Translations under genes and position numbers: made by a program
Shown here: one piece after another, positions 1 through 64,000 of the stretch
How the letters are laid out: each line of letters starts with the position of its first letter
Position numbering within the stretch: position 1 is the first letter of the stretch
From: an uncultured Clostridia bacterium
GTDB lineage: Bacteria > Bacillota > Clostridia > Christensenellales > Borkfalkiaceae
Length of the DNA stretch: 64,000 nucleotides
Assembly: GCA_947632195.1 (NCBI GenBank)
Contig: CANROE010000003.1
Coordinates: 1-64,000, forward strand
Reading direction: 5' to 3'
Notes under the pieces: model-generated
What the model was told of the DNA's origin: nothing
Databases searched by the model: none
What the model saw: only the letters and a program-made list of their open reading frames with translations

Positions 1-53
1 CATCCTTAGTTTTCATAATGTGAGATTTCTCCACGCGCCGCAAAGCGGCTTGG

Positions 54-115
54 TACTTCGCCTGCGGCTCGTGCCGCGCTTAGAGAATCAGAACTGCGCG
101 CGGGGCGAAATGACA
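54..115 (+). repeat. 62-bp repeat (copy 1 of 3)
   Basis: Same sequence as 54625-54686. Confidence 0.95.
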
Positions 116-126
116 TAATTAGGAAC

Positions 127-190
127 GGCGCCTCCTCAGTCACCTGCGGTGACAGCTCCCCCTCAAGGGGCAGCCAAGAAATAAGGTGCC
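127..190. repeat. Family B repeat with outer stem
   Basis: ggcgcct...cagtcacctgcggtgacagctccccctcaaggggcagcc...aggtgcc. Confidence 0.75.
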
Positions 191-226
191 CCGCCGCGCG
201 CGTTCGCGCGCGGCGGGGCATTTTTT
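188..226 (+). terminator. Very GC-rich terminator-like hairpin
   Basis: gccccgccgcgcgcg ttcg cgcgcggcggggc attttttaa. Confidence 0.8.
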
Positions 227-251
227 AAAAGTTTTCCACATACAATCAAGC

Positions 252-803
252 GTGAACGGAATTTTTGCCATCGTCTTTTTGATCTCCGCCGCCGCGCTCC
301 TCTTTGTAAACCCCGACGGGTTTCTTTCCTCGCTCCTCAAAGGCGGGGAAAAGGCCGCCACCCTCTCCCTCTCTCTCCTTGCCGTCTACTGCGTTTGGCT
401 CGGCTTTTTTAAAGTAATGGAAAAGAGCGGACTTGCCGAAAAACTCGCACGTCTCCTCTTTCCCGCCGCCAAAAAACTCTTCCGCTCCCAAAACAAGGAC
501 GCCGTGTACTTTGCAAGCTGCAACCTCACCGCCAACTTTTTGGGACTGCCCGGCGCCCCCACCCCGCTCGGCATAAAAGCCGCCGAAAAATTCTGCGCCG
601 CACGCGAACATTACGCCGCCGATATGCTCTTCGTTCTCAACGCCACAAGTTTACAACTCTTGCCCACCACCGTCATCGCCCTCCGCCTTGCCTACGGCTC
701 TTCAAACAGTGTGGATATCTTTCTCCCCACCCTCCTTGCCACGCTTTTTTCCACATTGCTCGGTGGAATTCTCGTCTTTCTCACCCGCAAGAGGACCAAA
801 TGA
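252..803 (+). CDS. spmA: Spore maturation protein A-like (nucleoside recognition/gate domain membrane protein)
   Basis: ORF 186..803; likely GTG start at 252 (VNGIFAIVFLISAA); SpmA-like motif NFLGLPGAPTPLGIKA; ATGA overlap with the next gene. No obvious SD, so the start is uncertain. Confidence 0.8.
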   Translation: MNGIFAIVFLISAAALLFVNPDGFLSSLLKGGEKAATLSLSLLAVYCVWLGFFKVMEKSGLAEKLARLLFPAAKKLFRSQNKDAVYFASCNLTANFLGLPGAPTPLGIKAAEKFCAAREHYAADMLFVLNATSLQLLPTTVIALRLAYGSSNSVDIFLPTLLATLFSTLLGGILVFLTRKRTK

Positions 804-1312
804 AATATTTCGCCCTCATCGTTCCCCTTCTCTTTCTCGCGCTCTTCATCTATGCGCTCATCAAGCGGGTGAAACTCTACGACTGCTTTACGGACGGAAT
901 CAAAGAGGCGATCCCCTTGCTCTGCTCCCTCTTCCCCTACCTAGCCGCCATGCTCATGCTCTCCGAGCTCTTCGAGGCGAGCGGGCTCGCGGCAAAACTC
1001 ACCTCCTTCCTCGCCCCCGCTTTCCGCTTTCTCGGCATTCCGCCCGAGATCGGCAAACTCGTGCTCTTAAAACCTTTTTCGGGCAGCGGGTCCACCGCCC
1101 TCCTCTCCGAAATCTTCACTGCGTACGGCGCGGATAGCTATATCGCGCGCTGTGCGTGCGTCGCCTACGGTTCGAGCGAGACCGTCTTTTATATCTCCGC
1201 CGTCTACTTTGCGCGCGCCAAGCGAAAAAATTTGGCAAAACCCATTCTCATTGCCTTGTTTTCCAATTTTTGCGCCGTCATTTTCGGCTGTTTTCTCTGC
1301 CGATTTATTTGA
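800..1312 (+). CDS. spmB: Spore maturation protein B-like
   Basis: Follows spmA with 4-nt overlap; KPFSGSGSTALLSEIF and YGSSETVFYISAVYF motifs typical of SpmB. Confidence 0.85.
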   Translation: MKYFALIVPLLFLALFIYALIKRVKLYDCFTDGIKEAIPLLCSLFPYLAAMLMLSELFEASGLAAKLTSFLAPAFRFLGIPPEIGKLVLLKPFSGSGSTALLSEIFTAYGADSYIARCACVAYGSSETVFYISAVYFARAKRKNLAKPILIALFSNFCAVIFGCFLCRFI

Positions 1313-1502
1313 GGAAGTGAACAAACGACAAAAAAATTCAGTTTTTCGGCTTTTTTTGAGAGACTTTTTCAAAATGTGAAACGGACGCTAAGAAAAATCC
1401 TTTTTTAAAAAATTGTAAAAAATTTATTTACTTTTGTCGAATGACCGCATATAATAAAGGCACAAAACAAGCTAGCTCATAATTTTCCCCCTTATCATTA
1501 TA

Positions 1503-1540
1503 GGAAACCCCTCCGAGACGCGAGTTCCGGAGGGGTTTCC
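1503..1540. terminator. Strong hairpin (ggaaacccctccg...cggaggggtttcc)
   Basis: 13-bp inverted repeat downstream of the 1556..3037 stop; no clear U-run. Confidence 0.5.
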
Positions 1541-1555
1541 CTATTTAGCGGTTTT

Positions 1556-3037
1556 TTATGAAACAGACTTTGTTTTTTCGTTAGGCTCTGCTTTTTCGCT
1601 CCCTTCCGCAAAGGCAAGCAATGTGCCGTAGAGCATGCCCGGGCCGAAGTTGAAGAAGTGGCAATCGACAAAGCTCGTGAGCAGAAACGCCGAGATACAC
1701 ACCGCGATGAATATCTTTTCCGCCGTGATACGGCGGAACAGCAGGAGAACCGTTTCAAGCCTGTGCAGCGCATAGCAGGCGAGCGCAAAGATCCCGCCCG
1801 AGGCGAGCAGCTGTACATAAGTGTTGTGATAGCGGGGCGGCAAAAACGCACCCTCGGGCAGATCGCCCCAGCGGAACGCGCCGCACCGGTAAAACCCCAC
1901 GCCGAAGAAGGGCGCTTTCTTGAATTGCTCGATGCCGCCTTGGTAGATCTCCCACCGTCCGCTGTCGTCGAGCCCCACTTCAAAAATGCCCGCAAACGCC
2001 TCCTCCACCGCCTTCTTGAATGCGGGGTCGCACAAAAATACGATCAGAAGTACGGCTGCGCCACCCGCGATCACGCCGACCGTTGCGGCGTTCACCTTTA
2101 AATTGCATCCCCTGCTCATTGCAAGCGTGGCGGCGATCCCGAACAGAAACGCGAGCCCGCCCAGCAGCATGCACCCACGGCTCTGCGTGAATACGACCCC
2201 GATGTAGAGAACAAACGCAAGGAGAAGATACAGATAGCTTTGCCGCTTTTTTACCGCATAATAAAGGGGTGCGGGCGCGCACATCGCAAGCGCGCAACCC
2301 ACATTGTTATATATGCCCCAGCCCGTGACCAGATTCGCACGGTTGACCTCGCCGTCCGAAAAGAGGGCGGAGATCTCTCCCGAAAGACAGTACATGCCGA
2401 CTACTTCCGCAAGAATGCCGATCCCGAGCATGGTAAACACGCGCGCAAACATTCCCTTATCCGTCTTTTTCCAATCTACGCCGTAATAAAAGAGAAAATA
2501 GAGGCCGCTGAGAGAGAGAATTTGCACAAACCCGAATAGCGCCGTCTTAAAATCGTAATACCGGCTGAACAGCCCCGCAAGGACATAGGCAAGCCCGAGC
2601 CCGCAAAATCCCAGCGCGAGCGCGGGCACTTTTTTGTTCTCCCCGCGCATGAGAATGACGATAAACCGCGTCAACAAAATGACGACCGCCGCCGCGATGA
2701 TAAAGGTGAGCTGAATGACAAACAACGGATCGTAAAAAGCGGACGGACGCCATGCGGGATCGTCCTTCGGCGGGAACGCCGCAGGATTGTTTGCATAGGA
2801 GATCGTCATGTAACAACAGAGGATCACGGCAATAAGGGGCGCAAGATCGTCATCGAACAGAACGACCAAAAGCCCGAAAATGAGATAGAGATAGAAAACG
2901 GGCAGCTCCAACGAAAAGACGTTGGCGCACACCATCAGAAAAACCGAAAGGGCGGTGAACAGGGGAGAATGCAGAAAACGGCGCAGCGCGCGCACGACCC
3001 GATACTCCCCGAAATTGTTCAGACATTCTAACAGCAT
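1556..3037 (-). CDS. O-antigen ligase/Wzy-family polytopic membrane protein
   Basis: 493-aa multi-TM ORF; VFTQSRGCMLLG and GVGFYRCGAF...HNTYVQLLASGGIFALACY typical of the Wzy_C region. Confidence 0.75.
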   Translation of the reverse strand: MLLECLNNFGEYRVVRALRRFLHSPLFTALSVFLMVCANVFSLELPVFYLYLIFGLLVVLFDDDLAPLIAVILCCYMTISYANNPAAFPPKDDPAWRPSAFYDPLFVIQLTFIIAAAVVILLTRFIVILMRGENKKVPALALGFCGLGLAYVLAGLFSRYYDFKTALFGFVQILSLSGLYFLFYYGVDWKKTDKGMFARVFTMLGIGILAEVVGMYCLSGEISALFSDGEVNRANLVTGWGIYNNVGCALAMCAPAPLYYAVKKRQSYLYLLLAFVLYIGVVFTQSRGCMLLGGLAFLFGIAATLAMSRGCNLKVNAATVGVIAGGAAVLLIVFLCDPAFKKAVEEAFAGIFEVGLDDSGRWEIYQGGIEQFKKAPFFGVGFYRCGAFRWGDLPEGAFLPPRYHNTYVQLLASGGIFALACYALHRLETVLLLFRRITAEKIFIAVCISAFLLTSFVDCHFFNFGPGMLYGTLLAFAEGSEKAEPNEKTKSVS

Positions 3038-3097
3038 AGCCTCATTATAGTCCTTTGCAAATATGAACGCAAGTATTTTCGTCCGTTTCCGACAAAT

Positions 3098-3907
3098 TTA
3101 CAGATCGAGAACCTCTTTGTAAAGTTCGCTCTTTGAAACGCCGCGATCCTTGGCGGCGCGTTTGAGCGCCTCTTTTTTATCCAGCCCCTCGTCCATGTAT
3201 TTTTTGACGTGCTCCCTCGGTGAGAGCGCGTTGAGCGGGTTTTCCTCCGCCGCGCCCTCCACGAGCAGGACATATTCCCCCCGCTTTTCGCCCGTCAGCC
3301 CCTCCGACAGCAGAAAAGATACGCTCTCCTCGTGGATCTTGGAAATTTCCCGCACGGCGCACGCTCTGCGCTCGCCGAACACTTCATACAGATCGGCAAT
3401 ATCCCGCTCCACATCCTGCGGCGCGGCATGAAAGACGAGCGTCTCGCGGGAAACTTTGTAGCGCGCGAGCAGTTCTTTGCGCTCCCCCGCTTTATCGGGC
3501 AAAAATCCGATGAACGTGAACCTGTCGGCGGGCAGGGCGGAGAGCACGAGGGCGCAGACAAATGCGCACGCGCCCGGCAAAACGGTGTACGGCTCCCCCG
3601 CCTCCCGCAACGTGCGGCAGACGAGATTGCCCGGGTCCGAGATGACGGGCATGCCCGCGTCGGAAACGATCGCAACTTCCTTCCCCTCCCGCGAGGCCGC
3701 CAAAATTTTCTCCGCAGCCTCCCGCTCGTTGAATTTATGGCAGGACAAAAGGGGCTTTTTGATGTTGTACGCCGTGAGCAGTTTGAGGGTGTGGCGGGTA
3801 TCTTCGCAAAAAATGACGTCCGCCGCCCTCAGCGTTTCGAGGGCGCGAAGGGTGATGTCTTTGAGATTTCCGATGGGCGTTGCAACAAAACTGATCATAT
3901 CTTTCAA
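3098..3907 (-). CDS. rsmI: 16S rRNA (cytidine-2'-O)-methyltransferase
   Basis: MISFVATPIGNLKDITLRALETLRAADVIFCEDTRHT; SDAGMPVISDPG. Confidence 0.95.
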   Translation of the reverse strand: MKDMISFVATPIGNLKDITLRALETLRAADVIFCEDTRHTLKLLTAYNIKKPLLSCHKFNEREAAEKILAASREGKEVAIVSDAGMPVISDPGNLVCRTLREAGEPYTVLPGACAFVCALVLSALPADRFTFIGFLPDKAGERKELLARYKVSRETLVFHAAPQDVERDIADLYEVFGERRACAVREISKIHEESVSFLLSEGLTGEKRGEYVLLVEGAAEENPLNALSPREHVKKYMDEGLDKKEALKRAAKDRGVSKSELYKEVLDL

Positions 3908-4566
3908 CCGTTGATTTTGACGGGCAATACGTCAAGCCCGCGCTTGCCGCCCTTGACCGCCGCCACCAAGGCGGCGTACGGCTTGGCGTTCCCCTTTCCC
4001 GCAACAAGTTGCAGTTTTTTGGGTTCGAGATTTACGGCATGCAGGGCACAGAATACTTCGGAGAGCCTGTCCGCGCGGTGCACGAGCGCAAACCTGCCGC
4101 CGAATTTGAGACATCTGCCCGCCGCGCCCACAAGTTCTTCCAGCGTGAGCGAGAGCTCCTTGCGGCAGACCGCCTTTTCCCCGTCCGCTTTTTCAAATCC
4201 GTCCCGCTCGTAGGGAGGGTTGCACAGAATAAGAGAAAATTTTTCGGTGTATTCGGCGGGAATGTCCTGCAAACGGCAATTCTCCACCGTAATTTTCTCT
4301 TCCAAAGCATTCAGCGCGACCGTGCGGCGGCTCATTTCGGCAAGCGGCTGCTGCATTTCAAAGAGCGTAACGTGCTCCACGCCGCTGTTCTCGGCGAAAA
4401 AATGCAGCCCGACGATCCCGCTGCCTGCGCAAAAGTCGGCGACCCGCTCTCCCTTCTTCGCCCGCAAAAAGCGCGCCAAGAGCACGCTGTCCGACGTAAA
4501 ACGGTACAGCGATGTATCCTGTATGATGCGGTAATTGCCGATGAGAAGGGGTTCGATCACTTGCAT
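3904..4566 (-). CDS. tRNA1(Val) (adenine-N6)-methyltransferase family
   Basis: Class I MTase with FCAGSGIVGL and NPPYERDG motifs; 4-nt overlap with rsmI (YabB/YabC arrangement). Confidence 0.85.
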   Translation of the reverse strand: MQVIEPLLIGNYRIIQDTSLYRFTSDSVLLARFLRAKKGERVADFCAGSGIVGLHFFAENSGVEHVTLFEMQQPLAEMSRRTVALNALEEKITVENCRLQDIPAEYTEKFSLILCNPPYERDGFEKADGEKAVCRKELSLTLEELVGAAGRCLKFGGRFALVHRADRLSEVFCALHAVNLEPKKLQLVAGKGNAKPYAALVAAVKGGKRGLDVLPVKING

Positions 4567-4623
4567 AATTTTCTATGAAAAGAAAAAGGGCGCGAAACAA
4601 CGCGCCCGATTTTTCTTCCGATG

Positions 4624-4794
4624 TTATTCGGCTTCGATCGCTCCGGTGGGGCAACCGTCTTCGCACGCACCGCAGTCGATGCAGGCGTCCGGATCGACGA
4701 CATAAGTCGTATCGCCGGGGGCGATAGCGCCTACGGGGCAAGTATCCGCGCACGCGCCGCAGGAGACACATGCTTCGCTGATCTTGTGAGCCAT
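4624..4794 (-). CDS. 2x[4Fe-4S] ferredoxin (56 aa)
   Basis: Translation MAHKISEACVSCGACADTCPVGAI...DACIDCGACEDGCPTGAIEAE; two CxxCxxCxxxCP motifs; below the ORF-track length cutoff. Confidence 0.93.
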   Translation of the reverse strand: MAHKISEACVSCGACADTCPVGAIAPGDTTYVVDPDACIDCGACEDGCPTGAIEAE

Positions 4795-4871
4795 AGTGAC
4801 ACCTCCATAAAAATCTTATCCGTATTATAGCACAAGATTTCCCTTTCGTAAAGTTTTTTCAGAGAATTTTT

Positions 4872-5729
4872 TTATTCTTCGGGAATTTTGTCGCTATCGT
4901 CATCGTCGTCCTTCTCGCTCTTCTCGGGAGCGCGCTTGAACGAGAGCTGGTCGACGGGAAAATCACGGTAAAAGAGGCTCCCGTCCTTTTCGATCTTCAC
5001 CCGCACCTGCATGGTGAGCATGTTGACTGTAATGACCGAGCCCTGCCCCTCGGGCGTGCCTACCATGGAACCGATCTTGGGCATCTTCTTGAACGCGCCC
5101 GCGTAATAATCGTTTTCATAGGAGAGGCAGCACATGAGCCGTCCGCACAGCCCGCTGATCTTGGTGGGGTTGAGCGAAAGGCCCTGGTTCTTCGCCATTT
5201 TGATACTCACCTTGCGGAACTCCGGCATGCAGCTCGCGCAGCAGCACGACCTGCCGCAGGGCGCGACCCCGCCCAAAATGCGCGTTTCGTCGCGGATCCC
5301 CACCTGCCTGAGTTCGATACGGATATGGAACACCGCCGCGAGATCTTTGACGAGTTCGCGGAAATCCACCCTTCCCTCTGCCGAGAAATAAAAGATGACT
5401 TTACTTCCGTCGAAGGTGAATTCGCAGGAGATGATCTTCATGTCGAGCCCGCGCGCGGCGACTTTTTCCTTGCAGATCTTGATCGCCTCCGCACGGCGGC
5501 TCTCGTTTATGCGCACCGTTTCGAGATCTTGCTCCGTCGCGACCCGAAGAACGGGCTTTAACGGGGCGGTGGCCTCCGCCTCCCACTCGGGCTCCACGAC
5601 CGTGCCGTATTCGGTGCCGCGCGATGTCTCGACGATGACCCCCTGCCCGCGTTTGAGCGTGAGCCCGCCCGATGTAAAATAATAGGGTTTACAGTTGCCC
5701 TTGAATTTGATGATGACTACCTTTGCCAC
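4872..5729 (-). CDS. ricT: PSP1/RicT (YaaT) family protein
   Basis: GTG start at 5729 preceded by GAGGAGAAAGAAAA; VAKVVIIKFKGNCKPYYF and GVAPCGRSCCCASCMPEFRKVSIKMAKNQGLSLNPTKISGLCGRLMCCLSYE. Confidence 0.92.
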   Translation of the reverse strand: MAKVVIIKFKGNCKPYYFTSGGLTLKRGQGVIVETSRGTEYGTVVEPEWEAEATAPLKPVLRVATEQDLETVRINESRRAEAIKICKEKVAARGLDMKIISCEFTFDGSKVIFYFSAEGRVDFRELVKDLAAVFHIRIELRQVGIRDETRILGGVAPCGRSCCCASCMPEFRKVSIKMAKNQGLSLNPTKISGLCGRLMCCLSYENDYYAGAFKKMPKIGSMVGTPEGQGSVITVNMLTMQVRVKIEKDGSLFYRDFPVDQLSFKRAPEKSEKDDDDDSDKIPEE

Positions 5730-6619
5730 TTTTCTTTCTCCTCTTTGATACCGAGCGCAAGCGCATACAGACAGCTTGCGAAGTTCGCGTTGAATTGGAT
5801 CTGCTTTTCCGCCTCGCCCACAAGCCCGAGCGCGGCGATGATCGCGCCCAAAGAATAGCCCTCGACGAGCCCGCCGGAATGCACATATTCCGTCTTGCCC
5901 GCCGCCTGCATGAGCATGTCGCGAAGCAGGCTTTTGAGCGCCGCAAAAAATTCCCTCTTGTCCTTCCTCTCCCCCAATTCGCGGCAGAAGAGCTCGGAGC
6001 CCTCCAACGATAAAAACCGCCGCGCCAGAGAAAAATTTTCCCCGCCGCCGAAGAGGAGATTTTCCGCCACCGAAAAGATCCCGCCGCACGCGCCCGCCGC
6101 ACGCGAGACATCCTCCCCGGGATATTTGCGCGCAAGCGCCCGCTGAACATCTTCCTCCGCAAAGGGAGGAACGACGTATTTCACCGTGCGCGAAAGTACG
6201 GTGGGCAGAACGGAGAACTCCGCCGACGCACCCAGCAGGAAATGCACGCCCTCGGGCGGCTCTTCCAGAATTTTCAACAGCTTGTTCTGCACGAGCGCGG
6301 GCGCCGTGTGAAAGCCGTCGAGCACGAAAAGTTTTTTCCCCGCCTCCACGGGCGCGAGCAAACTTTCCTCCGAGATCGCGTCGCAATCCTCTGCATTGAG
6401 CTTGCCGCCCTCTTCGGGAAAGATGAGACAGTCCGAAAAGGTCTCGCCGTCGATGAGGGCCGCTGCGCGGGAGCCGTCCTCCGCGCCGAAGAAACGCTTG
6501 GCGCACTCTTTTAAGAGCATGCGAAGGTACTTTTCGTCGGGGAAGAGCACGAGAGCCGCCCCGAACTCTCCCCGTCCCATTGCCCGATATGCGGTTGTGG
6601 AGCGGAGCAACTCTTTCAT
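5717..6619 (-). CDS. holB: DNA polymerase III subunit delta'
   Basis: FVLDGFHTAPALVQNKLLKILEEPPEGVHFLLGA; next to ricT as in the yaa cluster; start ATG at 6619 overlaps the upstream stop. Confidence 0.85.
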   Translation of the reverse strand: MKELLRSTTAYRAMGRGEFGAALVLFPDEKYLRMLLKECAKRFFGAEDGSRAAALIDGETFSDCLIFPEEGGKLNAEDCDAISEESLLAPVEAGKKLFVLDGFHTAPALVQNKLLKILEEPPEGVHFLLGASAEFSVLPTVLSRTVKYVVPPFAEEDVQRALARKYPGEDVSRAAGACGGIFSVAENLLFGGGENFSLARRFLSLEGSELFCRELGERKDKREFFAALKSLLRDMLMQAAGKTEYVHSGGLVEGYSLGAIIAALGLVGEAEKQIQFNANFASCLYALALGIKEEKEKWQR

Positions 6620-7668
6620 TTCTCCTCCCGATACATGGGGATCGCGCCTGCGGGCGCATTCTCCGCCACGCCGCCGCGCGGCAGCCGTCCGAGCAGTTTC
6701 CCCAACTGTTTCAGCTCCCCTTTCTTCGTGCAGGGGGAGAGATAGAACATTAAATAGTTTCCGTCGTTGAACTCGGGATATACGCCGTGCCGTTCGAGAT
6801 CGCGCTGCGCCGCGTTGCAGTTCGCGCCGAACGGAAGGAGCAATTTGCTCCAATCGGCGTTCTTTACGCAACCGTATTGCCTTTTAAAGGCGTCTGCCGC
6901 ACATTCGAGCTCTTCGTTGCGCGGGTATTTCACGGCATATTCCACGCTCGCCATGATGGGATAGGAGGGCGAACTCGTGCGGAACATCGTTACCCCCTCT
7001 TGCAGCGGCTTTGCCCACTCTTCGCTCTTTGCCGAAACGACCGCCCCCTGCGTGAGCGCGGGAAGGGACTTGTGCACGCCGTCCACCCAAAGATCGGCAT
7101 AGCTCCCCGCATACAGCGCGGGCACAAAGTGCAGATGCCCCCCGTGCGCGCCGTCGAGGACAAGCGGCTTGTTTTCCCCCTTGCAGAGCGCGGAAATCGC
7201 GGCAAGATCGGGAAAATTCCCATAGTAATCGGGAGAGGTGAGCAAAAGCGCGTCCGCCTTTGCAAGGGCCGCTTCCGCCTCTTGGAAAGAGGGTTGGGCG
7301 GGAATGCCGAATTGCGTGTGCTGAAAAACGGGGACGATCCCGAGCCCGAACGCTTTACAGGCATGAAAGACGCTCGGGTGGGAAAAAACGGGCGCGGCGA
7401 CACTGCGCGCTCCCGTAGCTTTCAGCGCCCAAAGCATGGAAAAGACCCCCGAAGTGCTCCCGTCCGTCAAGAGAAAACTGCGCTTTGCGCCCAAAATACG
7501 GGCAATATCTTCCTGCGCCTTTTTCAGCACGCCCGAGGGGGAGAGCAGACAGTCCGAATAGCCGAGCTCCGTAATGTCCGCGCCCGCGCGCTTATGCCCG
7601 GGGGTGTGAAAGGAAATGTGCTTTTTTTGCGCGCGGAGCATTTCCGCGATGTAGAGGCGCTCTTTCAT
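6616..7668 (-). CDS. Orn/Lys/Arg decarboxylase-family PLP enzyme (YaaO-like)
   Basis: SFHTPGHKRAGADITELGYSDCLLSPSGVLKKAQEDIARI; VLDGAHGGHLHFVPALYAGSYADLWVDGVHKSLPALTQGA. Confidence 0.92.
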   Translation of the reverse strand: MKERLYIAEMLRAQKKHISFHTPGHKRAGADITELGYSDCLLSPSGVLKKAQEDIARILGAKRSFLLTDGSTSGVFSMLWALKATGARSVAAPVFSHPSVFHACKAFGLGIVPVFQHTQFGIPAQPSFQEAEAALAKADALLLTSPDYYGNFPDLAAISALCKGENKPLVLDGAHGGHLHFVPALYAGSYADLWVDGVHKSLPALTQGAVVSAKSEEWAKPLQEGVTMFRTSSPSYPIMASVEYAVKYPRNEELECAADAFKRQYGCVKNADWSKLLLPFGANCNAAQRDLERHGVYPEFNDGNYLMFYLSPCTKKGELKQLGKLLGRLPRGGVAENAPAGAIPMYREEK

Positions 7669-8603
7669 GCGCCGAACCGCTCGACGAGCGCGCGTACAAA
7701 AGAGATGGGCTCGTAGCGAAGATCGTTTTCCACATTCTCCGCCGACTTCCCTTCATCGGAGTCGTTGCGGAAGAAGAAGAGGCAGACGTTCGCGGAACTT
7801 GCGACCGTCGTCTCCTGATTGCTCTCCTCGTCCGTCATCGTCTCCGTGTAATAGTAGTAGCTGCGCAGACCCGCAAGTTTCCCGAGCGCAAACGCCTTGT
7901 GGTGCACGACGTCCTTTTCGTCCGCGACGTCGACGTAGGGGAGCGTCCCCTCCTCCATGCACTTGCGCACGAAGAGATAGTCCTCGCGCAGCTGTTCGAG
8001 CCGCTCGCATTCCTGCAAGATCCCCTCCGCCTTTTTCTCGTCCGTGCGGTAGCGGCGGTCCTTGCCGTTGCGTTTCAGAAAGCACGCCTCCGCCTCGGCG
8101 GTATCGAGCGCGCCTTTTTCCCAATCCTCGCCGAAAAAGCGGATGAGATAATTTTTGCAATCGTCGAAATAGACGTCTAAATCGAGCGCCATGGGGCAGT
8201 TTTCTCCCCCCAAAAGCTCCTTGATGACGGTCGCGGAGGGATCATCTTCGTCGGTACGGTTGGTGGTCGTAAACATCACCGTGCCTTCCAGCACGCTGCG
8301 GCGCGCCGTGAACGCCGCGTCCGCATATTGGCTCGTGCCGAACGTCTCCTGCTCCGCCTTTAAAATATCGTAAGAAAAGACGCCGTCCTCTTTCAGCTCC
8401 TCCACAAAACCATTCGCCGCCTCGCCCGCAAAAAGTTCCCGATAGCCGTACACGGTGAACACCTGGTAGGTCCCAGGTCGCGTGGAAACCGTCGTAAAAA
8501 ACACGCAGATAAAAAGCACCGCGACCGCGATCGCCGCGATGATTTTCAGCCAATCATAGGAGAGCATGTTGGCAAGTCTCTGTTTTGTGATGCGTGCGTC
8601 CAT
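7665..8603 (-). CDS. Membrane-anchored protein of unknown function
   Basis: 312-aa ORF with one N-terminal TM; 4-nt overlap with the decarboxylase gene. Confidence 0.7.
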   Translation of the reverse strand: MDARITKQRLANMLSYDWLKIIAAIAVAVLFICVFFTTVSTRPGTYQVFTVYGYRELFAGEAANGFVEELKEDGVFSYDILKAEQETFGTSQYADAAFTARRSVLEGTVMFTTTNRTDEDDPSATVIKELLGGENCPMALDLDVYFDDCKNYLIRFFGEDWEKGALDTAEAEACFLKRNGKDRRYRTDEKKAEGILQECERLEQLREDYLFVRKCMEEGTLPYVDVADEKDVVHHKAFALGKLAGLRSYYYYTETMTDEESNQETTVASSANVCLFFFRNDSDEGKSAENVENDLRYEPISFVRALVERFGA

Positions 8604-8702
8604 AGTGTTTTTTGATTAAGGTGAGATTTCCGCTTTCCCACACATTGAGGGATGGGTGCCGACGAAGGAGGCAGAAGGAGTTTTTGCGCATAGAAATAAA
8701 AC

Positions 8703-8753
8703 ACCCCCTCAGTCACTTCGTGACAGCTCCCCCTCTAAGGGGCAGCCAAGGGG
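8703..8753. repeat. Family B palindromic repeat
   Basis: ccccTCAGTCACttcGTGACAGCTCCCCCTCtaaGGGGCAGCCAagggg; two hairpins inside an outer CCCCT/AGGGG stem. Confidence 0.75.
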
Positions 8754-8763
8754 AGCCACCCCC

Positions 8764-8810
8764 ACCTGTCTCGTTTTACTCGCCACCCGCCCCCATAAAT
8801 GGGGGCAGGT
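8764..8810. repeat. Family C palindromic repeat (47 bp)
   Basis: acctgtctcgttttactcgccacccgcccccataaatgggggcaggt; related 47-bp copies at 28786 and 37588. Confidence 0.8.
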
Positions 8811-8840
8811 TTCCCCTTAGAAGGGCATAAGAAAGCGAAT

Positions 8841-10331
8841 TTACTTCTTGGGTTTCATGGTCGGGAAGAGGAGGACGTCGCGGATGGTGGGACTGTCGGT
8901 GAGGAGCATGACAAGACGGTCTACGCCCAGCCCAAGCCCGCCCGTGGGCGGCATACCGTGCTCCAATGCGTCGATAAAGTCCTCGTCCACCTGCGCGTTC
9001 GTTCCCTGCGCCCGCTTCTTCGCCGCCTGCGCCTCCATGCGCTTCTTCTGGTCGATGGGATCGTTGAGTTCGGAGAAGGCGTTGCCCATCTCCATGCCCA
9101 TCATGAAATATTCAAACCGTTCGGTCATCGTGGGATCGGTCGGCTTGCGCTTTGCAAGCGGGGAGATCTCCACGGGATAATCATAGATAAACGTGGGCTG
9201 AATGAGCTTGTCCTCGACGAACGCATCGAAAAACTCCGCCAAAATGTGCCCCTTGGTATTCTTGTCTTTCTCGAATTCCACGCCCTTTTCGGCGGCGATC
9301 TTCTGCGCCTCTTCGTCCGATTTGATTGTGTCGAAGTCCACGCCCGAATACTTTTTCACCGCCTCTACCATGGTGAGGCGCTCCCACTTGGAAAAGTCGA
9401 GCTCCACCCCTTGATAGGTCACTTTGAGCGTACCGCACGCCGCCGTGACGACATGACGGTGCAATTCTTCGACAAAGTCCATGACGTCGTGATAGTCGGC
9501 GTATGCCTGATAAATTTCCACCGAGGTGAACTCGGGATTGTGCTTTGCGTCCATGCCCTCGTTGCGGAAGATGCGCCCCATTTCGTACACCTTCTCAAAG
9601 CCGCCCACGATGAGCCGCTTTAAGTAGAGTTCGGTCTCGATACGAAGGTACATATCGAGGTCGAGCGCGTTGTGGTGGGTCTTGAAGGGACGGGCGTCCG
9701 CGCCGATTTCCAGCGGAAGAAGAATGGGGGTGTCCGCCTCCAAAAAGCCCTTCCCGTCGAGGAAATCGCGGATCGCCTTGATGATCTTGGCGCGCTTGAA
9801 AAAGGTCTCGCGCACATCCTGGTTCATGATGAGATCGATGTGCCGCAAGCGGTACTTCATGTCCATGTTTTGCAGCCCGTTGTACTTTTCGGGCAGGGGC
9901 AGAAGGGCCTTCGAGAGCATTTCGAGGTGGGTGGCGTGGACGGTGATCTCCCCCGTCTGCGTCTTGAACACAAACCCCTTCACACCGACGATGTCGCCGA
10001 TGTCGTAATCTTTTTTATAGGCGGCGTACACGTCCTCCCCGACGTCCTGACGGGTGATGTACACCTGCAACAGACCGTCGCGGTCGGAGATGTGCGAAAA
10101 GGAGGCCTTCCCCATGACGCGGCGGGACATGAGCCGCCCCGCGACGGAGACTTCCTTTCCTTCGAGCTCGCCGAAGTTTTCTTTGATAAGGGACGAGCGC
10201 GAAGTGACGTCATAAGTTGTTTTTTCATAGGGGTTTTGCCCCTCGGAAATGAGCTTTTCGAGCTTTTCCCGCCGGATGCGCGCCTGCTCGTGCAGTTCTT
10301 CCTCCGAGACGGGGACATTCTTTTCTTCCAT
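8841..10331 (-). CDS. lysS: Lysyl-tRNA synthetase (class II)
   Basis: MEEKNVPVSEEELHEQARIRREKLEKLISEGQNPY; class II motifs FLEADTPIL, GGLGLGVDRLVMLLTDSPTIRDVLLFPTMK. Confidence 0.97.
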   Translation of the reverse strand: MEEKNVPVSEEELHEQARIRREKLEKLISEGQNPYEKTTYDVTSRSSLIKENFGELEGKEVSVAGRLMSRRVMGKASFSHISDRDGLLQVYITRQDVGEDVYAAYKKDYDIGDIVGVKGFVFKTQTGEITVHATHLEMLSKALLPLPEKYNGLQNMDMKYRLRHIDLIMNQDVRETFFKRAKIIKAIRDFLDGKGFLEADTPILLPLEIGADARPFKTHHNALDLDMYLRIETELYLKRLIVGGFEKVYEMGRIFRNEGMDAKHNPEFTSVEIYQAYADYHDVMDFVEELHRHVVTAACGTLKVTYQGVELDFSKWERLTMVEAVKKYSGVDFDTIKSDEEAQKIAAEKGVEFEKDKNTKGHILAEFFDAFVEDKLIQPTFIYDYPVEISPLAKRKPTDPTMTERFEYFMMGMEMGNAFSELNDPIDQKKRMEAQAAKKRAQGTNAQVDEDFIDALEHGMPPTGGLGLGVDRLVMLLTDSPTIRDVLLFPTMKPKK

Positions 10332-10341
10332 GTCGGTTTCC

Positions 10342-10812
10342 TCAGTCGATTTTGCGGATGGTGAGCTGGTATTCAAAGTTGTTGGGCGCTTTGACCGTGA
10401 CTTTGTCTCCCTTTTTGTGGCGGAGAAGTGCCGCGCCCACGGGGGACTCGTTGGAGATGATGTTCTTCATGGGATCCACCTCGGTGGTGCCCATGATGGT
10501 GTAGGCGACCTCCTCTTCGAGATCGTTGTCCCAAACGGTGACTGTGGAGCCGATGTGCACCACGGAATTGTCGTCCGTCTCCTCGATTATGACGGCGTTT
10601 TTCACCTTGTATTCGAGCTCGGCGATCTCCCCTTCGTTTGCCGCCTGCTCGTTGCGCGCCGCGTCGTACTCGGCGTTCTCCGAAAGATCGCCGTGGCTGC
10701 GCGCCTCGGCGATACGGTCTACGATCTCTTTCCGCTTGACCGTTTGGAGATATTCAAGCTCCTTTTTTGCCGCCTCGTAACCTTCCTGCGTCATGTAAAA
10801 CTGTTCTGCCAT
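10342..10812 (-). CDS. greA: Transcription elongation factor GreA
   Basis: MAEQFYMTQEGYEAAKKELEYLQTVKRKEIVDRIAEARSHGDLSENAEYDAARNEQ. Confidence 0.97.
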   Translation of the reverse strand: MAEQFYMTQEGYEAAKKELEYLQTVKRKEIVDRIAEARSHGDLSENAEYDAARNEQAANEGEIAELEYKVKNAVIIEETDDNSVVHIGSTVTVWDNDLEEEVAYTIMGTTEVDPMKNIISNESPVGAALLRHKKGDKVTVKAPNNFEYQLTIRKID

Positions 10813-10943
10813 ATTTTTGAACCCCTTTGCGACCGTCATCTGCGGCGCGTTATTTTATAAGACGACCGTGATTTCGCATGCGGAAACCACGGTATCCTCT
10901 CGATCCTGCCCTCATTATATCCTTTTTATACCGCTTTGTCAAC

Positions 10944-12128
10944 TCACTTGCCCACATCTCGGGAAATTTTCCCGAGAAATCGTCCGATCCTTTTCACCGC
11001 TTCGGAAAGTTCCCCCATCCCCGTCGCATACGAACAGCGGACGTGATATTTGCCGCATGCCCCGAACGCACTGCCCGGAACGACCGCAACTTTTTCGGAT
11101 ACCAGCAAGGCGTCGGCAAATTCCTCTCCCGTGAGGCCCGTCGCCTCCACCGAGGGAAAGACATAAAACGCTCCGCGCGGTTCAAAACAGCTCAGTCCCG
11201 CCGCACGCAGCGCCTCCACGAGAAAGCGACGCCGCCTGTCGTATTCGGCGCGCATCTGCTCGACCGAGGAAAAGCCGTCCTCAAACCCTCCTTTCAGCGC
11301 GGCGATCGCGGCGTATTGGGACACGCGCGGCGCGCAAAGCGTGGTATATTGATGGATCTTCAACATCGCGGCGTCGATCTCCTTCGGCGCGCAGGCAAAG
11401 CCGATCCGCCAACCCGTCATGGCAAAAGATTTGGAAAAACCGCCGAGAAGGACGGTGCGCTCCCCCATTCCGGGCAGAGACGCGATCGAACAGTGACGCG
11501 CCCCGTAAGTAAGTTCGGCGTAGATCTCGTCCGATATGACGAGCAGATCGTGTTTGACCAAAACGGGCGCAAGGGCAAGGAGCTGTTCTTTCGTCATCAC
11601 GCCGCCCGTCGGGTTGTTGGGATACGCGAGCACGATCGCCTTCGTCTTTTTTGTGATCTTCTTTTCCACCGCCTGCGGCGTCAAGGCGAAGTTTTCTTCC
11701 GCGCGGCAGGGAACGCAGACGGGCGTCCCGCCGCAGAGCGTGACGATGGGAGCATAGGAGACGTATGCGGGATCGGGCAATAAGATCTCGTCTCCCGTAT
11801 CGCAGATCGCGCGCAGGGCAAGGTCGATCCCCTCGCTCGCGCCCACGGTGACGATAATCTGCCCGGGAGAATATTCCGCGCCGAAACGCTCGGCGAGATA
11901 GCGCGAGATGAGTTCCCGCAGCTCGTCCATGCCCCGATTGCCCGTGTACTGCGTATAGCCCTTGCGCAGAGAAAGGATCCCCGCATTGCGCACGTCCCAC
12001 GGCGTACAGAAATCGGGCTCGCCTACCCCAAGGGAGATCGCGCCCTCCATGCTCTGAACGAGATCGAAATATTTCCGTATCCCGCTCGGGGGAATACGCC
12101 GCACTTTTTCAGACAGGAAATCTCTCAC
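10944..12128 (-). CDS. PLP-dependent aminotransferase (class I/II)
   Basis: VTVGASEGIDLALRAI, YPNNPTGGVM, GGFSKSFAMTGWRIGFA motifs. Confidence 0.93.
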   Translation of the reverse strand: MRDFLSEKVRRIPPSGIRKYFDLVQSMEGAISLGVGEPDFCTPWDVRNAGILSLRKGYTQYTGNRGMDELRELISRYLAERFGAEYSPGQIIVTVGASEGIDLALRAICDTGDEILLPDPAYVSYAPIVTLCGGTPVCVPCRAEENFALTPQAVEKKITKKTKAIVLAYPNNPTGGVMTKEQLLALAPVLVKHDLLVISDEIYAELTYGARHCSIASLPGMGERTVLLGGFSKSFAMTGWRIGFACAPKEIDAAMLKIHQYTTLCAPRVSQYAAIAALKGGFEDGFSSVEQMRAEYDRRRRFLVEALRAAGLSCFEPRGAFYVFPSVEATGLTGEEFADALLVSEKVAVVPGSAFGACGKYHVRCSYATGMGELSEAVKRIGRFLGKISRDVGK

Positions 12129-12613
12129 GGTTGAATGGGAAGCCTGCTCTTGGGCATTTTTTTGGTGGCGGCTCCCTCGATCTTATATTTTTTGAGAATG
12201 AAATGCGTCGCCGTGGAGAGCACGCAGTCGAAGGTTGAGATCTGCTCGGAGATGAACCGCGCCACCCCCTTGATCGAGTTGGATTCCACGACCACCGCAA
12301 AGTCGTATGCCCCGCTCATCAGATACAAGCTCGTGACTTCCTCATGCTGGGCGATCTCTTCGGCGATCCCGTCGAACCCCGATCCGCTCTGCGGCGAGAC
12401 CTTTACCTCAATGAGCGCCTGTACGCACTCGTCCTCCTCTTCGTCGAGATTGACGATGGCGGCGTATTTTACGATCAGTCCCCTCTTCTCCATTGCGGCG
12501 ATCTTGCGGCGCACATTCTCCTCGCTCTCCCCGAGCATGACCGCCAGCTCTTGATCGCTGCGGCGGCAGTCGCTTTGCAGAGCGGCGAGGATCTCCCTCT
12601 CCAAATGTTCCAT
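12125..12613 (-). CDS. Lrp/AsnC-family transcriptional regulator
   Basis: MEHLEREILAALQSDCRRSDQELAVMLGESEENVRRKIAAMEKRGLI; 4-nt overlap with the aminotransferase gene. Confidence 0.9.
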   Translation of the reverse strand: MEHLEREILAALQSDCRRSDQELAVMLGESEENVRRKIAAMEKRGLIVKYAAIVNLDEEEDECVQALIEVKVSPQSGSGFDGIAEEIAQHEEVTSLYLMSGAYDFAVVVESNSIKGVARFISEQISTFDCVLSTATHFILKKYKIEGAATKKMPKSRLPIQP

Positions 12614-12670
12614 GTGAAAAGCTCCTTTTTTCTTTATTTTAGGCGAACGGAAAAAGAAAGTCAAATACAT

Positions 12671-12699
12671 TTGCTTTTTCCACAAAGATTTTATATAAT
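12671..12699 (+). promoter_or_regulatory. Candidate SigA-type promoter (TTGCTT-17-TATAAT)
   Basis: -35-like 12671-12676, perfect TATAAT 12694-12699, 17-bp spacer. Confidence 0.7.
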
Positions 12700-12705
12700 A
12701 AGACT

Positions 12706-12963
12706 ATGTTTCGCATTTGGGCAAAAGTTTTGAAAGAGGGACACATCATCCGCCAAACGACCTACGAGCGCGAGGAAAAATTTACTTACGCCGATTTTTT
12801 TCGCTATCTCGCCGATATTTGCGACGCGCTCGATATTCCCACGCCCGTTCTTTTGAAACCGCATATCTTCAACTATGCAAAGTTCCGCCATGTCGTGTTC
12901 CGCCCCGCCGATTTTATGGAGACGGTGAGTTTCGATAGATTGGTGCTGGAAAATATTGGGTGA
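12706..12963 (+). CDS. Conserved hypothetical protein (85 aa)
   Basis: MFRIWAKVLKEGHIIRQTTYEREEKFTYADFFRYLADICDALDIPTPVLLKPHIFNYAKF; sits directly after the promoter. Confidence 0.75.
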   Translation: MFRIWAKVLKEGHIIRQTTYEREEKFTYADFFRYLADICDALDIPTPVLLKPHIFNYAKFRHVVFRPADFMETVSFDRLVLENIG

Positions 12964-12964
12964 G

Positions 12965-13296
12965 TATTCACGAAAAATCTTTTGCTACGCAAAATCTTTT
13001 TCCGTGAGGAAAGGAGCGTGAGCGCCTTAATTTGTTCTTCCTCTCGTTCGCCTTGTCTTACACTAAGCCGTAAGAATGCGGCAAATTGTGGGCGCTGCCG
13101 CAGGGAAACCCTGCTCCGCGCAGTGGATTATATTCACGAAAAATCTTTTGCTACGCAAAATCTTTTTCCGTGAGGAAAGGAGCGTGAGCGCCTTAATTTG
13201 TTCTTCCTCTCGTTCGCCTTGTCTTACACTAAGCCGTAAGAATGCGGCAAATTGTGGGCGCTGCCGCAGGGAAACCCTGCTCCGCGCAGTGGATTA
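12965..13296. repeat. Exact tandem duplication, 2 x 166 bp (family F)
   Basis: Units 12965-13130 and 13131-13296 read identically; a third diverged unit starts at 13297. Confidence 0.95.
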
Positions 13297-13460
13297 TATT
13301 CACGAAAAATCTTTTGCTCCGCAAAATCTTTTTCCGTGAAGAAACAGGCGTGGACGGTTTAATTTAGTTGTCCTCACGTTCGTTTCATCGGACAAGAAGT
13401 TGCAAGTATGCAACAAATGCTGTCGCCCACGGCGGAAATGAATTCCGCCTAAGGCAACGA
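13297..13460. repeat. Diverged third family F unit
   Basis: Shares the first ~50 bp with units 1/2; its hairpins GTTGCA-AGTA-TGCAAC and GGCGGAA-ATGAA-TTCCGCC occupy the equivalent positions. Confidence 0.8.
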
Positions 13461-13470
13461 TTCTCAATAA

Positions 13471-13676
13471 TGTCATGTCGAGCAACCGAGGAACGAGGTG
13501 TCGAGACATCTCTACCTCGTCGCCACACGCCCGCTTTATACGCTTTCCTTGCGAAAGCTCCGTTTGCGTGCGGTGGCTGCTCTTCCCGAAAAATCTTGCT
13601 CCGCAATCTTTTTCGGGAGCCCTAATATTGTGAGATTTCTCCACGCGGTCGCTCCGCTCCCTTGGTCGAAATGACA
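13471..13676 (+). repeat. Composite repeat: A-type terminal inverted repeats flanking a G core
   Basis: tgtcatgtcga...cgaaatgaca ends; core shared in inverse orientation with 28470-28659. Confidence 0.8.
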
Positions 13677-13715
13677 TTGTTTGGAACAGCGGGACGAAAT
13701 GATAAAACCCTTTCC

Positions 13716-13930
13716 CCCGCTACGCGGGTACTTTCCTTAAAAGGGACCGCAAGGAAAAGCGGACACCCTTCGACAAGCTCAGGGTGACGTATTTTAGAAA
13801 GTGCAGGAGAGGGTAACGTACTCAGAACAAAAGACATCGTCCCCCCTTTCGGCGCTTGCGCGCCACTTTCCCCCGCTCTGCGGGGGACAGCGATACATGC
13901 CTCCCCTCAACTTGTTGGGGGGGAGCTTTA
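13716..13930. repeat. Family E palindromic repeats
   Basis: ccctttcccccgctacgcgggtactttccttaaaaggga and related GC hairpins; an inverse version lies at 54193-54375. Confidence 0.6.
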
Positions 13931-13993
13931 ATGGCTTCTCCACGTTGCATGGCGGGCGAATAGCTTTTTTAAGAGCTGCACATACTGCACGGT

Positions 13994-14203
13994 ATGAAAC
14001 TCACGACCATCATCTGTTGCGGGATATTGATCCTTTTCGGCGTCTTTGCGGCGGTGTACGCCCTCTCCGGTTTTGACCTGCTGCTCTTCTTCTGCGCGGG
14101 AAATTCCACCGTCTATCGCGCCCTCCTCTCCCTCGCGGGCGTGGGCGCACTGTGGCTCTTGTTCTGGCTCATTGCCTTCCGCCCGACCAAACCCCTCTCC
14201 TGA
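13994..14203 (+). CDS. Small two-TM protein, DUF378-like
   Basis: MKLTTIICCGILILFGVFAAVYALSGFDLLLFFCAGNSTVYRALLSLAGVGALWLLFWLIAF. Confidence 0.7.
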   Translation: MKLTTIICCGILILFGVFAAVYALSGFDLLLFFCAGNSTVYRALLSLAGVGALWLLFWLIAFRPTKPLS

Positions 14204-14209
14204 TACGCC

Positions 14210-14413
14210 TCACCAATCCTGCTTTTTGAGAGATTTATCCTTTACGTCGTCGTAAAACGCAAAGTATTGCGCCTTCCAATCACGGGGCGGGAGCGGCTCT
14301 TCCGCCCCCTCGGCATATTTCAGATACTCCTCCAATTCCTCGGGCGTGAAGTCCGATTCGGAGATCTCTCCGTCATATTGCTCAAACAGTTTCATCATAT
14401 CATAACGGGACAT
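14210..14413 (-). CDS. Small acidic hypothetical protein (67 aa)
   Basis: MSRYDMMKLFEQYDGEISESDFTPEELEEYLKYAEG...; complete ORF with low-bias composition. Confidence 0.6.
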   Translation of the reverse strand: MSRYDMMKLFEQYDGEISESDFTPEELEEYLKYAEGAEEPLPPRDWKAQYFAFYDDVKDKSLKKQDW

Positions 14414-14559
14414 TGTTCACCTTCTTATCCTCTTTCCACGCCCTGTGTAAAACGGGAAAGTTATCCACATATCCACTGTGGAGATGTTGATAACTTCCGA
14501 AAACCGCCCATCCTTACGCCGATTATAGCAGAATATGCGGGAAAAATCAATAAACGCAC

Positions 14560-14588
14560 TTGACATTTTGAATGCATTTAATTATAAT
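14560..14588 (+). promoter_or_regulatory. Consensus SigA promoter TTGACA-17-TATAAT with a near-palindromic operator in the spacer
   Basis: TTGACA 14560-14565; TATAAT 14583-14588; TTGAATGCATTTAA 14568-14581. Confidence 0.9.
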
Positions 14589-14623
14589 GAGTGCGTTCGC
14601 AAAGATCACTTGGAGGGATAGCC

Positions 14624-15064
14624 GTGGAACAGCTGGACGAAGCGCTCATTACCGCATGGGTCGCCCTGACGGGAGCGTTGAAAAATACCCGTATTACCCG
14701 AGGGCTGAATTATAACGAGGCGATCGTCATGAATATCGCCTATCACGAGTACTGCAACGGGGAGAGATATACTTCTTTTAAAAGCATCGTGTCCAAGACG
14801 AAGATGCTCAAATCCCTCGTAAACCGCACCATCGATTCGCTCGTCAAGAAAAATTTGCTCGAACGCTGCGACGGCGAGGACAAACGCACCACCTTCGTGC
14901 GTCCCGTCAAGGAAAACTTGCAGGTGTTTTTGCATGTGCACGAACAGTCGCTTGCGCTTGCGCACGCTGCGATCGGGCTCATCGGGGAGGAGGACGCGCG
15001 CACGTTCGTGCGCATTTCCGAATGCATCGTACAGGCCGATCCGTTGAACGGCAACAAAGACTGA
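14624..15064 (+). CDS. MarR-family transcriptional regulator
   Basis: GTG start after GGAGGG; wHTH-like SFKSIVSKTKMLKSLVNRTIDSLVKKNLLERCDGEDKRTTFVRPV. Confidence 0.85.
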   Translation: MEQLDEALITAWVALTGALKNTRITRGLNYNEAIVMNIAYHEYCNGERYTSFKSIVSKTKMLKSLVNRTIDSLVKKNLLERCDGEDKRTTFVRPVKENLQVFLHVHEQSLALAHAAIGLIGEEDARTFVRISECIVQADPLNGNKD

Positions 15065-15075
15065 AATATTGTTTT

Positions 15076-15113
15076 GCCCGCCGCGCGAACATCGCGCGGC
15101 GGGCTCTTTTTTT
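15076..15113 (+). terminator. Rho-independent terminator
   Basis: gcccgccgcgcgaacatcgcgcggcgggctcttttttt. Confidence 0.93.
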
Positions 15114-15127
15114 GTTCGCCTCTTCCC

Positions 15128-16441
15128 TTATCTGAAAAACTCTTCGTAGACGGCGCGCAGGGTGCGTTCGTAGTTCTCGTTGTCTACGCCGACGATGATG
15201 TTCAGCTCGGAAGAGCCCTGGTCGATCATGCGGACGTTCACGCCTGCGCGGGCGATCGCCTCGAAAAGGCGCGCCGAAGTACCTACATTCTTGCTCATGC
15301 CATGCCCCACGACGGCGATCAGCGCGATGTCCGTGAGCGTCTTGCATTGGTCGGGATGGACCGCCTCGCAGATCTCCCGCTTGATCTCGTCGAGCATCCC
15401 CTCTTTGAGCTCCGCCTCGTCGATGACAAAGGAGATCGTGTCGATCCCCGAAGGCATGTGCTCGAAACTGACATTGTGTCTTTCAAGCACCGAGAGAATG
15501 CGCCGCGCAAAGCCGATCTCGCTGTTCATGAGCGATTTTTCGATAAAGATGACCGCGAAGTCCTTTTTCCCCGCGATCCCCGTGACCGGCCGCGACGAGG
15601 GAATGTAGCCCGCCGCCGGCAGGATACGGGTGCCGTCGTCCTCGGGACGGAAGGTGTTTTTGATCAGAATGGGGATATTTGCCTCCCGCACGGGAAAGAT
15701 GCTCTCGCTGTGCAGCACGTTCGCCCCCATATATGAGAGCTCGCGCAACTCGCGGTAGGAGAGCGCCTTGATGTGGGCGGGGCCGTCCACGATCCTCGGA
15801 TCGCAGGCGAGAAACCCGCTCACGTCCGTCCAATTTTCATAGAGATCCGCCCCCACGGCACGCGCCACGATCGCGCCCGAGACGTCGCTGCCGCCACGGG
15901 AAAAGGTGTGTACCTTGCCCTGCGCGTCGGCGCCGTAAAACCCCGCGATGACCGCGCGTTTTTTCCCTTTGAGCGCCGCCGCCGTCAAAGAAAAGGTCTT
16001 GTCGCTGTCGAGCTTTCCCGTTTCGTCAAAGCGGACTGCGTCTTTTGCGTCGATGAACGGCACCCCCAAAAATTCCGCCATAATGACGGCGGAGAGATAT
16101 TCCCCGCGTGAGGCCGTAAACTGTTCGCTCTTTTCGCGCACGATCTCCTCTTCCGTCTGCGCGAGAAGGCGCCCGACATCGAGCGAGAGCCCGAGTTCGC
16201 GCACAATGCCCGAAAAACGCTCCTTCACCTTGCAAAAGGGGGTGAGCGGAGCGCCGTCCGCGAGCGCGCGGTGGGTCTCATACAGAAGATCGGTGACCTT
16301 TGCGTCGCCGCCGAACCTCTTCCCCGGCGCGGAAACGACGAGATACCGCCGCGCGGGATCGGAATTGAAGATCTCGGCGACGCGGCGGATGTTGGTCCCG
16401 TCCGACATGGACGTGCCGCCGAATTTACAAACTTTAATCAT
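15128..16441 (-). CDS. Aspartate kinase with ACT domains
   Basis: MIKVCKFGGTSMSDGTNIRRVAEIF; FSRGGSDVSGAIVARAVGADLYENWTDVSG. Confidence 0.95.
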   Translation of the reverse strand: MIKVCKFGGTSMSDGTNIRRVAEIFNSDPARRYLVVSAPGKRFGGDAKVTDLLYETHRALADGAPLTPFCKVKERFSGIVRELGLSLDVGRLLAQTEEEIVREKSEQFTASRGEYLSAVIMAEFLGVPFIDAKDAVRFDETGKLDSDKTFSLTAAALKGKKRAVIAGFYGADAQGKVHTFSRGGSDVSGAIVARAVGADLYENWTDVSGFLACDPRIVDGPAHIKALSYRELRELSYMGANVLHSESIFPVREANIPILIKNTFRPEDDGTRILPAAGYIPSSRPVTGIAGKKDFAVIFIEKSLMNSEIGFARRILSVLERHNVSFEHMPSGIDTISFVIDEAELKEGMLDEIKREICEAVHPDQCKTLTDIALIAVVGHGMSKNVGTSARLFEAIARAGVNVRMIDQGSSELNIIVGVDNENYERTLRAVYEEFFR

Positions 16442-17336
16442 AGGAAATCTCTCTTCCTTCGAGAAGGAACCGGCTCTCTCCCGCGCTTCCCGGGAGCAGG
16501 CTCTTTGCGGGCAGCTTTTTGTCCGCCTTAAACATCGCCGACAGTTCTTCCTTTTTGACGGGCGAGCCATCCGCCACATAGACGGGCCGGACGGCGGGAT
16601 CGCAGATATTGACAAATTCCGCAAGGGTAAAACGGGCGGGATGATTTTTTGCCTCTTCGGCGGAGATCGTTCCCTTCACCTTCTCCCAATGCCGTTTCGC
16701 CGCGACGAGGGAATGGTTCCCGTCGAGAACGCCGAAACACGGATCCGCGCATTTCATGAGATCGTGCATGAGCTCTTCCGCGATGAAATCGTAGATGAAC
16801 TCCCCTTTGAGCGAACAAAAACGGGTATGAAAATCATACACGGGCGCGAGCTCTTCCTCTTCGAGCGCACGCATGATCTTGTTCCGTTTATCCCTGTAAC
16901 ACAGCAGGGTATGGGGAAATTCGAGCACCGAACGCTCCCGCCGGCGCTGCCGCCACAAAACAAGCTCGGGATCGGTCGCGGTGGACAGGCGGATGGTCCC
17001 GCCGCCTTCGGGCAAGAGCTCTTCAAGGTCGATGTTTGCAAGGATCCCTTTTCTCACCCCGTGGGACGTTTCCCTCCGAACAAGCAGAGATCCGCGCTCG
17101 AAACGTTCGATTTCTCCGTTTTCAAGCGCGGCATACATATTGTTTCGCATTTTTTCCAGCTGCGCTTCCTCGCCCGCTCCGCGCAGGAAATCGGGGATCG
17201 TGCAGTCGCGCGCCGTCACGCCCTCCTCGCCCGAAAGGGGCTGCCAAAGGTCGGCGGGCGCATCGCAGGGAGGCGCGACCCAGCGCTCGAAATCACGCGG
17301 GAGAAAGAGGCGCGGAATGCGGATGCAGCTCTTCAT
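16434..17336 (-). CDS. DUF1015 family protein
   Basis: RIPRLFLPRDFERWVAPPCD; DPCFGVLDGNHSLVAAKRHWEKVK. Confidence 0.88.
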   Translation of the reverse strand: MKSCIRIPRLFLPRDFERWVAPPCDAPADLWQPLSGEEGVTARDCTIPDFLRGAGEEAQLEKMRNNMYAALENGEIERFERGSLLVRRETSHGVRKGILANIDLEELLPEGGGTIRLSTATDPELVLWRQRRRERSVLEFPHTLLCYRDKRNKIMRALEEEELAPVYDFHTRFCSLKGEFIYDFIAEELMHDLMKCADPCFGVLDGNHSLVAAKRHWEKVKGTISAEEAKNHPARFTLAEFVNICDPAVRPVYVADGSPVKKEELSAMFKADKKLPAKSLLPGSAGESRFLLEGREISYD

Positions 17337-17440
17337 AGCGCGTTGATGATGATGACGACCGCTGCGGCGAGCAAAAGCGCCGCAAGTTTGAGCGGAATGT
17401 TCTCGGTAAACGCCTTTTTGAGAAGTTCCAAGATCTTCAT
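17333..17440 (-). CDS. 35-aa single-TM microprotein
   Basis: MKILELLKKAFTENIPLKLAALLLAAAVVIIINAL; 4-nt overlaps with cdaA upstream and DUF1015 downstream. Confidence 0.7.
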   Translation of the reverse strand: MKILELLKKAFTENIPLKLAALLLAAAVVIIINAL

Positions 17441-18261
17441 GCCTTCTTGCCCTCCGCATTGAATTCTTTCCAATAGTATTCCCGCAGGAATTTTTTCAGA
17501 AGTTCGGAATCCGCGTAACGGGTGATCTCCCCGCGCTTTACCACGGACACGATCCCCGTCTCTTCCGATACGATGATGGTGGAGACGTCCGCGACCTCCG
17601 TGACGCCGATCCCCGCTCTGTGGCGGGTGCCGAAGTCCTTGGGGAAATCGCGCTGGGTCAGGGGCAAAAAGCACCCCGCCGCCTGTATCTTATCGCCGTA
17701 AATGACCATGGCACCGTCGTGAAGGGGCGCTTTGTTGATAAAGATCCCCTCGATCAGCTGGTTGGAAATGTTCGCGCCGAGCTTTACGCCGCTGTCTACG
17801 ATCTCCTTGGGCAAATTGCCGTTGGAAAGGACGATGAGCGCGCCCGTGTTGTTCTTGGAGAGATTCTGCACCGCGCGCACGATGGAGGCGATGTATTCCT
17901 CCGCACGGGCGGCGATCGCGCTCTTTGCCGTCATTTCGCCCTTCGTCTCGCCCATGCGCTTCCCCGTCCAGACCGAACGCTTGATCTCCTGGCTGAACAG
18001 AAGCAGGAAGAAGAGCGAAAGCAGCATGATAAAGACCAGAAGCAAGGTGCTGTCCAGCTTTACGGAAATCAGGCAGACCACGCCCATCACAATGATGAGC
18101 GCAACATAGATGCCGATCAGTTGCTTGGCATTGTTCGCTTTCAACGTGCGCAGCACATAATAGATGAGCAGAAAGAGAAAAATTCCCTCGGCAATATAGA
18201 CGAGCCAATTCTCGCCGAAGTGCATGAACACGTTTTTGATATTTTCCCAAACGTTCGCCAT
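17437..18261 (-). CDS. cdaA: Diadenylate cyclase CdaA
   Basis: TM region plus DisA_N domain: LHDGAMVIYGDKIQAAGCFLPL, GTRHRAGIGVTEVADVSTIIVSEETG (DGA and RHR motifs). Confidence 0.96.
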   Translation of the reverse strand: MANVWENIKNVFMHFGENWLVYIAEGIFLFLLIYYVLRTLKANNAKQLIGIYVALIIVMGVVCLISVKLDSTLLLVFIMLLSLFFLLLFSQEIKRSVWTGKRMGETKGEMTAKSAIAARAEEYIASIVRAVQNLSKNNTGALIVLSNGNLPKEIVDSGVKLGANISNQLIEGIFINKAPLHDGAMVIYGDKIQAAGCFLPLTQRDFPKDFGTRHRAGIGVTEVADVSTIIVSEETGIVSVVKRGEITRYADSELLKKFLREYYWKEFNAEGKKA

Positions 18262-18345
18262 AACTCCCCCGTTAATTTTGTGCTTTCTTTCCCCTATTAT
18301 AACGTCCGTCCGCAAAAAAGGAAAGTATTTTTCCCCTCTTTTCGG

Positions 18346-19329
18346 CTAATTTGTCTGCGGAAAGAAGATTTTTGCCATTGCGGAATACAGCGCGCCCGTT
18401 TTGACATACAGCCCGCCCCGCATCCCTGCGGACAGCCCGTAGAGAGCCCGATAGAGCTCTTCCGTGCGCTTTTCGCCCAACCGCCGCGCGATCTCCCGCG
18501 ACGCTTTCACCGAATATGGGTGCATGCCGAGCTGCTTTCCCACCCCTTCGTCCGAGCCACGCACCCTGCTCACTTCGAGCAGCGTTTTGAAATGGGCGGT
18601 GAGAGAGGAGAGCACGGCGTTTTCATCGTAGCCCTTTTGCAAAAGATCGTACAGTATCTCCGAAAACAGCGTATAGTTGCCCTTGGACGCCGCCTGCGTC
18701 AGCTCGAAGATCTTGTACTCCGCGTCCTTTGCAATATACTCTTCTACGGCGGCACAGGTGACTTTTCCCCCATCGCCGAGCAGAAGGCGCAGCTTTTCCG
18801 TCTCCTTTTTCATGCGGGCGGCGTCCTGCGCGCAGTACTTCACCATGAGTTCCGCAGCGTCGCCCTCCGGCTGCAACCCGCTCCGCTGCATGAGCCGGAA
18901 GAGCCAGCGGGAAAGGGTATCTCTGTCCGCGCGGGAACAGTCCACATGCACGACGCCCTTCTTCTTTTTGAGATCCGTCCCCTTTTTGCCGCCGTTGACG
19001 ATGGCGAGCACGGTGGACGGGCAGGGAGCCTCGCAATACCCTTTGAGCACCTCCCACTCCCGCTCCGAGGGATAAAATTCATAGACGCGCACAAGCCGCT
19101 TTTCGTCCATAAAGGGCAGAGAATACAGCCCGTCGCGGAAGGCGGCGAGCTTTTCGCCCTTCAACGTCTCGCCCTCATAGCGCATATCGTTCAAAAGGGG
19201 CTGCGAAATGTTGCACGCCGCGCGGAGGCTCTCCACCGCATGGTCGCGGAAATAGCTCTCCTCCCCCTCGATGACATAGACGGGCGCGATCTCCTCCTGT
19301 AAACTTTTGGCAAACTGTGCGAATTTCAT
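18346..19329 (-). CDS. holA: DNA polymerase III subunit delta
   Basis: MKFAQFAKSLQEEIAPVYVIEGEESYFRDHAVESLRAAC; delta-fold ORF. Confidence 0.92.
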   Translation of the reverse strand: MKFAQFAKSLQEEIAPVYVIEGEESYFRDHAVESLRAACNISQPLLNDMRYEGETLKGEKLAAFRDGLYSLPFMDEKRLVRVYEFYPSEREWEVLKGYCEAPCPSTVLAIVNGGKKGTDLKKKKGVVHVDCSRADRDTLSRWLFRLMQRSGLQPEGDAAELMVKYCAQDAARMKKETEKLRLLLGDGGKVTCAAVEEYIAKDAEYKIFELTQAASKGNYTLFSEILYDLLQKGYDENAVLSSLTAHFKTLLEVSRVRGSDEGVGKQLGMHPYSVKASREIARRLGEKRTEELYRALYGLSAGMRGGLYVKTGALYSAMAKIFFPQTN

Positions 19330-21308
19330 AGTGATTTTATTGTAGCATGATCGAGCAAATATTTCAAGCGTTTGACGCCTGCGGTTTCTTCGCCAATGAA
19401 CAGATCCGCGCCGAGCGCTTCGCTCTCTTCAAAATCGAATTCCACCGCGCAGCCCTCGGCGAGCAGGATGAGCTTGGTAGGGCTCTCGTAGCGCAAGGTG
19501 AGCCCGCCCGAGGAATACTCCCGCCCGAAAACGAGCGGGACCCCGATAAATCCCGTTTCGCATTCGTCGCAGAGCCTGACCTGCGACGCAGGCAGCAGCG
19601 CCGCAGTGTTCGCGCCTGCGACCTCGTCTCCGGCAAGGACGAACACCGCCCCGAGTTTCCCGCCGTAGGTGCGGTGCAGAAAGTCCTCGCAGTCCGCAGC
19701 GGAGATGTCGCCGTCGATGAGCAGAACGCTCTCCTGCGGCGTGCGTACGAGGACGGCCGTCTCTCCGTCGCGGGACAGGACGTCGATCCTGCAACCCGTA
19801 AAGACGACATTTTGCAGCACGGCCGCAAATATGAAGAGCACCGACAGCGAGACCGCCGCGACCGCTCTCCCCTTTCCGGTGAGCCGCACCCTTCCCGACA
19901 GCGCGACGCAGCCGACGAAAAAGACCGCGCTCCCCGCCCCGAGCGTAAAGCCCGTGATGAGTAGCGAGACGTCCACGACGGAGAATACATACAAAAACGC
20001 CGAAAAGATCCCCTGCGGAAAGAGCAAAAAGAAGGACGCGGCGGGCGGGATCATCAGCGCAAACACTGCGCACAGGAGCGTCAGCAAAAAGAACAGGGGC
20101 AGCACGGGAATGAGAAAGAAGTTCAAAAGAAGGGCGAGCGCCGAGACATAGCCGAACGCTTCCAGCGCGACGGGCAAAGTGAAGATCTGCACGGCCAGCG
20201 CCGAAGAGAGATACCCCGCGAGAAAGCGCGGAAAGCGCAAACGTTGGAACAGGCGGGCGAGCGGGGGAGAACAGAGCGCCAGCCCCACGCACGCGCCGTA
20301 AGAGAGCCGCATTCCCGCCGCAAACCACTGCTGCGGCAAAAAGAGCAGCGTGAGAAGCGCCGCAAAGGATACCGATTCGAGAAAATCGTACTTCTTCCCC
20401 AAAGAACGCGCCGCGCCGAGCACGGCGCACATGATGAGTGCGCGCACCGAGGAGACGGTAAAGCCGCACAGTCCGCTGTAAAGAAAACAGAGAAGGAGCG
20501 CGGGCAGAAACCGCGTCTTTTTGAGAAAGGGGAAACAGGCGTAGACGGCGGCAAAGAGAATGCCGATATGCAGCCCCGACACGGCGAAGATGTGGGCGAC
20601 GCCGCCCCGCCGCACGGCTTCGGAGATCTCTTCGTCCATAGAGCCCGAATTCCCCGTGAGCAATGCGAACGCCAGATCGGCCTCGTCCCGCTCCATATGA
20701 TCGTGCAAACTGTCGTAGAGGGCGGCGTTCAACAAAAGGAAGGGATCTTTCGATCTCCCGATGTGCTCCGATGACGCGGCGGACGCCTCGTAGCGGATCC
20801 CCTTGGCAAAATTGTTTTGCGTAAACGGGTCGTCTTTGAACTCTTCGAGACCGACCGAGGCCGCCGTCACATCGAGGAGGAGAATGTCGGCGGGACGGAT
20901 CTCCCCGCCCAAAATCACACGGCACTTCCCGCCCCGCCGTTCGCCGTCAAAAGAGAGATCGTCCAAAATGACGACCGAATACTGTTCCCGCGCCGAAACC
21001 GACGTCACCGTTCCCACAAGGCGGTATTCCCCCGCAGGCAGGACGGTGGTAAACGTTTCCGTATACAGGTGTAGGGCGAGCGCACCCGTCCCCGCAAAGA
21101 GAACGAACGCGAGCAAAACCGCAAGCGTGCGCCTCTTTTTCAAGGGGAAAACGGCAAATGCAAGAAAAAACGCGAGGAAGAGAAAGTCGGAGGGCGCAAG
21201 CCCCCCGAAACGGATCCTGCCGTAGAAAAAGATCCCCATGGCGAGCCCGAGCGCACAAAACAGCACGGGGCGAAAATTGAGAAATACTTTTCCTTGCCTC
21301 TCTTCCAT
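19326..21308 (-). CDS. comEC: ComEC/Rec2-family competence protein
   Basis: LLTGNSGSMDEEISEAVRRGGVAHIFAVSGLHIGILFAAVYA; polytopic; C-terminal region metallo-hydrolase-like but weak. Confidence 0.92.
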   Translation of the reverse strand: MEERQGKVFLNFRPVLFCALGLAMGIFFYGRIRFGGLAPSDFLFLAFFLAFAVFPLKKRRTLAVLLAFVLFAGTGALALHLYTETFTTVLPAGEYRLVGTVTSVSAREQYSVVILDDLSFDGERRGGKCRVILGGEIRPADILLLDVTAASVGLEEFKDDPFTQNNFAKGIRYEASAASSEHIGRSKDPFLLLNAALYDSLHDHMERDEADLAFALLTGNSGSMDEEISEAVRRGGVAHIFAVSGLHIGILFAAVYACFPFLKKTRFLPALLLCFLYSGLCGFTVSSVRALIMCAVLGAARSLGKKYDFLESVSFAALLTLLFLPQQWFAAGMRLSYGACVGLALCSPPLARLFQRLRFPRFLAGYLSSALAVQIFTLPVALEAFGYVSALALLLNFFLIPVLPLFFLLTLLCAVFALMIPPAASFFLLFPQGIFSAFLYVFSVVDVSLLITGFTLGAGSAVFFVGCVALSGRVRLTGKGRAVAAVSLSVLFIFAAVLQNVVFTGCRIDVLSRDGETAVLVRTPQESVLLIDGDISAADCEDFLHRTYGGKLGAVFVLAGDEVAGANTAALLPASQVRLCDECETGFIGVPLVFGREYSSGGLTLRYESPTKLILLAEGCAVEFDFEESEALGADLFIGEETAGVKRLKYLLDHATIKSL

Positions 21309-21338
21309 GGGGGTCCTCCTTCGTAAAACGCGCTTGAT

Positions 21339-24300
21339 TTACGCGAGCGTGATACGGTCGGATACCGAGCGCACCAGAATGCCCTTCTGTTCGCCGAACG
21401 CGATACAGCCCGCAAGAAACGCCGTGAACTTTTCCGTCGCGCGGACGCGGCAATAGCTTGCGAGTATGCCGCCGAGCTCGTCGAGATAGACGCTGACCTT
21501 CTCTTCGAGCAGCGCTTTGATGAGCGCGACGATCTCGAAGGGCGTGAAATCCTCCTCCCCCCTTAGGCCGCTCTCGTCCGTGCGGAAACGCCAGAACCCG
21601 ACGGCGCGATCTGTTTTATAGAAATAGTCCACGCCGTTTACGCGCTCCCTGCGGAAGGCGCAGCCGTCGATGAGCGCATCGAGCTTTGCCGACAGGCGCA
21701 CGCCGGACTTGGCGATGCCGAACGTTGCAAGACATCTCGTCTTTAAGAAAGCGCGGGAGATGGGCTCTTCCTGCGCCACGATCTCTTTGAGACGGGCGGC
21801 GACCGCCTTGTCGTTCTCCCCGCTCAGGAAGAAGGAGGCGGGCTCAGCACCGCCCGTTTTGACGGCGCGGTAGGGTTTGAGATATTTCGTGAGCGACGAG
21901 CCCCCCTTCTGTTCCGCGCCCGTGAGACGGTCCAGAAGTTCTTTGACCCGCTTTACCTCCCGCTTGGGGTTGTTGTAATAATTGACGCAGTTCACGCGGA
22001 TCACATTCCAATTCGTGCGCTTTAACGTCTGCACTTGCAGAATGTTCCTGTCCTTCACGGAGAATTTTTCGGAGCCGTCAAAGAGCACCGCCAAAAGATA
22101 CTCGTGCGGGTTTTTCGGGTCGAGCACCGCCACGTCGATCTTGAAATCGGAGGCGCCCACGTCCACGCGGCAACGGTAGCCGTAGTCTTCGAGCTCTCTT
22201 GCAAGATATTTCCCGACGCCCGCGCCCTCTTTGACCGCAGCCGACTTCACCGCAAGAGTCGTTCTGCCCTTCTCGGCAAATTCGAGAAAGGCTTTCAGTC
22301 CGGCGACCCCCTTGGAGGAAGTTTTTGCAAGGTCGATCATCCCCGAACTCATCGAGGAAAAGACGATCATCTCTTCGCGGGCGCGCGACACGGCGACGTT
22401 CAGCCGCCGCCAGCCACCCGCCTGGTTGAGCGGCCCGAAATTGAGGGAGAGCCGCCCTGTGGGATCGGGACCGTAGCAGACCGAAAAGAGAATGACGTCT
22501 CGCTCGTCCCCCTGCACGTTTTCGAGATTCTTGACAAAGAGCGGCTCTTCGCCGTCATAGGCGTAGCCTTCGAGTTTCTCTTTGACGATCGTCTTTTGAA
22601 GGAGACGTTCGATAAAGTTCTGTTGCGCGCTCGAAAAGGTGACGACGCCCATGCTCGAACGGCGCAGCGCGGGGTCTTTCAGCCGCCGCACGACCTCCGA
22701 AACGAGCGCCTCCCCCTCTTTTTTGTTGCACTTGGTAAAGCCGCGATCGTATGCGCCGTCCGTCAATACAAGGCGCACTTTGCTGTCCGCGTCGGGAGAC
22801 GGGAAGGTGCAGAGTCTGTTGTCGTAATACATGCTGTTGGAGAAGGCGATCAGACTCTCGTGTTTGCTCCTGTAATGCCAGATGAGGTGCCGCTCGGGCA
22901 TGCCGAGGGCAAGACAGTCGTCGAGAATGCTTTCGAGGTCCTCGTTTTCGAGATTTTCCTCGTCCACATAGCCCGTGCGGAAGAAGGCCGTGGGCGGGAG
23001 CTGGCGCGGATCGCCGACGACGATCGCCGACTTGGCGCGGGCGATGGCCCCCACCGCCTCCGCCGTCGTCATCTGCGACGCCTCGTCGAAGATGACGAGA
23101 TCGAAAAGATCGGCCTGCGGTCTTAAATATTGCGCCACCGTGGTGGGGCTCATGAGCATGCAGGGAGCGATGACGCCGAGGAGATTGGGGATCTCCGCGA
23201 AGAGCCCCCTTAGCCCCACCCCGCGCAGATTGCTCTTGACAAGGCGGCGGAAGGAGGCCGCCTCCACCGAAAGACTGCCCTCTCCGTCCTCTGCGGGCAG
23301 ACGGGAGATGAGATCCCCCCTGATCTTTTCCCGCGTATCGCGAGTGAAATTCTCCCACGCGAGGCGGAATTTCTCCACCGTGTCCTCCAAAGAGCCCACC
23401 GTCATGCGGGAGAGCTCCGGATCGGCGGGAATGTTGATTTCGAGGAAATTTTTGTAAACGTTCTTCTCGAACCCGCTTAAAATGTTCTCCGTTGTGAGTT
23501 TGCCGCTTTCGAGCGCCTCCGTCACAAAACTGCAACCGAGCGATCCGAGCTCCTCCTCCGTGCGCTTGTACATGCACCAATTCGGGAGCATATCCACGTT
23601 GTCGATGAGGGCGCTCGCCTTGGACGAAAATTCGTCCAAAAGGTCCTCTTCCGGCAGCTTTGACCGATCCGCCCGCGTGACGGTGAGAAAACTGTCGAGC
23701 GCGCGGAAGAAACTTTCCGCCGCCTTCAAATATCCGTCGAGTACGGGCTGCGTGTAGCCGCTCTGCGCCCGCAGACACATGCTGTTGAGAGTATCGGGGT
23801 CGTAGTCGAGGAAGGTGGAGGAGCACAGATCGTGCAGCGCATACAGCCCGCTCAGATATTCGCTCCTCTTTTTGAATACGATCTCTCCGCTGCGGTCGAC
23901 GAAATTTTTGGAGAGCGGAACGCTCTTGATCCGCTCCATGGCGTCGCGGATGTCTACAAGCGTCTGCAAAAACTTGGCGGTATCCTCCTCGGTGAGCGGA
24001 TGGAGCGCGACGCGGGAGAGCCGTTTGGCCGCAGAGACCGCCGCCTTGCACCTGCGGTAGCCGCCGTTTGCAAGCGCCTGTTTGATCTCCGCATAATCCT
24101 TTCCCAAATCAACGAACGCCTTGAAATGGCCGTTGTAAAAATGGAACCGCTCGTCCAAAAGACGGTTGGAATGATAGAACACATAGAACTCTTCTTCGGA
24201 GACCGAAGAGAAGTACTTCGCGTATCCGTCGGCCGAAAAGTTCCGCGCGAGCGTGCACAGGTTTTCGAGCTTTTTCCGCGTGATCGAGGAGAGCCGCTGC

Positions 24301-26894
24301 CGGTAAAATTCGAGGAAGAGCCCCAAAAATGCCTTCAAATGTCTGATCTCCGCGATGAGCACCTCGCAGGCGCAGTAGATCTTATCGCGCAACGCCTGCG
24401 AATATTCGGTGAGATTGACGTTTTCAAAGGGAGAGTTCATCACCCCGCCGCACTCTTTCGCGGCGGCCGCCGCCGAGAGAATGCGGTTTTTGCACTCCGC
24501 GAGTTTTTGTTCACTGAGCGTATCGTAAAACGCGCTCCCGATGTCGAGAACGTCGGGGGCGTCCTTGTTTTTAAGATAGAGCAGAATGCCCTCGTAGACC
24601 GAGATCCCAAGCCGCCTTTTTTGATGAAGGGCGAGCATGGGCGCTTTGAGCTCTTTGGTGAGCGCCGTGATCTCCGCCGCGCGCGCGGCAAAGTCCCCGC
24701 CCTCCTCCGTCTCTTTGAGCGCAAGCGTATCGCCGAGTTTTTTCACGGCGTCGGCCCTGTCCGTCTTTCCGGAGTGGAGTTCGAGACAGAAATCCCCCAC
24801 GCCGACGCTGTCGAGCCGCTTTTTGACGACGTCGAGCGCCGCTTTCTTTTCGGCGACAAAGAGCACCCGTTTGCCGTCTTCGAGGGCGTTTGCGATGATG
24901 TTGGTGATCGTCTGGCTCTTGCCCGTTCCGGGAGGGCCGTGCAGTACGAAACTCACGCCCGCACGGGAGAGCGCCACTGCCGAATACTGCGAACTGTCCG
25001 CAGGCAGCGGAATGAGCGTTCCGCACGGATCCCCCTCGTCCTCCTCCTCGGGCGAAACATATACCTGCTTTTCCATGCGGTTTGCGAGCAGCGCGGAGAC
25101 CACCGCGTTCTGTTTGAGTTCGTCGAAATGCGCGTGCAGATCGTTCCACATGAGGTAGCGGCGGAAGGAAAAGACGGCGATGTATGCCTCTTTAATGACC
25201 CGCCAGCCCTTCATGCCCGCCGTTTCGGCAAGCACCATGGCGAAAATTTCGCTCATTTTGAGAGCGGACACGTCGCCCCCCAGCCCGCGCACGTCGATGT
25301 TGAATTCCTGTTTCAGATATTCGAGCAGGGTGCTGTTGACAAAGTACTCCCCCTCGATACGCACCGAGAAATCTTCGTTTCCCTTTGCCCGCACGACGTC
25401 CGCAGGGACAAGCACAAGCGGTGCACGCTTGGGCTTTGCGTCCTCTTTGGAGACGTATTCGAGAAATCCGAGGGCGAGATAGAGGATCTTTGCGCCCGAC
25501 TCCTCATCCGCCTCGCGGTTTTTGCGCTGCAAGAGACGGGCGGCGTCCGCAAGCTCCTCCCCCTTTGCCGCAGAGACGCGCAGCAGATTTTTTTGCTGTT
25601 CGAGTTCGAGCAGCTGCCGCTCCGCCGCCGTGATCGCCCCGCCGCTGCCGCCCGCCACGAGTTTCATCCCGTCCGACGCGAGGAGACGGGCGTACAGTCC
25701 GTCCGCGTCGTCCGAGCGCACCTTCAACGTGCCGCGTTCGGTAAAATTGAGAAGGGTATTGCGGTTGGTGAGGTCGAGAAGCCGCCGCTCCCAGAGCTTG
25801 TTTTTGGTAAGTTTTCCTTCGACCCCCACGCTCTTGAATTCGTGCAGGGGCGCGGGCGCCGATTCGGCGGACATCTCTTCATGCCCGATCAGTTCGAGTC
25901 CTTTCAGCCCGTATTCCCTGAGCGGGAGCACGGGAATGCCCGCCATGCGGCAACGCTTGACGTCTATAAAATATTCAAAGTCGGACACCGACTGCGCAAA
26001 GTGTTTCTCGGCAGTGGTAAAATTGACGCTCTTGTCCGCAAAAAGGTCGTCGGCGTCGAAAAAGCTCAGATTGTTGATCCCGTCCGAAATGTATTTGGAG
26101 ACGATCTCGCCGTCGTCCGTTACGGTATCGAGAAAACAGCTGTCGTACAGCCAGACCCCGACGCCCACGCTGCGCTGCCCGACGGCAATGACGGGGTTGA
26201 GTTTCGCACCTTCGAGACATGCGGCGGCAAACAGGGCGAGCTGCAAAACGCTCCCCCGCCGCGAACGGACGAGGTCTTCCGAAAACGCGCGGACGGGGCG
26301 GGTGAGATCGCACGGTTCACGCTCGACGTCCAGCGCCTTGATCGCGGCAAAAACGGCGGCGGACGTCATGCGGACGGCGTTTTTGTCCGCGCCCGTATAG
26401 CCATATACGTCTGCGGCGGACGTCCATTTTCTCAGCCTTTTGCCCGCCTCTTCGAGAATGCGCCGGCAGTCCGAAAGGCGGGGCCGCACAAATGCGGGAA
26501 GCCGCTCGGGATTGCCCCCGAGCCCTTCCCACCAATCGAAGGGCAAGACGGTAAGAGAGCGGCTGTCGGCCGCGATCTCCTTTCCGTCCATATATGCCGA
26601 GGCTGTGACCGAGACGGTGCGCACCTCTTTGTTCTCCACGAGAAAGACGGGCGAAAACACGCCGCTTGCGACGTGTCCTACCCGACTTTCAAAGGGGGCG
26701 ACACAGTTTCCCTCGTATGGGATCAGCAAACCGCTGTCGTCCGAAAGCGTGATCCTGAATTCGTGGCTCTCCCCATCGCGGTTGTCGACGCGCACGGTGA
26801 CGGGGGTTTGGAGGAGACAGTCCGAATATCCCACATACTTCGGCGGTTCAAGCGCCAACCCGATGGGTTTGACTTCTTTTTTTTGCTTGGGCAT
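21339..26894 (-). CDS. Giant SF1 helicase with DUF4011, AAA_11/12, Vsr/MTES_1575-like nuclease and DUF3320-like C-terminus (Hhe-like)
   Basis: WERRLLDLTNRNTLLNFTERG; VLHGPPGTGKSQTITNIIANAL; VIFDEASQMTTAEAVGAIARAKSAIVVGDPRQLPPT; FKIDVAVLDPKNPHEYLLAVLFDG. Confidence 0.9.
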   Translation of the reverse strand: MPKQKKEVKPIGLALEPPKYVGYSDCLLQTPVTVRVDNRDGESHEFRITLSDDSGLLIPYEGNCVAPFESRVGHVASGVFSPVFLVENKEVRTVSVTASAYMDGKEIAADSRSLTVLPFDWWEGLGGNPERLPAFVRPRLSDCRRILEEAGKRLRKWTSAADVYGYTGADKNAVRMTSAAVFAAIKALDVEREPCDLTRPVRAFSEDLVRSRRGSVLQLALFAAACLEGAKLNPVIAVGQRSVGVGVWLYDSCFLDTVTDDGEIVSKYISDGINNLSFFDADDLFADKSVNFTTAEKHFAQSVSDFEYFIDVKRCRMAGIPVLPLREYGLKGLELIGHEEMSAESAPAPLHEFKSVGVEGKLTKNKLWERRLLDLTNRNTLLNFTERGTLKVRSDDADGLYARLLASDGMKLVAGGSGGAITAAERQLLELEQQKNLLRVSAAKGEELADAARLLQRKNREADEESGAKILYLALGFLEYVSKEDAKPKRAPLVLVPADVVRAKGNEDFSVRIEGEYFVNSTLLEYLKQEFNIDVRGLGGDVSALKMSEIFAMVLAETAGMKGWRVIKEAYIAVFSFRRYLMWNDLHAHFDELKQNAVVSALLANRMEKQVYVSPEEEDEGDPCGTLIPLPADSSQYSAVALSRAGVSFVLHGPPGTGKSQTITNIIANALEDGKRVLFVAEKKAALDVVKKRLDSVGVGDFCLELHSGKTDRADAVKKLGDTLALKETEEGGDFAARAAEITALTKELKAPMLALHQKRRLGISVYEGILLYLKNKDAPDVLDIGSAFYDTLSEQKLAECKNRILSAAAAAKECGGVMNSPFENVNLTEYSQALRDKIYCACEVLIAEIRHLKAFLGLFLEFYRQRLSSITRKKLENLCTLARNFSADGYAKYFSSVSEEEFYVFYHSNRLLDERFHFYNGHFKAFVDLGKDYAEIKQALANGGYRRCKAAVSAAKRLSRVALHPLTEEDTAKFLQTLVDIRDAMERIKSVPLSKNFVDRSGEIVFKKRSEYLSGLYALHDLCSSTFLDYDPDTLNSMCLRAQSGYTQPVLDGYLKAAESFFRALDSFLTVTRADRSKLPEEDLLDEFSSKASALIDNVDMLPNWCMYKRTEEELGSLGCSFVTEALESGKLTTENILSGFEKNVYKNFLEINIPADPELSRMTVGSLEDTVEKFRLAWENFTRDTREKIRGDLISRLPAEDGEGSLSVEAASFRRLVKSNLRGVGLRGLFAEIPNLLGVIAPCMLMSPTTVAQYLRPQADLFDLVIFDEASQMTTAEAVGAIARAKSAIVVGDPRQLPPTAFFRTGYVDEENLENEDLESILDDCLALGMPERHLIWHYRSKHESLIAFSNSMYYDNRLCTFPSPDADSKVRLVLTDGAYDRGFTKCNKKEGEALVSEVVRRLKDPALRRSSMGVVTFSSAQQNFIERLLQKTIVKEKLEGYAYDGEEPLFVKNLENVQGDERDVILFSVCYGPDPTGRLSLNFGPLNQAGGWRRLNVAVSRAREEMIVFSSMSSGMIDLAKTSSKGVAGLKAFLEFAEKGRTTLAVKSAAVKEGAGVGKYLARELEDYGYRCRVDVGASDFKIDVAVLDPKNPHEYLLAVLFDGSEKFSVKDRNILQVQTLKRTNWNVIRVNCVNYYNNPKREVKRVKELLDRLTGAEQKGGSSLTKYLKPYRAVKTGGAEPASFFLSGENDKAVAARLKEIVAQEEPISRAFLKTRCLATFGIAKSGVRLSAKLDALIDGCAFRRERVNGVDYFYKTDRAVGFWRFRTDESGLRGEEDFTPFEIVALIKALLEEKVSVYLDELGGILASYCRVRATEKFTAFLAGCIAFGEQKGILVRSVSDRITLA

Positions 26895-27048
26895 GATACT
26901 CCGTGGGACGGCAAAGCGCCGCCCTTCCTTTTTCTTTCCGTTTCGTCTTATGATTATACCATTTTCTTTTGTAAAATGCAAGGTCCGCAGGCATTGCATG
27001 GAAATAATTTCACAAAAAAAGAGCGCGGGGGGAACGCGCTCTTTCCGT

Positions 27049-27774
27049 TTACTTCTCTTCGAGCGTGACGTCGATATAATTCGTCGGGTCTACCGACTTG
27101 CCGTCGAGCGTCATTTCAAGGTGAAGGTGGGTGCCGTCGTTTGCCTCGGTGCCGTACGCTTCCGCCACCCGTGCGATGACGTCGCCTTGCTTGACCGTAG
27201 CGCCCTCTTTGAGCGAGTCTACGGGCTCTACAAAGCGGTAGGTGCTCTGCACGCCGTCCGCATGCTGTACGACCACGAGATTGCCCAATTTATCGGAAAG
27301 ACTGATCTTTACCACCTGTCCGTCCGCCATTGCCCGAACGTCCGAACCTGCGGGAGCGGCGTAGTCCACTGCCTTGTGGTAATACCACTTATCGAGGGTG
27401 GTGTTCTCGTAGATCTTGAAATACTCCACCGAACAAGTCTTGACGTCCTCGATGGGAGAAATAAACGCAACCTTGGGACCGTCCGTGGGTTCGTCGTCCA
27501 CGGGAGGAGGGGTTTCGCCGCCCGTGGGTTCGTCGTCTACGGGAGGAGTTTCGCCGCCCGTGGGCTCGTCGTCGACAGGGGGAGTTTCTCCTCCCGTGGG
27601 GGGATCTTCGCTGTCAATGGGCGGGGTTTCAAGTACTTCGCGTCCGCTGTTTGTCACAAAGTATGCGGTGAGCACGATCGCCGTGATGAGAAGAAGCGCG
27701 CAGACCGCAAGCACAATGGAATAGATGATCTTCTTTTTTCTCGAAGTAGGTACGGTATTTTCCTTTTCTTTCAT
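27049..27774 (-). CDS. Membrane-anchored M23-family (LytM) protein with repetitive linker, SpoIIQ-like
   Basis: N-terminal TM; PPVDDEPTGGET repeats; YYHKAVDYAAPAGSDVRAMADGQVVKIS...GTHLHLEMTLDGKSVDPTNYI. Confidence 0.85.
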   Translation of the reverse strand: MKEKENTVPTSRKKKIIYSIVLAVCALLLITAIVLTAYFVTNSGREVLETPPIDSEDPPTGGETPPVDDEPTGGETPPVDDEPTGGETPPPVDDEPTDGPKVAFISPIEDVKTCSVEYFKIYENTTLDKWYYHKAVDYAAPAGSDVRAMADGQVVKISLSDKLGNLVVVQHADGVQSTYRFVEPVDSLKEGATVKQGDVIARVAEAYGTEANDGTHLHLEMTLDGKSVDPTNYIDVTLEEK

Positions 27775-27845
27775 GGGAATCCTCCGAAAATTTATGTAAA
27801 TGATTGACGGCCGAGCCGCCCTTTATACCTACCGTTTGGAAAATT

Positions 27846-28271
27846 TTACCAGCTGCCGAAGATGAGCGGTGTTCCGACGACCGTCCGGCCGCCGCCGACC
27901 GCGATCTGCAAGTTGACGGTCTCCCCCTTGACGGAAATCCCGCGCCCGAGCGCGGGCGAATAGAGATAATAGCTCGTGGCGCCGCCTGCCTGCTCGGTAA
28001 AGAGGAGCTCCGCGCCGAACTTTTGCGAAAACTCCTCATAGCGGTCGCCGCCGTAGACTGCGCTCTCCCCCTTCACCTCGCCCAAAAACAGCTTTTTCAG
28101 CGGGGAATCGGACATGACTGCATGCGCCGAAGAGTTTTCGGCGGAATAAAACGTATAGCTCTCGCCCTGTTCGAGCACGGGCGAATGCAAAAGGAGAAAG
28201 AGAAAGAACGCGCAGGCCGCGACAAGCGCAATGCGGAACAGATTGCCGAGCACGCCGAAAAATCTTCTCAT
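27846..28271 (-). CDS. Membrane-anchored hypothetical protein
   Basis: 141-aa ORF with one TM near the N-terminus. Confidence 0.65.
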   Translation of the reverse strand: MRRFFGVLGNLFRIALVAACAFFLFLLLHSPVLEQGESYTFYSAENSSAHAVMSDSPLKKLFLGEVKGESAVYGGDRYEEFSQKFGAELLFTEQAGGATSYYLYSPALGRGISVKGETVNLQIAVGGGRTVVGTPLIFGSW

Positions 28272-28347
28272 GAAAAAACACCCCCTCGGGAAATCGACAG
28301 GATGTTTGACACGTTTTTGAAATTTTATACATAAAAAATAATATGAA

Positions 28348-28388
28348 CGCCGCGCCGCCGAAAATTTCGGCGGCGCGGCGTTTTGTTT
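28348..28388. terminator. Strong GC hairpin terminator
   Basis: cgccgcgccgccgaaaatttcggcggcgcggcgttttgttt. Confidence 0.85.
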
Positions 28389-28469
28389 TAGAAATATGTA
28401 GGTTTTGTATTGCCCACCCCCTTAGCCCCCCTCCCTTAGGAGGGGGGTCCATTCTTGCCGTTTTTAATC

Positions 28470-28659
28470 TGTCATTTCGACCGAAGTCGCAGGCAGTGTG
28501 GAGAAATCTCGCCTTATCAGGGTTCCCGAAAAAGATTGCAGAGCAAGATTTTTCGGGAAGAGGAGCCACCGCACGCAAACGGAGCTTTTCGCAAGGAAAG
28601 CGTATAAAGCGGGCGTGTGGCGACGAGGTAGAGATGTCTCGACTGCGCTCGGAATGACA
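28470..28659 (-). repeat. Second composite A-G-A repeat (inverse of 13471-13676)
   Basis: tgtcatttcga...gagaaatctc - core - gagatgtctcga...ggaatgaca; core shares gcacgcaaacggagcttttcgcaaggaaagcgtataaagcgggcgtgtggcgacgaggtagag. Confidence 0.85.
28525..28557. repeat. Hairpin with tandem G.A mismatch (H1)
   Basis: CCCGAAAAA-GA-TTGC aga GCAA-GA-TTTTTCGGG; complementary arms apart from GA opposite GA. Confidence 0.9.
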
Positions 28660-28785
28660 TTTGAGAATGGCTCCTCCTCAGGAGGAGCACCGAGAAAATA
28701 AGGTGCCCCCTTCCCTACCCTCCCCCCAACAAGTTGGGGGGAGGCGAGTAAACCCCCTCTGTGGGAGAGGCATCAAGACAACCCC

Positions 28786-28832
28786 ACCTGTCTCACTGCG
28801 TGAGCCACCCGCCCCCACAAGCGGGGGCAGGT
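28786..28832. repeat. Family C palindromic repeat (47 bp)
   Basis: acctgtctcactgcgtgagccacccgcccccacaagcgggggcaggt. Confidence 0.85.
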
Positions 28833-28848
28833 CTCATGGAACGGGAGA

Positions 28849-29190
28849 TTATTCCTTCCCCCAGGGGAGAGGTTCGCCGCCGAGAATGTGAATGTGTAAA
28901 TGGTGCACTGTCTGCCCCGCGTTCTCCCCCTGGTTGATGACAAGGCGATACCCCTCGCCCAGCCCGAGCTTTTGCTGCAACTGCCCGATTTTTTCGAGCG
29001 TTCTTCCGAGCAGGTCGGCGCGCTCAGCGTTTATCTCGCTCAAATAGGAGAAATGCTCCTTCGGCACGCAGAGAAGATGGACCTTTGCAATGGGCGAAAT
29101 ATCCTTGAAAATGAGAATTTCGTCGTCCTCGTACACCTTTGCGGAAGGGATCTCCCCCGCCACGATCTTGCAAAAAATACAGTCGTTCAT
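28849..29190 (-). CDS. HIT-family hydrolase
   Basis: CIFCKIVAGEIPSAKVYEDDEILIFKDISP; GQTVHHLHIHILGG (HxHxH). Confidence 0.96.
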   Translation of the reverse strand: MNDCIFCKIVAGEIPSAKVYEDDEILIFKDISPIAKVHLLCVPKEHFSYLSEINAERADLLGRTLEKIGQLQQKLGLGEGYRLVINQGENAGQTVHHLHIHILGGEPLPWGKE

Positions 29191-30413
29191 TTGATTTCCT
29201 CCGTGATTTCGGCAAATGCGCCGTCTCGATCTGATTTGATAAGCCTTACGCGGGCGAGCATTCCCTCTTTCGCGCCGCTTGCATATACGCGGATATAGTT
29301 CTCGCTGTACCCGCCGTCCTCCTCAAAGAGAACGGTGCGCTCCGTCCCCAAAAAACGGGATATGTATGCGGTTTCGGCCCGCTTTGCGACTTCCGTCATG
29401 CGCGCCATGCGCTCCTTTTTGACAAACGCGGGCAGATCCTTCTTCTTCGCCGCCGCAGTCCCCGGGCGGGAAGAGAACGGAAAACAGTGCACCCGCGCAA
29501 ACCCCGCTTCGCCGATGATGGAAAGGCTCTCCTTGAAGTCCTCCTCCGTCTCGGTGGGAAAACCGACGATGATGTCCGTCGTGATGGCGGCGTCGGGGAA
29601 ATATTCGTAAATTTTTCGGCAGCAGTTGAGGTATTCTTCCCGCGTGTAGCGGCGGTTCATCGCTTTGAGCACCGCCGTAGAGCCGCTTTGCAGCGACAGA
29701 TGAAAATGCGGCGCGACATTGCCCGCCTCCTTCATCTGTGTGAGGAATTTTTCGTCCACGATCCCCTCTTCGAGAGAGCCCAAACGAATGCGCGCGGGAA
29801 CGTCTTTCAACATCAGCAACAATTCGCCCAAGCCGATTTCGCCGTCGCGGTAGGAGGAGACATCGATGCCCGTGAGGACGATCTCCTTTGCGCCGCAGCT
29901 TTCCGCCTCCGAAAGAACGCTCTCCGCGCTCCGCGAGCGCGTCCTGCCGCGCAAATAGGGAATGAGGCAATAGGAGCAAAAGCGGTTGCAGCCGTCCTGG
30001 ATGCGCAAAAAGGCGCGGGTCCTATTCTGTTTGGGGTACGGGAGCTCGCAAAAAACTTGTTCCGTTTCGCGGAAAATGCCCCGCTCTTCCAACACGTTCA
30101 GCACTTTGCCCTTGTTCTGCGCGCCGAGGACGAGGACGACCCCCTCCTTTTCGAGGAAGGCCTCCGCGTTCTGCTCGGAAGCGCAGCCGCACACCACCAC
30201 GGGCGCATTGGGGTTAAATTTGCGCATGCGCGCGACCGCCTGACGGGACTTGCGCTCCGCCTCGGCCGTCACCGCGCAGGTGTTGAGAAGATACAGATCG
30301 GCATAGCCGAGGGCGTCCGTGACCTCATAGCCCCGCTCTTCGAGCCCGCGCATCAAAGAGGCGCTCTCCACCTCGTTCATCTTGCACCCGAGGGTGAACA
30401 CGCAAGCCTTCAT
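29187..30413 (-). CDS. mtaB: tRNA (N6-threonylcarbamoyladenosine(37)-C2)-methylthiotransferase
   Basis: MKACVFTLGCKMNEVESASL; RAFLRIQDGCNRFCSYCLIPYLRG (radical SAM CxxxCxxC). Confidence 0.95.
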   Translation of the reverse strand: MKACVFTLGCKMNEVESASLMRGLEERGYEVTDALGYADLYLLNTCAVTAEAERKSRQAVARMRKFNPNAPVVVCGCASEQNAEAFLEKEGVVLVLGAQNKGKVLNVLEERGIFRETEQVFCELPYPKQNRTRAFLRIQDGCNRFCSYCLIPYLRGRTRSRSAESVLSEAESCGAKEIVLTGIDVSSYRDGEIGLGELLLMLKDVPARIRLGSLEEGIVDEKFLTQMKEAGNVAPHFHLSLQSGSTAVLKAMNRRYTREEYLNCCRKIYEYFPDAAITTDIIVGFPTETEEDFKESLSIIGEAGFARVHCFPFSSRPGTAAAKKKDLPAFVKKERMARMTEVAKRAETAYISRFLGTERTVLFEEDGGYSENYIRVYASGAKEGMLARVRLIKSDRDGAFAEITEEIK

Positions 30414-31123
30414 CCGAGTTCCCCCGATTCGTACATGACGACGGACAAAAGCGCGATCGCCGCCGTCTCCGCCCGTAAAATTCTCTTGCCGAGGGAGACG
30501 CCCGTAAACCCGTAGGACTTTGCAAGCGCGAATTCCTCCTCCGAGAAACCGCCCTCGCTGCCCACGACGAGCGCGACAGAGCCCGAGAGCCCCTTTATAT
30601 CGCCCTCGCTCTTTTCCAAAAATTCGCAGGCAAAGAGCTTCTTTTGATACCCGTTTGCACTTTTTAAGGCGTCCTCGTACTTTTCATAATAGACGACCTC
30701 GAGCGCGACGGAGCGCATGCACTGTTTTGCCGCCTCGCGGGAGACGCGGTTCAAACGCTCTAACTTGTTCGCATTCATATACGCCGCACAGTAGCGGGAG
30801 GAAAATACGCCGATCTTGGCCGCGCCGAGTTCCACCGCCTTTTGCACGACAAGCTCTGTTTTATCCCCTTTGAGCGCGCCGACAAGGAGGCAGACGTCTG
30901 TCTGCGGCTCGCGGCTGCCCGCTCTCTTTTCGAGCACATGGACGAGCATTTTCTCCCGCTCTACCTTGGCGACGACGGCGGAATATTCCGCGCCGCTTCC
31001 GTCGAGAAGGGAAATTTCGCTCCCCTCGCGCAGACGCAGTACGTTTTTGGCATGACGGAATTCGTCGCCCGTGAGCGCGACTTCCTCGGAGATATGGTCG
31101 ATAAAGAAACGGTTGCGTGCCAT
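30410..31123 (-). CDS. rsmE: 16S rRNA m3U1498 methyltransferase
   Basis: MARNRFFIDHISEEVALTGDEFRHAKNVLRLREGSEISLLDG; VGSEGGFSEEEFALAKSYGFTGVSLGKRILRAETA. Confidence 0.94.
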   Translation of the reverse strand: MARNRFFIDHISEEVALTGDEFRHAKNVLRLREGSEISLLDGSGAEYSAVVAKVEREKMLVHVLEKRAGSREPQTDVCLLVGALKGDKTELVVQKAVELGAAKIGVFSSRYCAAYMNANKLERLNRVSREAAKQCMRSVALEVVYYEKYEDALKSANGYQKKLFACEFLEKSEGDIKGLSGSVALVVGSEGGFSEEEFALAKSYGFTGVSLGKRILRAETAAIALLSVVMYESGELG

Positions 31124-31147
31124 GATTTTTTTGTGTAGGGGGTATTG

Positions 31148-31185
31148 TGAGATTTCTCCACGCGCTTCGCTTGGTCGAAATGACA
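31148..31185 (+). repeat. Family A repeat
   Basis: tgagatttctccacgcgcttcgcttggtcgaaatgaca. Confidence 0.85.
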
Positions 31186-31313
31186 TATTGGGGACAGCGG
31201 CTCGGAATGACGCAAAAGTTCGCCCTTCGCAACATAAAATGTGCAGGCGGGGCAAAACGACCCTCTTGTTGTGTCGGACAGGGTGACGTGATAAGAACGC
31301 GTGCGCGAGGCGT

Positions 31314-32249
31314 TTACTTCCTGAATGCAAGGGCGAACCATTCGCCGTCGCACTGCTCTTTTAGCAATGTAAAGCCGAGCGCGGCATAGGTCTGCTTGAC
31401 GAATTCGAGCCGCTCTTTGATAATTCCGCTCAAAAGGAGCACACCGCCCTCTTTGAGAGCGCTTTTCGCCGAGGGGGCAAGCAGCGCAAGCACCTCCGCC
31501 GTGATGTTTGCGACAATCAAATCGGCCTCAAAATTTGACCCGTCCAGCAAATTCGCCTCGGAAACGATGACCTTTTCCGAAACGCCGCTCTTGAAAGCGT
31601 TGTGTTTCGCGCTCTTGACGGCGATGGGGTCGAGGTCGGAAAGATAGCAGAGTTTTGCGCCGAGCTTGACCGCCGAAATGCCCAAAATGCCGCTCCCGCA
31701 GCCCACGTCGAGCACGACGTCTCCCTCTTTGAGATACTCCTGCAAGAGCTCCACGCACATGCGGGTGGTCTCGTGTTCGCCTGTGCCGAACGCCATGCTC
31801 GAATCGAGCGAGACGATCTCCTCCTGCGCCTCTTTGGAATAGGAGAGCCACTCGGGAACGACGACGATCCGCCCGATATGAATGGGACGGAAGTGCTTTT
31901 TCCAGACGTCGATCCAATCGTCCCCCTCGATCTCGCGCTTGGTATCTTCGAGGGTGCCGAAGTCGATCGCGCCTCCGCTCAGTACGCGGCGGCGATTGAT
32001 CTCCTCCATGACGGCCGAAATTTTTTCGGCCTCCGCAGGCGTGAAATAGCACTTGACGAGAACGTCCGTTTTCGGCTCCGAAACGCTGTCGTCCATGTAG
32101 TCCCAAAAGACGGTGGAATCTCTTTGCAGCGCCAAAATGTCGTTATGGTCGCATACGGTGACGCCGTAGGAGGTGTACTCCCACATGACGTCCGAAACGA
32201 GCTCGCTCGCCTCGCTTGTGGTATGAACGGTAAGTTCGATGAATTTCAT
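31314..32249 (-). CDS. prmA: Ribosomal protein L11 methyltransferase
   Basis: MAFGTGEHETTRMCVELLQEYLKEGDVVLDVGCGSGILGISAVKLGA; DLIVANITAEVL. Confidence 0.95.
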   Translation of the reverse strand: MKFIELTVHTTSEASELVSDVMWEYTSYGVTVCDHNDILALQRDSTVFWDYMDDSVSEPKTDVLVKCYFTPAEAEKISAVMEEINRRRVLSGGAIDFGTLEDTKREIEGDDWIDVWKKHFRPIHIGRIVVVPEWLSYSKEAQEEIVSLDSSMAFGTGEHETTRMCVELLQEYLKEGDVVLDVGCGSGILGISAVKLGAKLCYLSDLDPIAVKSAKHNAFKSGVSEKVIVSEANLLDGSNFEADLIVANITAEVLALLAPSAKSALKEGGVLLLSGIIKERLEFVKQTYAALGFTLLKEQCDGEWFALAFRK

Positions 32250-32264
32250 ATGCCGCCCTTATAA

Positions 32265-33758
32265 TCAATATAATATCTGTGCCGTGTCGGGCAAGGTGAG
32301 GACTTTCGCGTTGTCGCCGCGTACCGAAAATTTTTCCTCGGGGAAGGAGGTGTGCGGGATAAAATACACCCGTTTCTCCCGCCATGCGCCCTTCGATTCG
32401 GCGCTAAAATACCCCTCGGACAAAATTTTATTCATGAGCGCGCGGTTGATCTCCACGATCGCCGAACGGTACCCGTCCGCAAAACAGTTCAAAATCGCGG
32501 TGCGGATCCGCATTGCCATGTAGATATCGGATAGAATGTATCCCTGCCGCGTACAGTGGGAACAGGGTTTGAGCAAGAAGGACGCGAGCTCTTCCGACAT
32601 CCTCTTTCGCGTAAACAGCGTGACACACAGATCGCTCATCGGCAGTACCCTGCTTTTGGCGCGGTCCTCCGAGAGCGCCTGTTCGAGCGCCGCTGTGACG
32701 GCCTCACGGTGTTCCTCCTGCGCCATGTCGATGAAATCCACCGCCACGATCCCGCCGATGTTGCGGATACGGACCTGCCGTGCGATCTCCTTTGCCGCCA
32801 GAAGATTGGTATTGAGCACCGTGCTTTCGAGGTCGTTTTCCCCCGTGTACTTGCCCGTGTTGACGTCGAATACTGTCATCGCCTCGGTGCGGTCGATGAT
32901 GAGATGGGCTCCGTTTTCAAGTTTGATCTGCGGGTCGGTGAGGGCGAAGATCTGCTCGTCCAACCCGTAAAAGGCGAACATGCTCCGCTCGCCCGTATAG
33001 CGGACGATCCGCTTTTCCCCGAGATCGGCGCGCATGCGCGCGAGACGAACGACCTTTTCATACAGCTCGCCGTCGCCGACGTACACCTTTGCGTCGCTGT
33101 CGCCCAAAGAATCCCGCATGACCTTGACGGGCAAGTCGTACTCCTTGTACACCGCCGCGCCCACGGGAGCCGTCTTTGCGGCGTCGAGCGTGGCGCGGTA
33201 GACCCGCTTTAAGTACTCGGACTCGATTTTGAGCGCGCGTTTCGTCGCCCCCGTCGCCGCCGTGCGCACGATAAAGCCCTGCCCATCCCCGCGCAGCTTG
33301 TCCGCCTCCTTCAAAAGCTCTTCCCTCGTCTTTTCGTCCGTGATCTTGCGGGAAATGCCCAAAAAGTCGGTGCGGGGCAAAAAGATCAGATTCTTCCCGA
33401 CAAAGGAGAGCTCCGCAGAGACCTTTGCCCCCTTGCTGCCGCGCGGCGTTTTGACGACCTGCACCAGAATTTCATCCCCCGCTTTCAGTTGGGCGCCGGA
33501 GGCCTTTCCGCTGCCGTCGTAGCTGGAAAAGAGCGCCGCTCCCTCATTGAGCGGAAGATAGCAGTTGCGCTCCATGCCGCAGGACACAAACGCCGCCTGC
33601 ATTCCCTGCACGATGTTTGCAACTCTGCCTTTATAAATATTCCCGAGGACGTCGCCCTGCTTTTCGCTTTCAACGCCCACTTCGATAATTTTGCCGTCCT
33701 CTGCGTAAATGGCGATCTGCTCCCCGCAGAAACGGTCGAAAAACCATTCCTTCTTCAT
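32265..33758 (-). CDS. rng: Ribonuclease E/G family
   Basis: AYINIYKGRVANIVQGMQAAF-type S1 region; GGIVAVDFIDMAQEEHREAVTAALEQALSEDRAKSRVLPMSDLCVTLFTRKR. Confidence 0.94.
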   Translation of the reverse strand: MKKEWFFDRFCGEQIAIYAEDGKIIEVGVESEKQGDVLGNIYKGRVANIVQGMQAAFVSCGMERNCYLPLNEGAALFSSYDGSGKASGAQLKAGDEILVQVVKTPRGSKGAKVSAELSFVGKNLIFLPRTDFLGISRKITDEKTREELLKEADKLRGDGQGFIVRTAATGATKRALKIESEYLKRVYRATLDAAKTAPVGAAVYKEYDLPVKVMRDSLGDSDAKVYVGDGELYEKVVRLARMRADLGEKRIVRYTGERSMFAFYGLDEQIFALTDPQIKLENGAHLIIDRTEAMTVFDVNTGKYTGENDLESTVLNTNLLAAKEIARQVRIRNIGGIVAVDFIDMAQEEHREAVTAALEQALSEDRAKSRVLPMSDLCVTLFTRKRMSEELASFLLKPCSHCTRQGYILSDIYMAMRIRTAILNCFADGYRSAIVEINRALMNKILSEGYFSAESKGAWREKRVYFIPHTSFPEEKFSVRGDNAKVLTLPDTAQILY

Positions 33759-33834
33759 ATGCCGACCAAAAAGAAGTTTTTCTTATTGTATCATACATTT
33801 TCTTTTTAAGCAAGAGTTTTTTTACGGACAAAAA

Positions 33835-33855
33835 GCCTCTCCTAAAAGGAGAGGC
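33835..33855 (-). terminator. Terminator hairpin overlapping the spoIVFB-like stop codon
   Basis: gcctctcctaaaaggagaggc, followed on the minus strand by TTTTTGTCC. Confidence 0.75.
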
Positions 33856-34723
33856 AATCTTTGAGTTTCCGGCCGTATCCGCCCTCTTGCAAAACGGAGA
33901 AAAGTTCCTCTTCCGGAAGTTCGCCGAGGAATTCCCCGCCGTCGAAGAGCACGAACACGAGATATTTGTCCTCGCGCAGATACCGCATGGCCTCCCCCGC
34001 CGTCTTTTCGGCAGAGAGGACAATCCTCTTCTCCTCGATCCCGCGCGAAAAATTTTTGGGTGCAAACATGAGCCGGCCGTAACTTCCGCCCCCGAAACCG
34101 CCCGCAAAGAGCAGCACGGCAAAAAACAGCGCGCCGAAATTGGGCTTTGCGACGCAGCATGTGTAGATAAAACAGCCCAAGATCGCCGCCGCCGTGACAA
34201 AACTCACTACGCGGCAAATGATCGCCGATCTCCTCTCTCCGACGGGGCGCAAGAGCACCCGCAAGATCCTGCCGCCGTCGAGCGGGAAGGCGGGAAGTAG
34301 ATTGACGAGAAAGAGGGAAATGGAGATGTATGCGGCGACGTCGGTGTAAGGATAGGTCTCGGGATAGAGCCACCAGAGCGCGGCAAACCCGAGCGCGGTG
34401 AGCGCGTTTGCGAGCGGCCCCGCAAGGCATACCCAAATTTCCTGCAAGGGAGAGATCCCGCGAATATCCCCAGAAATGACCGCCCCGTATGGCATGAGAA
34501 CGATTTTATCGAGCGAATATCCCATTCTCCGCGCCGCAACGGAGTGGGCGAGCTCATGTTCGAGCGCGGCAAACACTGCCGAGAGCAGAAGGAGAAGCTG
34601 CCCCGTAAATGCCGAAACGATGAGCGCCACCGCAAAGAGCGGGTGAACTTTCAGCCTCGGCTCAGCTCCACGCAAGCGTGTTTTCGTTGACTGTGAGACA
34701 GTTGAGAAGGGTCCCGTCCTCAT
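33842..34723 (-). CDS. spoIVFB: M50 site-2 protease, SpoIVFB-like
   Basis: AALEHELAHSVAARRMGY (HExxH) and NLLPAFPLDGGRILR; next to a SpoIVFA-like gene and rng. True start may be internal (overlap with upstream CDS). Confidence 0.82.
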   Translation of the reverse strand: MRTGPFSTVSQSTKTRLRGAEPRLKVHPLFAVALIVSAFTGQLLLLLSAVFAALEHELAHSVAARRMGYSLDKIVLMPYGAVISGDIRGISPLQEIWVCLAGPLANALTALGFAALWWLYPETYPYTDVAAYISISLFLVNLLPAFPLDGGRILRVLLRPVGERRSAIICRVVSFVTAAAILGCFIYTCCVAKPNFGALFFAVLLFAGGFGGGSYGRLMFAPKNFSRGIEEKRIVLSAEKTAGEAMRYLREDKYLVFVLFDGGEFLGELPEEELFSVLQEGGYGRKLKDCLSF

Positions 34724-35393
34724 AGAACATCACGCGGATCTCCCCCTCTCCGTCCGACCAGCCGAGAGGAATATTGCTCCTGATCTCATCGCCCTCGGCG
34801 CCATAGACATGGTCGAGCCCGCTGATAATGGAGGAGAAATGATCGGAATGTCTGACTTCCACCGTGTACCCCGTTTCGGCGTTGCCGTTGACGGAAGAGA
34901 GTTTCCCCGCGCAGGGAGAATAGACGCTGCACTGCGACGTGAAGGAGAGCACTCCCGTCTCGGAGACGGCGAGTTCCGCCTCTACCGTGTCATTGACGAC
35001 GGGCGAGAGGGTGAATTCGGAATAGGTGCGCGTATCCGCCTGCTCGGTGCTGTCGTTTCCGAACAGTCCGCGCACGAAGGTGTTGATGGCGCTGTTGGGC
35101 AAAAAGATATTGGTGAGGAAAATGGCGGCGCACAGCGCGCAGACCGCGATGAATTCCCCCACGATCACCCGCCGCGCCGTCTTGTTCTTCTTCCCCTCAT
35201 AGGCCGCATTGCGGGCAATGGGCGTGCTCTCCGCGTAGGACGGGTCCTCCGATTCGAGCTTTTCGTTCACTTCTTCCACAAGCTGTTGTTGGAGATCGGG
35301 TTCTCTCTCCTTCTTTTTGCGTTCCTTCCGCCGCACGGTGACCGTCTCGACGGGAATTTCGAGCATTTCGGCATATTCGAGCTCTTCATTCAT
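34662..35393 (-). CDS. spoIVFA: SpoIVFA-like degenerate M23 membrane protein
   Basis: TM near residue 90, LytM-like C-terminal region, immediately upstream of the M50 protease gene. Confidence 0.65.
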   Translation of the reverse strand: MNEELEYAEMLEIPVETVTVRRKERKKKEREPDLQQQLVEEVNEKLESEDPSYAESTPIARNAAYEGKKNKTARRVIVGEFIAVCALCAAIFLTNIFLPNSAINTFVRGLFGNDSTEQADTRTYSEFTLSPVVNDTVEAELAVSETGVLSFTSQCSVYSPCAGKLSSVNGNAETGYTVEVRHSDHFSSIISGLDHVYGAEGDEIRSNIPLGWSDGEGEIRVMFYEDGTLLNCLTVNENTLAWS

Positions 35394-35461
35394 GATGACA
35401 CCTCTTTGAAAATCTTTGTGTCATAGTTTATGCCGCGATTTTCCCGTTTAGAAGAAAAAAT

Positions 35462-35484
35462 CCCTGTCGAAGTCACACGACAGA
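35462..35484 (-). terminator. Terminator downstream of the cysteine desulfurase gene
   Basis: ctgtcgaagtcacacgacag region followed on the minus strand by GGGATTTTTTC. Confidence 0.7.
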
Positions 35485-35513
35485 GATTATTTTTCATATA
35501 ATAAAGGCGAAAT

Positions 35514-36611
35514 TTACGTTTGCGAGAGCAGCTGTATGACCTTGCGGGCGGCAAAGAGCGTCTCCTCTTCCGTCGTCTCCGCGCCGAAAGAAAAGCGCAC
35601 CCCCTTTTTCGCCTCCTCGGGCGTTCTGCCCATTGCGAGCATCACATGCGAGGGGAGCGCCGCATGCGCCGAGCACGCCGCTCCGCCCGACGCCGCCACG
35701 CCGTGCAGATCGAGTACGTTCAAAAACGCCTCTCCTCCTCTTACAAAAGTAAGATGGGAGATGTTCGGCGCGCGGTTTTCGCCGTCCCGTTTGACTTCTC
35801 CGCCGAGCGCAGAGAGAATTTCTTGTTCAAAGAGGTCGCGGAGCCTTCCCGTGTGCGCGCAGAATTTTTCCCTGTTTTGCTGCGCAAGAGAAAGCGCCTC
35901 CGCAAAGCCGACGATCCCCGCCACGTTTAAAGTGCCGCCGCGAAGAGCGCGTTCCTGCTCTCCGCCCACGATGAGGGGACTTACCTTTACGCCCTTTTTG
36001 ACGATGAGCGCGCCCACCCCCTTGGGACCGCCGAGTTTGTGCGCAGAGAGGGAGATCGCGTCCGCATGGCGAAGAATGTCCGCCAAATTCAGAGTGCAAG
36101 ACGCCTGTACACAGTCCGAGAAAAAGAGAGCGCCCCGCGAATGGGCGCATTCCGCGAGCGCTTCGGTGGGCTGGATACAGCCCGTTTCGTTATTGACCGC
36201 CATCACGCAGACAAGCCCCGTGTCCTCTTTCATCGAGCCGCAGAGGTGTTCGGGTGTGACGAAACCCTCCTCGGAGACGGCGCAAGTCTTTCCCCCCGCA
36301 CTCCGCAGAGAGAGGGCGGAGAGCGCAGCGGCATGCTCGATGGGAGAAAGGAGGGCGCTCCCCACCCCCATGCAGCGCACTGCCCAATTATCCGCCTCGG
36401 TCCCGCCCGAGGTGAAGTAAACTTCGCCCGCGCCGACGCCGAGGATCTCTGCGATCCTGTCGCGCGCGGAAGTGACGGCATACGCCGCCTCCCTGCCGAA
36501 CGAGTGGAGGGAGGCGGGATTGCCGAACTTGCCCGAAAGATAGGGAATCATCTTTTCGAGCACTTCCGCTTTGAGCGGCGAAGTCGCCGCATAGTCGAGG
36601 TAGACGTTCAT
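35514..36611 (-). CDS. Cysteine desulfurase (NifS/IscS-like)
   Basis: MNVYLDYAATSPLKAEVLEKMIPYL; SLSAHKLGGPKGVGALIVKKG; ASGGAACSAHAALPSHVM. Confidence 0.95.
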   Translation of the reverse strand: MNVYLDYAATSPLKAEVLEKMIPYLSGKFGNPASLHSFGREAAYAVTSARDRIAEILGVGAGEVYFTSGGTEADNWAVRCMGVGSALLSPIEHAAALSALSLRSAGGKTCAVSEEGFVTPEHLCGSMKEDTGLVCVMAVNNETGCIQPTEALAECAHSRGALFFSDCVQASCTLNLADILRHADAISLSAHKLGGPKGVGALIVKKGVKVSPLIVGGEQERALRGGTLNVAGIVGFAEALSLAQQNREKFCAHTGRLRDLFEQEILSALGGEVKRDGENRAPNISHLTFVRGGEAFLNVLDLHGVAASGGAACSAHAALPSHVMLAMGRTPEEAKKGVRFSFGAETTEEETLFAARKVIQLLSQT

Positions 36612-36642
36612 CTTTTACAGAAAGACGCGGGCGCTTTACGGT

Positions 36643-37383
36643 TTACTGCCAATCGCAGACATTCACCCATTTGGAGAGGAATTCCGCCTCCTCGGGCTTG
36701 TTCTTGACCGACTGCGACGCCGCGACAATGGGCAGCACCCGCTGAACATATTGGATGGCGGTGTCCGTCTTTAAGCAATATTTTTTGAGATATTTTTCGG
36801 CGACGTCGGGCTGGCCGTGCAGATGGAACAGAAGATAGGTACGCGCGGCGTCTGCCGAGCCGTTGCCCTGCGTGGCGTGCGCCCAGTCGATGATGTAGGG
36901 AGTGCCGTCCTTTGCGATGATGATGTTGCTCGGCTGGAAATCGCCGTGGCAGAGCTTTTTATGGCGGGGCAGACCGTCCAGCCGCACATGCAGGTCGTAG
37001 CGCACGGTGGCGGGGAAGGAGCTCGCCGAAATTTTGGCGTGCATCTTGTCCCTCAAATGTCCCAAAAGCGGCACTTTTTCTCTGCTCATGCGGATTTGCA
37101 GATCGACGAAGAAATCGAGATATTCATCGAGCTTTTCGGGGTTCTTTTTCATGAGACTGTCGAGCGTTTCGCCCTCGATGAATTCCCATGTGAGCGACCA
37201 ATTCCCGTCGATCACGGAGACTTCGAGTATCTTGGGGATATTGAGGGAGGTCTCCTCGACGCGCGCCTGGTTGAGCGCCTCGTTCAAGATCCCCGCCTTG
37301 GAATAGGTCTCGTCGAAGGACTTGATGAGTTTGTTTCCGTCGCGATATACCTTTTTGCCGATCCCCGTGTAGATGAGTTCCAT
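36643..37383 (-). CDS. Phosphotransferase of the APH/choline kinase fold
   Basis: KLCHGDFQPSNIIIAKDGTPYIIDWAHATQGNGSADAARTYLL. Confidence 0.88.
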   Translation of the reverse strand: MELIYTGIGKKVYRDGNKLIKSFDETYSKAGILNEALNQARVEETSLNIPKILEVSVIDGNWSLTWEFIEGETLDSLMKKNPEKLDEYLDFFVDLQIRMSREKVPLLGHLRDKMHAKISASSFPATVRYDLHVRLDGLPRHKKLCHGDFQPSNIIIAKDGTPYIIDWAHATQGNGSADAARTYLLFHLHGQPDVAEKYLKKYCLKTDTAIQYVQRVLPIVAASQSVKNKPEEAEFLSKWVNVCDWQ

Positions 37384-37524
37384 GTTTTCCTCCTTATCAT
37401 GCGGAAACAGTCCGCTCCCTGCGCCGTTATTATAGCGCAAAAACCCGAAATTGTAAATAGACTTCCGAAAAATATTTTCAAAAACAAAAGCGAACCCTGT
37501 TATATTATACGAGAGAGGAAAGAG

Positions 37525-37570
37525 CTGCCCCCTTTAAAGGGGGCGGCTCCCGTGTAGCGGGTGGTGGAGG
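37525..37570. repeat. Palindromic repeat, B/C-like, inverse orientation
   Basis: ctgccccctttaaagggggcggctcccgtgtagcgggtggtgg. Confidence 0.65.
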
Positions 37571-37587
37571 TTGAAGTATGTGCCCCC

Positions 37588-37634
37588 ACCTGTCTCGCTT
37601 TGCTCGCCACCCGCCCCCACAAGTGGGGGCAGGT
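37588..37634. repeat. Family C palindromic repeat (47 bp)
   Basis: acctgtctcgctttgctcgccacccgcccccacaagtgggggcaggt. Confidence 0.85.
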
Positions 37635-37727
37635 CATCATATTGTCCCCTCCCCCGCTTACGCGAGGGCGGGCAAGAAGAACCCCCTCCAACGGAGGGGG
37701 ATAAAATGAGGTTGAAATTTCCCGCTG

Positions 37728-38234
37728 TCAAATGAAATTCAGCGTAAAAAGCAAGTGCATCAGCGGGAAACAAACGATCAGGCTGAGATAAAAGCCGATC
37801 AACAGCCCCATGCCCAGTTCTGCACGGGGCCGCACAAAGATCGAGGGATAGTGATCTGTCTTTTTGAAAATTCCATTTTTCCTTGCGATGTTCAGAAAAT
37901 ATTGTCCCAAGAAAACTCCTCCGAGTCCCGTTATGACTAACATGAGCACTATGGGAAGAAATAAAAGAAATCCCGGCTGTTCGATCTCTTTCGGAAAGGA
38001 GCCAAGGAGGAAGGAGAGGATACTCACCGCCGCGCAGAGCACGACCGTAAGGGCGATCCTTCCCTCGAGCAGAAAAAACCTGTTTTCGAGATACCGTTCG
38101 AGCGGCTTCCCCTTTTTGTTCTTTGTGACATCAATCTTCCTGACCCAAACGGGAAAACACACCAATTCGATGACAAAAAGCGGAATGGCGACAAAGAAAA
38201 CGACGTACAGCAGCACGTCAAAGAAACGTTCCAT
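37728..38234 (-). CDS. Polytopic membrane protein of unknown function
   Basis: 168-aa ORF with about four TM segments. Confidence 0.65.
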   Translation of the reverse strand: MERFFDVLLYVVFFVAIPLFVIELVCFPVWVRKIDVTKNKKGKPLERYLENRFFLLEGRIALTVVLCAAVSILSFLLGSFPKEIEQPGFLLFLPIVLMLVITGLGGVFLGQYFLNIARKNGIFKKTDHYPSIFVRPRAELGMGLLIGFYLSLIVCFPLMHLLFTLNFI

Positions 38235-38260
38235 GAAACAATACTCCTTGCAACAATCCT

Positions 38261-39151
38261 TTAATCTTCAAGATAGAGGGCAAGCGTTTCGAGGGCGGTT
38301 TCAAGCTTTTCGAGGCGCGCGCCGTCCTCGGTGGAGGAGAGCGTTTCGTTTTCCTTTACGAGCCGCTGCGCCACCACAAATTTCCGCGACAAAAAGATGA
38401 TGGGGATAAGGTCCAAAAGGGCGAGCGCACCGAACGCGATGGTGAGATAGACGGGCGTATTTTCCCGCACATGCACGATCGCCGCCCCGCAGATACTCAT
38501 GGCAATGACAAAGGCGCAGAAGATGGCACCGAACACCAACAGCCGTAGGCGGTAGTAATTGCGGTTTGCAAGGAAGGCTCCCCTTCTCTCCCGCTGTGCG
38601 CCGCGCACCTTTTCGCGGAGGGGCGCCGCTTCCTCCTCGAATTCCTTCCGCTCCGTTTCCAGCGTTTCCCCAACCTTGGCACGCAAGAGAGCCTTTATTT
38701 CGGGGGCCTCTTCGGAAAACTCCTCGGCGTATTTGCGATCGTAGAGAGGCTCCGTGTCGGTGAAATCCCGCGTGCGGCAGATCCAGATCGCCTCCTTTGC
38801 CCGCATGCAATCGGGGTCGTAGACGAGCGCCTGCGAAAATAAGGGCTCCGCGTCCTCGTATTTTTGCTTTTTAAGCAGTTCCTCGCCCTCCGCAAGCAGT
38901 TTGTCCCGCTCGGCCGCCGCCTCTTCCGCCTCTTTTTTGCGGCGTTCAAGCTCCTTTTCGAGCTGCGAAGGGGCAAGCCCCACGAGATCTTCGTCTATCT
39001 CGCCGTCGGGCAAGATCAGCTCTCCCTCCGGCAGGTCGATCTCCACCTCGTCCTCTCCTGGTGCGAGCCCGTCGGTCGCGTCCTCGATGCCGCCTGCGGC
39101 ATTGCGCTTGACTTTGATCTTCCTCGGATCGTCCATGAGCCGTTCTTCCAT
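38261..39151 (-). CDS. Hypothetical protein with acidic/coiled-coil N-terminus, TPR-like segment and two TMs
   Basis: LLKKQKYEDAEPLFSQALVYDPDCMRAKEAIWICR; two hydrophobic helices near the C-terminus. Confidence 0.65.
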   Translation of the reverse strand: MEERLMDDPRKIKVKRNAAGGIEDATDGLAPGEDEVEIDLPEGELILPDGEIDEDLVGLAPSQLEKELERRKKEAEEAAAERDKLLAEGEELLKKQKYEDAEPLFSQALVYDPDCMRAKEAIWICRTRDFTDTEPLYDRKYAEEFSEEAPEIKALLRAKVGETLETERKEFEEEAAPLREKVRGAQRERRGAFLANRNYYRLRLLVFGAIFCAFVIAMSICGAAIVHVRENTPVYLTIAFGALALLDLIPIIFLSRKFVVAQRLVKENETLSSTEDGARLEKLETALETLALYLED

Positions 39152-39167
39152 ATTTTCACCTCGATAT

Positions 39168-40061
39168 TCATTCTAAGGAATAGAGGGAGCGCCCTCTCTC
39201 CTTTAATTTGCACGTCTTTAAGAGATAGGCGCGGCATTTGCCGCGATAGCGGCTCTTTGCCCAAAGACAGAGTTCCGCCGTCTCGAATACCGCAAATACG
39301 CCGCTGCCTGAGCCCGTCATGCTCGCCCCCCACGGGGAAAGAGAACGGAGTGCGGCAAGCGCCCGTTCCACCTCGGGGTTGAGTTCCCGCGCCGCAGGAT
39401 ACAAGTCGTTGTAAAAGAGTTTTGCCGCCCATTCCGCATTGCCTGCGCGGAGGCATTCGAGCGCGCGCTCCGTGTGCGGTCGCGATTTTGAATACCCGTC
39501 GCTCTTTTTGTAGCATTCGGCGGTGGAGACCCCCTCTTCGGGCACAAGCAAAAGCAAGTTGAGCGCGGGCGGCTCGCCGAGCGGCTCCACCTGCTCCCCC
39601 CTGCCCCTTATGCGGGCGAACCCGCCCGTAAGAAGATAGCCCGTATCGCTGCCGAGGCTATCCGCCATCGCTTTGAGCGCGTTTGCGTCCTCGATCCCAT
39701 ACAGCTTTGCCATCGCTTTGAGCGTCCCCGCCGCGTCTGCGGAAGAGCCGCCTAGCCCCGCGCCGACGGGAATGTTTTTATAGACAGTGATGTCTGCGCC
39801 GCAGGTGCCGAACGCCGCCACAAAAGCCTCGCCCGCCTTCTGTGCGTTGTTCTCTTCGGGAGGAATGCTCTCGCTCCCCATGCCGTGCATGGTGACTGAC
39901 ACGAGCCCGTCTTTCCGTTTTTTTGCAACAATGCGGTCGGCAAGGTCGACGGTGCAGACGAGGGAATCGAGCAGATGATAGCCCTCTTCCGTCCCCAAAA
40001 CGTCGAGCGTGAGATTGAGTTTTGCCTGCGCGTTCACTCTTGCCGTGTTCATCTTGTTCAT
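39168..40061 (-). CDS. ispE: 4-(cytidine 5'-diphospho)-2-C-methyl-D-erythritol kinase
   Basis: VNAQAKLNLTLDVLGTEEGYHLLDSLV; IPVGAGLGGSSADAAGTLKAM; WGASMTGSGSGVFAVF. Confidence 0.95.
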   Translation of the reverse strand: MNKMNTARVNAQAKLNLTLDVLGTEEGYHLLDSLVCTVDLADRIVAKKRKDGLVSVTMHGMGSESIPPEENNAQKAGEAFVAAFGTCGADITVYKNIPVGAGLGGSSADAAGTLKAMAKLYGIEDANALKAMADSLGSDTGYLLTGGFARIRGRGEQVEPLGEPPALNLLLLVPEEGVSTAECYKKSDGYSKSRPHTERALECLRAGNAEWAAKLFYNDLYPAARELNPEVERALAALRSLSPWGASMTGSGSGVFAVFETAELCLWAKSRYRGKCRAYLLKTCKLKERGRSLYSLE

Positions 40062-40116
40062 TTTACCACACCAATGCGAAAATAGCAAGAGGTTTTTTTG
40101 GAATTTGTATATGGTT

Positions 40117-40147
40117 GCGGGCGGCTTGACCGTGTCAAGCCGCCCGC
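40117..40147 (-). terminator. Hairpin terminator downstream of the lipoprotein gene
   Basis: gcgggcggcttgac cgt gtcaagccgcccgc. Confidence 0.7.
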
Positions 40148-40173
40148 TGAAATGACGGTATTCCCGCCGAAGT

Positions 40174-41589
40174 TTATTTGATCGTTCCGCTGCCGTTTTC
40201 GTCCCGATACTTACAACCTTTGAGATCAAACAGTTCGGGGGACTGCGCACAGGCCGCGTTCATTTTGAGGGCAAAATGCACTTTGGTCATGGGTGCGGCC
40301 GCCGTTTTCATTTCATCGCCGTTGCCGTCTTCGGGCGAGGTCCCGCCGTCCGGCTGTTGTTCGGTCTCCGACTTCGTCACGTTGCCCTCGGCAAGCGCGT
40401 CCAACGTGAGCCCCAACAACTTCTTGTCGTCGTCAAAAGAGAACATTACCGAAAGGTCCACGTCCTCGTCCGTCACATTCCCCTCGACCGAGACAAACCG
40501 CAGGAGCAGGGACACGGCTTTGTTTTCCAATTCCTCCGCAAACTCCTTCAACATCTCTTTTAATTGCAGCGTGGCAAGATCGACTTCCCCGCCGCTGATC
40601 AAAGACACGAGCTCCGCAAGCGGCACTTCCCCGAACGTCTTATACTTCGACCACGGTTCTCCCTCTCCCGCCGCAGCGGTATAGAAGTTCCCCGAGCGGA
40701 GAAGTCCGAGCAAATATTCTTTTGCGCTCTCCTTCCCGGGTTCGGGCAAAGCGGTCCGGATCCCTTCGGGCAGCAATTCAAAGAACTCCGCAAGCTCCGC
40801 CGCCGTAATGCCGCCGAGCAGGGTCGTCAAAGTGTCCTCTACGAACGTCTGGGAGAAAAATCCCGTAAGGGTCATCTGAACGGTCTCATCGATTGCCTCC
40901 GCGACAGCCTGCGCGCCCTCCAACAAACTTTCGGCTCCGCTCACAAGATCGAAAGAAAGCGAGTACCCGCCCTCCGTCTTGGTGACAACGCCGTCGATGA
41001 GCGAAACTGCGTTTTTGAGAAGTTTTACCGTCGCGGGCGCCGCCAAAATCGAGGAGATCCCCGTTTCCGTTTTGTCGAGCACAATGGGGTCTTTCGCCTT
41101 CAACTGTTGTTTGAGGGCGGAAAAGTCCACCGTCTCCCCTTCCGCCTCGCCGAGTGTATAATACACCCCGCCGCTGCGGAGAAATCCGAGCAGATAGAGG
41201 AGCCCGTCCCCGTCAATGGAAAGATAGGCGTCCCCCTCCGCGCTTTCGTCGAATTGCACAGCGCCTTCCAAAGAGACCTTCTGTGTATTCGTCGCTGTTG
41301 CCTCCGTGACGGAAAAATTCAGGCTGCCCGAGTAGGTGAGCCCGCTGAGTTCCGCTTTGGAAAGCGCGGAATAAATGGCGCCCGTCACGCCCTTGTCCGT
41401 GATGACAGTGCCCGGTTTGATGGTGGCATTGTCGTTTGTACTGCTGTTATTGTTACCGCTCCCGCCGTTTGCGCCGTTGTTCGTTCCGCCCGTATTGCCG
41501 CCGTTTTGCGGTTTACAGGCCGCAAGCCCGAACGTGGCAGAGAGGGCGAGAAAGCCCGACAGCGCAAGGGATAAAATTCTCTTTTTCAT
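40174..41589 (-). CDS. Large secreted lipoprotein of unknown function
   Basis: MKKRILSLALSGFLALSATFGLAACKPQNGGNTGG (lipobox LAAC); Gly/Asn linker. Confidence 0.85.
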   Translation of the reverse strand: MKKRILSLALSGFLALSATFGLAACKPQNGGNTGGTNNGANGGSGNNNSSTNDNATIKPGTVITDKGVTGAIYSALSKAELSGLTYSGSLNFSVTEATATNTQKVSLEGAVQFDESAEGDAYLSIDGDGLLYLLGFLRSGGVYYTLGEAEGETVDFSALKQQLKAKDPIVLDKTETGISSILAAPATVKLLKNAVSLIDGVVTKTEGGYSLSFDLVSGAESLLEGAQAVAEAIDETVQMTLTGFFSQTFVEDTLTTLLGGITAAELAEFFELLPEGIRTALPEPGKESAKEYLLGLLRSGNFYTAAAGEGEPWSKYKTFGEVPLAELVSLISGGEVDLATLQLKEMLKEFAEELENKAVSLLLRFVSVEGNVTDEDVDLSVMFSFDDDKKLLGLTLDALAEGNVTKSETEQQPDGGTSPEDGNGDEMKTAAAPMTKVHFALKMNAACAQSPELFDLKGCKYRDENGSGTIK

Positions 41590-41661
41590 GTTGTTCCTCC
41601 GCTTGCAGTATGCGGAAACGCGCGAAGGATATACATGGAGTTTTGCACCAAAGAAAAAGGA

Positions 41662-41698
41662 GGGGCGCCGTCCGCGCATTCTGCGCGGACGGCGCCCC
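41662..41698 (-). terminator. 16-bp stem terminator after the sipL-like gene
   Basis: ggggcgccgtccgcgc attct gcgcggacggcgcccc; minus strand continues TCCTTTTTC. Confidence 0.88.
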
Positions 41699-41707
41699 AT
41701 ACCCCTT

Positions 41708-43186
41708 TCAGAGGATATTTTTCTTCCGGTAAATGATGACCCGTTGCCCTTTTTTGATGGGGAACTCGATATCTGGATTGCTTGCGGAAACTTCCTCGGG
41801 CGGTTTTTTGAGGCTCTTGGCGAGCTCCCAGAGCCCGTCGCCCGCACGGGGGATATACACGCTCACCGCGCTGTCGGAAAGGGTGAGCGCTTCCCCCTCC
41901 TCGACGGACGCGACGGGATGAACGCTCCACTTCTTTCGGGGCGTAAGCACGATCTTCAAGGTCGCCTCCGCCTCCACTTCTCCCTCCTGCCGCTGCCGCG
42001 CGGACATGCCGCATGCCAACACGGAGACGGCGCATTCGCCCTCCGCCTGCACGGGCACGGAGAAGGGCAAACTGATCTCCACGCCGCGATGATTTCCGTC
42101 CGTGCCAAGCACAAGAAGCGTTGCCATGGCGACCCCTTCGAGCCGTTTTTCTTCCCCGTCTACGAGATTTGCCTCCGCGCGCTGCAACGTGACCGCCTGA
42201 AAGACGTCAGAAAAATCGACGGGGGAGGAGAGCGCCGCTTTGCCCGATACCCGCTCGGTGAGTTTGATCGCCTCTCCCACGCCCGCGCAGTCCGCGTCCG
42301 CATAGCCGAGTTTTACCGCATGGGTGAGCGAAAAGGCGTCCGCAACGCCGTCTATCTGCGTCTCTTCGTACACGCACCCCTCGGCAGAGAGCGTGAGTTC
42401 GGCGGCGATCTTGCACTTGCCCTGTTCCTCGTCGGCTTCGGCGTGCAGAACGATGTCGTTCACGCACACCCGTCCCTCGGCGTTTCTGCCCGCCTGCGCC
42501 GCTTCGCAGGGGATCTCCACACGGAAGGGCACGAGCCGCTCAAAAGAGACGATGGAATTTTCGCTTTTGAGCGCGAGGATCCCGAGATTGACCTCCCCTT
42601 CGAGAACGAGAGCGCCCGTCTCGCAGTGGACGTCGGAGAGATTCACCGTCTCCGCATGGAGCAGAACGTCGCCGATGAAGTCGGTTTCAAACTCGTCGTC
42701 CGCCTCCGCCGCGCCCCCGCACAGGTGCGCCGTGAGGACGGGAAAACTCTCCCGTTTGCACACAAGTTCGCCGTCGGTGAGATATTCGAGGGTCTTTTCC
42801 CCATAGAGGCTTATGTCCGCGCCGAGCAGGGCTGTGAGATACACGCTCGCTCCCTCGCGGCGGACGGAGACGTTTTCCGTCTGCAACCCGACGCGCGGCG
42901 TATAGGCGGGACAACAGATCTCCGAAACCGCTTTCGCCGAAAATTCTACTCCCTTTTCCGCGCGGCAAACCTTTTTTTCGCCGCTCTCATACACAATGGA
43001 AAAATGCACCCGTCCCGTATAATGCACTTCGCCGTTGCCCGCCTCCACGCTCAAAAGCGTAACGCTTGCATGCGCGGAGAGCACCGTTTCCACTTCGCCG
43101 CCGAAGCGGCATTCCACGGCGGTTTGCCCGCTTGCCTCGCCGAGTTTTCCATAGCCGCGAAAAGTTTCCGTCTGCGTTCCGATCAT
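41708..43186 (-). CDS. SPOCS (DUF3794) plus LysM protein, SipL-like
   Basis: Repeated SPOCS-like segments; C-terminal AVSVYIPRAGDGLWELAKSLKKPPEEVSASNPDIEFPIKKGQRVIIYR (LysM). Confidence 0.85.
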   Translation of the reverse strand: MIGTQTETFRGYGKLGEASGQTAVECRFGGEVETVLSAHASVTLLSVEAGNGEVHYTGRVHFSIVYESGEKKVCRAEKGVEFSAKAVSEICCPAYTPRVGLQTENVSVRREGASVYLTALLGADISLYGEKTLEYLTDGELVCKRESFPVLTAHLCGGAAEADDEFETDFIGDVLLHAETVNLSDVHCETGALVLEGEVNLGILALKSENSIVSFERLVPFRVEIPCEAAQAGRNAEGRVCVNDIVLHAEADEEQGKCKIAAELTLSAEGCVYEETQIDGVADAFSLTHAVKLGYADADCAGVGEAIKLTERVSGKAALSSPVDFSDVFQAVTLQRAEANLVDGEEKRLEGVAMATLLVLGTDGNHRGVEISLPFSVPVQAEGECAVSVLACGMSARQRQEGEVEAEATLKIVLTPRKKWSVHPVASVEEGEALTLSDSAVSVYIPRAGDGLWELAKSLKKPPEEVSASNPDIEFPIKKGQRVIIYRKKNIL

Positions 43187-43305
43187 ATTTTTTACTCCCG
43201 ATTTTGGTTTCCCTCTATGTTATGCGGCGGCAAAATGCAATATGACGGACGGGGAAAATTTCCCGCCGAAGTATAAAACGGCGGTTCTTCGTCCAAAATT
43301 TGTCC

Positions 43306-43560
43306 ATGATCAAGCGGCATAATGACCTTCAAACCATCAAAAAGACGATCGCCGATTACTTCCGCACCCAGGTGGACGTGACCGTCAATTTGGGCAGGAA
43401 CAAGATCCTCAAATATTGCGGCGAACTTTCGGGGGTGTACCCCGCCCTCTTTACCGTGCGCCCCAACGACAAAAACTTTTTGGGCAAAACTTCCTATTCC
43501 TATGCGGAAGTCCTGTGCGGCAGCGTCAAAGTAAAACCCGCAAAAAATGCGGCGAAATAG
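43306..43560 (+). CDS. veg: Veg family protein
   Basis: MIKRHNDLQTIKKTIADYFRTQVDVTVNLGRNKILKYCGELSGVYPALFTVRP. Confidence 0.88.
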   Translation: MIKRHNDLQTIKKTIADYFRTQVDVTVNLGRNKILKYCGELSGVYPALFTVRPNDKNFLGKTSYSYAEVLCGSVKVKPAKNAAK

Positions 43561-43584
43561 TTCCGCAAATGTTACCGCTATACG

Positions 43585-43628
43585 GCGGCCGCGCGCCCTT
43601 CCGGTGAAACGGAAGGGCGCGCGGCCGC
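43585..43628 (+). terminator. 18-bp stem terminator-like hairpin after veg
   Basis: gcggccgcgcgcccttcc ggtgaaac ggaagggcgcgcggccgc tttcg. Confidence 0.8.
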
Positions 43629-43710
43629 TTTCGCATTTCCCCTGAAAAAACGCTTGCGTTCTTTTTCCGATTGTGCTAAAATTTTGCAGGTTTTGTAAAG
43701 AAGGTATTTT

Positions 43711-45006
43711 ATGACCGCCGTGCTCATCTGCGCCGCGACCTGCATCCTCATGATCGCAAGTGTGCTCTTCTTCCCCAAACTCAAACTCGGGAAGATCAAA
43801 ATTTCCACCTATTGGCTTGTCACCCTCCTCGGGGCGGGCATCCTTCTCCTTGCAGGACAAGCGGACGTTGCCGCCGTGGGAAAGGCGCTCGTTGCGGACA
43901 CCGCCATCAACCCTTTGAAAATTCTCGTCCTCTTCCTCTCCATGACGGTGCTCTCGGTGTTCCTCGACGAGCTCGGACTCTTCCGCTTTTTGGCGAACGT
44001 TGCGATAAAACACGCGCGCGGCGGACAAAAACAGCTGTTCTTCATCTTATATTTCCTCGTCTCCGCCCTCACCGTGTTCACCTCGAACGACATCATCATT
44101 CTCTCGTTCACCCCCTTCATCTGCTACTTTTGCAAGAGCGAAAACATCGACCCCATGCCCTACCTCGCGGCGGAATTTGTCGCCGCCAATACATGGAGCA
44201 TGGCGCTCATCATCGGCAACCCCACCAATATCTACCTCGCCACCGCCTACGGGATCGACTTCCTCTCTTACCTGAAAGTGAGCATCGTTCCCACCCTGTT
44301 TGCGGGAACGGTCGCCCTTTTGTGCCTCTATCTGCTCTTCCGCAAAAAGCTCTCCGCGCCCCTCAAAAGCGAACCGCAGGAGATCGTCTTGCACGATAAG
44401 CCCCTTCTGTGGGTGGGGATCGTCCATCTCGCCGCCTGCACCGTCCTGCTTGCGATCGGCTCTTACATCGGGCTTGAAATGTGGCTCGTCTCCCTCTGCG
44501 CCGTGGGAAGTTTGTTTTTGTTCGCGCTCATCTTTGCGCTCGTGCGCAAGGAAAAGCCCACCGAACTTTTTCACTGCCTGAAACGTGCGCCCTATGCGCT
44601 CGTCCCATTCGTGCTCTCGATGTTCGTGATGATCGTGGTGCTCGAACAAAAAGGGGTGACCGCCTTGATCGGAAATTTCCTCGGCAGCGGCGCCGAGATC
44701 TGGAAGTACGGGCCACTGTCCTTCCTTGCGGCGAACGTCATCAACAACATTCCCATGAGCGTGCTGTTTTCCTCGGTGATCGCCGAGGCGAGCGGAGGTT
44801 TAGGCGCGATGTTCGCGACCGTGATCGGCTCCAACTTAGGCGCCTTTCTCACTCCCATCGGCGCGCTCGCAGGCATTATGTGGAGCGGCATTTTGGGAGA
44901 ACACGGGCTCAAATTCGGCTATCTCGACTTTCTTAAAATGGGCGTTTTGGTCGCGGTGCCCTCCCTCTTTGCGGCGCTCGGCGGCTTGGCGCTCATGTTG
45001 ATATAG
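43711..45006 (+). CDS. ArsB/CitM-type anion transporter (IT superfamily)
   Basis: DELGLFRFLANVAIKHARGGQKQLFFILYFLVSALTVFTSNDIIILSFTPFICYF; GSNLGAFLTPIGALAGIMW. Confidence 0.9.
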   Translation: MTAVLICAATCILMIASVLFFPKLKLGKIKISTYWLVTLLGAGILLLAGQADVAAVGKALVADTAINPLKILVLFLSMTVLSVFLDELGLFRFLANVAIKHARGGQKQLFFILYFLVSALTVFTSNDIIILSFTPFICYFCKSENIDPMPYLAAEFVAANTWSMALIIGNPTNIYLATAYGIDFLSYLKVSIVPTLFAGTVALLCLYLLFRKKLSAPLKSEPQEIVLHDKPLLWVGIVHLAACTVLLAIGSYIGLEMWLVSLCAVGSLFLFALIFALVRKEKPTELFHCLKRAPYALVPFVLSMFVMIVVLEQKGVTALIGNFLGSGAEIWKYGPLSFLAANVINNIPMSVLFSSVIAEASGGLGAMFATVIGSNLGAFLTPIGALAGIMWSGILGEHGLKFGYLDFLKMGVLVAVPSLFAALGGLALMLI

Positions 45007-45020
45007 TGTTATAATCATAC

Positions 45021-45064
45021 AGCGGCGCGGCGGACTGAAAAGCCCGCCGCGCCGCTTATTTTTT
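45021..45064. terminator. Bidirectional terminator between convergent genes
   Basis: agcggcgcggcggactgaaaagcccgccgcgccgcttattttttac. Confidence 0.9.
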
Positions 45065-45095
45065 ACTCTTTTTGCAATACGTTTTGCGTTTTATG

Positions 45096-47651
45096 TTATT
45101 CTTCGCTCTCGTCCGTCTCCTCGACGGGCACGTCCGCCGCCGTCTCTTCTGGGACTTCGACTTCCGCTTCGTCGTCGCGGTCGGTGATGGCGACCGTCGC
45201 GACCGTGCCGCCGCGCAGGCTCATGAGCCGCACGCCGCGCGTGTTCCGCCCGATCCGCGAGATCGCGTCGCCGTGCATACGGATGACGATCCCCTGCGAG
45301 GACACCATCATCACGTCGAGGTCGTCCCGCACGAGTTTCATGTTGACGAGAAGTCCCGTCTTTTCGTTGAATACGCCCGCCTTCACGCCCTTGCCCGCAC
45401 GGGTCTGCATGCGGTAGTCGGCAGGGTCGGTGCGTTTGCCGTAGCCGTTTTCGGAGACGGTGAGGATATCGAACCCTTCCTTCAAAACGAGCATATCCAC
45501 GACCGCGTCGTCCTTGGAAAGGTTGATGGCGCGCACGCCCATGGTGTCTCTGCCCATCGGGCGGACGTCCTCCTCGGAGAAACGGATGCACTTGCCCGAA
45601 CGGGACGCCACGATGATCTCGTCCGTGCCGCTTGCGAACTGCACCGAGATGAGCTCGTCGTCCTCGTTGATCTTGATCGCGATCTTGCCGCTTCGCATAA
45701 TGCGGTCGAATTCGCTCGTCGCCGTCTTTTTGATGAGGCCGTTTTTCGTCGCCATCACAAGATAGCCCGTGCCGTTTTCGTAGACGGGAAGGATCGCGGC
45801 GATCTTTTCGCCCGCGTTGAGCTGGACGATGTTGACGATCGCCCGCCCGCGCGCCTGCTTGTTCGCCTCGGGAATCTCGTACCCTTTAATAGAATACACC
45901 TTGCCGAGGTTAGAGAAGAGCAGAATGGGGATATGGGTGGAACAGACGAACATCTGCTCCACAAAGTCGTCCTCTTTGGGCTTGTGCCCCGTGACGCCCA
46001 CGCCGCCCCTGTTCTGCGCGCGGTATTCGGCGACGGGGAAACGCTTGATATAGCCGCCGTGGGTCATGGAGATGACGACGTCCTCCTCGTCGATGAGGTC
46101 CTCGTCGTCGATCTCGCCGTAGTCGACGGAAACTTCCGTCCTCCTCTCGGAGGGGTATTTTGCCTTGATCGTTTCGAGGTCGTCGCGGATGATCTTCATC
46201 ACCCGCCACTCGTTGGCGAGAATGTCTTTGAGGTCCTCGATGGCCGCACGAAGGGAGGCGAGCTCCTCTCTGAGCTTTTCCACTTCGAGCGCGGTGAGCC
46301 GTTGGAGACGCATTTCGAGAATGGCGTTCGCCTGCTTTTCGCTGAGCTCGAACGCTGCGGTGAGCTTTTCCGTCGCGTCGTTTTTATCGCGCGATTCCTT
46401 GATGATACGGATGACTTCGTCGATGTTGGCAAGCGCGATGACGAGCCCCTCCACGATGTGGGCGCGCTCCTCCGTCTTTTGAAGGTCGTATTTCGTCCTG
46501 CGGCGGATGACCTCTTTCTGGTGTTCGAGATAATAGGTGAGAATTTCGCGCAGGTTCAGAACTTTGGGCTCGGTGCCGTTTTCGACGAGCGCAAGCAGAA
46601 TGATGCCGTCCGACGTCTGCAAGTTGGTGTGCTTGTAGAGGGTGTTGAGAACGACCTGCGCGTTGGCGTCCTTCTTGCACTCGATGACGATACGAAGGCC
46701 CTCTCTGCCGCTCTCGTCGCGGATATCCGAAATGCCCTCAATGCGCTTATCCTTCACCATGTCGGCGATCTGCACGATGAGCTGGGCTTTATTCACCTGA
46801 TATGGAATTTCCGTGACGATGATACGGGAGCGGACGTTCGCGCCCGTGCCGTGTTCCTCGATCTCGCACTTGGAGCGGATGATGATATTGCCTTGACCCG
46901 TTCTGTAAGCCTTGCGAATACCCCCTCTGCCCATGATGACGCCGCCCGTCGGGAAATCGGGCGCGGGGATGTACTGCATGAGCTCCTCGACCGAAATTTC
47001 GGGGTTGTCGATCATGGCGATCGTGCCGTCGATGACCTCGGCAAGGTTGTGCGGGGGGATGTTCGTCGCCATGCCGACTGCGATCCCGTCCGACCCGTTG
47101 ACGAGCAGGTTGGGAAAACGGGAGGTGAGCACGGCGGGCTCCATTTCGATGCCGTCGAAGTTGGGAAAGAAGTCCACCGTCTCCTTGTCGAGATCGCGGA
47201 GCATTTCGGCGGCGAGCTTGGTGAGTCTCGCCTCGGTATAACGCATGGCGGCGGGCGGGTCTCCGTCCACCGAGCCGAAGTTGCCGTGACCGTCCACGAG
47301 CGGGAAGTTGATAGTGAAGTCCTGCGCAAGGCGGACGAGGGCGTCGTACACCGACGAATCGCCGTGCGGGTGGAATTTACCCATGACGTCGCCGACGATA
47401 CGCGCGCACTTGCGGTACGCCTTGTCGTTATACAGCCCCATCTCGTGCATTGCATAGAGAATGCGGCGGTGGACGGGTTTTAAGCCGTCGCGCACGTCGG
47501 GAATGGCGCGGGACTTGTTGACCGCCATCGCATAGGCGATGAAGGAACGTTTGAGCTCGTCGTTTACCTCTACGTCGAGGATCTTTGTCATTTCGAGCGT
47601 CTTTTTGAACTCTTCGGTAAGTTCGGGACTTGTTTCACGTTTATTAGCCAT
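45096..47651 (-). CDS. gyrA: DNA gyrase subunit A
   Basis: [66 protein letters not shown]. Confidence 0.98.
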
Positions 47652-47751
47652 AGATCAATTCCTTAATTGTTGTATGTCGAAAGTTTTTTTACCCCAACCG
47701 TCATGGTTTCGCCATGCCACCCTTCCCCAACGTGTTGGGGTAGGGTCATAT

Positions 47752-47847
47752 TGTCATTTCGAGTGGAGCGTAGCGGAATCGAGAAATCTCAACATTATTA
47801 TAATGCAGTAGAGATTTCTCCACGCGCTTCGCTTGGTCGAAATGACA
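47752..47847. repeat. Head-to-head pair of family A repeats
   Basis: tgtcatttcga...gagaaatctc-aacattattataatgcagta-gagatttctc...tcgaaatgaca. Confidence 0.85.
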
Positions 47848-47873
47848 GTTTGGAAAGGGCGTTTTGTTTCTCT

Positions 47874-47931
47874 TGGCTGCCCCTTTGAGGGGGAGCTGTC
47901 GAGGCGCCAGCCGAGACTGAGGGGGTGTTTA
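47874..47931 (-). repeat. Family B repeat abutting the DUF559 stop codon
   Basis: Minus strand TAAACACCCCCTCAGTCTCGGCTGGCGCCTCGACAGCTCCCCCTCAAAGGGGCAGCC. Confidence 0.8.
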
Positions 47932-48282
47932 TTCTAAATTTAAGTAATACAGTATAGTATTTTTTACTTTCTCGAAATCTTTGGAGAGCTCGTAATTCGA
48001 GAACCGAACTACGGTGATTCCGTTCTTCCGAAAAAATTCCGTCCGCTCGTGATCGTAACGTTCCTGCTTTTCCTCGAAATGCTGCGAGCCGTCCAATTCA
48101 AGAACAAGTTTCTTTTCGGGGCAATAGAAATCTGCGATATAACGGCCGATCACCTTTTGCCTGACAAATTTACAGGGTAAATATTTGAGAAAGGTGTACC
48201 ACAGTTTTCTCTCTTCCTTGGTCATTGCTTTGCGCAAGGCTTTCGCATTTTTTATGAGTTCGGGATTGTATAACTCATTCAT
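47929..48282 (-). CDS. DUF559 endonuclease domain protein (Vsr-like PD-(D/E)XK)
   Basis: MNELYNPELIKNAKALRKAMTKEERKLWYTFLKYLPCKFVRQKVIGRYIADFYCPEKKLVLELDGSQHFEEKQERYDHERTEFFRKNGITVVRFSNYEL. Confidence 0.93.
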   Translation of the reverse strand: MNELYNPELIKNAKALRKAMTKEERKLWYTFLKYLPCKFVRQKVIGRYIADFYCPEKKLVLELDGSQHFEEKQERYDHERTEFFRKNGITVVRFSNYELSKDFEKVKNTILYYLNLE

Positions 48283-48301
48283 GACGACACCTTTTATGAC
48301 A

Positions 48302-48357
48302 CCCCTTCCGTCGCTCACTTCGTTCGCGCCACCCACCCCTCAATGGGTGGGCAAGGG
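48302..48357. repeat. Family D repeat upstream of the DUF559 gene
   Basis: ccccttccgtcgctcacttcgttcgcgccacccacccctcaatgggtgggcaaggg. Confidence 0.75.
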
Positions 48358-48386
48358 TTCCGTCTTATTGCGCCGCTTATACGCGT

Positions 48387-50300
48387 TTAGATATCCAAAT
48401 CGGTTACAAGTGTGGCGTTTTCTTCAATGAACTTGCGCCTCAGCGCCGGACTCTCGCCCATGAGAATGTTGAACATCTTGTCCGCCTCTACCGCGTCCTC
48501 CATGGAAACTTTGATGAGGGTGCGGGTGGCGGGGTTCATCGTCGTGTCCCACAGCTGCTCGGTGCTCATCTCGCCGAGACCCTTGTAGCGCTGGTATTCC
48601 ACCTTGTTGTTGTTCGCCGCGTCGAAGAGCACCTTTTCTTCCTCGGAATAGAGATATACATCTTCCTTGCCCTTGACGCTCGCCTTGTAAAGAGGCGGCT
48701 TTGCCGAATAGACGTGCCCGTGCTCGATGAGCGGGCGCATGTAACGGAACAAAAAGGTGAGCAGCAGAATGCGGATATGCGCGCCGTCGACATCGGCATC
48801 GGTCATGGAGATGATACGGTCGTAGCGCAGTTTGCTCTCGTCGAAGTCGTCCAAAATGCCGCAGCCGAACGCCGTGATCATCGCCTTGATCTCCGCGTTT
48901 TCGAGGGCGCGGTTGAGCCGCACTTTTTCGACGTTCAGAATTTTGCCGCGAAGAGGCAGAATTGCTTGAAATCTTCTGTCTCTGCCCTGTTTTGCGGTGC
49001 CGCCTGCGGAGTCGCCCTCGACGATGTAAATTTCACACAGCTCGGGACGTTTATCCGAGCAGTCGGCAAGTTTCCCGGGGAGGGTGGTGCTTTCGAGCAC
49101 GCCTTTCCGCCGCGTGAGCTCGCGGGCGTTTCTCGCCGCGTCGCGCGCCTTCTGCGCCGTGATACAGCGCAGGACGAGTTCCCGTGCCACGGAGGGGTGT
49201 TCTTCGATGTAGGTACCGAATTCGTCCGCTACGGCCTTGTTGACAAAGGGACGGATAAAGGAGTTGTTGAGTTTATCTTTGGTCTGAGACTCGAACTGCG
49301 CGTCTTCGAGCTTGACGGAGACGACGGCGGTAATGCCCTCGCGCACGTCCTCGCCCGTGAGACGGTCGCTCTCTTTGAGCAGGTTGAGTTTCCTGCCCGC
49401 GTCGTTGATGACCTTTGTAAGCGCCAATTTCAAGCCCTCAACGTGCGTTCCGCCGTCGATGGTGTTGACGTTGTTCGCATAGGAATAGATGACTTCGTTA
49501 TAGCTCTCGTTGTATTGGAGAGCGACTTCGCACACCGTGGTGCCGTCCTGCGCCTCGAAATAGAGGGGCTGTTCAAACAACACTTCGCTGCCCTGGTTGA
49601 GTTCCTCCACGAGTTCGCGGATCCCGCCCTCGTAGCAGAAACTGTCCCGCCGCTCCTTTTCGCCGCGAAGATCGGCAAGGGTGATCGTGAGCCCCTTGTT
49701 GAGGAAGGCGAGCTCTTTTAAGCGGGTTTTGAGCGTTTCGTACTTGAACGTGATCGTCTCGAAAATTTCCGCGTCGGGGAAGAAAGTGACCTTCGTGCCC
49801 GTCTTTTGGGTGTCGCCGATGATTTGCAGGGGACGCTGGGGCACGCCTCGGTTGTAGACTTGTTTATAGACATGGCCGTTCTGGCAGACTTCCGCCTCCA
49901 ACCATTCGGAGAGCGCGTTGACCGCCTTCACGCCCACGCCGTGAAGACCCGAAGAAACTTTATACCCCGAGTCGCCGCCAAACTTTCCGCCCGCGTTGAC
50001 TTTGGTAAAGACGACCTCGACGGTGGAAATACCCTCTTTGGGGTGAATTTCGGTGGGAATGCCCCGCCCGTTGTCCTCCACGGTGCAGCTGCCGTCCGCG
50101 TTGATGGTGACGTCCACGCGGTCACAATAGCCCGCCAAGGCCTCGTCGATGGAGTTATCCACGACCTCGCTGACGAGGTGGTGGAGCCCTTTTTCGTCTG
50201 TGGAACTGATGTACATGCCGGGACGCTTACGGATGTGCTCCAAGCCATCCAATACCTGAATTTGTTCGGCGCCGTATGCGCCCTCTACCTTTTCCGCCAT
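48387..50300 (-). CDS. gyrB: DNA gyrase subunit B
   Basis: EHIRKRPGMYISSTDEKGLHHLVSEVVDNSIDEALAGYCD; YIVEGDSAGGTAKQGRDRRFQAILPLRGKILNVEK. Confidence 0.98.
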   Translation of the reverse strand: MAEKVEGAYGAEQIQVLDGLEHIRKRPGMYISSTDEKGLHHLVSEVVDNSIDEALAGYCDRVDVTINADGSCTVEDNGRGIPTEIHPKEGISTVEVVFTKVNAGGKFGGDSGYKVSSGLHGVGVKAVNALSEWLEAEVCQNGHVYKQVYNRGVPQRPLQIIGDTQKTGTKVTFFPDAEIFETITFKYETLKTRLKELAFLNKGLTITLADLRGEKERRDSFCYEGGIRELVEELNQGSEVLFEQPLYFEAQDGTTVCEVALQYNESYNEVIYSYANNVNTIDGGTHVEGLKLALTKVINDAGRKLNLLKESDRLTGEDVREGITAVVSVKLEDAQFESQTKDKLNNSFIRPFVNKAVADEFGTYIEEHPSVARELVLRCITAQKARDAARNARELTRRKGVLESTTLPGKLADCSDKRPELCEIYIVEGDSAGGTAKQGRDRRFQAILPLRGKILNVEKVRLNRALENAEIKAMITAFGCGILDDFDESKLRYDRIISMTDADVDGAHIRILLLTFLFRYMRPLIEHGHVYSAKPPLYKASVKGKEDVYLYSEEEKVLFDAANNNKVEYQRYKGLGEMSTEQLWDTTMNPATRTLIKVSMEDAVEADKMFNILMGESPALRRKFIEENATLVTDLDI

Positions 50301-50354
50301 AACTTCTCCTCCGCGCGCATGCGCGTATGTGCCCGCGTGCGCGCGTCACAATTT

Positions 50355-50383
50355 ATTATAGCATGACTTCACGCGTTTGTACA
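50355..50383 (-). promoter_or_regulatory. Candidate gyrB promoter
   Basis: Minus-strand TGTACA (50383-50378), 17-bp spacer, TATAAT (50360-50355). Confidence 0.65.
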
Positions 50384-50448
50384 GCAATTTTCAGCAAATT
50401 TAGGCTGTGAACATAAAATTTCATTGCCTTGCGGAAAAACCGAAAAGC

Positions 50449-50488
50449 GGCGCGGGGGCGTTCCGAATATTCGGAACGCCCCCGCGCC
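50449..50488. terminator. Perfect 40-bp palindrome between dusB and gyrB
   Basis: ggcgcgggggcgttccgaat|attcggaacgcccccgcgcc. Confidence 0.75.
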
Positions 50489-50516
50489 TTTCTCTGACCC
50501 GCAATGTGATCCCCCG

Positions 50517-51482
50517 TCATTCTTCGGCGGGGCTCCCACCGTTTCCGCCGAAGATCTCGGCGGCGTATTTTATCACGTCGTCCGTCGTTTCCGCAGCAAA
50601 CAGCTTGCGTTTCCACTCTGCGGCTCCCCGCCGCCCTTTCAGATAAAACGCCGCCATCTTGCGCATGAATACGCAGGCAAAATGTTCGCCATAGAGCGCC
50701 TTCGTCTCTTGCAGCTGCTCGGGAAAGAGCTCGGAAAAGGGCGTCTCATCCCGTTCGAGGATCTCCGCAAACACCTGCGGACGGTAGAGCGCGGCGCGGG
50801 CGATCATAATACCGTCCACCCCCGTCCTGTTGATCATCTTTCGCGCGTCCTTGTCGTTCCAGATGCCGCCGTTGCCGATGACGGGAATGCTCACCGCCTC
50901 TTTCGCCTCGCGGATCTGCTCGAAATCGACGGGTCCCGCGTAAATTTTATCCCGCGTTCTGCCGTGGACGGTGATCATGCACGCCCCGGCGCCCTCGCAC
51001 AATTTTGCAAATTCCGCCGCGCGCCTGTCCCCCTCCTTCACGCCGACGCGGAACTTGACCGCGATCCGCTTTCCGCTCTTTGCGCACTCCGAAATGATCT
51101 GCTCGGCGAGTTTGGGTTGCTCCATCAGAGCGTTCCCCTCCCCGTTGCGCACGATCTTGGGCATGGGACAGCCCATGTTGATGTCGATGAGGTCGAATTT
51201 CGCAAGATCCTCGCTCTCGCAGGCGGCGCGCATCAGCACGGGCACACTGCCGAAGAGCTGGATCGCCTTCGGGCTCTCGTTTTCCCCCGTGTAAAGAATG
51301 CGCTTGCTCTCTTCGCTGCCGAAAGCAAGCCCCTTTGCGCTCACCATTTCGTTAAAGGCGAGCCCCGCGCCCAAACCACGGCACATCTTGCGGAAAGGAT
51401 AGTTCGTATATCCCGCCATCGGTGCAAGAAATATGTTGTTTTCCACCTTCAATCCCGCAATGTCCAGCTCATGAGTGTTCAT
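50517..51482 (-). CDS. dusB: tRNA-dihydrouridine synthase
   Basis: LKVENNIFLAPMAGYTNYPFRKMCRGLGAGLAFNEMVSAKGL; MGCPMPKIVRNGEGNALM; ITVHGRTRDKIYAGPVDFEQI. Confidence 0.95.
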   Translation of the reverse strand: MNTHELDIAGLKVENNIFLAPMAGYTNYPFRKMCRGLGAGLAFNEMVSAKGLAFGSEESKRILYTGENESPKAIQLFGSVPVLMRAACESEDLAKFDLIDINMGCPMPKIVRNGEGNALMEQPKLAEQIISECAKSGKRIAVKFRVGVKEGDRRAAEFAKLCEGAGACMITVHGRTRDKIYAGPVDFEQIREAKEAVSIPVIGNGGIWNDKDARKMINRTGVDGIMIARAALYRPQVFAEILERDETPFSELFPEQLQETKALYGEHFACVFMRKMAAFYLKGRRGAAEWKRKLFAAETTDDVIKYAAEIFGGNGGSPAEE

Positions 51483-52863
51483 GTTTTGCCCTCCGGTAGT
51501 ACATTTCTTTTTCTTCGCGCGAAAGCAAAGTGGGGTCCTTGCCGTCCGCGCGGACAAGTTCTTCATAACAGGTATAGCGTTTTTGCAATTTTTTGGCGGC
51601 GTCGAGGAGGGCCATCTCGCAGTCCTCCCCCACCGCGCGGCCAAGCTCTACGGCGCAGAACAGGACGTCGCCGAGTTCCTCACCGATTGCCTTTTTGTCG
51701 CCCGAACGCACCGCCTCTTTGAGTTCGCCGTACTCCTCTTTGAACTTTGTCTCGAAATTTTCAAAGGTGGCGGGGTCCCAGCCTCCCTTTTCCATGCGCT
51801 TGGCGATCTTTTGCGCACGGAGAAGAGCGGGAAAGCACGCGGGAACGTCGTTCACGGCGTCCGAATAGGTCTTCTGGTGCTTTTCCGCCATCTTATTTTT
51901 GTCCCAGACGGAGAGCGCGCTCTCCGCGCTCTTTGCCTTGTCCGCGCCGAATACATGGGTGTGCCGCGTGATGAGCTTTTCGCACACCTCCGAGAGCATG
52001 TCCGTCACGGTAAAATCGCCCTTCTCCTCTTCGATGAGGGTATGAAAGAGGGACTGCATCAGAACGTCCCCCGCCTCTTCGCACATCTTGTCGGGATCGC
52101 CGAGGTCGATGGCGTCCACGAGCTCGTATGCCTCCTCAATGGCGTTGATTCGGATGCTCTCGTGCGTCTGCACTCTGTCCCACGGACAGCCGTCGGGAGC
52201 GCGCAGACGGCGCAGAATGGCGAGGAAATCTTCAAAATCGAACCGTTTCTTTTCCAATAACGGAAGATCGTATACCACGAGCGCCGAACGGGGAGAATAT
52301 TCGCTCCGGCGGTCGATCTCGAACAGAGGAAGTTTCTCTGCCTTCTCCTCCTCTATGTAACAAGCGGGCGCCTCGTCGCCGAATTTTTCGCACAAAAGCA
52401 GTTTTACGTCCCCCGCGAGCAACTCGTTGTCGAGATCGTACACGACGAGGGGCAGCGTGAGTTTTTTATCGGCGAGATCGTAGGCGGAAACGGCTTGATA
52501 GCCCCCCGTAAGTCCCGCCAACGCCGCCGCAGACGCGGACTTGGAGACCCCCTCGATGACGGCAGCGCCCTTTAACAGCGACGCGGCGCGGTCCTCAAAC
52601 ACACCCCCTTCCACACAGTAGCAAAGGTCGCACCCCTCGGCTTGCCTTTTAACCTCCGCAGCGAGATTTTTTGCGAGCGTATCGAAATTCCGGCTCTTCT
52701 CATAGACAAAGTCGAGCGTTTCAAAGGGAATGCCCTCGTCATGCAGGGTCTGAGCGGCGGGCGACATATTGCGCACGAGCACTTTCTGCGCCTTCTTCAT
52801 GGCGACGATCGCCCGCGCCGTGACGTCTCCCCTCCTTGTTCCCAATCCGATGACCGTGATCAT
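51469..52863 (-). CDS. Tetrapyrrole methylase-MazG fusion (YabN-like)
   Basis: MITVIGLGTRRGDVTARAIVAM N-terminus; LRAPDGCPWDRVQTHESIRINAIEEAYELVDAI (MazG). Confidence 0.93.
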   Translation of the reverse strand: MITVIGLGTRRGDVTARAIVAMKKAQKVLVRNMSPAAQTLHDEGIPFETLDFVYEKSRNFDTLAKNLAAEVKRQAEGCDLCYCVEGGVFEDRAASLLKGAAVIEGVSKSASAAALAGLTGGYQAVSAYDLADKKLTLPLVVYDLDNELLAGDVKLLLCEKFGDEAPACYIEEEKAEKLPLFEIDRRSEYSPRSALVVYDLPLLEKKRFDFEDFLAILRRLRAPDGCPWDRVQTHESIRINAIEEAYELVDAIDLGDPDKMCEEAGDVLMQSLFHTLIEEEKGDFTVTDMLSEVCEKLITRHTHVFGADKAKSAESALSVWDKNKMAEKHQKTYSDAVNDVPACFPALLRAQKIAKRMEKGGWDPATFENFETKFKEEYGELKEAVRSGDKKAIGEELGDVLFCAVELGRAVGEDCEMALLDAAKKLQKRYTCYEELVRADGKDPTLLSREEKEMYYRRAKHEHS

Positions 52864-54172
52864 ATTTTTTCACCCGTTTTTTCTTAACAGTATAATACAA
52901 ATCGAGGAAAAAAGCAACCAGATAACAGACGTTTGCGGCGATTGCCGCGCCGCCTACCGAAAATTCAGGCACGAGCGCGAATTCAAGCGCAAATTTTACG
53001 CAGACGGCGACCAGCATGGAAAGCGCCGCCTTCTTCGCCCTGCCCATGCCCGTGAGACAGGCGGCGAGGGTATCCACTCCCGCCAGCGAGACCGCCGAAA
53101 CGGACACCGTTTTTAAAAGCATGACGAGGACGTCCGCCTCTGCGGGGGCGAGACCGCCGTAGAGCAGGGAGACGACGGGGCGGGCGAAAAAGAAGAGCCC
53201 GAGCGCGCAGGGCGCGGAGAGCAGAAGAGTGAGAAAGAGAGATGACAGGGCGCGCGTTTTGCCGTCCTCCGCATTTCCGCGCGCGACGGCGCGGGAGACG
53301 GCGGGCACGGAGGCCGCAGCAAGTCCGTAACAGATTGTTGCGGGCAGCGAGACGAGGGAGAGCGCCGCGCCCGAATACAACCCGTAGAGGGAGACTGCAT
53401 TTTCCGCATGCGCGCGGAGCAGCCGCACCAAGAGCACGCTGTCCACCGTCTGCGAGAGAGGGAGAAGGGAAGTCGCCGCCATCACGGGTAGGGCGGAAAA
53501 GAAAATATCGGTCGCGTAGACCTTCCCCGCCGCGAGCGTGTGCCGTTCGCGCTCCCTTCCCGCGCGCATAAAGAGATAAAACAGCGCGCACAGTTCGGAA
53601 AGGGTGACGGCAAGAAGACAGAATGCAACGGCGCGGGCGGGCGTGTTTGCATAACGGTAGGCAAAATACAGCCCGAGACAGGATTTTACGACCTCTTCCA
53701 CGAGCTCCGAGACCGCCGTGGGCGCCATGTTGTTTTTTCCCTGAAAATAGCCGCGAAATACGGCGATGAGCGCCACGAGAAAGACGGAGGGCGCAAGTGC
53801 GAGATAGCAAGCCGTGAGCCCGCCGTCCCCCTGCATTGCGCTCATATAGGGCGCAAAGAGGCACATGAGCGCCGTCCCGCACAGCCCGAGCAGAGCGAAG
53901 AGTTTTAAGGCGGTTTTGAGGGTGGGCGCGCTGCCCCGCCCCGTGGCAGTTTCGCGGGCGATCATGCGGGAGAGCGCCGAAGGGATCCCCGCCGACGAAA
54001 AAGTGAGCAGAACGCAAAAGAGCGGGTATGCCATATGGTAAAGTCCCATACCGTAACCGCCCAAAAGTCCCGTGAGGGGGATGCGGTACAGTGCGCCGAT
54101 CCCCTTTGCGAGAATGCCGCCGAGGGAGAGCACTGCGGCGGATTTGAGAAAGTCGTTTTTTTTCAAGCGCAT
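52739..54172 (-). CDS. SpoVB/MurJ-like MOP-superfamily flippase
   Basis: MRLKKNDFLKSAAVLSLGGILAKGIGALYRIPLTGLLGGYGMGLYHMAYPLF; about 12-14 TM. Confidence 0.88.
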   Translation of the reverse strand: MRLKKNDFLKSAAVLSLGGILAKGIGALYRIPLTGLLGGYGMGLYHMAYPLFCVLLTFSSAGIPSALSRMIARETATGRGSAPTLKTALKLFALLGLCGTALMCLFAPYMSAMQGDGGLTACYLALAPSVFLVALIAVFRGYFQGKNNMAPTAVSELVEEVVKSCLGLYFAYRYANTPARAVAFCLLAVTLSELCALFYLFMRAGRERERHTLAAGKVYATDIFFSALPVMAATSLLPLSQTVDSVLLVRLLRAHAENAVSLYGLYSGAALSLVSLPATICYGLAAASVPAVSRAVARGNAEDGKTRALSSLFLTLLLSAPCALGLFFFARPVVSLLYGGLAPAEADVLVMLLKTVSVSAVSLAGVDTLAACLTGMGRAKKAALSMLVAVCVKFALEFALVPEFSVGGAAIAANVCYLVAFFLDLYYTVKKKRVKKYDHGHRIGNKEGRRHGAGDRRHEEGAESARAQYVARRSDPA

Positions 54173-54192
54173 TATGTATGGGGGATTCCCCC

Positions 54193-54375
54193 TATCTGTC
54201 CCCCGCGAAACGGGAGAAAGTGGCACGCAGTGCCGAAAGGGGGGCGGTGTACTATACAAGAAAATAAGGTGCCCCCCTCCCCTACCCCTCCCCCGCTGAC
54301 GCGGGGGAGGGCGAGAAAAATTTCCCCTTGCTGTCCCTTTTAGGGAAAGTACCCGCAGAGCGGGGGAAAGGGTTT
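54193..54375. repeat. Family E palindromic repeat block
   Basis: ctgtcccccgcgaaacgggagaaagtgg..., cccctcccccgctgacgcgggggaggg, cccttttagggaaagtacccgcagagcgggggaaaggg. Confidence 0.65.
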
Positions 54376-54390
54376 TACACGCTCTCGGAG

Positions 54391-54434
54391 AACCCTTCAG
54401 TCACTTTGTGACAGCTCCCCTACAGGGGAGCCGA
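54391..54434. repeat. Family B repeat
   Basis: aacccttcagtcactttgtgacagctcccctacaggggagccga. Confidence 0.7.
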
Positions 54435-54458
54435 GAAAAAATTTCCACATCACTTGCC

Positions 54459-54580
54459 TTAGGCGGAATTCACTTCCGCCGTGGGCGACTACATTTGTTG
54501 CACTCTTGCAACTTATTCTCCGACAAGGCGAACAAGAGGATAAGCAAGTTAAGGCAAATATGCACGTTTCCTCGCACAAT
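54459..54580 (-). repeat. Family F repeat copy
   Basis: gccttaggcggaattcacttccgccgtgggcgactacatttgttgcactcttgcaactt; inverse match to 13390-13456. Confidence 0.85.
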
Positions 54581-54624
54581 TATTTTCAAAGTGAGATTTC
54601 TCGACTTCGTGCTTCGCGCTCCGC

Positions 54625-54686
54625 TACTTCGCCTGCGGCTCGTGCCGCGCTTAGAGAATCAGAACTGCGCGCGGGGCGAAATGACA
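54625..54686 (+). repeat. 62-bp repeat (copy 2 of 3)
   Basis: tacttcgcctgcggctcgtgccgcgcttagagaatcagaactgcgcgcggggcgaaatgaca, identical to 54-115. Confidence 0.95.
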
Positions 54687-54749
54687 ATTAGAGCGATTTG
54701 CGCATAGCACAAGGAAAAGAATTGTGCGAAACTAAAATCACTGCGCGTT

Positions 54750-54867
54750 GGAAAACCACGCTTTTCCATAAGCGCACCCAATTTGTTGCATACTTGCAAC
54801 TTCTTGTCCGATGAAACGAATGAGAGGATAACTAAGTTAAGGCGCAAACGCCTATTTCCTCACGGCG
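54750..54867 (-). repeat. Family F repeat copy
   Basis: ggaaaaccacgcttttcc, gttgcatacttgcaacttcttgtccgatgaaacgaatgagaggataactaagttaaggc. Confidence 0.8.
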
Positions 54868-54885
54868 TTTATTTTCGACCGACAC

Positions 54886-54937
54886 CCCTTCCGTCTCCTT
54901 CGGAGACACCCACCCCTCCAAGGGGTGGGCAAGGGGG
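54886..54937. repeat. Family D repeat
   Basis: CCCCTT-cc-GTCTCCttcGGAGAC-ac-CCACCCCTccaAGGGGTGG-gc-AAGGGG. Confidence 0.85.
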
Positions 54938-54960
54938 AGGAAGAAAAGAAATGCGTGAAC

Positions 54961-55506
54961 TTATTCAAATTGATTCGCAATAATATCCGAAGTGAGGCGG
55001 GCGAGTTTGACTGCGGACGACTCCATGATCGCCCCTTCGTCGGTGGACAAAAGCACCACCGCGCCCAAACAGTCCCCGCCCGCTACGACGGGCACGATGA
55101 CCTGCGCCGTGACCGTAAGGTCGCTGTCCGTGGCGATGGGCAGTATGTCTCCCCCCTCCGCCTTGCTCGCAAGATAGCTCCTGCGTGAGAGCATGACCTC
55201 CGTCATTTTGTCGGAGACCGACTTGCCCGCAAGCGACTTCTTCCCCGCGCCGCTCGCCTGCAAAACGCCGTCCGTATCGCAAATGACCGCAAGATAGCCG
55301 CTCTGTTCGTTCAAAGACTTTGCCGTCCCCTTTGCGAACTGTTCGATGCTCGCGATGGGCGAATACTTTTTGAGCATGAGCTCGTCGCGGTCGGTAAAGA
55401 GCTCCAAGGGATCCCCCTCCCGAATGCGAAGCGTTCTCCTTATTTCCTTGGGGATGACGACCCTCCCGAGCTCGTCGATCCGCCTGACAATTCCCGTTGC
55501 TTTCAT
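54961..55506 (-). CDS. spoVT: Stage V sporulation protein T (AbrB plus GAF-like)
   Basis: MKATGIVRRIDELGRVVIPKEIRRTLRIREGDPLELFTDRDELMLKKYSPI. Confidence 0.95.
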   Translation of the reverse strand: MKATGIVRRIDELGRVVIPKEIRRTLRIREGDPLELFTDRDELMLKKYSPIASIEQFAKGTAKSLNEQSGYLAVICDTDGVLQASGAGKKSLAGKSVSDKMTEVMLSRRSYLASKAEGGDILPIATDSDLTVTAQVIVPVVAGGDCLGAVVLLSTDEGAIMESSAVKLARLTSDIIANQFE

Positions 55507-55668
55507 ATAAAACCTCCGTGTACTTTCAATATGCGGAGTTTTTTGGGTTTCTATGCAAAATTTTGCGTCCGCGCATTTTCCTCTTCCCATTGACAAAAAA
55601 TGTTTTGTTTTTTATAATTTTTTTGTAAGATTTTGCCTTGCAAGTTATCTTACAGACGGAAACGTGCG

Positions 55669-56136
55669 ATGAAGGACATTGAAGAGTTCTACAACACCTA
55701 TGGGGGCAGGCTGTACGCCTATTGCCTGACCCTTGCAAAGAACAGGAGCGACGCGGAGGAACTTGCCGCGGAGACCCTTTTCCGCGCCGTGCAAAAGGAA
55801 ACTTTCCGCGGGGAAAGCGACCTCTTTACGTGGCTGTGTGCGATCGCGCGCAATCTCTTCCTCGCCGAGGAGAAAAAGCGCAAAAAAAGAGCAAAGCCCG
55901 ACCCGCCGCCCGACTTCGATTCCGCCCTTCTAGACCGCGACGACGCAACGGGGATCTTGCTTGCGATGAATTCTCTCGAAGAGCCCTACCGCGGCGTGTT
56001 CTTTTTGAAGACGGTCGGCTCCCTTCCGCCCGAAAACATCGCAAAAATTTACAAAAAGAGCGTGAATTGGGTGTATGTCGTCTATCATCGCGCGAAGCTG
56101 AAAATTTTGGAAAAATTGGAGGGAAACCGTGAATAA
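55669..56136 (+). CDS. ECF-type RNA polymerase sigma factor
   Basis: IEEFYNTYGGRLYAYCLTLAKNRSDAEELAAETLFRAVQ; region 4 LEEPYRGVFFLKTVGSLPPENIAKIYKKSVNWVYVVYHRAKLKILEKL. Confidence 0.9.
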   Translation: MKDIEEFYNTYGGRLYAYCLTLAKNRSDAEELAAETLFRAVQKETFRGESDLFTWLCAIARNLFLAEEKKRKKRAKPDPPPDFDSALLDRDDATGILLAMNSLEEPYRGVFFLKTVGSLPPENIAKIYKKSVNWVYVVYHRAKLKILEKLEGNRE

Positions 56137-57256
56137 ATGTAATTTGGTTACCGATTTATTGCCGCTGTATGCCGAAGACCTGCTCTCCGAGGACAGCAAA
56201 CAACTCGTGGAACGCCACCTTGCAAAGTGCGCTGCGTGCTCCCAAAAATTGAATCTTTTGAAAACGCCCGACGCGCCCTCTTCCCAAACCGAAAGCGCAC
56301 CCGAAGAGGAGCGGCAGGTGCTGAAAAAGACGAGGAAAAAACTCAAAAAGCACACTGCCGCAGTCGCCGCCGCCGCCGTCTTTCTCTCGGCGATCCTCGT
56401 GTTCTGCGCCGTCTATTTCCCCGTCAAAAATACCGTTAAAGAGCGCACGTTGCAAGAACGGGCGCGCGCGGAATTGCTCTACGGTCCCGCCTATGAGAAC
56501 CGCGCCGCCGCCTATCCCCGCATCGTTTCTCATACGGTCGTCTCGCGGTCTCCCGCAGAGGGGACAGGACTCTCTTTCACGGCGGAAACGGGCGAAACGC
56601 TGCGCATCGCAATGCCGGAGAGCGAACTGCTCGAATTTCTCTATCCCGAAAATACCGAGAGCTGGCGGGTCATTACGAAGGGAAACGAGGCGGTTTACCC
56701 CAACGTCGACCTCAAAGTGTCGGTGGTGACAGACCAAACTGCGGCGATCCTCTATGACCGCGCGCAAGGGCTCTCGCAACAGGAAGAATTTTCTTCCCAT
56801 GCCTCATTCTATTCCATCATCCATTATTATTACTATTATGGAGGCTCCCTGCTCGACCGCAGTCAACAAAAACTCGCCTATCTGTATCTGCGCGAGGCGA
56901 AGGGGATCGGGACTTACCCCCAGCTTGCGGCGTTCTGTTTTACCTACCCGCTCTCGGAAACGACCGTAGACTCCTCCTACAAGGATGTTTTGCTCGCACG
57001 CGCGGTGCGGGAATGCCTTTGGCACGATCTTCATCTCGCAAACGCAAGTTCGGCGGAATATTTCCCCATCGAGGGCGCGGCGACTGGCTTTGCCCTCTAT
57101 ACCGCGAGCATGAAACAGTTCAATATCTATTTGCAGGGCAAGGGCGGGATGCTTTGGGTGCTGGATTTCAGCGTCCCCCGTCCCTCCGAGACCCGATATT
57201 TCGACGGGGATGCCGACGACTTGATCTCCTATCTCGAACAGATCTCTCTTTCGTGA
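56129..57256 (+). CDS. Anti-sigma factor with zinc-finger (zf-HC2) N-terminus
   Basis: CNLVTDLLPLYAEDLLSEDSKQLVERHLAKCAACSQKL then one TM; 8-nt overlap with the sigma gene. Confidence 0.88.
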   Translation: MNKCNLVTDLLPLYAEDLLSEDSKQLVERHLAKCAACSQKLNLLKTPDAPSSQTESAPEEERQVLKKTRKKLKKHTAAVAAAAVFLSAILVFCAVYFPVKNTVKERTLQERARAELLYGPAYENRAAAYPRIVSHTVVSRSPAEGTGLSFTAETGETLRIAMPESELLEFLYPENTESWRVITKGNEAVYPNVDLKVSVVTDQTAAILYDRAQGLSQQEEFSSHASFYSIIHYYYYYGGSLLDRSQQKLAYLYLREAKGIGTYPQLAAFCFTYPLSETTVDSSYKDVLLARAVRECLWHDLHLANASSAEYFPIEGAATGFALYTASMKQFNIYLQGKGGMLWVLDFSVPRPSETRYFDGDADDLISYLEQISLS

Positions 57257-57268
57257 CCGCAGAGAAAA

Positions 57269-57308
57269 CGCCGCCCTTTCCGTTTCCCGGAAAGGGCGGC
57301 GTTTTTTT
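57269..57308. terminator. Bidirectional terminator
   Basis: aacgccgccctttccgtttcccggaaagggcggcgttttttta. Confidence 0.9.
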
Positions 57309-58485
57309 ACCGATATTCTTTTATGAGCGCCCGGAAGGCGGGTAGGCTGCGCTCGATGACGGAACGCTCCACGCAGTAGGAGATGCGCACATAACCCGTC
57401 ACCCCGAAACTATCGGACGGGACGAGCAAAAGCTCATGCTTTTTCGCCCGCTCGCAGAACTTTTTCGCCTCGGGCTCGAGTGCCTTCACGAACAGATAGA
57501 ACGCCCCCTCGGGCGAAATGCACTCGTAGCCGTACTCCGTTAAGGCATTGTACAAAATGTCGCGGTTTTTCTTGTATTCGCCGACATCCGACGATTTGCC
57601 GAGGCAGTTTGCGACCACCCGCTGGAAGAGGACGGGCGCGCACACATAGCCGAGCGCACGCCCCGCGCCGCAGATTGCCGAAAAGAGATCCTCCGCACCC
57701 TCGCACTTGGGCGAAACGGCGATGTAGCCGATTCGCTCGCCCGCCAGCGATAAGGACTTTGAAAAGGAGTACAACACGACGGAATGGTCGTAAAAATTCA
57801 TGACGTAGGGCACGTTTGCCCCGTAAGTGAGTTCGCGGTAGGGCTCGTCGGCAAGGAGCAGAATGGGCTCCCCTTTTTCCTCCGACTTCTCTTTGAGCAG
57901 GGCCGTAAGCGATTTGATCTCTTCTTCCGTGTACACTGCGCCCGTGGGGTTGTTGGGGGAATTCAAAAGCACCGCCTTGGTGCGTTTTCCGAGATACGGT
58001 TTGAGTTTTTCGGCGTCGAGGTGAAATTTCTCGTCCGTCGGCGCGACGACGAGTTTCCCGCCCGCCTGCTCGACAAATACGCGGTATTCGGGGAAGAAGG
58101 GCGCAAGCGTCACCACCTCGTCTCCCTCGTTTAAGATCGCGCTGAGCGTGATGGTGAGAGAGGCGGCCGCGCCGCAAGTCATGTAGATGAGGTCGGGCCG
58201 CATTTCAGCCCCGAACGCCGATTTTATGTAGTTCGAGACCGCCGCGCGGACCTCAGAGAGCCCGGGCGCGGAGGAGTAGCCGTGCAGGGCGACGGCGGGC
58301 GTTTCGCGCAGCAGCCGTTCGACTTCTTCCTGCACGCATTTGGGCGCGGGGACGCCGGGGTTGCCGATGGAAAAATCGAATACGTTCTCGTTTCCGACCA
58401 CTTTTTTGCGAGCGTTGCCGTACTCGAAGAGCTCGCGGATGTCCGACTTTTCGTCGCCCAATTTTCTCATTTTTTGGTTGTACAT
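57307..58485 (-). CDS. PLP-dependent aminotransferase (class I/II)
   Basis: FSIGNPGVPAPKCVQEEVERLL; NSPNNPTGAVYTEEEIKSL; VLYSFSKSLSLAGERIGYIAVSP. Confidence 0.93.
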   Translation of the reverse strand: MYNQKMRKLGDEKSDIRELFEYGNARKKVVGNENVFDFSIGNPGVPAPKCVQEEVERLLRETPAVALHGYSSAPGLSEVRAAVSNYIKSAFGAEMRPDLIYMTCGAAASLTITLSAILNEGDEVVTLAPFFPEYRVFVEQAGGKLVVAPTDEKFHLDAEKLKPYLGKRTKAVLLNSPNNPTGAVYTEEEIKSLTALLKEKSEEKGEPILLLADEPYRELTYGANVPYVMNFYDHSVVLYSFSKSLSLAGERIGYIAVSPKCEGAEDLFSAICGAGRALGYVCAPVLFQRVVANCLGKSSDVGEYKKNRDILYNALTEYGYECISPEGAFYLFVKALEPEAKKFCERAKKHELLLVPSDSFGVTGYVRISYCVERSVIERSLPAFRALIKEYR

Positions 58486-58589
58486 GTGTTGCTCCTATTT
58501 GGTGTTTGCGTTTGGTTTTAAGCGTACTTGGACGTAGTAAGATTCCCTCGGGAAATTGCCATGTCGGACTGCATTATTGCTCATGCGGC

Positions 58590-58651
58590 TATTTCGCCTG
58601 CGGCTCGTGCCGCGCTTAGAGAATCAGAACTGCGCGCGGGGCGGAATGACA
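58590..58651 (+). repeat. 62-bp repeat (copy 3 of 3, two apparent substitutions)
   Basis: tatttcgcctgcggctcgtgccgcgcttagagaatcagaactgcgcgcggggcggaatgaca. Confidence 0.93.
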
Positions 58652-58658
58652 CTTTTCT

Positions 58659-58774
58659 GTCATTTCGACCGAAACGAGCAACGCGAGCGGAGTGGAGAAA
58701 TCTTACATTATTATAAATTATAATGTGGATGAGATTTCTCGGCACGCCTCGTCCCTCGGCGGCTCGAAATGACA
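58659..58774. repeat. Head-to-head pair of family A repeats
   Basis: tgtcatttcgaccg...gagaaatctt-acattattataaattataatgtg-gatgagatttctc...tcgaaatgaca. Confidence 0.85.
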
Positions 58775-58848
58775 TTTGGGAATGGTTTTCATTTTCCCCT
58801 TGCTGTCACTGAAAGGGTGGGCAAGGGGGGATAAAAGAAACGCGTGAA

Positions 58849-61662
58849 TTATAACACTTTTTTCAAAAACTGACCCGTGTAAGAAGTTTCAAAGGCGGCG
58901 ACCTCTTCGGGAGAGCCCGTGGTGACGATCGTGCCCCCGCGATCTCCGCCCTCGGGGCCGAGGTCGATGATGTGATCGGCCACCTTGATAACGTCCAAAT
59001 TGTGCTCGATGACGATAACGGTGTTGCCCGCGTCACGCAGTTTCAACAAAATTTTTACGAGTTTATCCACGTCGAAACTCGAAAGTCCCGTCGTGGGTTC
59101 GTCCAAAATGTACACCGTTCTGCCCGTGGAGCGCTTGGAAAGCTCGGTGGCGAGTTTCACCCGCTGCGCCTCGCCGCCCGAGAGGGTGGTGCTGCTCTGC
59201 CCGAGCTTGATGTAGCCGAGCCCCACTTCGTTGAGCGTGGAAATTTTATTGTAAATGGTCGTGACGGGCTTGAAGAACTCGCACGCCTCCTCCACTGTCA
59301 TGTCGAGCACGTCGGCGATCGTCTTGCCTTTGTAGCGCACTTCGAGCGTCTCGCGGTTGTACCTCTTTCCGCCGCACACCTCGCAGGGCACATAGACGTC
59401 GGGCAAAAAGTGCATTTCGATCTTCATAATGCCGTCGCCCTGACAGTTTTCGCACCGCCCGCCCGCGACATTGAAGGAGAACCGCCCCGACTTAAAGCCC
59501 ATGAGCTTGGCGTCCGGCGTCGCCGCGAACAGTTCGCGGATGGCCGTAAACACGCCCGTGTAAGTTGCGGGATTGCTGCGCGGCGTTCTGCCGATGGGCG
59601 ATTGGTCGATGGCGATCACCTTGTCGAAATATTCGAGCCCCGAAAAACTGCCGTGCTTGCCGAACGGGAGCCGCGCGCCGCCGAGATTGTTGGAGAGAAT
59701 GGGCAGAATGATCTCGTTGACAAGCGAAGATTTGCCCGAGCCGCTCACCCCCGTGACGAGGGTCAAAAGCCCTGCGGGGATCTTTGCCGTAAACCCTTTC
59801 AAGTTGTTTTGACGGCAATCCTCCACCTTGAACCATCTGCCGTCGGGCTCCTTTCTGACGGGCGGAACTTCGATCTTGCGCCTTCCCGCAAGGTAGTCTC
59901 CCGTCAAAGAGTCGGGAGAGTTCATGATATCTTCCACGCTCCCGCAGGCGACGACCTGCCCGCCGTGCACGCCCGCGCGGGGACCGATGTCCACGATATA
60001 GTCCGCCGCCCGCATGGTGTCCTCGTCGTGTTCGACGACGATGAGGGTATTTCCCAGATCGCGCAGACCCTTCAAAGAGGCAAGCAGTTTTTCGTTGTCC
60101 CGCTGATGGAGCCCGATGCTCGGCTCGTCCAAAATGTACAAAACGCCCGAGAGCGCGCTGCCGATCTGTGTCGCAAGGCGGATACGCTGGCTCTCGCCGC
60201 CCGAGAGGGTCGCCGCCGAGCGGGTGAGGGTGAGATAGTCGAGCCCGACCCCCACCAAAAAGTTGATACGCGCCTTGATCTCCTTCAAGATGACGTCCGC
60301 AATGGCGTGCTCGGTGCTCGAAAGCTGCAACCCGTCGAGAAAGGCGTAGAGCTCGCCCACGGGCAGATCGCACGCCTCGAAGATGTTCTTGCCCCCCACG
60401 GTGACGGCGAGCGCCTCTTTTTTCAGACGTTTACCGTGACAGGCGGGGCAGTCCGAGGTGCGCATGTACCGCTCGATGTCCCACTTCACCCCCTCCGAGG
60501 AAGTCTGATTGTATCTTCGCTGCAAATTGTTGACAAACCCCTCCCATGCGCTCACATAGGTGGAGCGGAAGGTGTGCGTCGCGTATTCGAGTTCGAGTTT
60601 TTCCCCCTTCGAGCCGTACATGAGAAGATCGTAGACCTCGGGGGAGAGGTCTTTGACGGGGGTGTCGAGCGAAAAGCCGAAGTGCTTTGCAAGCGCCCCG
60701 AGATACATTTGGGTGACGGTGGAGCTGTCGAGATTCCACCCGCTGATTTTGATCGCACCCTCACGCAATGTTTTGCTCTTGTCGGGGCAGATGAGGTCGG
60801 GGTCGACGAGCTGGCGGAATCCGAGCCCCGAGCATTCGGGGCATGCTCCCCACACGGTGTTGAAGGAGAAGAGGCGGGGCTCGATCTCCTCGATGGAGAT
60901 CCCGCAGTCGGGACAGGCGTAGCGGGAGGAATAGAGGGTCTCCTCCCCCTCGCAGTCGATGATAACGAGCCCGTCCGCAAGTTTTAGCGCCGTCTCCAAA
61001 CTCTCGGTGAGCCGCTTTAATACCCCCTCTTTGACGACGAGACGGTCCACGACGACGGAGATGTTGTGCTTGATGTTCTTTTCGAGCTTGATCTCCTCTT
61101 GCAGGTCGTAGACAATGCCGTCGATCTTGACGCGGGCGTAGCCGCTCTTGCGGAACCCTTGCAGTTCCTTGGTATACTCCCCCTTTCTGCCGCGCACGAC
61201 GGGGGCGTTGACGAGAATTTTGCTCCCTGCGGGGAGCTCCATCACGCGGTCGGCGATCTCGTCCACCGTCTGGCGGCGGATTTCCCTGCCGCAGTTGGGG
61301 CAGTGCGGAATTCCGATACGGGCGTATAAAAGACGGAGATAGTCGTAAATTTCGGTGACCGTGCCCACCGTGGAGCGGGGGTTGTGGCTGGTCGTCTTTT
61401 GGTCGATGGAGATGGCTGGCGAGAGCCCTTCGATACTCTCGACGTCGGGTTTTTCCATCATGCCGAGGAATTGGCGGGCATACGAGGAGAGGCTCTCCAT
61501 ATAGCGGCGCTGGCCCTCGGCAAAGATGGTGTCGAAGGCAAGCGTAGACTTGCCCGAGCCGCTCACCCCCGTAAACACGGTGAGAGAGTTCCTCGGGATC
61601 TTGACGTCGATATTTTTGAGGTTGTTTTCTTTCGCCCCTTTTACATACAGATAATCTTTCAT
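58849..61662 (-). CDS. uvrA: Excinuclease ABC subunit A
   Basis: MKDYLYVKGAKENNLKNIDVKIPRNSLTVFTGVSGSGKSTLAFDTIFAEGQRRYMESLSSYARQFL; zinc-finger CxxC pairs. Confidence 0.98.
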   Translation of the reverse strand: MKDYLYVKGAKENNLKNIDVKIPRNSLTVFTGVSGSGKSTLAFDTIFAEGQRRYMESLSSYARQFLGMMEKPDVESIEGLSPAISIDQKTTSHNPRSTVGTVTEIYDYLRLLYARIGIPHCPNCGREIRRQTVDEIADRVMELPAGSKILVNAPVVRGRKGEYTKELQGFRKSGYARVKIDGIVYDLQEEIKLEKNIKHNISVVVDRLVVKEGVLKRLTESLETALKLADGLVIIDCEGEETLYSSRYACPDCGISIEEIEPRLFSFNTVWGACPECSGLGFRQLVDPDLICPDKSKTLREGAIKISGWNLDSSTVTQMYLGALAKHFGFSLDTPVKDLSPEVYDLLMYGSKGEKLELEYATHTFRSTYVSAWEGFVNNLQRRYNQTSSEGVKWDIERYMRTSDCPACHGKRLKKEALAVTVGGKNIFEACDLPVGELYAFLDGLQLSSTEHAIADVILKEIKARINFLVGVGLDYLTLTRSAATLSGGESQRIRLATQIGSALSGVLYILDEPSIGLHQRDNEKLLASLKGLRDLGNTLIVVEHDEDTMRAADYIVDIGPRAGVHGGQVVACGSVEDIMNSPDSLTGDYLAGRRKIEVPPVRKEPDGRWFKVEDCRQNNLKGFTAKIPAGLLTLVTGVSGSGKSSLVNEIILPILSNNLGGARLPFGKHGSFSGLEYFDKVIAIDQSPIGRTPRSNPATYTGVFTAIRELFAATPDAKLMGFKSGRFSFNVAGGRCENCQGDGIMKIEMHFLPDVYVPCEVCGGKRYNRETLEVRYKGKTIADVLDMTVEEACEFFKPVTTIYNKISTLNEVGLGYIKLGQSSTTLSGGEAQRVKLATELSKRSTGRTVYILDEPTTGLSSFDVDKLVKILLKLRDAGNTVIVIEHNLDVIKVADHIIDLGPEGGDRGGTIVTTGSPEEVAAFETSYTGQFLKKVL

Positions 61663-62246
61663 GACTGTTTTTGCGCAAACGTTATTCTTTCTATCGCTTG
61701 TTCGATCTCTTCCCACGTCTCGCCGTGATAGCGCACTTCTGTAGCGCGGGCTCGGCTGCTGCTGTCCGCAAACAACACGGCATTCACGCCCTGCGCCTGC
61801 GCCGAAAGGCAGGTTTCCAAGCTGTCGTCGATGAGCGCCCCATAGCCGCGCTGCATGCACCATGCGCCCTTTTGCGAAATCCCCGTAACGAGCTCGTCAT
61901 ACGGAATGCGGTGCTTTTGCAGCCAATCGCGGGAGACTTTTTCGGGGTCGGAGAACCATTCCGTCGTGCGCGCCGTGAGCACCGTGACCGTGTGCCCCGC
62001 CTCTTTGAACGCACGCAGCGCCTCCCTTGCCCCCTTGCGCGGTTCGGCCTCCGTAAAGACGGTCTCGCCGCCCGTGTGGACAAATTGCAGAACGTCCGCA
62101 AGCTCCCAATCGAATACGTCGACGATCGCGTGCGCGTCCCTGTCTTTGAGCTTGAACGGAAGCCCCATGCGCCCGATATATTCCTGCGCCTGCGTCACAC
62201 GGTCGACAACGGAAAGGGTGTCGTCGATATCTACCGCTATCTTCAT
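61659..62246 (-). CDS. HAD-superfamily hydrolase, 5'-nucleotidase (NT5C)-like
   Basis: MKIAVDIDDTLSVVDRV (DxDxT), VTVLTARTTEW, ALIDDSLETCL; ATGA overlap with uvrA. Confidence 0.85.
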   Translation of the reverse strand: MKIAVDIDDTLSVVDRVTQAQEYIGRMGLPFKLKDRDAHAIVDVFDWELADVLQFVHTGGETVFTEAEPRKGAREALRAFKEAGHTVTVLTARTTEWFSDPEKVSRDWLQKHRIPYDELVTGISQKGAWCMQRGYGALIDDSLETCLSAQAQGVNAVLFADSSSRARATEVRYHGETWEEIEQAIERITFAQKQS

Positions 62247-62259
62247 TTCCGTTCCCTGC

Positions 62260-64000
62260 CTATTTTCTCATTCTCTTTCTCAGTTCGTTGATGGTCTCGC
62301 GTATCTCGATCGCCCGCTCGAAGTCGAGGGCGTTGGACGCAACTTTCATGAGCGCTTTAAGCTTTTCGATCTCCTCGGGAATATCTTTGAGCTTGATGTC
62401 CCCCGAAGGTTTCACCTTGCTCGTGATATTGAGGGAAGATTTGATCTCCTTGACGATGGTCCTCGGCACAATGCCGTGCGCCTCGTTGTACGCCTGTTGT
62501 TTGGCGCGGCGGCGGTTGGTTTCGCCGATGGCGCGCTCCATGCTCCCCGTCATCTCGTCGGCGTACATGATGACCCGTCCCTCCGCATTTCGCGCGGCAC
62601 GGCCGATCGTCTGCACGAGGGAGGTCTCGCTCCGCAAAAAGCCCTCTTTGTCGGCGTCCAAAATGGCGACGAGTTTCACCTCGGGAAGGTCGAGCCCCTC
62701 GCGCAGCAGGTTGATACCGCAGAGCACGTCGAATTCCCCCGAACGCAACCCGTTGACGATGTCGATACGCTCCAACGTGTCGATGTCCGAGTGCATGTAG
62801 CGCACTTTGACGTTGTTCTCTTTCAGATAGTCAGTGAGCGATTCCGCCATGCGCTTTGTAAGCGTGGTGACGAGCACCCGCCCGCCGCTTTTGACGACGG
62901 TGTGAATTTCGGAGAGAAGATCGTCGATCTGTCCTTTGGTGGGCTTGACCGTGACGGGAGGATCGAGAAGCCCCGTAGGACGGATGAGCTGTTCGACGAC
63001 CTGCCCCGCCTGTTCGAGCTCGTAGGGCGCGGGCGTTGCCGAAACGCAGATGAGCTGGGGCACCCGCGCGTCGAATTCCTCAAAGGTAAGCGGGCGGTTG
63101 TCGTAGGCGGAGCGCATGCGGAAACCGTAGTCCACCAGATTGATCTTGCGCGAAAGGTCGCCGTTGTACATGGCGCGGATCTGCGGAATGGTCATGTGGC
63201 TCTCGTCGATAAAGACGAGGAAGTTGGGCGGGAAATAGTCGAGCAGGGTAAAGGAGGGCTGCCCCGGGGAGCGGCCGTCGAAGTAGCGGGAATAGTTCTC
63301 GATCCCCGAACAGTAGCCGATCTCCCGCATCATTTCGAGGTCGTGCTCGGTGCGCTGGCGGAGGCGCTGCGCCTCCAAAAGTTTGCCCGCGTCCTCAAAT
63401 GCCTTTACTTCCCCCTGCAAGTCCTCCTCGATCATGGAAAGCGCCGAGGAGAGCCGCTCGCTCCCCACCGCATAGTGGCTGGCGGGAAAGATGACGGCAT
63501 GCGACAGGGAGGAGATGACCTTGCCTGTGACGACGTCCTCTTCGCCGAGGCTGTCGATCTCGTCGCCGAAAAACTCCACCCGTATTGCGACTTCGGAGTT
63601 GGAGGCGGGGAAAATTTCCACCACATCCCCCCGCACGCGGAAGGTGGAGCGCTTGAAATCCATGTCTCCGCGCGAATAGTGGATCTCCACGAGGCGGCGC
63701 AGAAGCTCGTCCCGCGCCATCTCCTGCCCGGGACGCAAAGACACGCCCAAACGGAAAAATTCCTCGGGCGCGCCGAGGCCGTAAATGCAGGAGACAGAGC
63801 TGACCACGATGACGTCGTCCCGCTCTCCCAAAGAGCAGGTGGCGGCGTTGCGGAGCTTGTCGATCTCGTCGTTCATCGAGAGATCTTTTTCAATGTAAGT
63901 ATCGGTGGAGGGAATGTAGCTCTCGGGCTGGTAGTAATCGTAGTACGAGACGAAATACTCCACGCGGTTGTGGGGAAAGAACTCGCGGAATTCCCCCGCA
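62260..64000 (-). CDS. uvrB: Excinuclease ABC subunit B (5' end truncated by window)
   Basis: [84 protein letters not shown]-type motifs; frame stays open past 63963 to the edge. Confidence 0.97.

Follow-up and report, generated by a model that had tools for sequence, protein, structure and literature searches.

At positions 12965 to 13460 of the 64,000-nucleotide stretch of DNA analysed here (the window), a repeat occurs in several diverged copies that share an ordered series of hairpins. The question raised by this locus is whether such a repeat is kept for its fold, whether the folded molecule is RNA or DNA, and what the fold would do. Our best reading is that the repeat, called family F below, represents a new family of interspersed repeats built from hairpin modules, similar to BOX and REP elements and located in 3' UTRs.

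Architecture of the repeat and its copies in the window

An element of family F is about 165 nt long and consists, in this order, of hairpin H1, a middle module, H2 and H3. A preliminary description of the window had listed copies with a shared ordered architecture at 12965 (two copies), 13297, 54459 and 54750, the last two being inverse. All of them are present at these positions, and the H2 and H3 stems and loops quoted for them were found to be exact when the sequence was read again. The loops of the minus-strand copies had been given in plus-strand letters (ctct is the complement of agag, and ccacgc that of gcgtgg). The positions of these two copies were right but their lengths were not: they are really longer, reaching about 54453-54959, because each H1 loop holds other repeat modules. 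The architecture as first described was also incomplete, as it had passed over H1 and the stop codon that immediately precedes this hairpin. The features are as follows.

12706..12963, plus strand: upstream gene for a hypothetical protein (codon-usage gene call), stop TGA at 12961-12963
12965..13130, plus strand: unit 1, from sequence comparison
12968..13007, plus strand: H1 of unit 1, TCACG...CGTGA with UC/UC internal loop, from the arm complementarity test on 136 units
13006..13064, plus strand: middle module of unit 1, GAGGAAA...TTAA...CTCTCGTTCG...ACACT, in this genus only a candidate fold
13067..13082, plus strand: H2 of unit 1, GCCGTA-agaa-TGCGGC, from covariation
13091..13123, plus strand: H3 of unit 1, outer GCGC/GCGC and inner GCAGGG-aaa-CCCTGC, from covariation
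13131..13296, plus strand: unit 2, identical to unit 1
13297..13462, plus strand: unit 3, with H1 at 13300-13339, H2 at 13399-13414 (GTTGCA-agta-TGCAAC) and inner H3 at 13431-13449 (GGCGGAA-atgaa-TTCCGCC)
54741..54959, minus strand: unit 4, with H2 stem GTTGCA, H3 GGAAAA-gcgtgg-TTTTCC and an R1 match at 54741-54808
54453..54740, minus strand: unit 5, tandem behind unit 4, with H2 GTTGCA-agag-TGCAAC and H3 GGCGGAA-gtgaa-TTCCGCC

The H1 stem of unit 1 begins 4 nt past the TGA stop of the upstream gene, and unit 4 begins 1 nt past the stop of a minus-strand gene (54961-55596). Unit 2 is a recent tandem duplication of unit 1, while unit 3 has an ungapped identity of 64% to unit 1. The H1 loop of unit 4 holds a nested GGGGTGGGTGTC-type module, and the H1 arms of unit 5, TTTCGCACAATTCTTTTC/GAAAATAATTGTGCGA, flank a D2 repeat (54623-54689). 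The alleles in this genome are discrete, with several H1 arms, three main H2 stems and at least four H3 stems found in many combinations. Head-to-tail arrays with a period near 166 are common. Integron attC sites were considered because they recombine as folded ssDNA; the tandem units of family F are about 8 nt apart with no cassette between them. No terminal inverted repeat was noticed in the units. The spacer from stop to H1 varies between species, and neighbouring species are too divergent 3' of the stop for an empty-site comparison of target duplications.

The window also contains other repeats. A second palindromic family, GTCATKTCGAGC...GTCGAGAAATCTC, is located at 13466-13680, 28498-28643, 31149-31191 and 47811-47853, often after family F, and within it 13500-13556 is a perfect inverted copy of 28587-28643. 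A 67-nt repeat beginning GCTACTTCGCCTGCGG exists at 52-118, 54623-54689 and 58588-58654, one copy being nested in the H1 loop of unit 5. A 52-nt intergenic hairpin repeat, CCCCCACCTGTCTC...GGGGGCAGGT, is found at 8759-8810, 28781-28832 and 37583-37634. There is also a tandem 36-nt repeat at 27467-27613 within a long open reading frame, which is probably a repetitive protein segment.

Covariation and the nature of the fold

From the few copies in the window it had been proposed that the paired arms change together under selection on the fold. In an alignment of 123 distinct copies from the genus, which was fitted to the structure model, 16 of the 17 pairs vary on both sides, and standard pairs account for 95.9% of the paired cells compared with 79.7% after shuffling and at most 64.5% with the partners slid. 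The proposal would have lost its ground if covarying pairs had vanished with more copies; instead, the covariation score is 0.397 against 0.117 for shuffled data. Since the genus alignment is structure-fitted, the sister genus provides a cleaner test. There, 18 copies were aligned by plain MAFFT, and from this alignment RNAalifold predicts five hairpins with 40 pairs in total. Of these pairs, 31 have double changes, and the covariation score is 0.537, compared with 0.177 shuffled and at most 0.134 slid.

For H1 a separate test was performed, which is non-circular as a called gene's stop codon serves as its anchor. In 80 of 136 units the 22 nt after this stop contain the complement of the H1 3' arm, whereas 25 (maximum 36) were expected with the arms shuffled among loci; when the commonest arm is left out, the count is 38 of 80 against 4.7 shuffled. 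Many H1 forms in the genus, read by eye, retain the UC/UC internal loop while the outer stem varies. The preliminary description had stated that the loops drift, and this is partly the case; the H3 loop GCGTGG, on the other hand, is among the best-conserved parts across the genus, together with the unpaired motifs ACAnTAAG and CAAATTGnG.

RNAalifold leaves the middle module unpaired in this genus, and two clear hairpins lie there in the sister genus. Two candidate pairings of the module, GAGGAAA-TCCTC and a hairpin TTGTCC/GGACAA, are visible in many copies of this genome and were rejected as unsupported across alleles. The two extra hairpins of the sister genus were seen at loci L099, L122, L365, L371 and L113 around 1391-1566, and the longer of them has a large loop, often with AAGGGCAAACA.

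As the arms vary as discrete alleles within this genome, block exchange of whole hairpins contributes to their joint change. Nevertheless, the stems keep pairing while the sequence changes, and family F is therefore a strong new example of a repeat that is maintained because of its fold. A coding function, already argued against in the preliminary description, is unlikely because none of the 182 copy clusters falls inside a called gene.

Structured RNAs are usually richer in wobble pairs than this element. The canonical pairs of the sister genus comprise 675 Watson-Crick and only 9 G-U pairs (1.3%), with 5 A-C mismatches. In this genus, H2 has 9 G-U and 5 A-C over 30 distinct stems, and inner H3 has 0 G-U and 2 A-C over 15 distinct stems. 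The strand test, which compares G-U with A-C, gave no asymmetry in H2 and H3 of this genus or in the sister genus. Because G-U is nearly absent, the pairs alone do not separate RNA from folded DNA or from palindrome correction. The initial suggestion of selection on folded RNA or single-stranded DNA is thus borne out for the fold, and the pairs themselves do not favour RNA. It is the orientation and the place behind genes, described below, that favour the transcribed strand, i.e. RNA.

Occurrence, position behind stop codons and turnover

The element recurs far too often for chance. In this genome, an assembly of 1.78 Mb in 48 contigs with a completeness of about 90%, BLAST gave 67 matches to the unit, and an HMM aligns 68 copies and fragments across its retrieved loci. 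With a covariance model of H2-H3, a tool that the preliminary description had suggested, the element was detected in 84 of the 103 genomes of the genus, all compared as incomplete MAG assemblies, often with tens of copies apiece. In the sister genus of the same family, the element exists in 4 sampled genomes, one with 44 copies. The model gave no copies in about 230 other genomes of the order. As far as searched, family F is confined to one genus of uncultured gut Clostridia and its sister genus; the carriers with a name are MAGs of uncultured Clostridia, most of which derive from samples labelled Lapin, and include one BRZ series. Rfam 15 gave no match above the gathering threshold and only chance-level scores at a relaxed one. 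A search of 2.9 million viral contigs with an exact pattern found no copy, and blastn against phages and plasmids gave no match. No description of the repeat was found in the literature searched, which covers few subscription journals.

The first units have their 5' end a few bases from the in-frame stop codon of a co-oriented gene. An in-frame stop lies at most 15 nt upstream of 49 units, while the 45 units without one are largely tandem ones, and all three stop codons are used. The rule applied to REPs near stop codons, a hairpin at most 15 nt from an upstream stop, thus holds for family F. The neighbouring genes were taken from our own codon-usage calls, which replaced a naive longest-ORF context that was too noisy, and the counts rest on retrieved loci, which are biased toward good model matches. 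From this genome, the stretches at matches were used together with two neighbouring stretches of the contig that holds the window. On this basis, the 5' neighbour is co-oriented in 143 of the 182 copy clusters and opposite in 28 (binomial p 9e-20), and some of these 28 may be gene-call errors. The distance from H2 to the gene end peaks at 90-110 nt, which corresponds to H1 touching the stop; longer distances are consistent with modules nested in the H1 loop. Four other intergenic repeats of this genome served as a control: of their 58 cases, 0 were at most 12 nt from a stop, compared with 29 of 49 for family F (Fisher p 2e-13), whose other cases were largely tandem units. The start of family F within a few bases of the stop of a co-oriented gene, unlike the other repeats of this genome, is newly found here.

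There are 93 clusters that have both a co-oriented gene on the 5' side and a called gene on the 3' side; 71 of them are followed by a co-directional gene and 22 by a convergent one (raw counts). The distance to the downstream gene is widely scattered, whereas the 5' end is fixed at the stop. The upstream genes, as judged from recognisable sequence, presumably include the housekeeping genes ffh, rpsP, lepA, recA, trmD and rlmH, and many others. Since they are so many, family F does not represent a single regulon. At locus L009 (G000 C24), family F arrays flank rpsP on both sides, between ffh and the next gene, within what is usually a single operon. At locus L122 of the sister genus, the open frame of the upstream gene seems to enter H1 and to end in its left arm, so that the element may supply the stop codon of this gene.

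At the window site (the stop of the gene 12706..12963), the element is present in this genome (G000) and in G006, G023 and G121, where it begins 2-5 nt after the stop; seven other relatives lack it. Behind rlmH all five of the closest species carry it, each in a form of its own, and the other species examined lack it; behind rpsP it is found in 7 of 11 species, G000 included. In the sister species G006, about 18 of the 25 stops that match the element-bearing genes of G000 are followed by an element or by an H1 left arm when inspected by eye, and a script recovered nine intact G006 units from the same 25 gene pairs. Similarity at these nine matched sites is 0.71 in the middle module and 0.78 in H2-H3, compared with 0.70 and 0.78 for unmatched ones (permutation p 0.35 and 0.50), while the genes at the compared sites are 88% identical. 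Therefore, the places are largely inherited while their contents are replaced, either by copies exchanging sequence with one another or by insertion time after time, two routes that these data do not separate. At genes that bear the element in some species, many other species are without it, and so no single site of family F is essential.

Proposed action, alternatives and known systems

We hold with moderate confidence that family F is a multi-hairpin 3' UTR repeat acting in cis on the upstream message. The proposal takes up the observed fold, position, orientation, tandem arrays and retained places with replaced sequence, to which an effect on the message would be added by analogy, because REP hairpins at most 15 nt from a stop act so in E. 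coli. The copies would be renewed as those within one genome exchange whole hairpin modules, and the H1 loop would take up insertions of other palindromic repeats. The element would be transcribed behind the gene, and the hairpin right after the stop would then act on the upstream message; ribosomes might be released or stalled at the stop, and the message might resist 3' exonucleases or be uncoupled from the next gene. A bolder extension, which we regard as unlikely, is that the stop codons of many housekeeping genes might be fixed docking places for exchangeable hairpin cassettes across the genus, the place being inherited while a genome-wide pool keeps supplying new sequences and the fold has its effect on the upstream message. 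If this were true, the structured modules would be interchangeable, and their shuffling would tune mRNA ends.

A purely selfish mobile hairpin is a possible but doubtful explanation. Such an element would fold as ssDNA or a cruciform for its mobility, its place behind stops would be merely harmless in a compact genome, and its RNA would be functionless. It is in agreement with the strict Watson-Crick stems without strand asymmetry, the tandem arrays and nested modules, the differences in presence between species and the rapid sequence turnover. However, tolerance alone leaves the 143:28 orientation bias unexplained, the other repeats of this genome do not adjoin stops, and the phages, plasmids and viral contigs searched contained no match. 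The Y1 (RAYT) transposase (PF01797) is the usual partner of REP-like elements; it is absent from G000 (an assembly about 90% complete) and present in only 27 of the 103 genus members, and was rejected as the driver of family F, being neither in this genome nor general in the genus. Template switching in replication (quasi-palindrome correction), by which the arms would change together without selection on the fold, seems to us quite improbable. It could account for the rarity of wobble and half-changed stems and for whole stems varying as blocks within one genome, but the stems, with their conserved loops and internal loops, are retained in both genera, one step passes by way of a standing T-G intermediate (GCCGTA/TGCGGC, in 33 copies), and palindrome correction would not put the element behind stop codons.

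Hairpins directly 3' of genes and in the gene direction also bring to mind a transcription terminator or attenuator. This is very unlikely, as H1 is followed by GAGGAAA with no T run, a terminator scan gave on the plus strand only a weak 5-pair match at the unit end and none at H1, and the elements sit between ffh and rpsP and between other co-directional genes (71 of 93 clusters). The strong conserved fold would also suit small RNA genes in their own right, or riboswitch-like leaders 5' of the downstream gene, which we consider extremely improbable: the region has no sigma-70-like promoter, no Rfam family corresponds to the fold, and it is the upstream stop, not the scattered downstream gene, to which the element is fixed.

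The usual description of interspersed repeats in bacteria is that of loosely placed parasites. Family F joins very strong covariation in two genera with a strict rule of place and orientation and fast sequence replacement at inherited places. With its large natural data set, one can ask whether structured repeats have a function when they stand at mRNA ends, how hairpin modules exchange without an obvious transposase, and what a post-stop hairpin does to termination and mRNA decay outside Enterobacteria.

When compared with known systems, the small dispersed repeats of cyanobacteria resemble family F as small palindromic repeats inserted in the loops of other structured repeats; they are much shorter, and we know of no stop-codon rule for them. 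ERIC and Correia elements are palindromic repeats that are transcribed within operons, as family F would be, and they can change the stability of mRNA, ERIC doing so in one orientation (cf. PMC3049150). They are, however, long single imperfect palindromes with terminal repeats, of another architecture and in other hosts. BOX of Streptococcus pneumoniae is the closest structural analogue, being a modular interspersed repeat with tandem modules and a predicted RNA fold, which is transcribed as an operon extension, as family F would be, and is sometimes located at a gene 3' end (PMC3049150). BOX is, however, found preferentially between convergent genes, and its distances to genes tail off gradually (PMC3049150), whereas family F has its 5' end fixed at the stop, a strong orientation bias and no apparent convergent excess in raw counts. 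The REPs of E. coli are single palindromes, only some of them near stops (PMC12306157), while family F strings three to five hairpins together, has conserved single-stranded motifs and is without a Y1 transposase in this genome. Both are palindromic repeats directly behind stop codons, and REP hairpins at most 15 nt from the stop codon were reported to cause ribosome stalling and lower expression, an action on the upstream message that we propose for family F (PMC12306157). By this analogy, the REP near a stop codon would be the closest functional counterpart of family F.

Follow-up and report, generated by a model that had tools for sequence, protein, structure and literature searches.

The window analysed here is a stretch of 64,000 nt from an uncultured bacterium whose closest named relatives are Clostridia MAGs from the rabbit gut. 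A small open reading frame (ORF) of the DUF559 family lies between two gyrase genes, and all three are read from the minus strand in the order gyrB, DUF559, gyrA (Table 1). The initial annotation had proposed exactly such a co-oriented DUF559 ORF, and the match to PF04480 (107.6 bits against a cut-off of 20.6) confirms it. It had also judged the ORF to be richer in AT than its neighbours, as is borne out by GC fractions of 0.40 for the ORF and 0.57-0.59 for gyrB and gyrA. This is the only DUF559 gene in the 1.78-Mb source genome, which comprises 48 contigs.

Table 1. Genes and repeat features in the 64,000-nt window
Feature	Position	Strand	Basis
Gene-free D-spacer-B unit (candidate miniature derivative)	8637..8757	+	
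gyrA	45096-47651	-	
Two-hairpin unit, D-like, tail GACGGTTGGGG, downstream of DUF559	47699..47747	-	
Family A, TGTC-tagged inverted pair, long hairpin, 3' of DUF559	47751..47855	.	
Palindromic unit B, downstream of DUF559	47872..47929	+	
DUF559 (YcjD-type, Vsr/EDxHD-fold) nuclease gene, 117 aa	47929..48282	-	PF04480 E=4e-31, residues, predicted fold
Palindromic unit D, upstream of DUF559 (CTTGCCCACCCATTGAGGGGTGGG ... GACGGAAGGGGTGTC)	48298..48357	-	
gyrB	48387-50300	-	
Further type-1 tail (GACGGAAGGGGTG)	54883..54895	-	

A gap of 15 nt separates unit D from the ATG of the DUF559 gene. Unit B shares 1 nt with its stop codon, which places the stop at the start of the B element just as first described. 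What did not survive is the treatment of D as a family apart from B. In the reading direction D has the layout CTTGCCCACCC..TTGAGGGG.. hairpin ..GACGGAAGGGGTGT; B, once reverse-complemented, resembles it and follows the same plan, CTTGGCTGCCCC..TTGAGGGG.. hairpin ..GACTGAGGGGGTGT. The DUF559 gene thus stands between units of opposite orientation, whose ends read GGGGTGT and ACACCCC. The type-1 tail of these units, GACKGARGGGGTG, occurs 48 times in the 1.78-Mb genome and a reversed-pattern control 0 times, so the repeat exceeds what chance would provide.

Family A is probably separate from the B/D units. Its hairpin is strong as a single strand (folding z about -6.45); the window copies of B and D fold weakly (z -2.2 and -1.2, respectively), making a single-stranded hairpin, proposed in the initial annotation as the substrate that the protein recognises or nicks, a weak candidate for the form in which these two units are recognised. 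TGTC-tagged copies of family A are also present at window positions 13666, 28470, 31175 and 58658-58764, and they resemble CGTC-type REPs. Other repeats in the window include a 166-nt unit in tandem (12965-13462; two copies identical, one 64%) and a dispersed 67-nt repeat (GCTACTTCGCCTGCGGCTCGTGCCGCGCTTAGAG...GGGGCGAAATGACA) with copies of 94-96% identity at 52-118, 54623-54689 and 58588-58654.

The residues E24, D51, E62, D64, Q67, H68 and R80 of the DUF559 protein are invariant in 41 homologs, and its AlphaFold model has a pLDDT of 89. A Foldseek search with this model gave a strong match to NGO0050 (3hrl) and a match to the catalytic domain of I-Bth0305I (3r3p; E 2.7e-4, TM 0.75-0.78 by target). 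The match to Vsr (1vsr) is weaker (E 0.054, probability 0.99), and AbaSI is among the weaker matches as well. Homing-endonuclease profiles of PHROG also match the protein, and the fold predicted for the catalytic region is that of the EDxHD homing endonuclease family. In the framed ORF, DUF559 was the only domain that Pfam found; no DDE, HUH, serine or tyrosine transposase domain was recognised. A role in a defence system was considered and rejected, as PADLOC produced only weak matches to parts of larger proteins (DpdF, E 1e-6; mREase_II, E 3e-5). Across the phylum, a PF04480 survey returned mainly divergent or long multidomain DUF559 proteins, and many matches fall in long open frames of about 1100-1900 aa.

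A stand-alone repeat copy near position 8695, noted from the start, proved to be a complete but gene-free D-spacer-B unit. Gene-free D-B units recur in the genus, where they far outnumber gene-bearing units and have a spacer of 17-19 nt in almost all cases. The last ten bases of the spacer resemble the final codons of type-1 DUF559 genes (P 1e-6 versus other ORF ends), a match that is inflated because type-1 DUF559 genes are homologous to each other. On the simplest reading, the gene-free units would be internally deleted or minimal forms of the gene-bearing unit.

The initial annotation had asked whether DUF559 genes in related genomes are likewise flanked by repeats, and a strong association with flanking inverted palindromes was found. 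The loci read were 80 named loci, further relatives from the genus and 24 loci from a plasmid collection. Each upstream flank was locally aligned with the reverse-complemented downstream flank, a score of at least 28 was taken as the threshold, and other genes of the same loci (n=600) served as controls. Inverted repeats were found in the gene's own flanks at 60 of 154 DUF559 loci and at 14 of the 600 control genes (P 4e-33), and the two flanks of a DUF559 gene match each other better than do cross-paired flanks of different DUF559 genes (P 6e-21). GC-rich hairpins on both sides are likewise more frequent beside DUF559 genes than beside controls, both in Clostridia and Negativicutes (37% versus 4%, P 1e-23) and at 14 loci from distant phyla (21% versus 0%, P 0.04). 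About 60% of DUF559 loci fall below this strict threshold, so that the link, though strong, does not hold at every locus.

Framing repeats occur in several phyla, and their sequences differ by lineage. Complete plasmid records of cultured species display the same repeat-DUF559-repeat anatomy. A palindrome pattern derived from the DUF559 flanks of four Deinococcus plasmids turns up on those plasmids only beside DUF559, and on pSymB of S. meliloti the DUF559 gene lies between two of 14 repeat copies. Some DUF559 units reside inside catabolic or metabolic clusters (L210, L214 and L292 on Deinococcus plasmids; L216, L294, L297), whose surrounding genes include hpa genes, paaD-paaZ, and those for carboxylase and transhydrogenase subunits.

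Within the genus, the pairing of paralogs with repeat families was examined in 36 congeneric genomes carrying 71 DUF559 loci. The flanks of paralogs from one genome are no more alike than background, whereas DUF559 genes from different genomes that are at least 70% identical have flanks in common, in part because of shared descent at the gyrB-gyrA site. One genome (G056) contains five DUF559 paralogs with five different flanks, most of which belong to multi-copy families. Distant copies of these flanks in a 794-kb sample number 8/19, 33/32, 19/21, 0/19 and 4/0 (upstream/downstream). Thus, three of the five paralogs reach 8 or more distant copies on each side; among control ORFs, 9 of 587 reach 3 or more on each side, and one of these nine is itself a DUF559 gene.

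Repeat number also tracks the presence of the gene. The median count of type-1 repeats is 23.5 in DUF559-positive congeners and 0 in negative ones (P 1e-5). When type-1 DUF559 genes are assigned by a strict list, the 12 genomes that carry them have a median of 36 type-1 repeats and a minimum of 12, compared with medians of 15 for genomes with only other DUF559 types (P 0.03) and 0 for genomes with none (P 1.5e-6). At the genome level, type-1 repeats are only weakly specific for type-1 DUF559. Each positive genome was also compared with its nearest negative relative, and the excess of repeats in 12 of 16 pairs (p=0.057) is suggestive, with shared ancestry accounting for part of the pattern. The initial annotation had also asked whether the repeats are absent from genomes that lack DUF559. 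They are much rarer in negative congeners, but there are several repeat-rich genomes with no detectable DUF559, among them G047 (56 copies), G062 (74) and G038 (21). In G047, which is 94% complete, no DUF559 gene was detected even at E=1. Such exceptions call for an explanation by gene loss, gaps in the assembly or a further mobiliser, and the excess of DUF559 matches within 600 bp of contig ends (17 of 72 versus 6.2 expected) means that some absences may be assembly gaps.

These exceptions bear on the strongest competing explanation, in which the palindromes are spread by other machinery and DUF559 is a parasite or passenger that finds a safe haven in repeat units, into which it may home. The numerical dominance of gene-free units, the repeat-rich genomes without DUF559 (G047, G062) and the low copy number of the gene would all be expected of a passenger. 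The residence of paralogs from one genome in different repeat families argues the other way, as does the restriction of the palindrome pattern to DUF559 neighbourhoods on the four Deinococcus plasmids. A RAYT/Y1 transposase was rejected as the mobiliser in this genus: Y1 transposases (PF01797) are absent from the source genome (G000), and their presence in the genus is not associated with repeat number (p=0.48). We consider the passenger explanation unlikely, while giving it more weight than the other competitors.

It had been suggested that gyrB-gyrA junctions be searched for empty sites among relatives, and both occupied and empty states were found. The gap is short and free of repeats in four genomes (G038, G024, G002 and G065), holds a single D in G047, D-B without a gene in G128, and D and B enclosing a family-A pair in G006. 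Ten genomes have D-DUF559-B or a close variant. At the 8.6-kb locus, the orthologous intergenic region is repeat-free in G122, G071, G072 and G040. In G072, a duplicate gyrB 3' end of 52 bp, with synonymous differences, is present just upstream of D (L031, around 5770-5935), which suggests that this unit may have arrived together with a donor flank. Neither a cut site nor a transposition event was found, and no target-site duplication was recognised at empty sites that are too diverged to fix the junctions.

An occupied site of another kind is found in the cyanobacterium Pseudanabaena galeata, where a repeat-DUF559-repeat block lies in frame within the BREX gene pglX, just before the methyltransferase motif (L300). 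The outer ends of this block (CCCTCACCCCCAGCCCCTCTCCC / GGGAGAGGGGCTGGGGGTGAGGG) and its inner repeats are inverted repeats without mismatch, 23 and 27 bp long, and the pglX homologs of Aulosira and Azospirillum are without the DUF559 insert. The same pglX also carries repeat-only in-frame inserts of the PSSPQPPSPRTGEGG type. On cyanobacterial plasmids (L300, L209, L219, L299), DUF559 units are situated within methyltransferase or BREX-like genes (pglX, DUF1156) or next to them.

In-frame placement within pglX is difficult to reconcile with a second alternative, in which DUF559 performs Vsr-type host repair of mismatches at methylated cytosines and the hairpins serve as ordinary terminators or insulators for a gene that is transferred horizontally. 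In its favour, Caulobacter VsrA is a DUF559 protein with a functional link to a cytosine methyltransferase and DNA damage (PMC12907096), which suggests that members of the family can act on DNA in vivo; many of the hairpins also adjoin stop codons. Against it stand the inverted units on both sides of the gene, including upstream of the start, and the multi-copy families tied to DUF559 type, and no known RNA family in Rfam matches the repeats. This alternative appears improbable. Least credible of all is an artefact arising from the statistics of repeat-rich genomes and from misassembled MAGs. Repeats do break assemblies and DUF559 matches are enriched at contig ends, but the control genes were drawn from the same loci and complete plasmid records of cultured species have the same anatomy, so that complete genomes largely refute it.

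We conclude that the DUF559 gene and its repeats very probably constitute one element. That the nuclease drives this element is a less secure proposition, which we nevertheless rate somewhat above its negation. With similarly modest confidence, we favour a minimal mobile element resembling a homing endonuclease, composed of DUF559 and bracketing inverted palindromes and accompanied by miniature derivatives. The Vsr/EDxHD-fold nuclease would cut repeat or target sites, or DNA close to them, and repair of the break from a unit-bearing template would copy the unit into new sites. Copies that include the gene would be autonomous, and those without it would be miniature and non-autonomous. Spread of this homing-endonuclease-like kind could yield a REPIN-like population of repeats. 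This break-repair route is the likeliest but unproven form of the process; the occupied and empty sites and the duplicated gyrB tail in G072 are only consistent with homing-type copying. DUF559 is mostly present in low copy number, unlike an active insertion sequence.

Short palindromes rich in GC are strewn through many bacterial genomes, and where they come from is unexplained. DUF559 might represent a pan-bacterial class of minimal elements that mobilise their own gene and miniature repeats, thereby explaining many of the GC-rich palindrome families that have no enzyme, a generalisation we advance tentatively and at slightly less than even confidence. DUF559 is very common and largely uncharacterised, and a link to repeat families would give a function to both. 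Such a link would also suggest a route of repeat spread that does not involve a transposase, and would open repeat expansion to direct tests in hosts that can be cultured, Deinococcus and Sinorhizobium among them.

The DUF559 gene and its repeats look like a compact and apparently undescribed type of mobile DNA. Our literature search found no description of the pairing of DUF559 with palindromes; it did not extend to subscription literature, where a prior description is possible. Several known systems share some of its features. Like insertion sequences and MITEs, the units have inverted terminal repeats and come in autonomous and miniature copies, but a transposase of the DDE, HUH, serine or tyrosine kind is lacking, and no target-site duplication was recognised at the diverged empty sites. 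CGTC-tagged REPs, for which no dedicated transposase is known (PMC3733652), are likewise abundant palindromes without a dedicated enzyme, and the TGTC end of family A in the window is similar to their tag, whereas units B and D have no CGTC tag. Homing endonucleases of the EDxHD/Vsr type, such as I-Bth0305I, provide a counterpart for the catalytic-domain fold, the PHROG profiles, the occupied and empty sites, and the apparent co-transfer of flanking DNA. They differ in that DUF559 is without an intron, intein or extra DNA-binding domain and is accompanied by multi-copy palindromic derivatives.

The REP/RAYT systems (TnpA-REP, REPtrons, BIME/REPIN) offer a close parallel in organisation: a gene present once or in low copy number stands between inverted palindromes, dimeric units of fixed spacing occur in numbers without the gene, and there are enzyme paralogs that each have their own repeat family (PMC2817692, PMC8266576). 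The initial annotation had envisaged a REP/RAYT-like system built around another nuclease. This idea stands as far as the flank association and the rarity of repeats without DUF559 are concerned, and it is weakened by the DUF559-negative exceptions. The enzyme here is a PD-(D/E)XK nuclease rather than a Y1 HUH transposase, the B and D palindromes carry no GTAG tag, and their copies in the window fold weakly as single strands. Thus, the DUF559 system works like REP/RAYT and yet, having neither a Y1 enzyme nor a GTAG tag, lies outside it.
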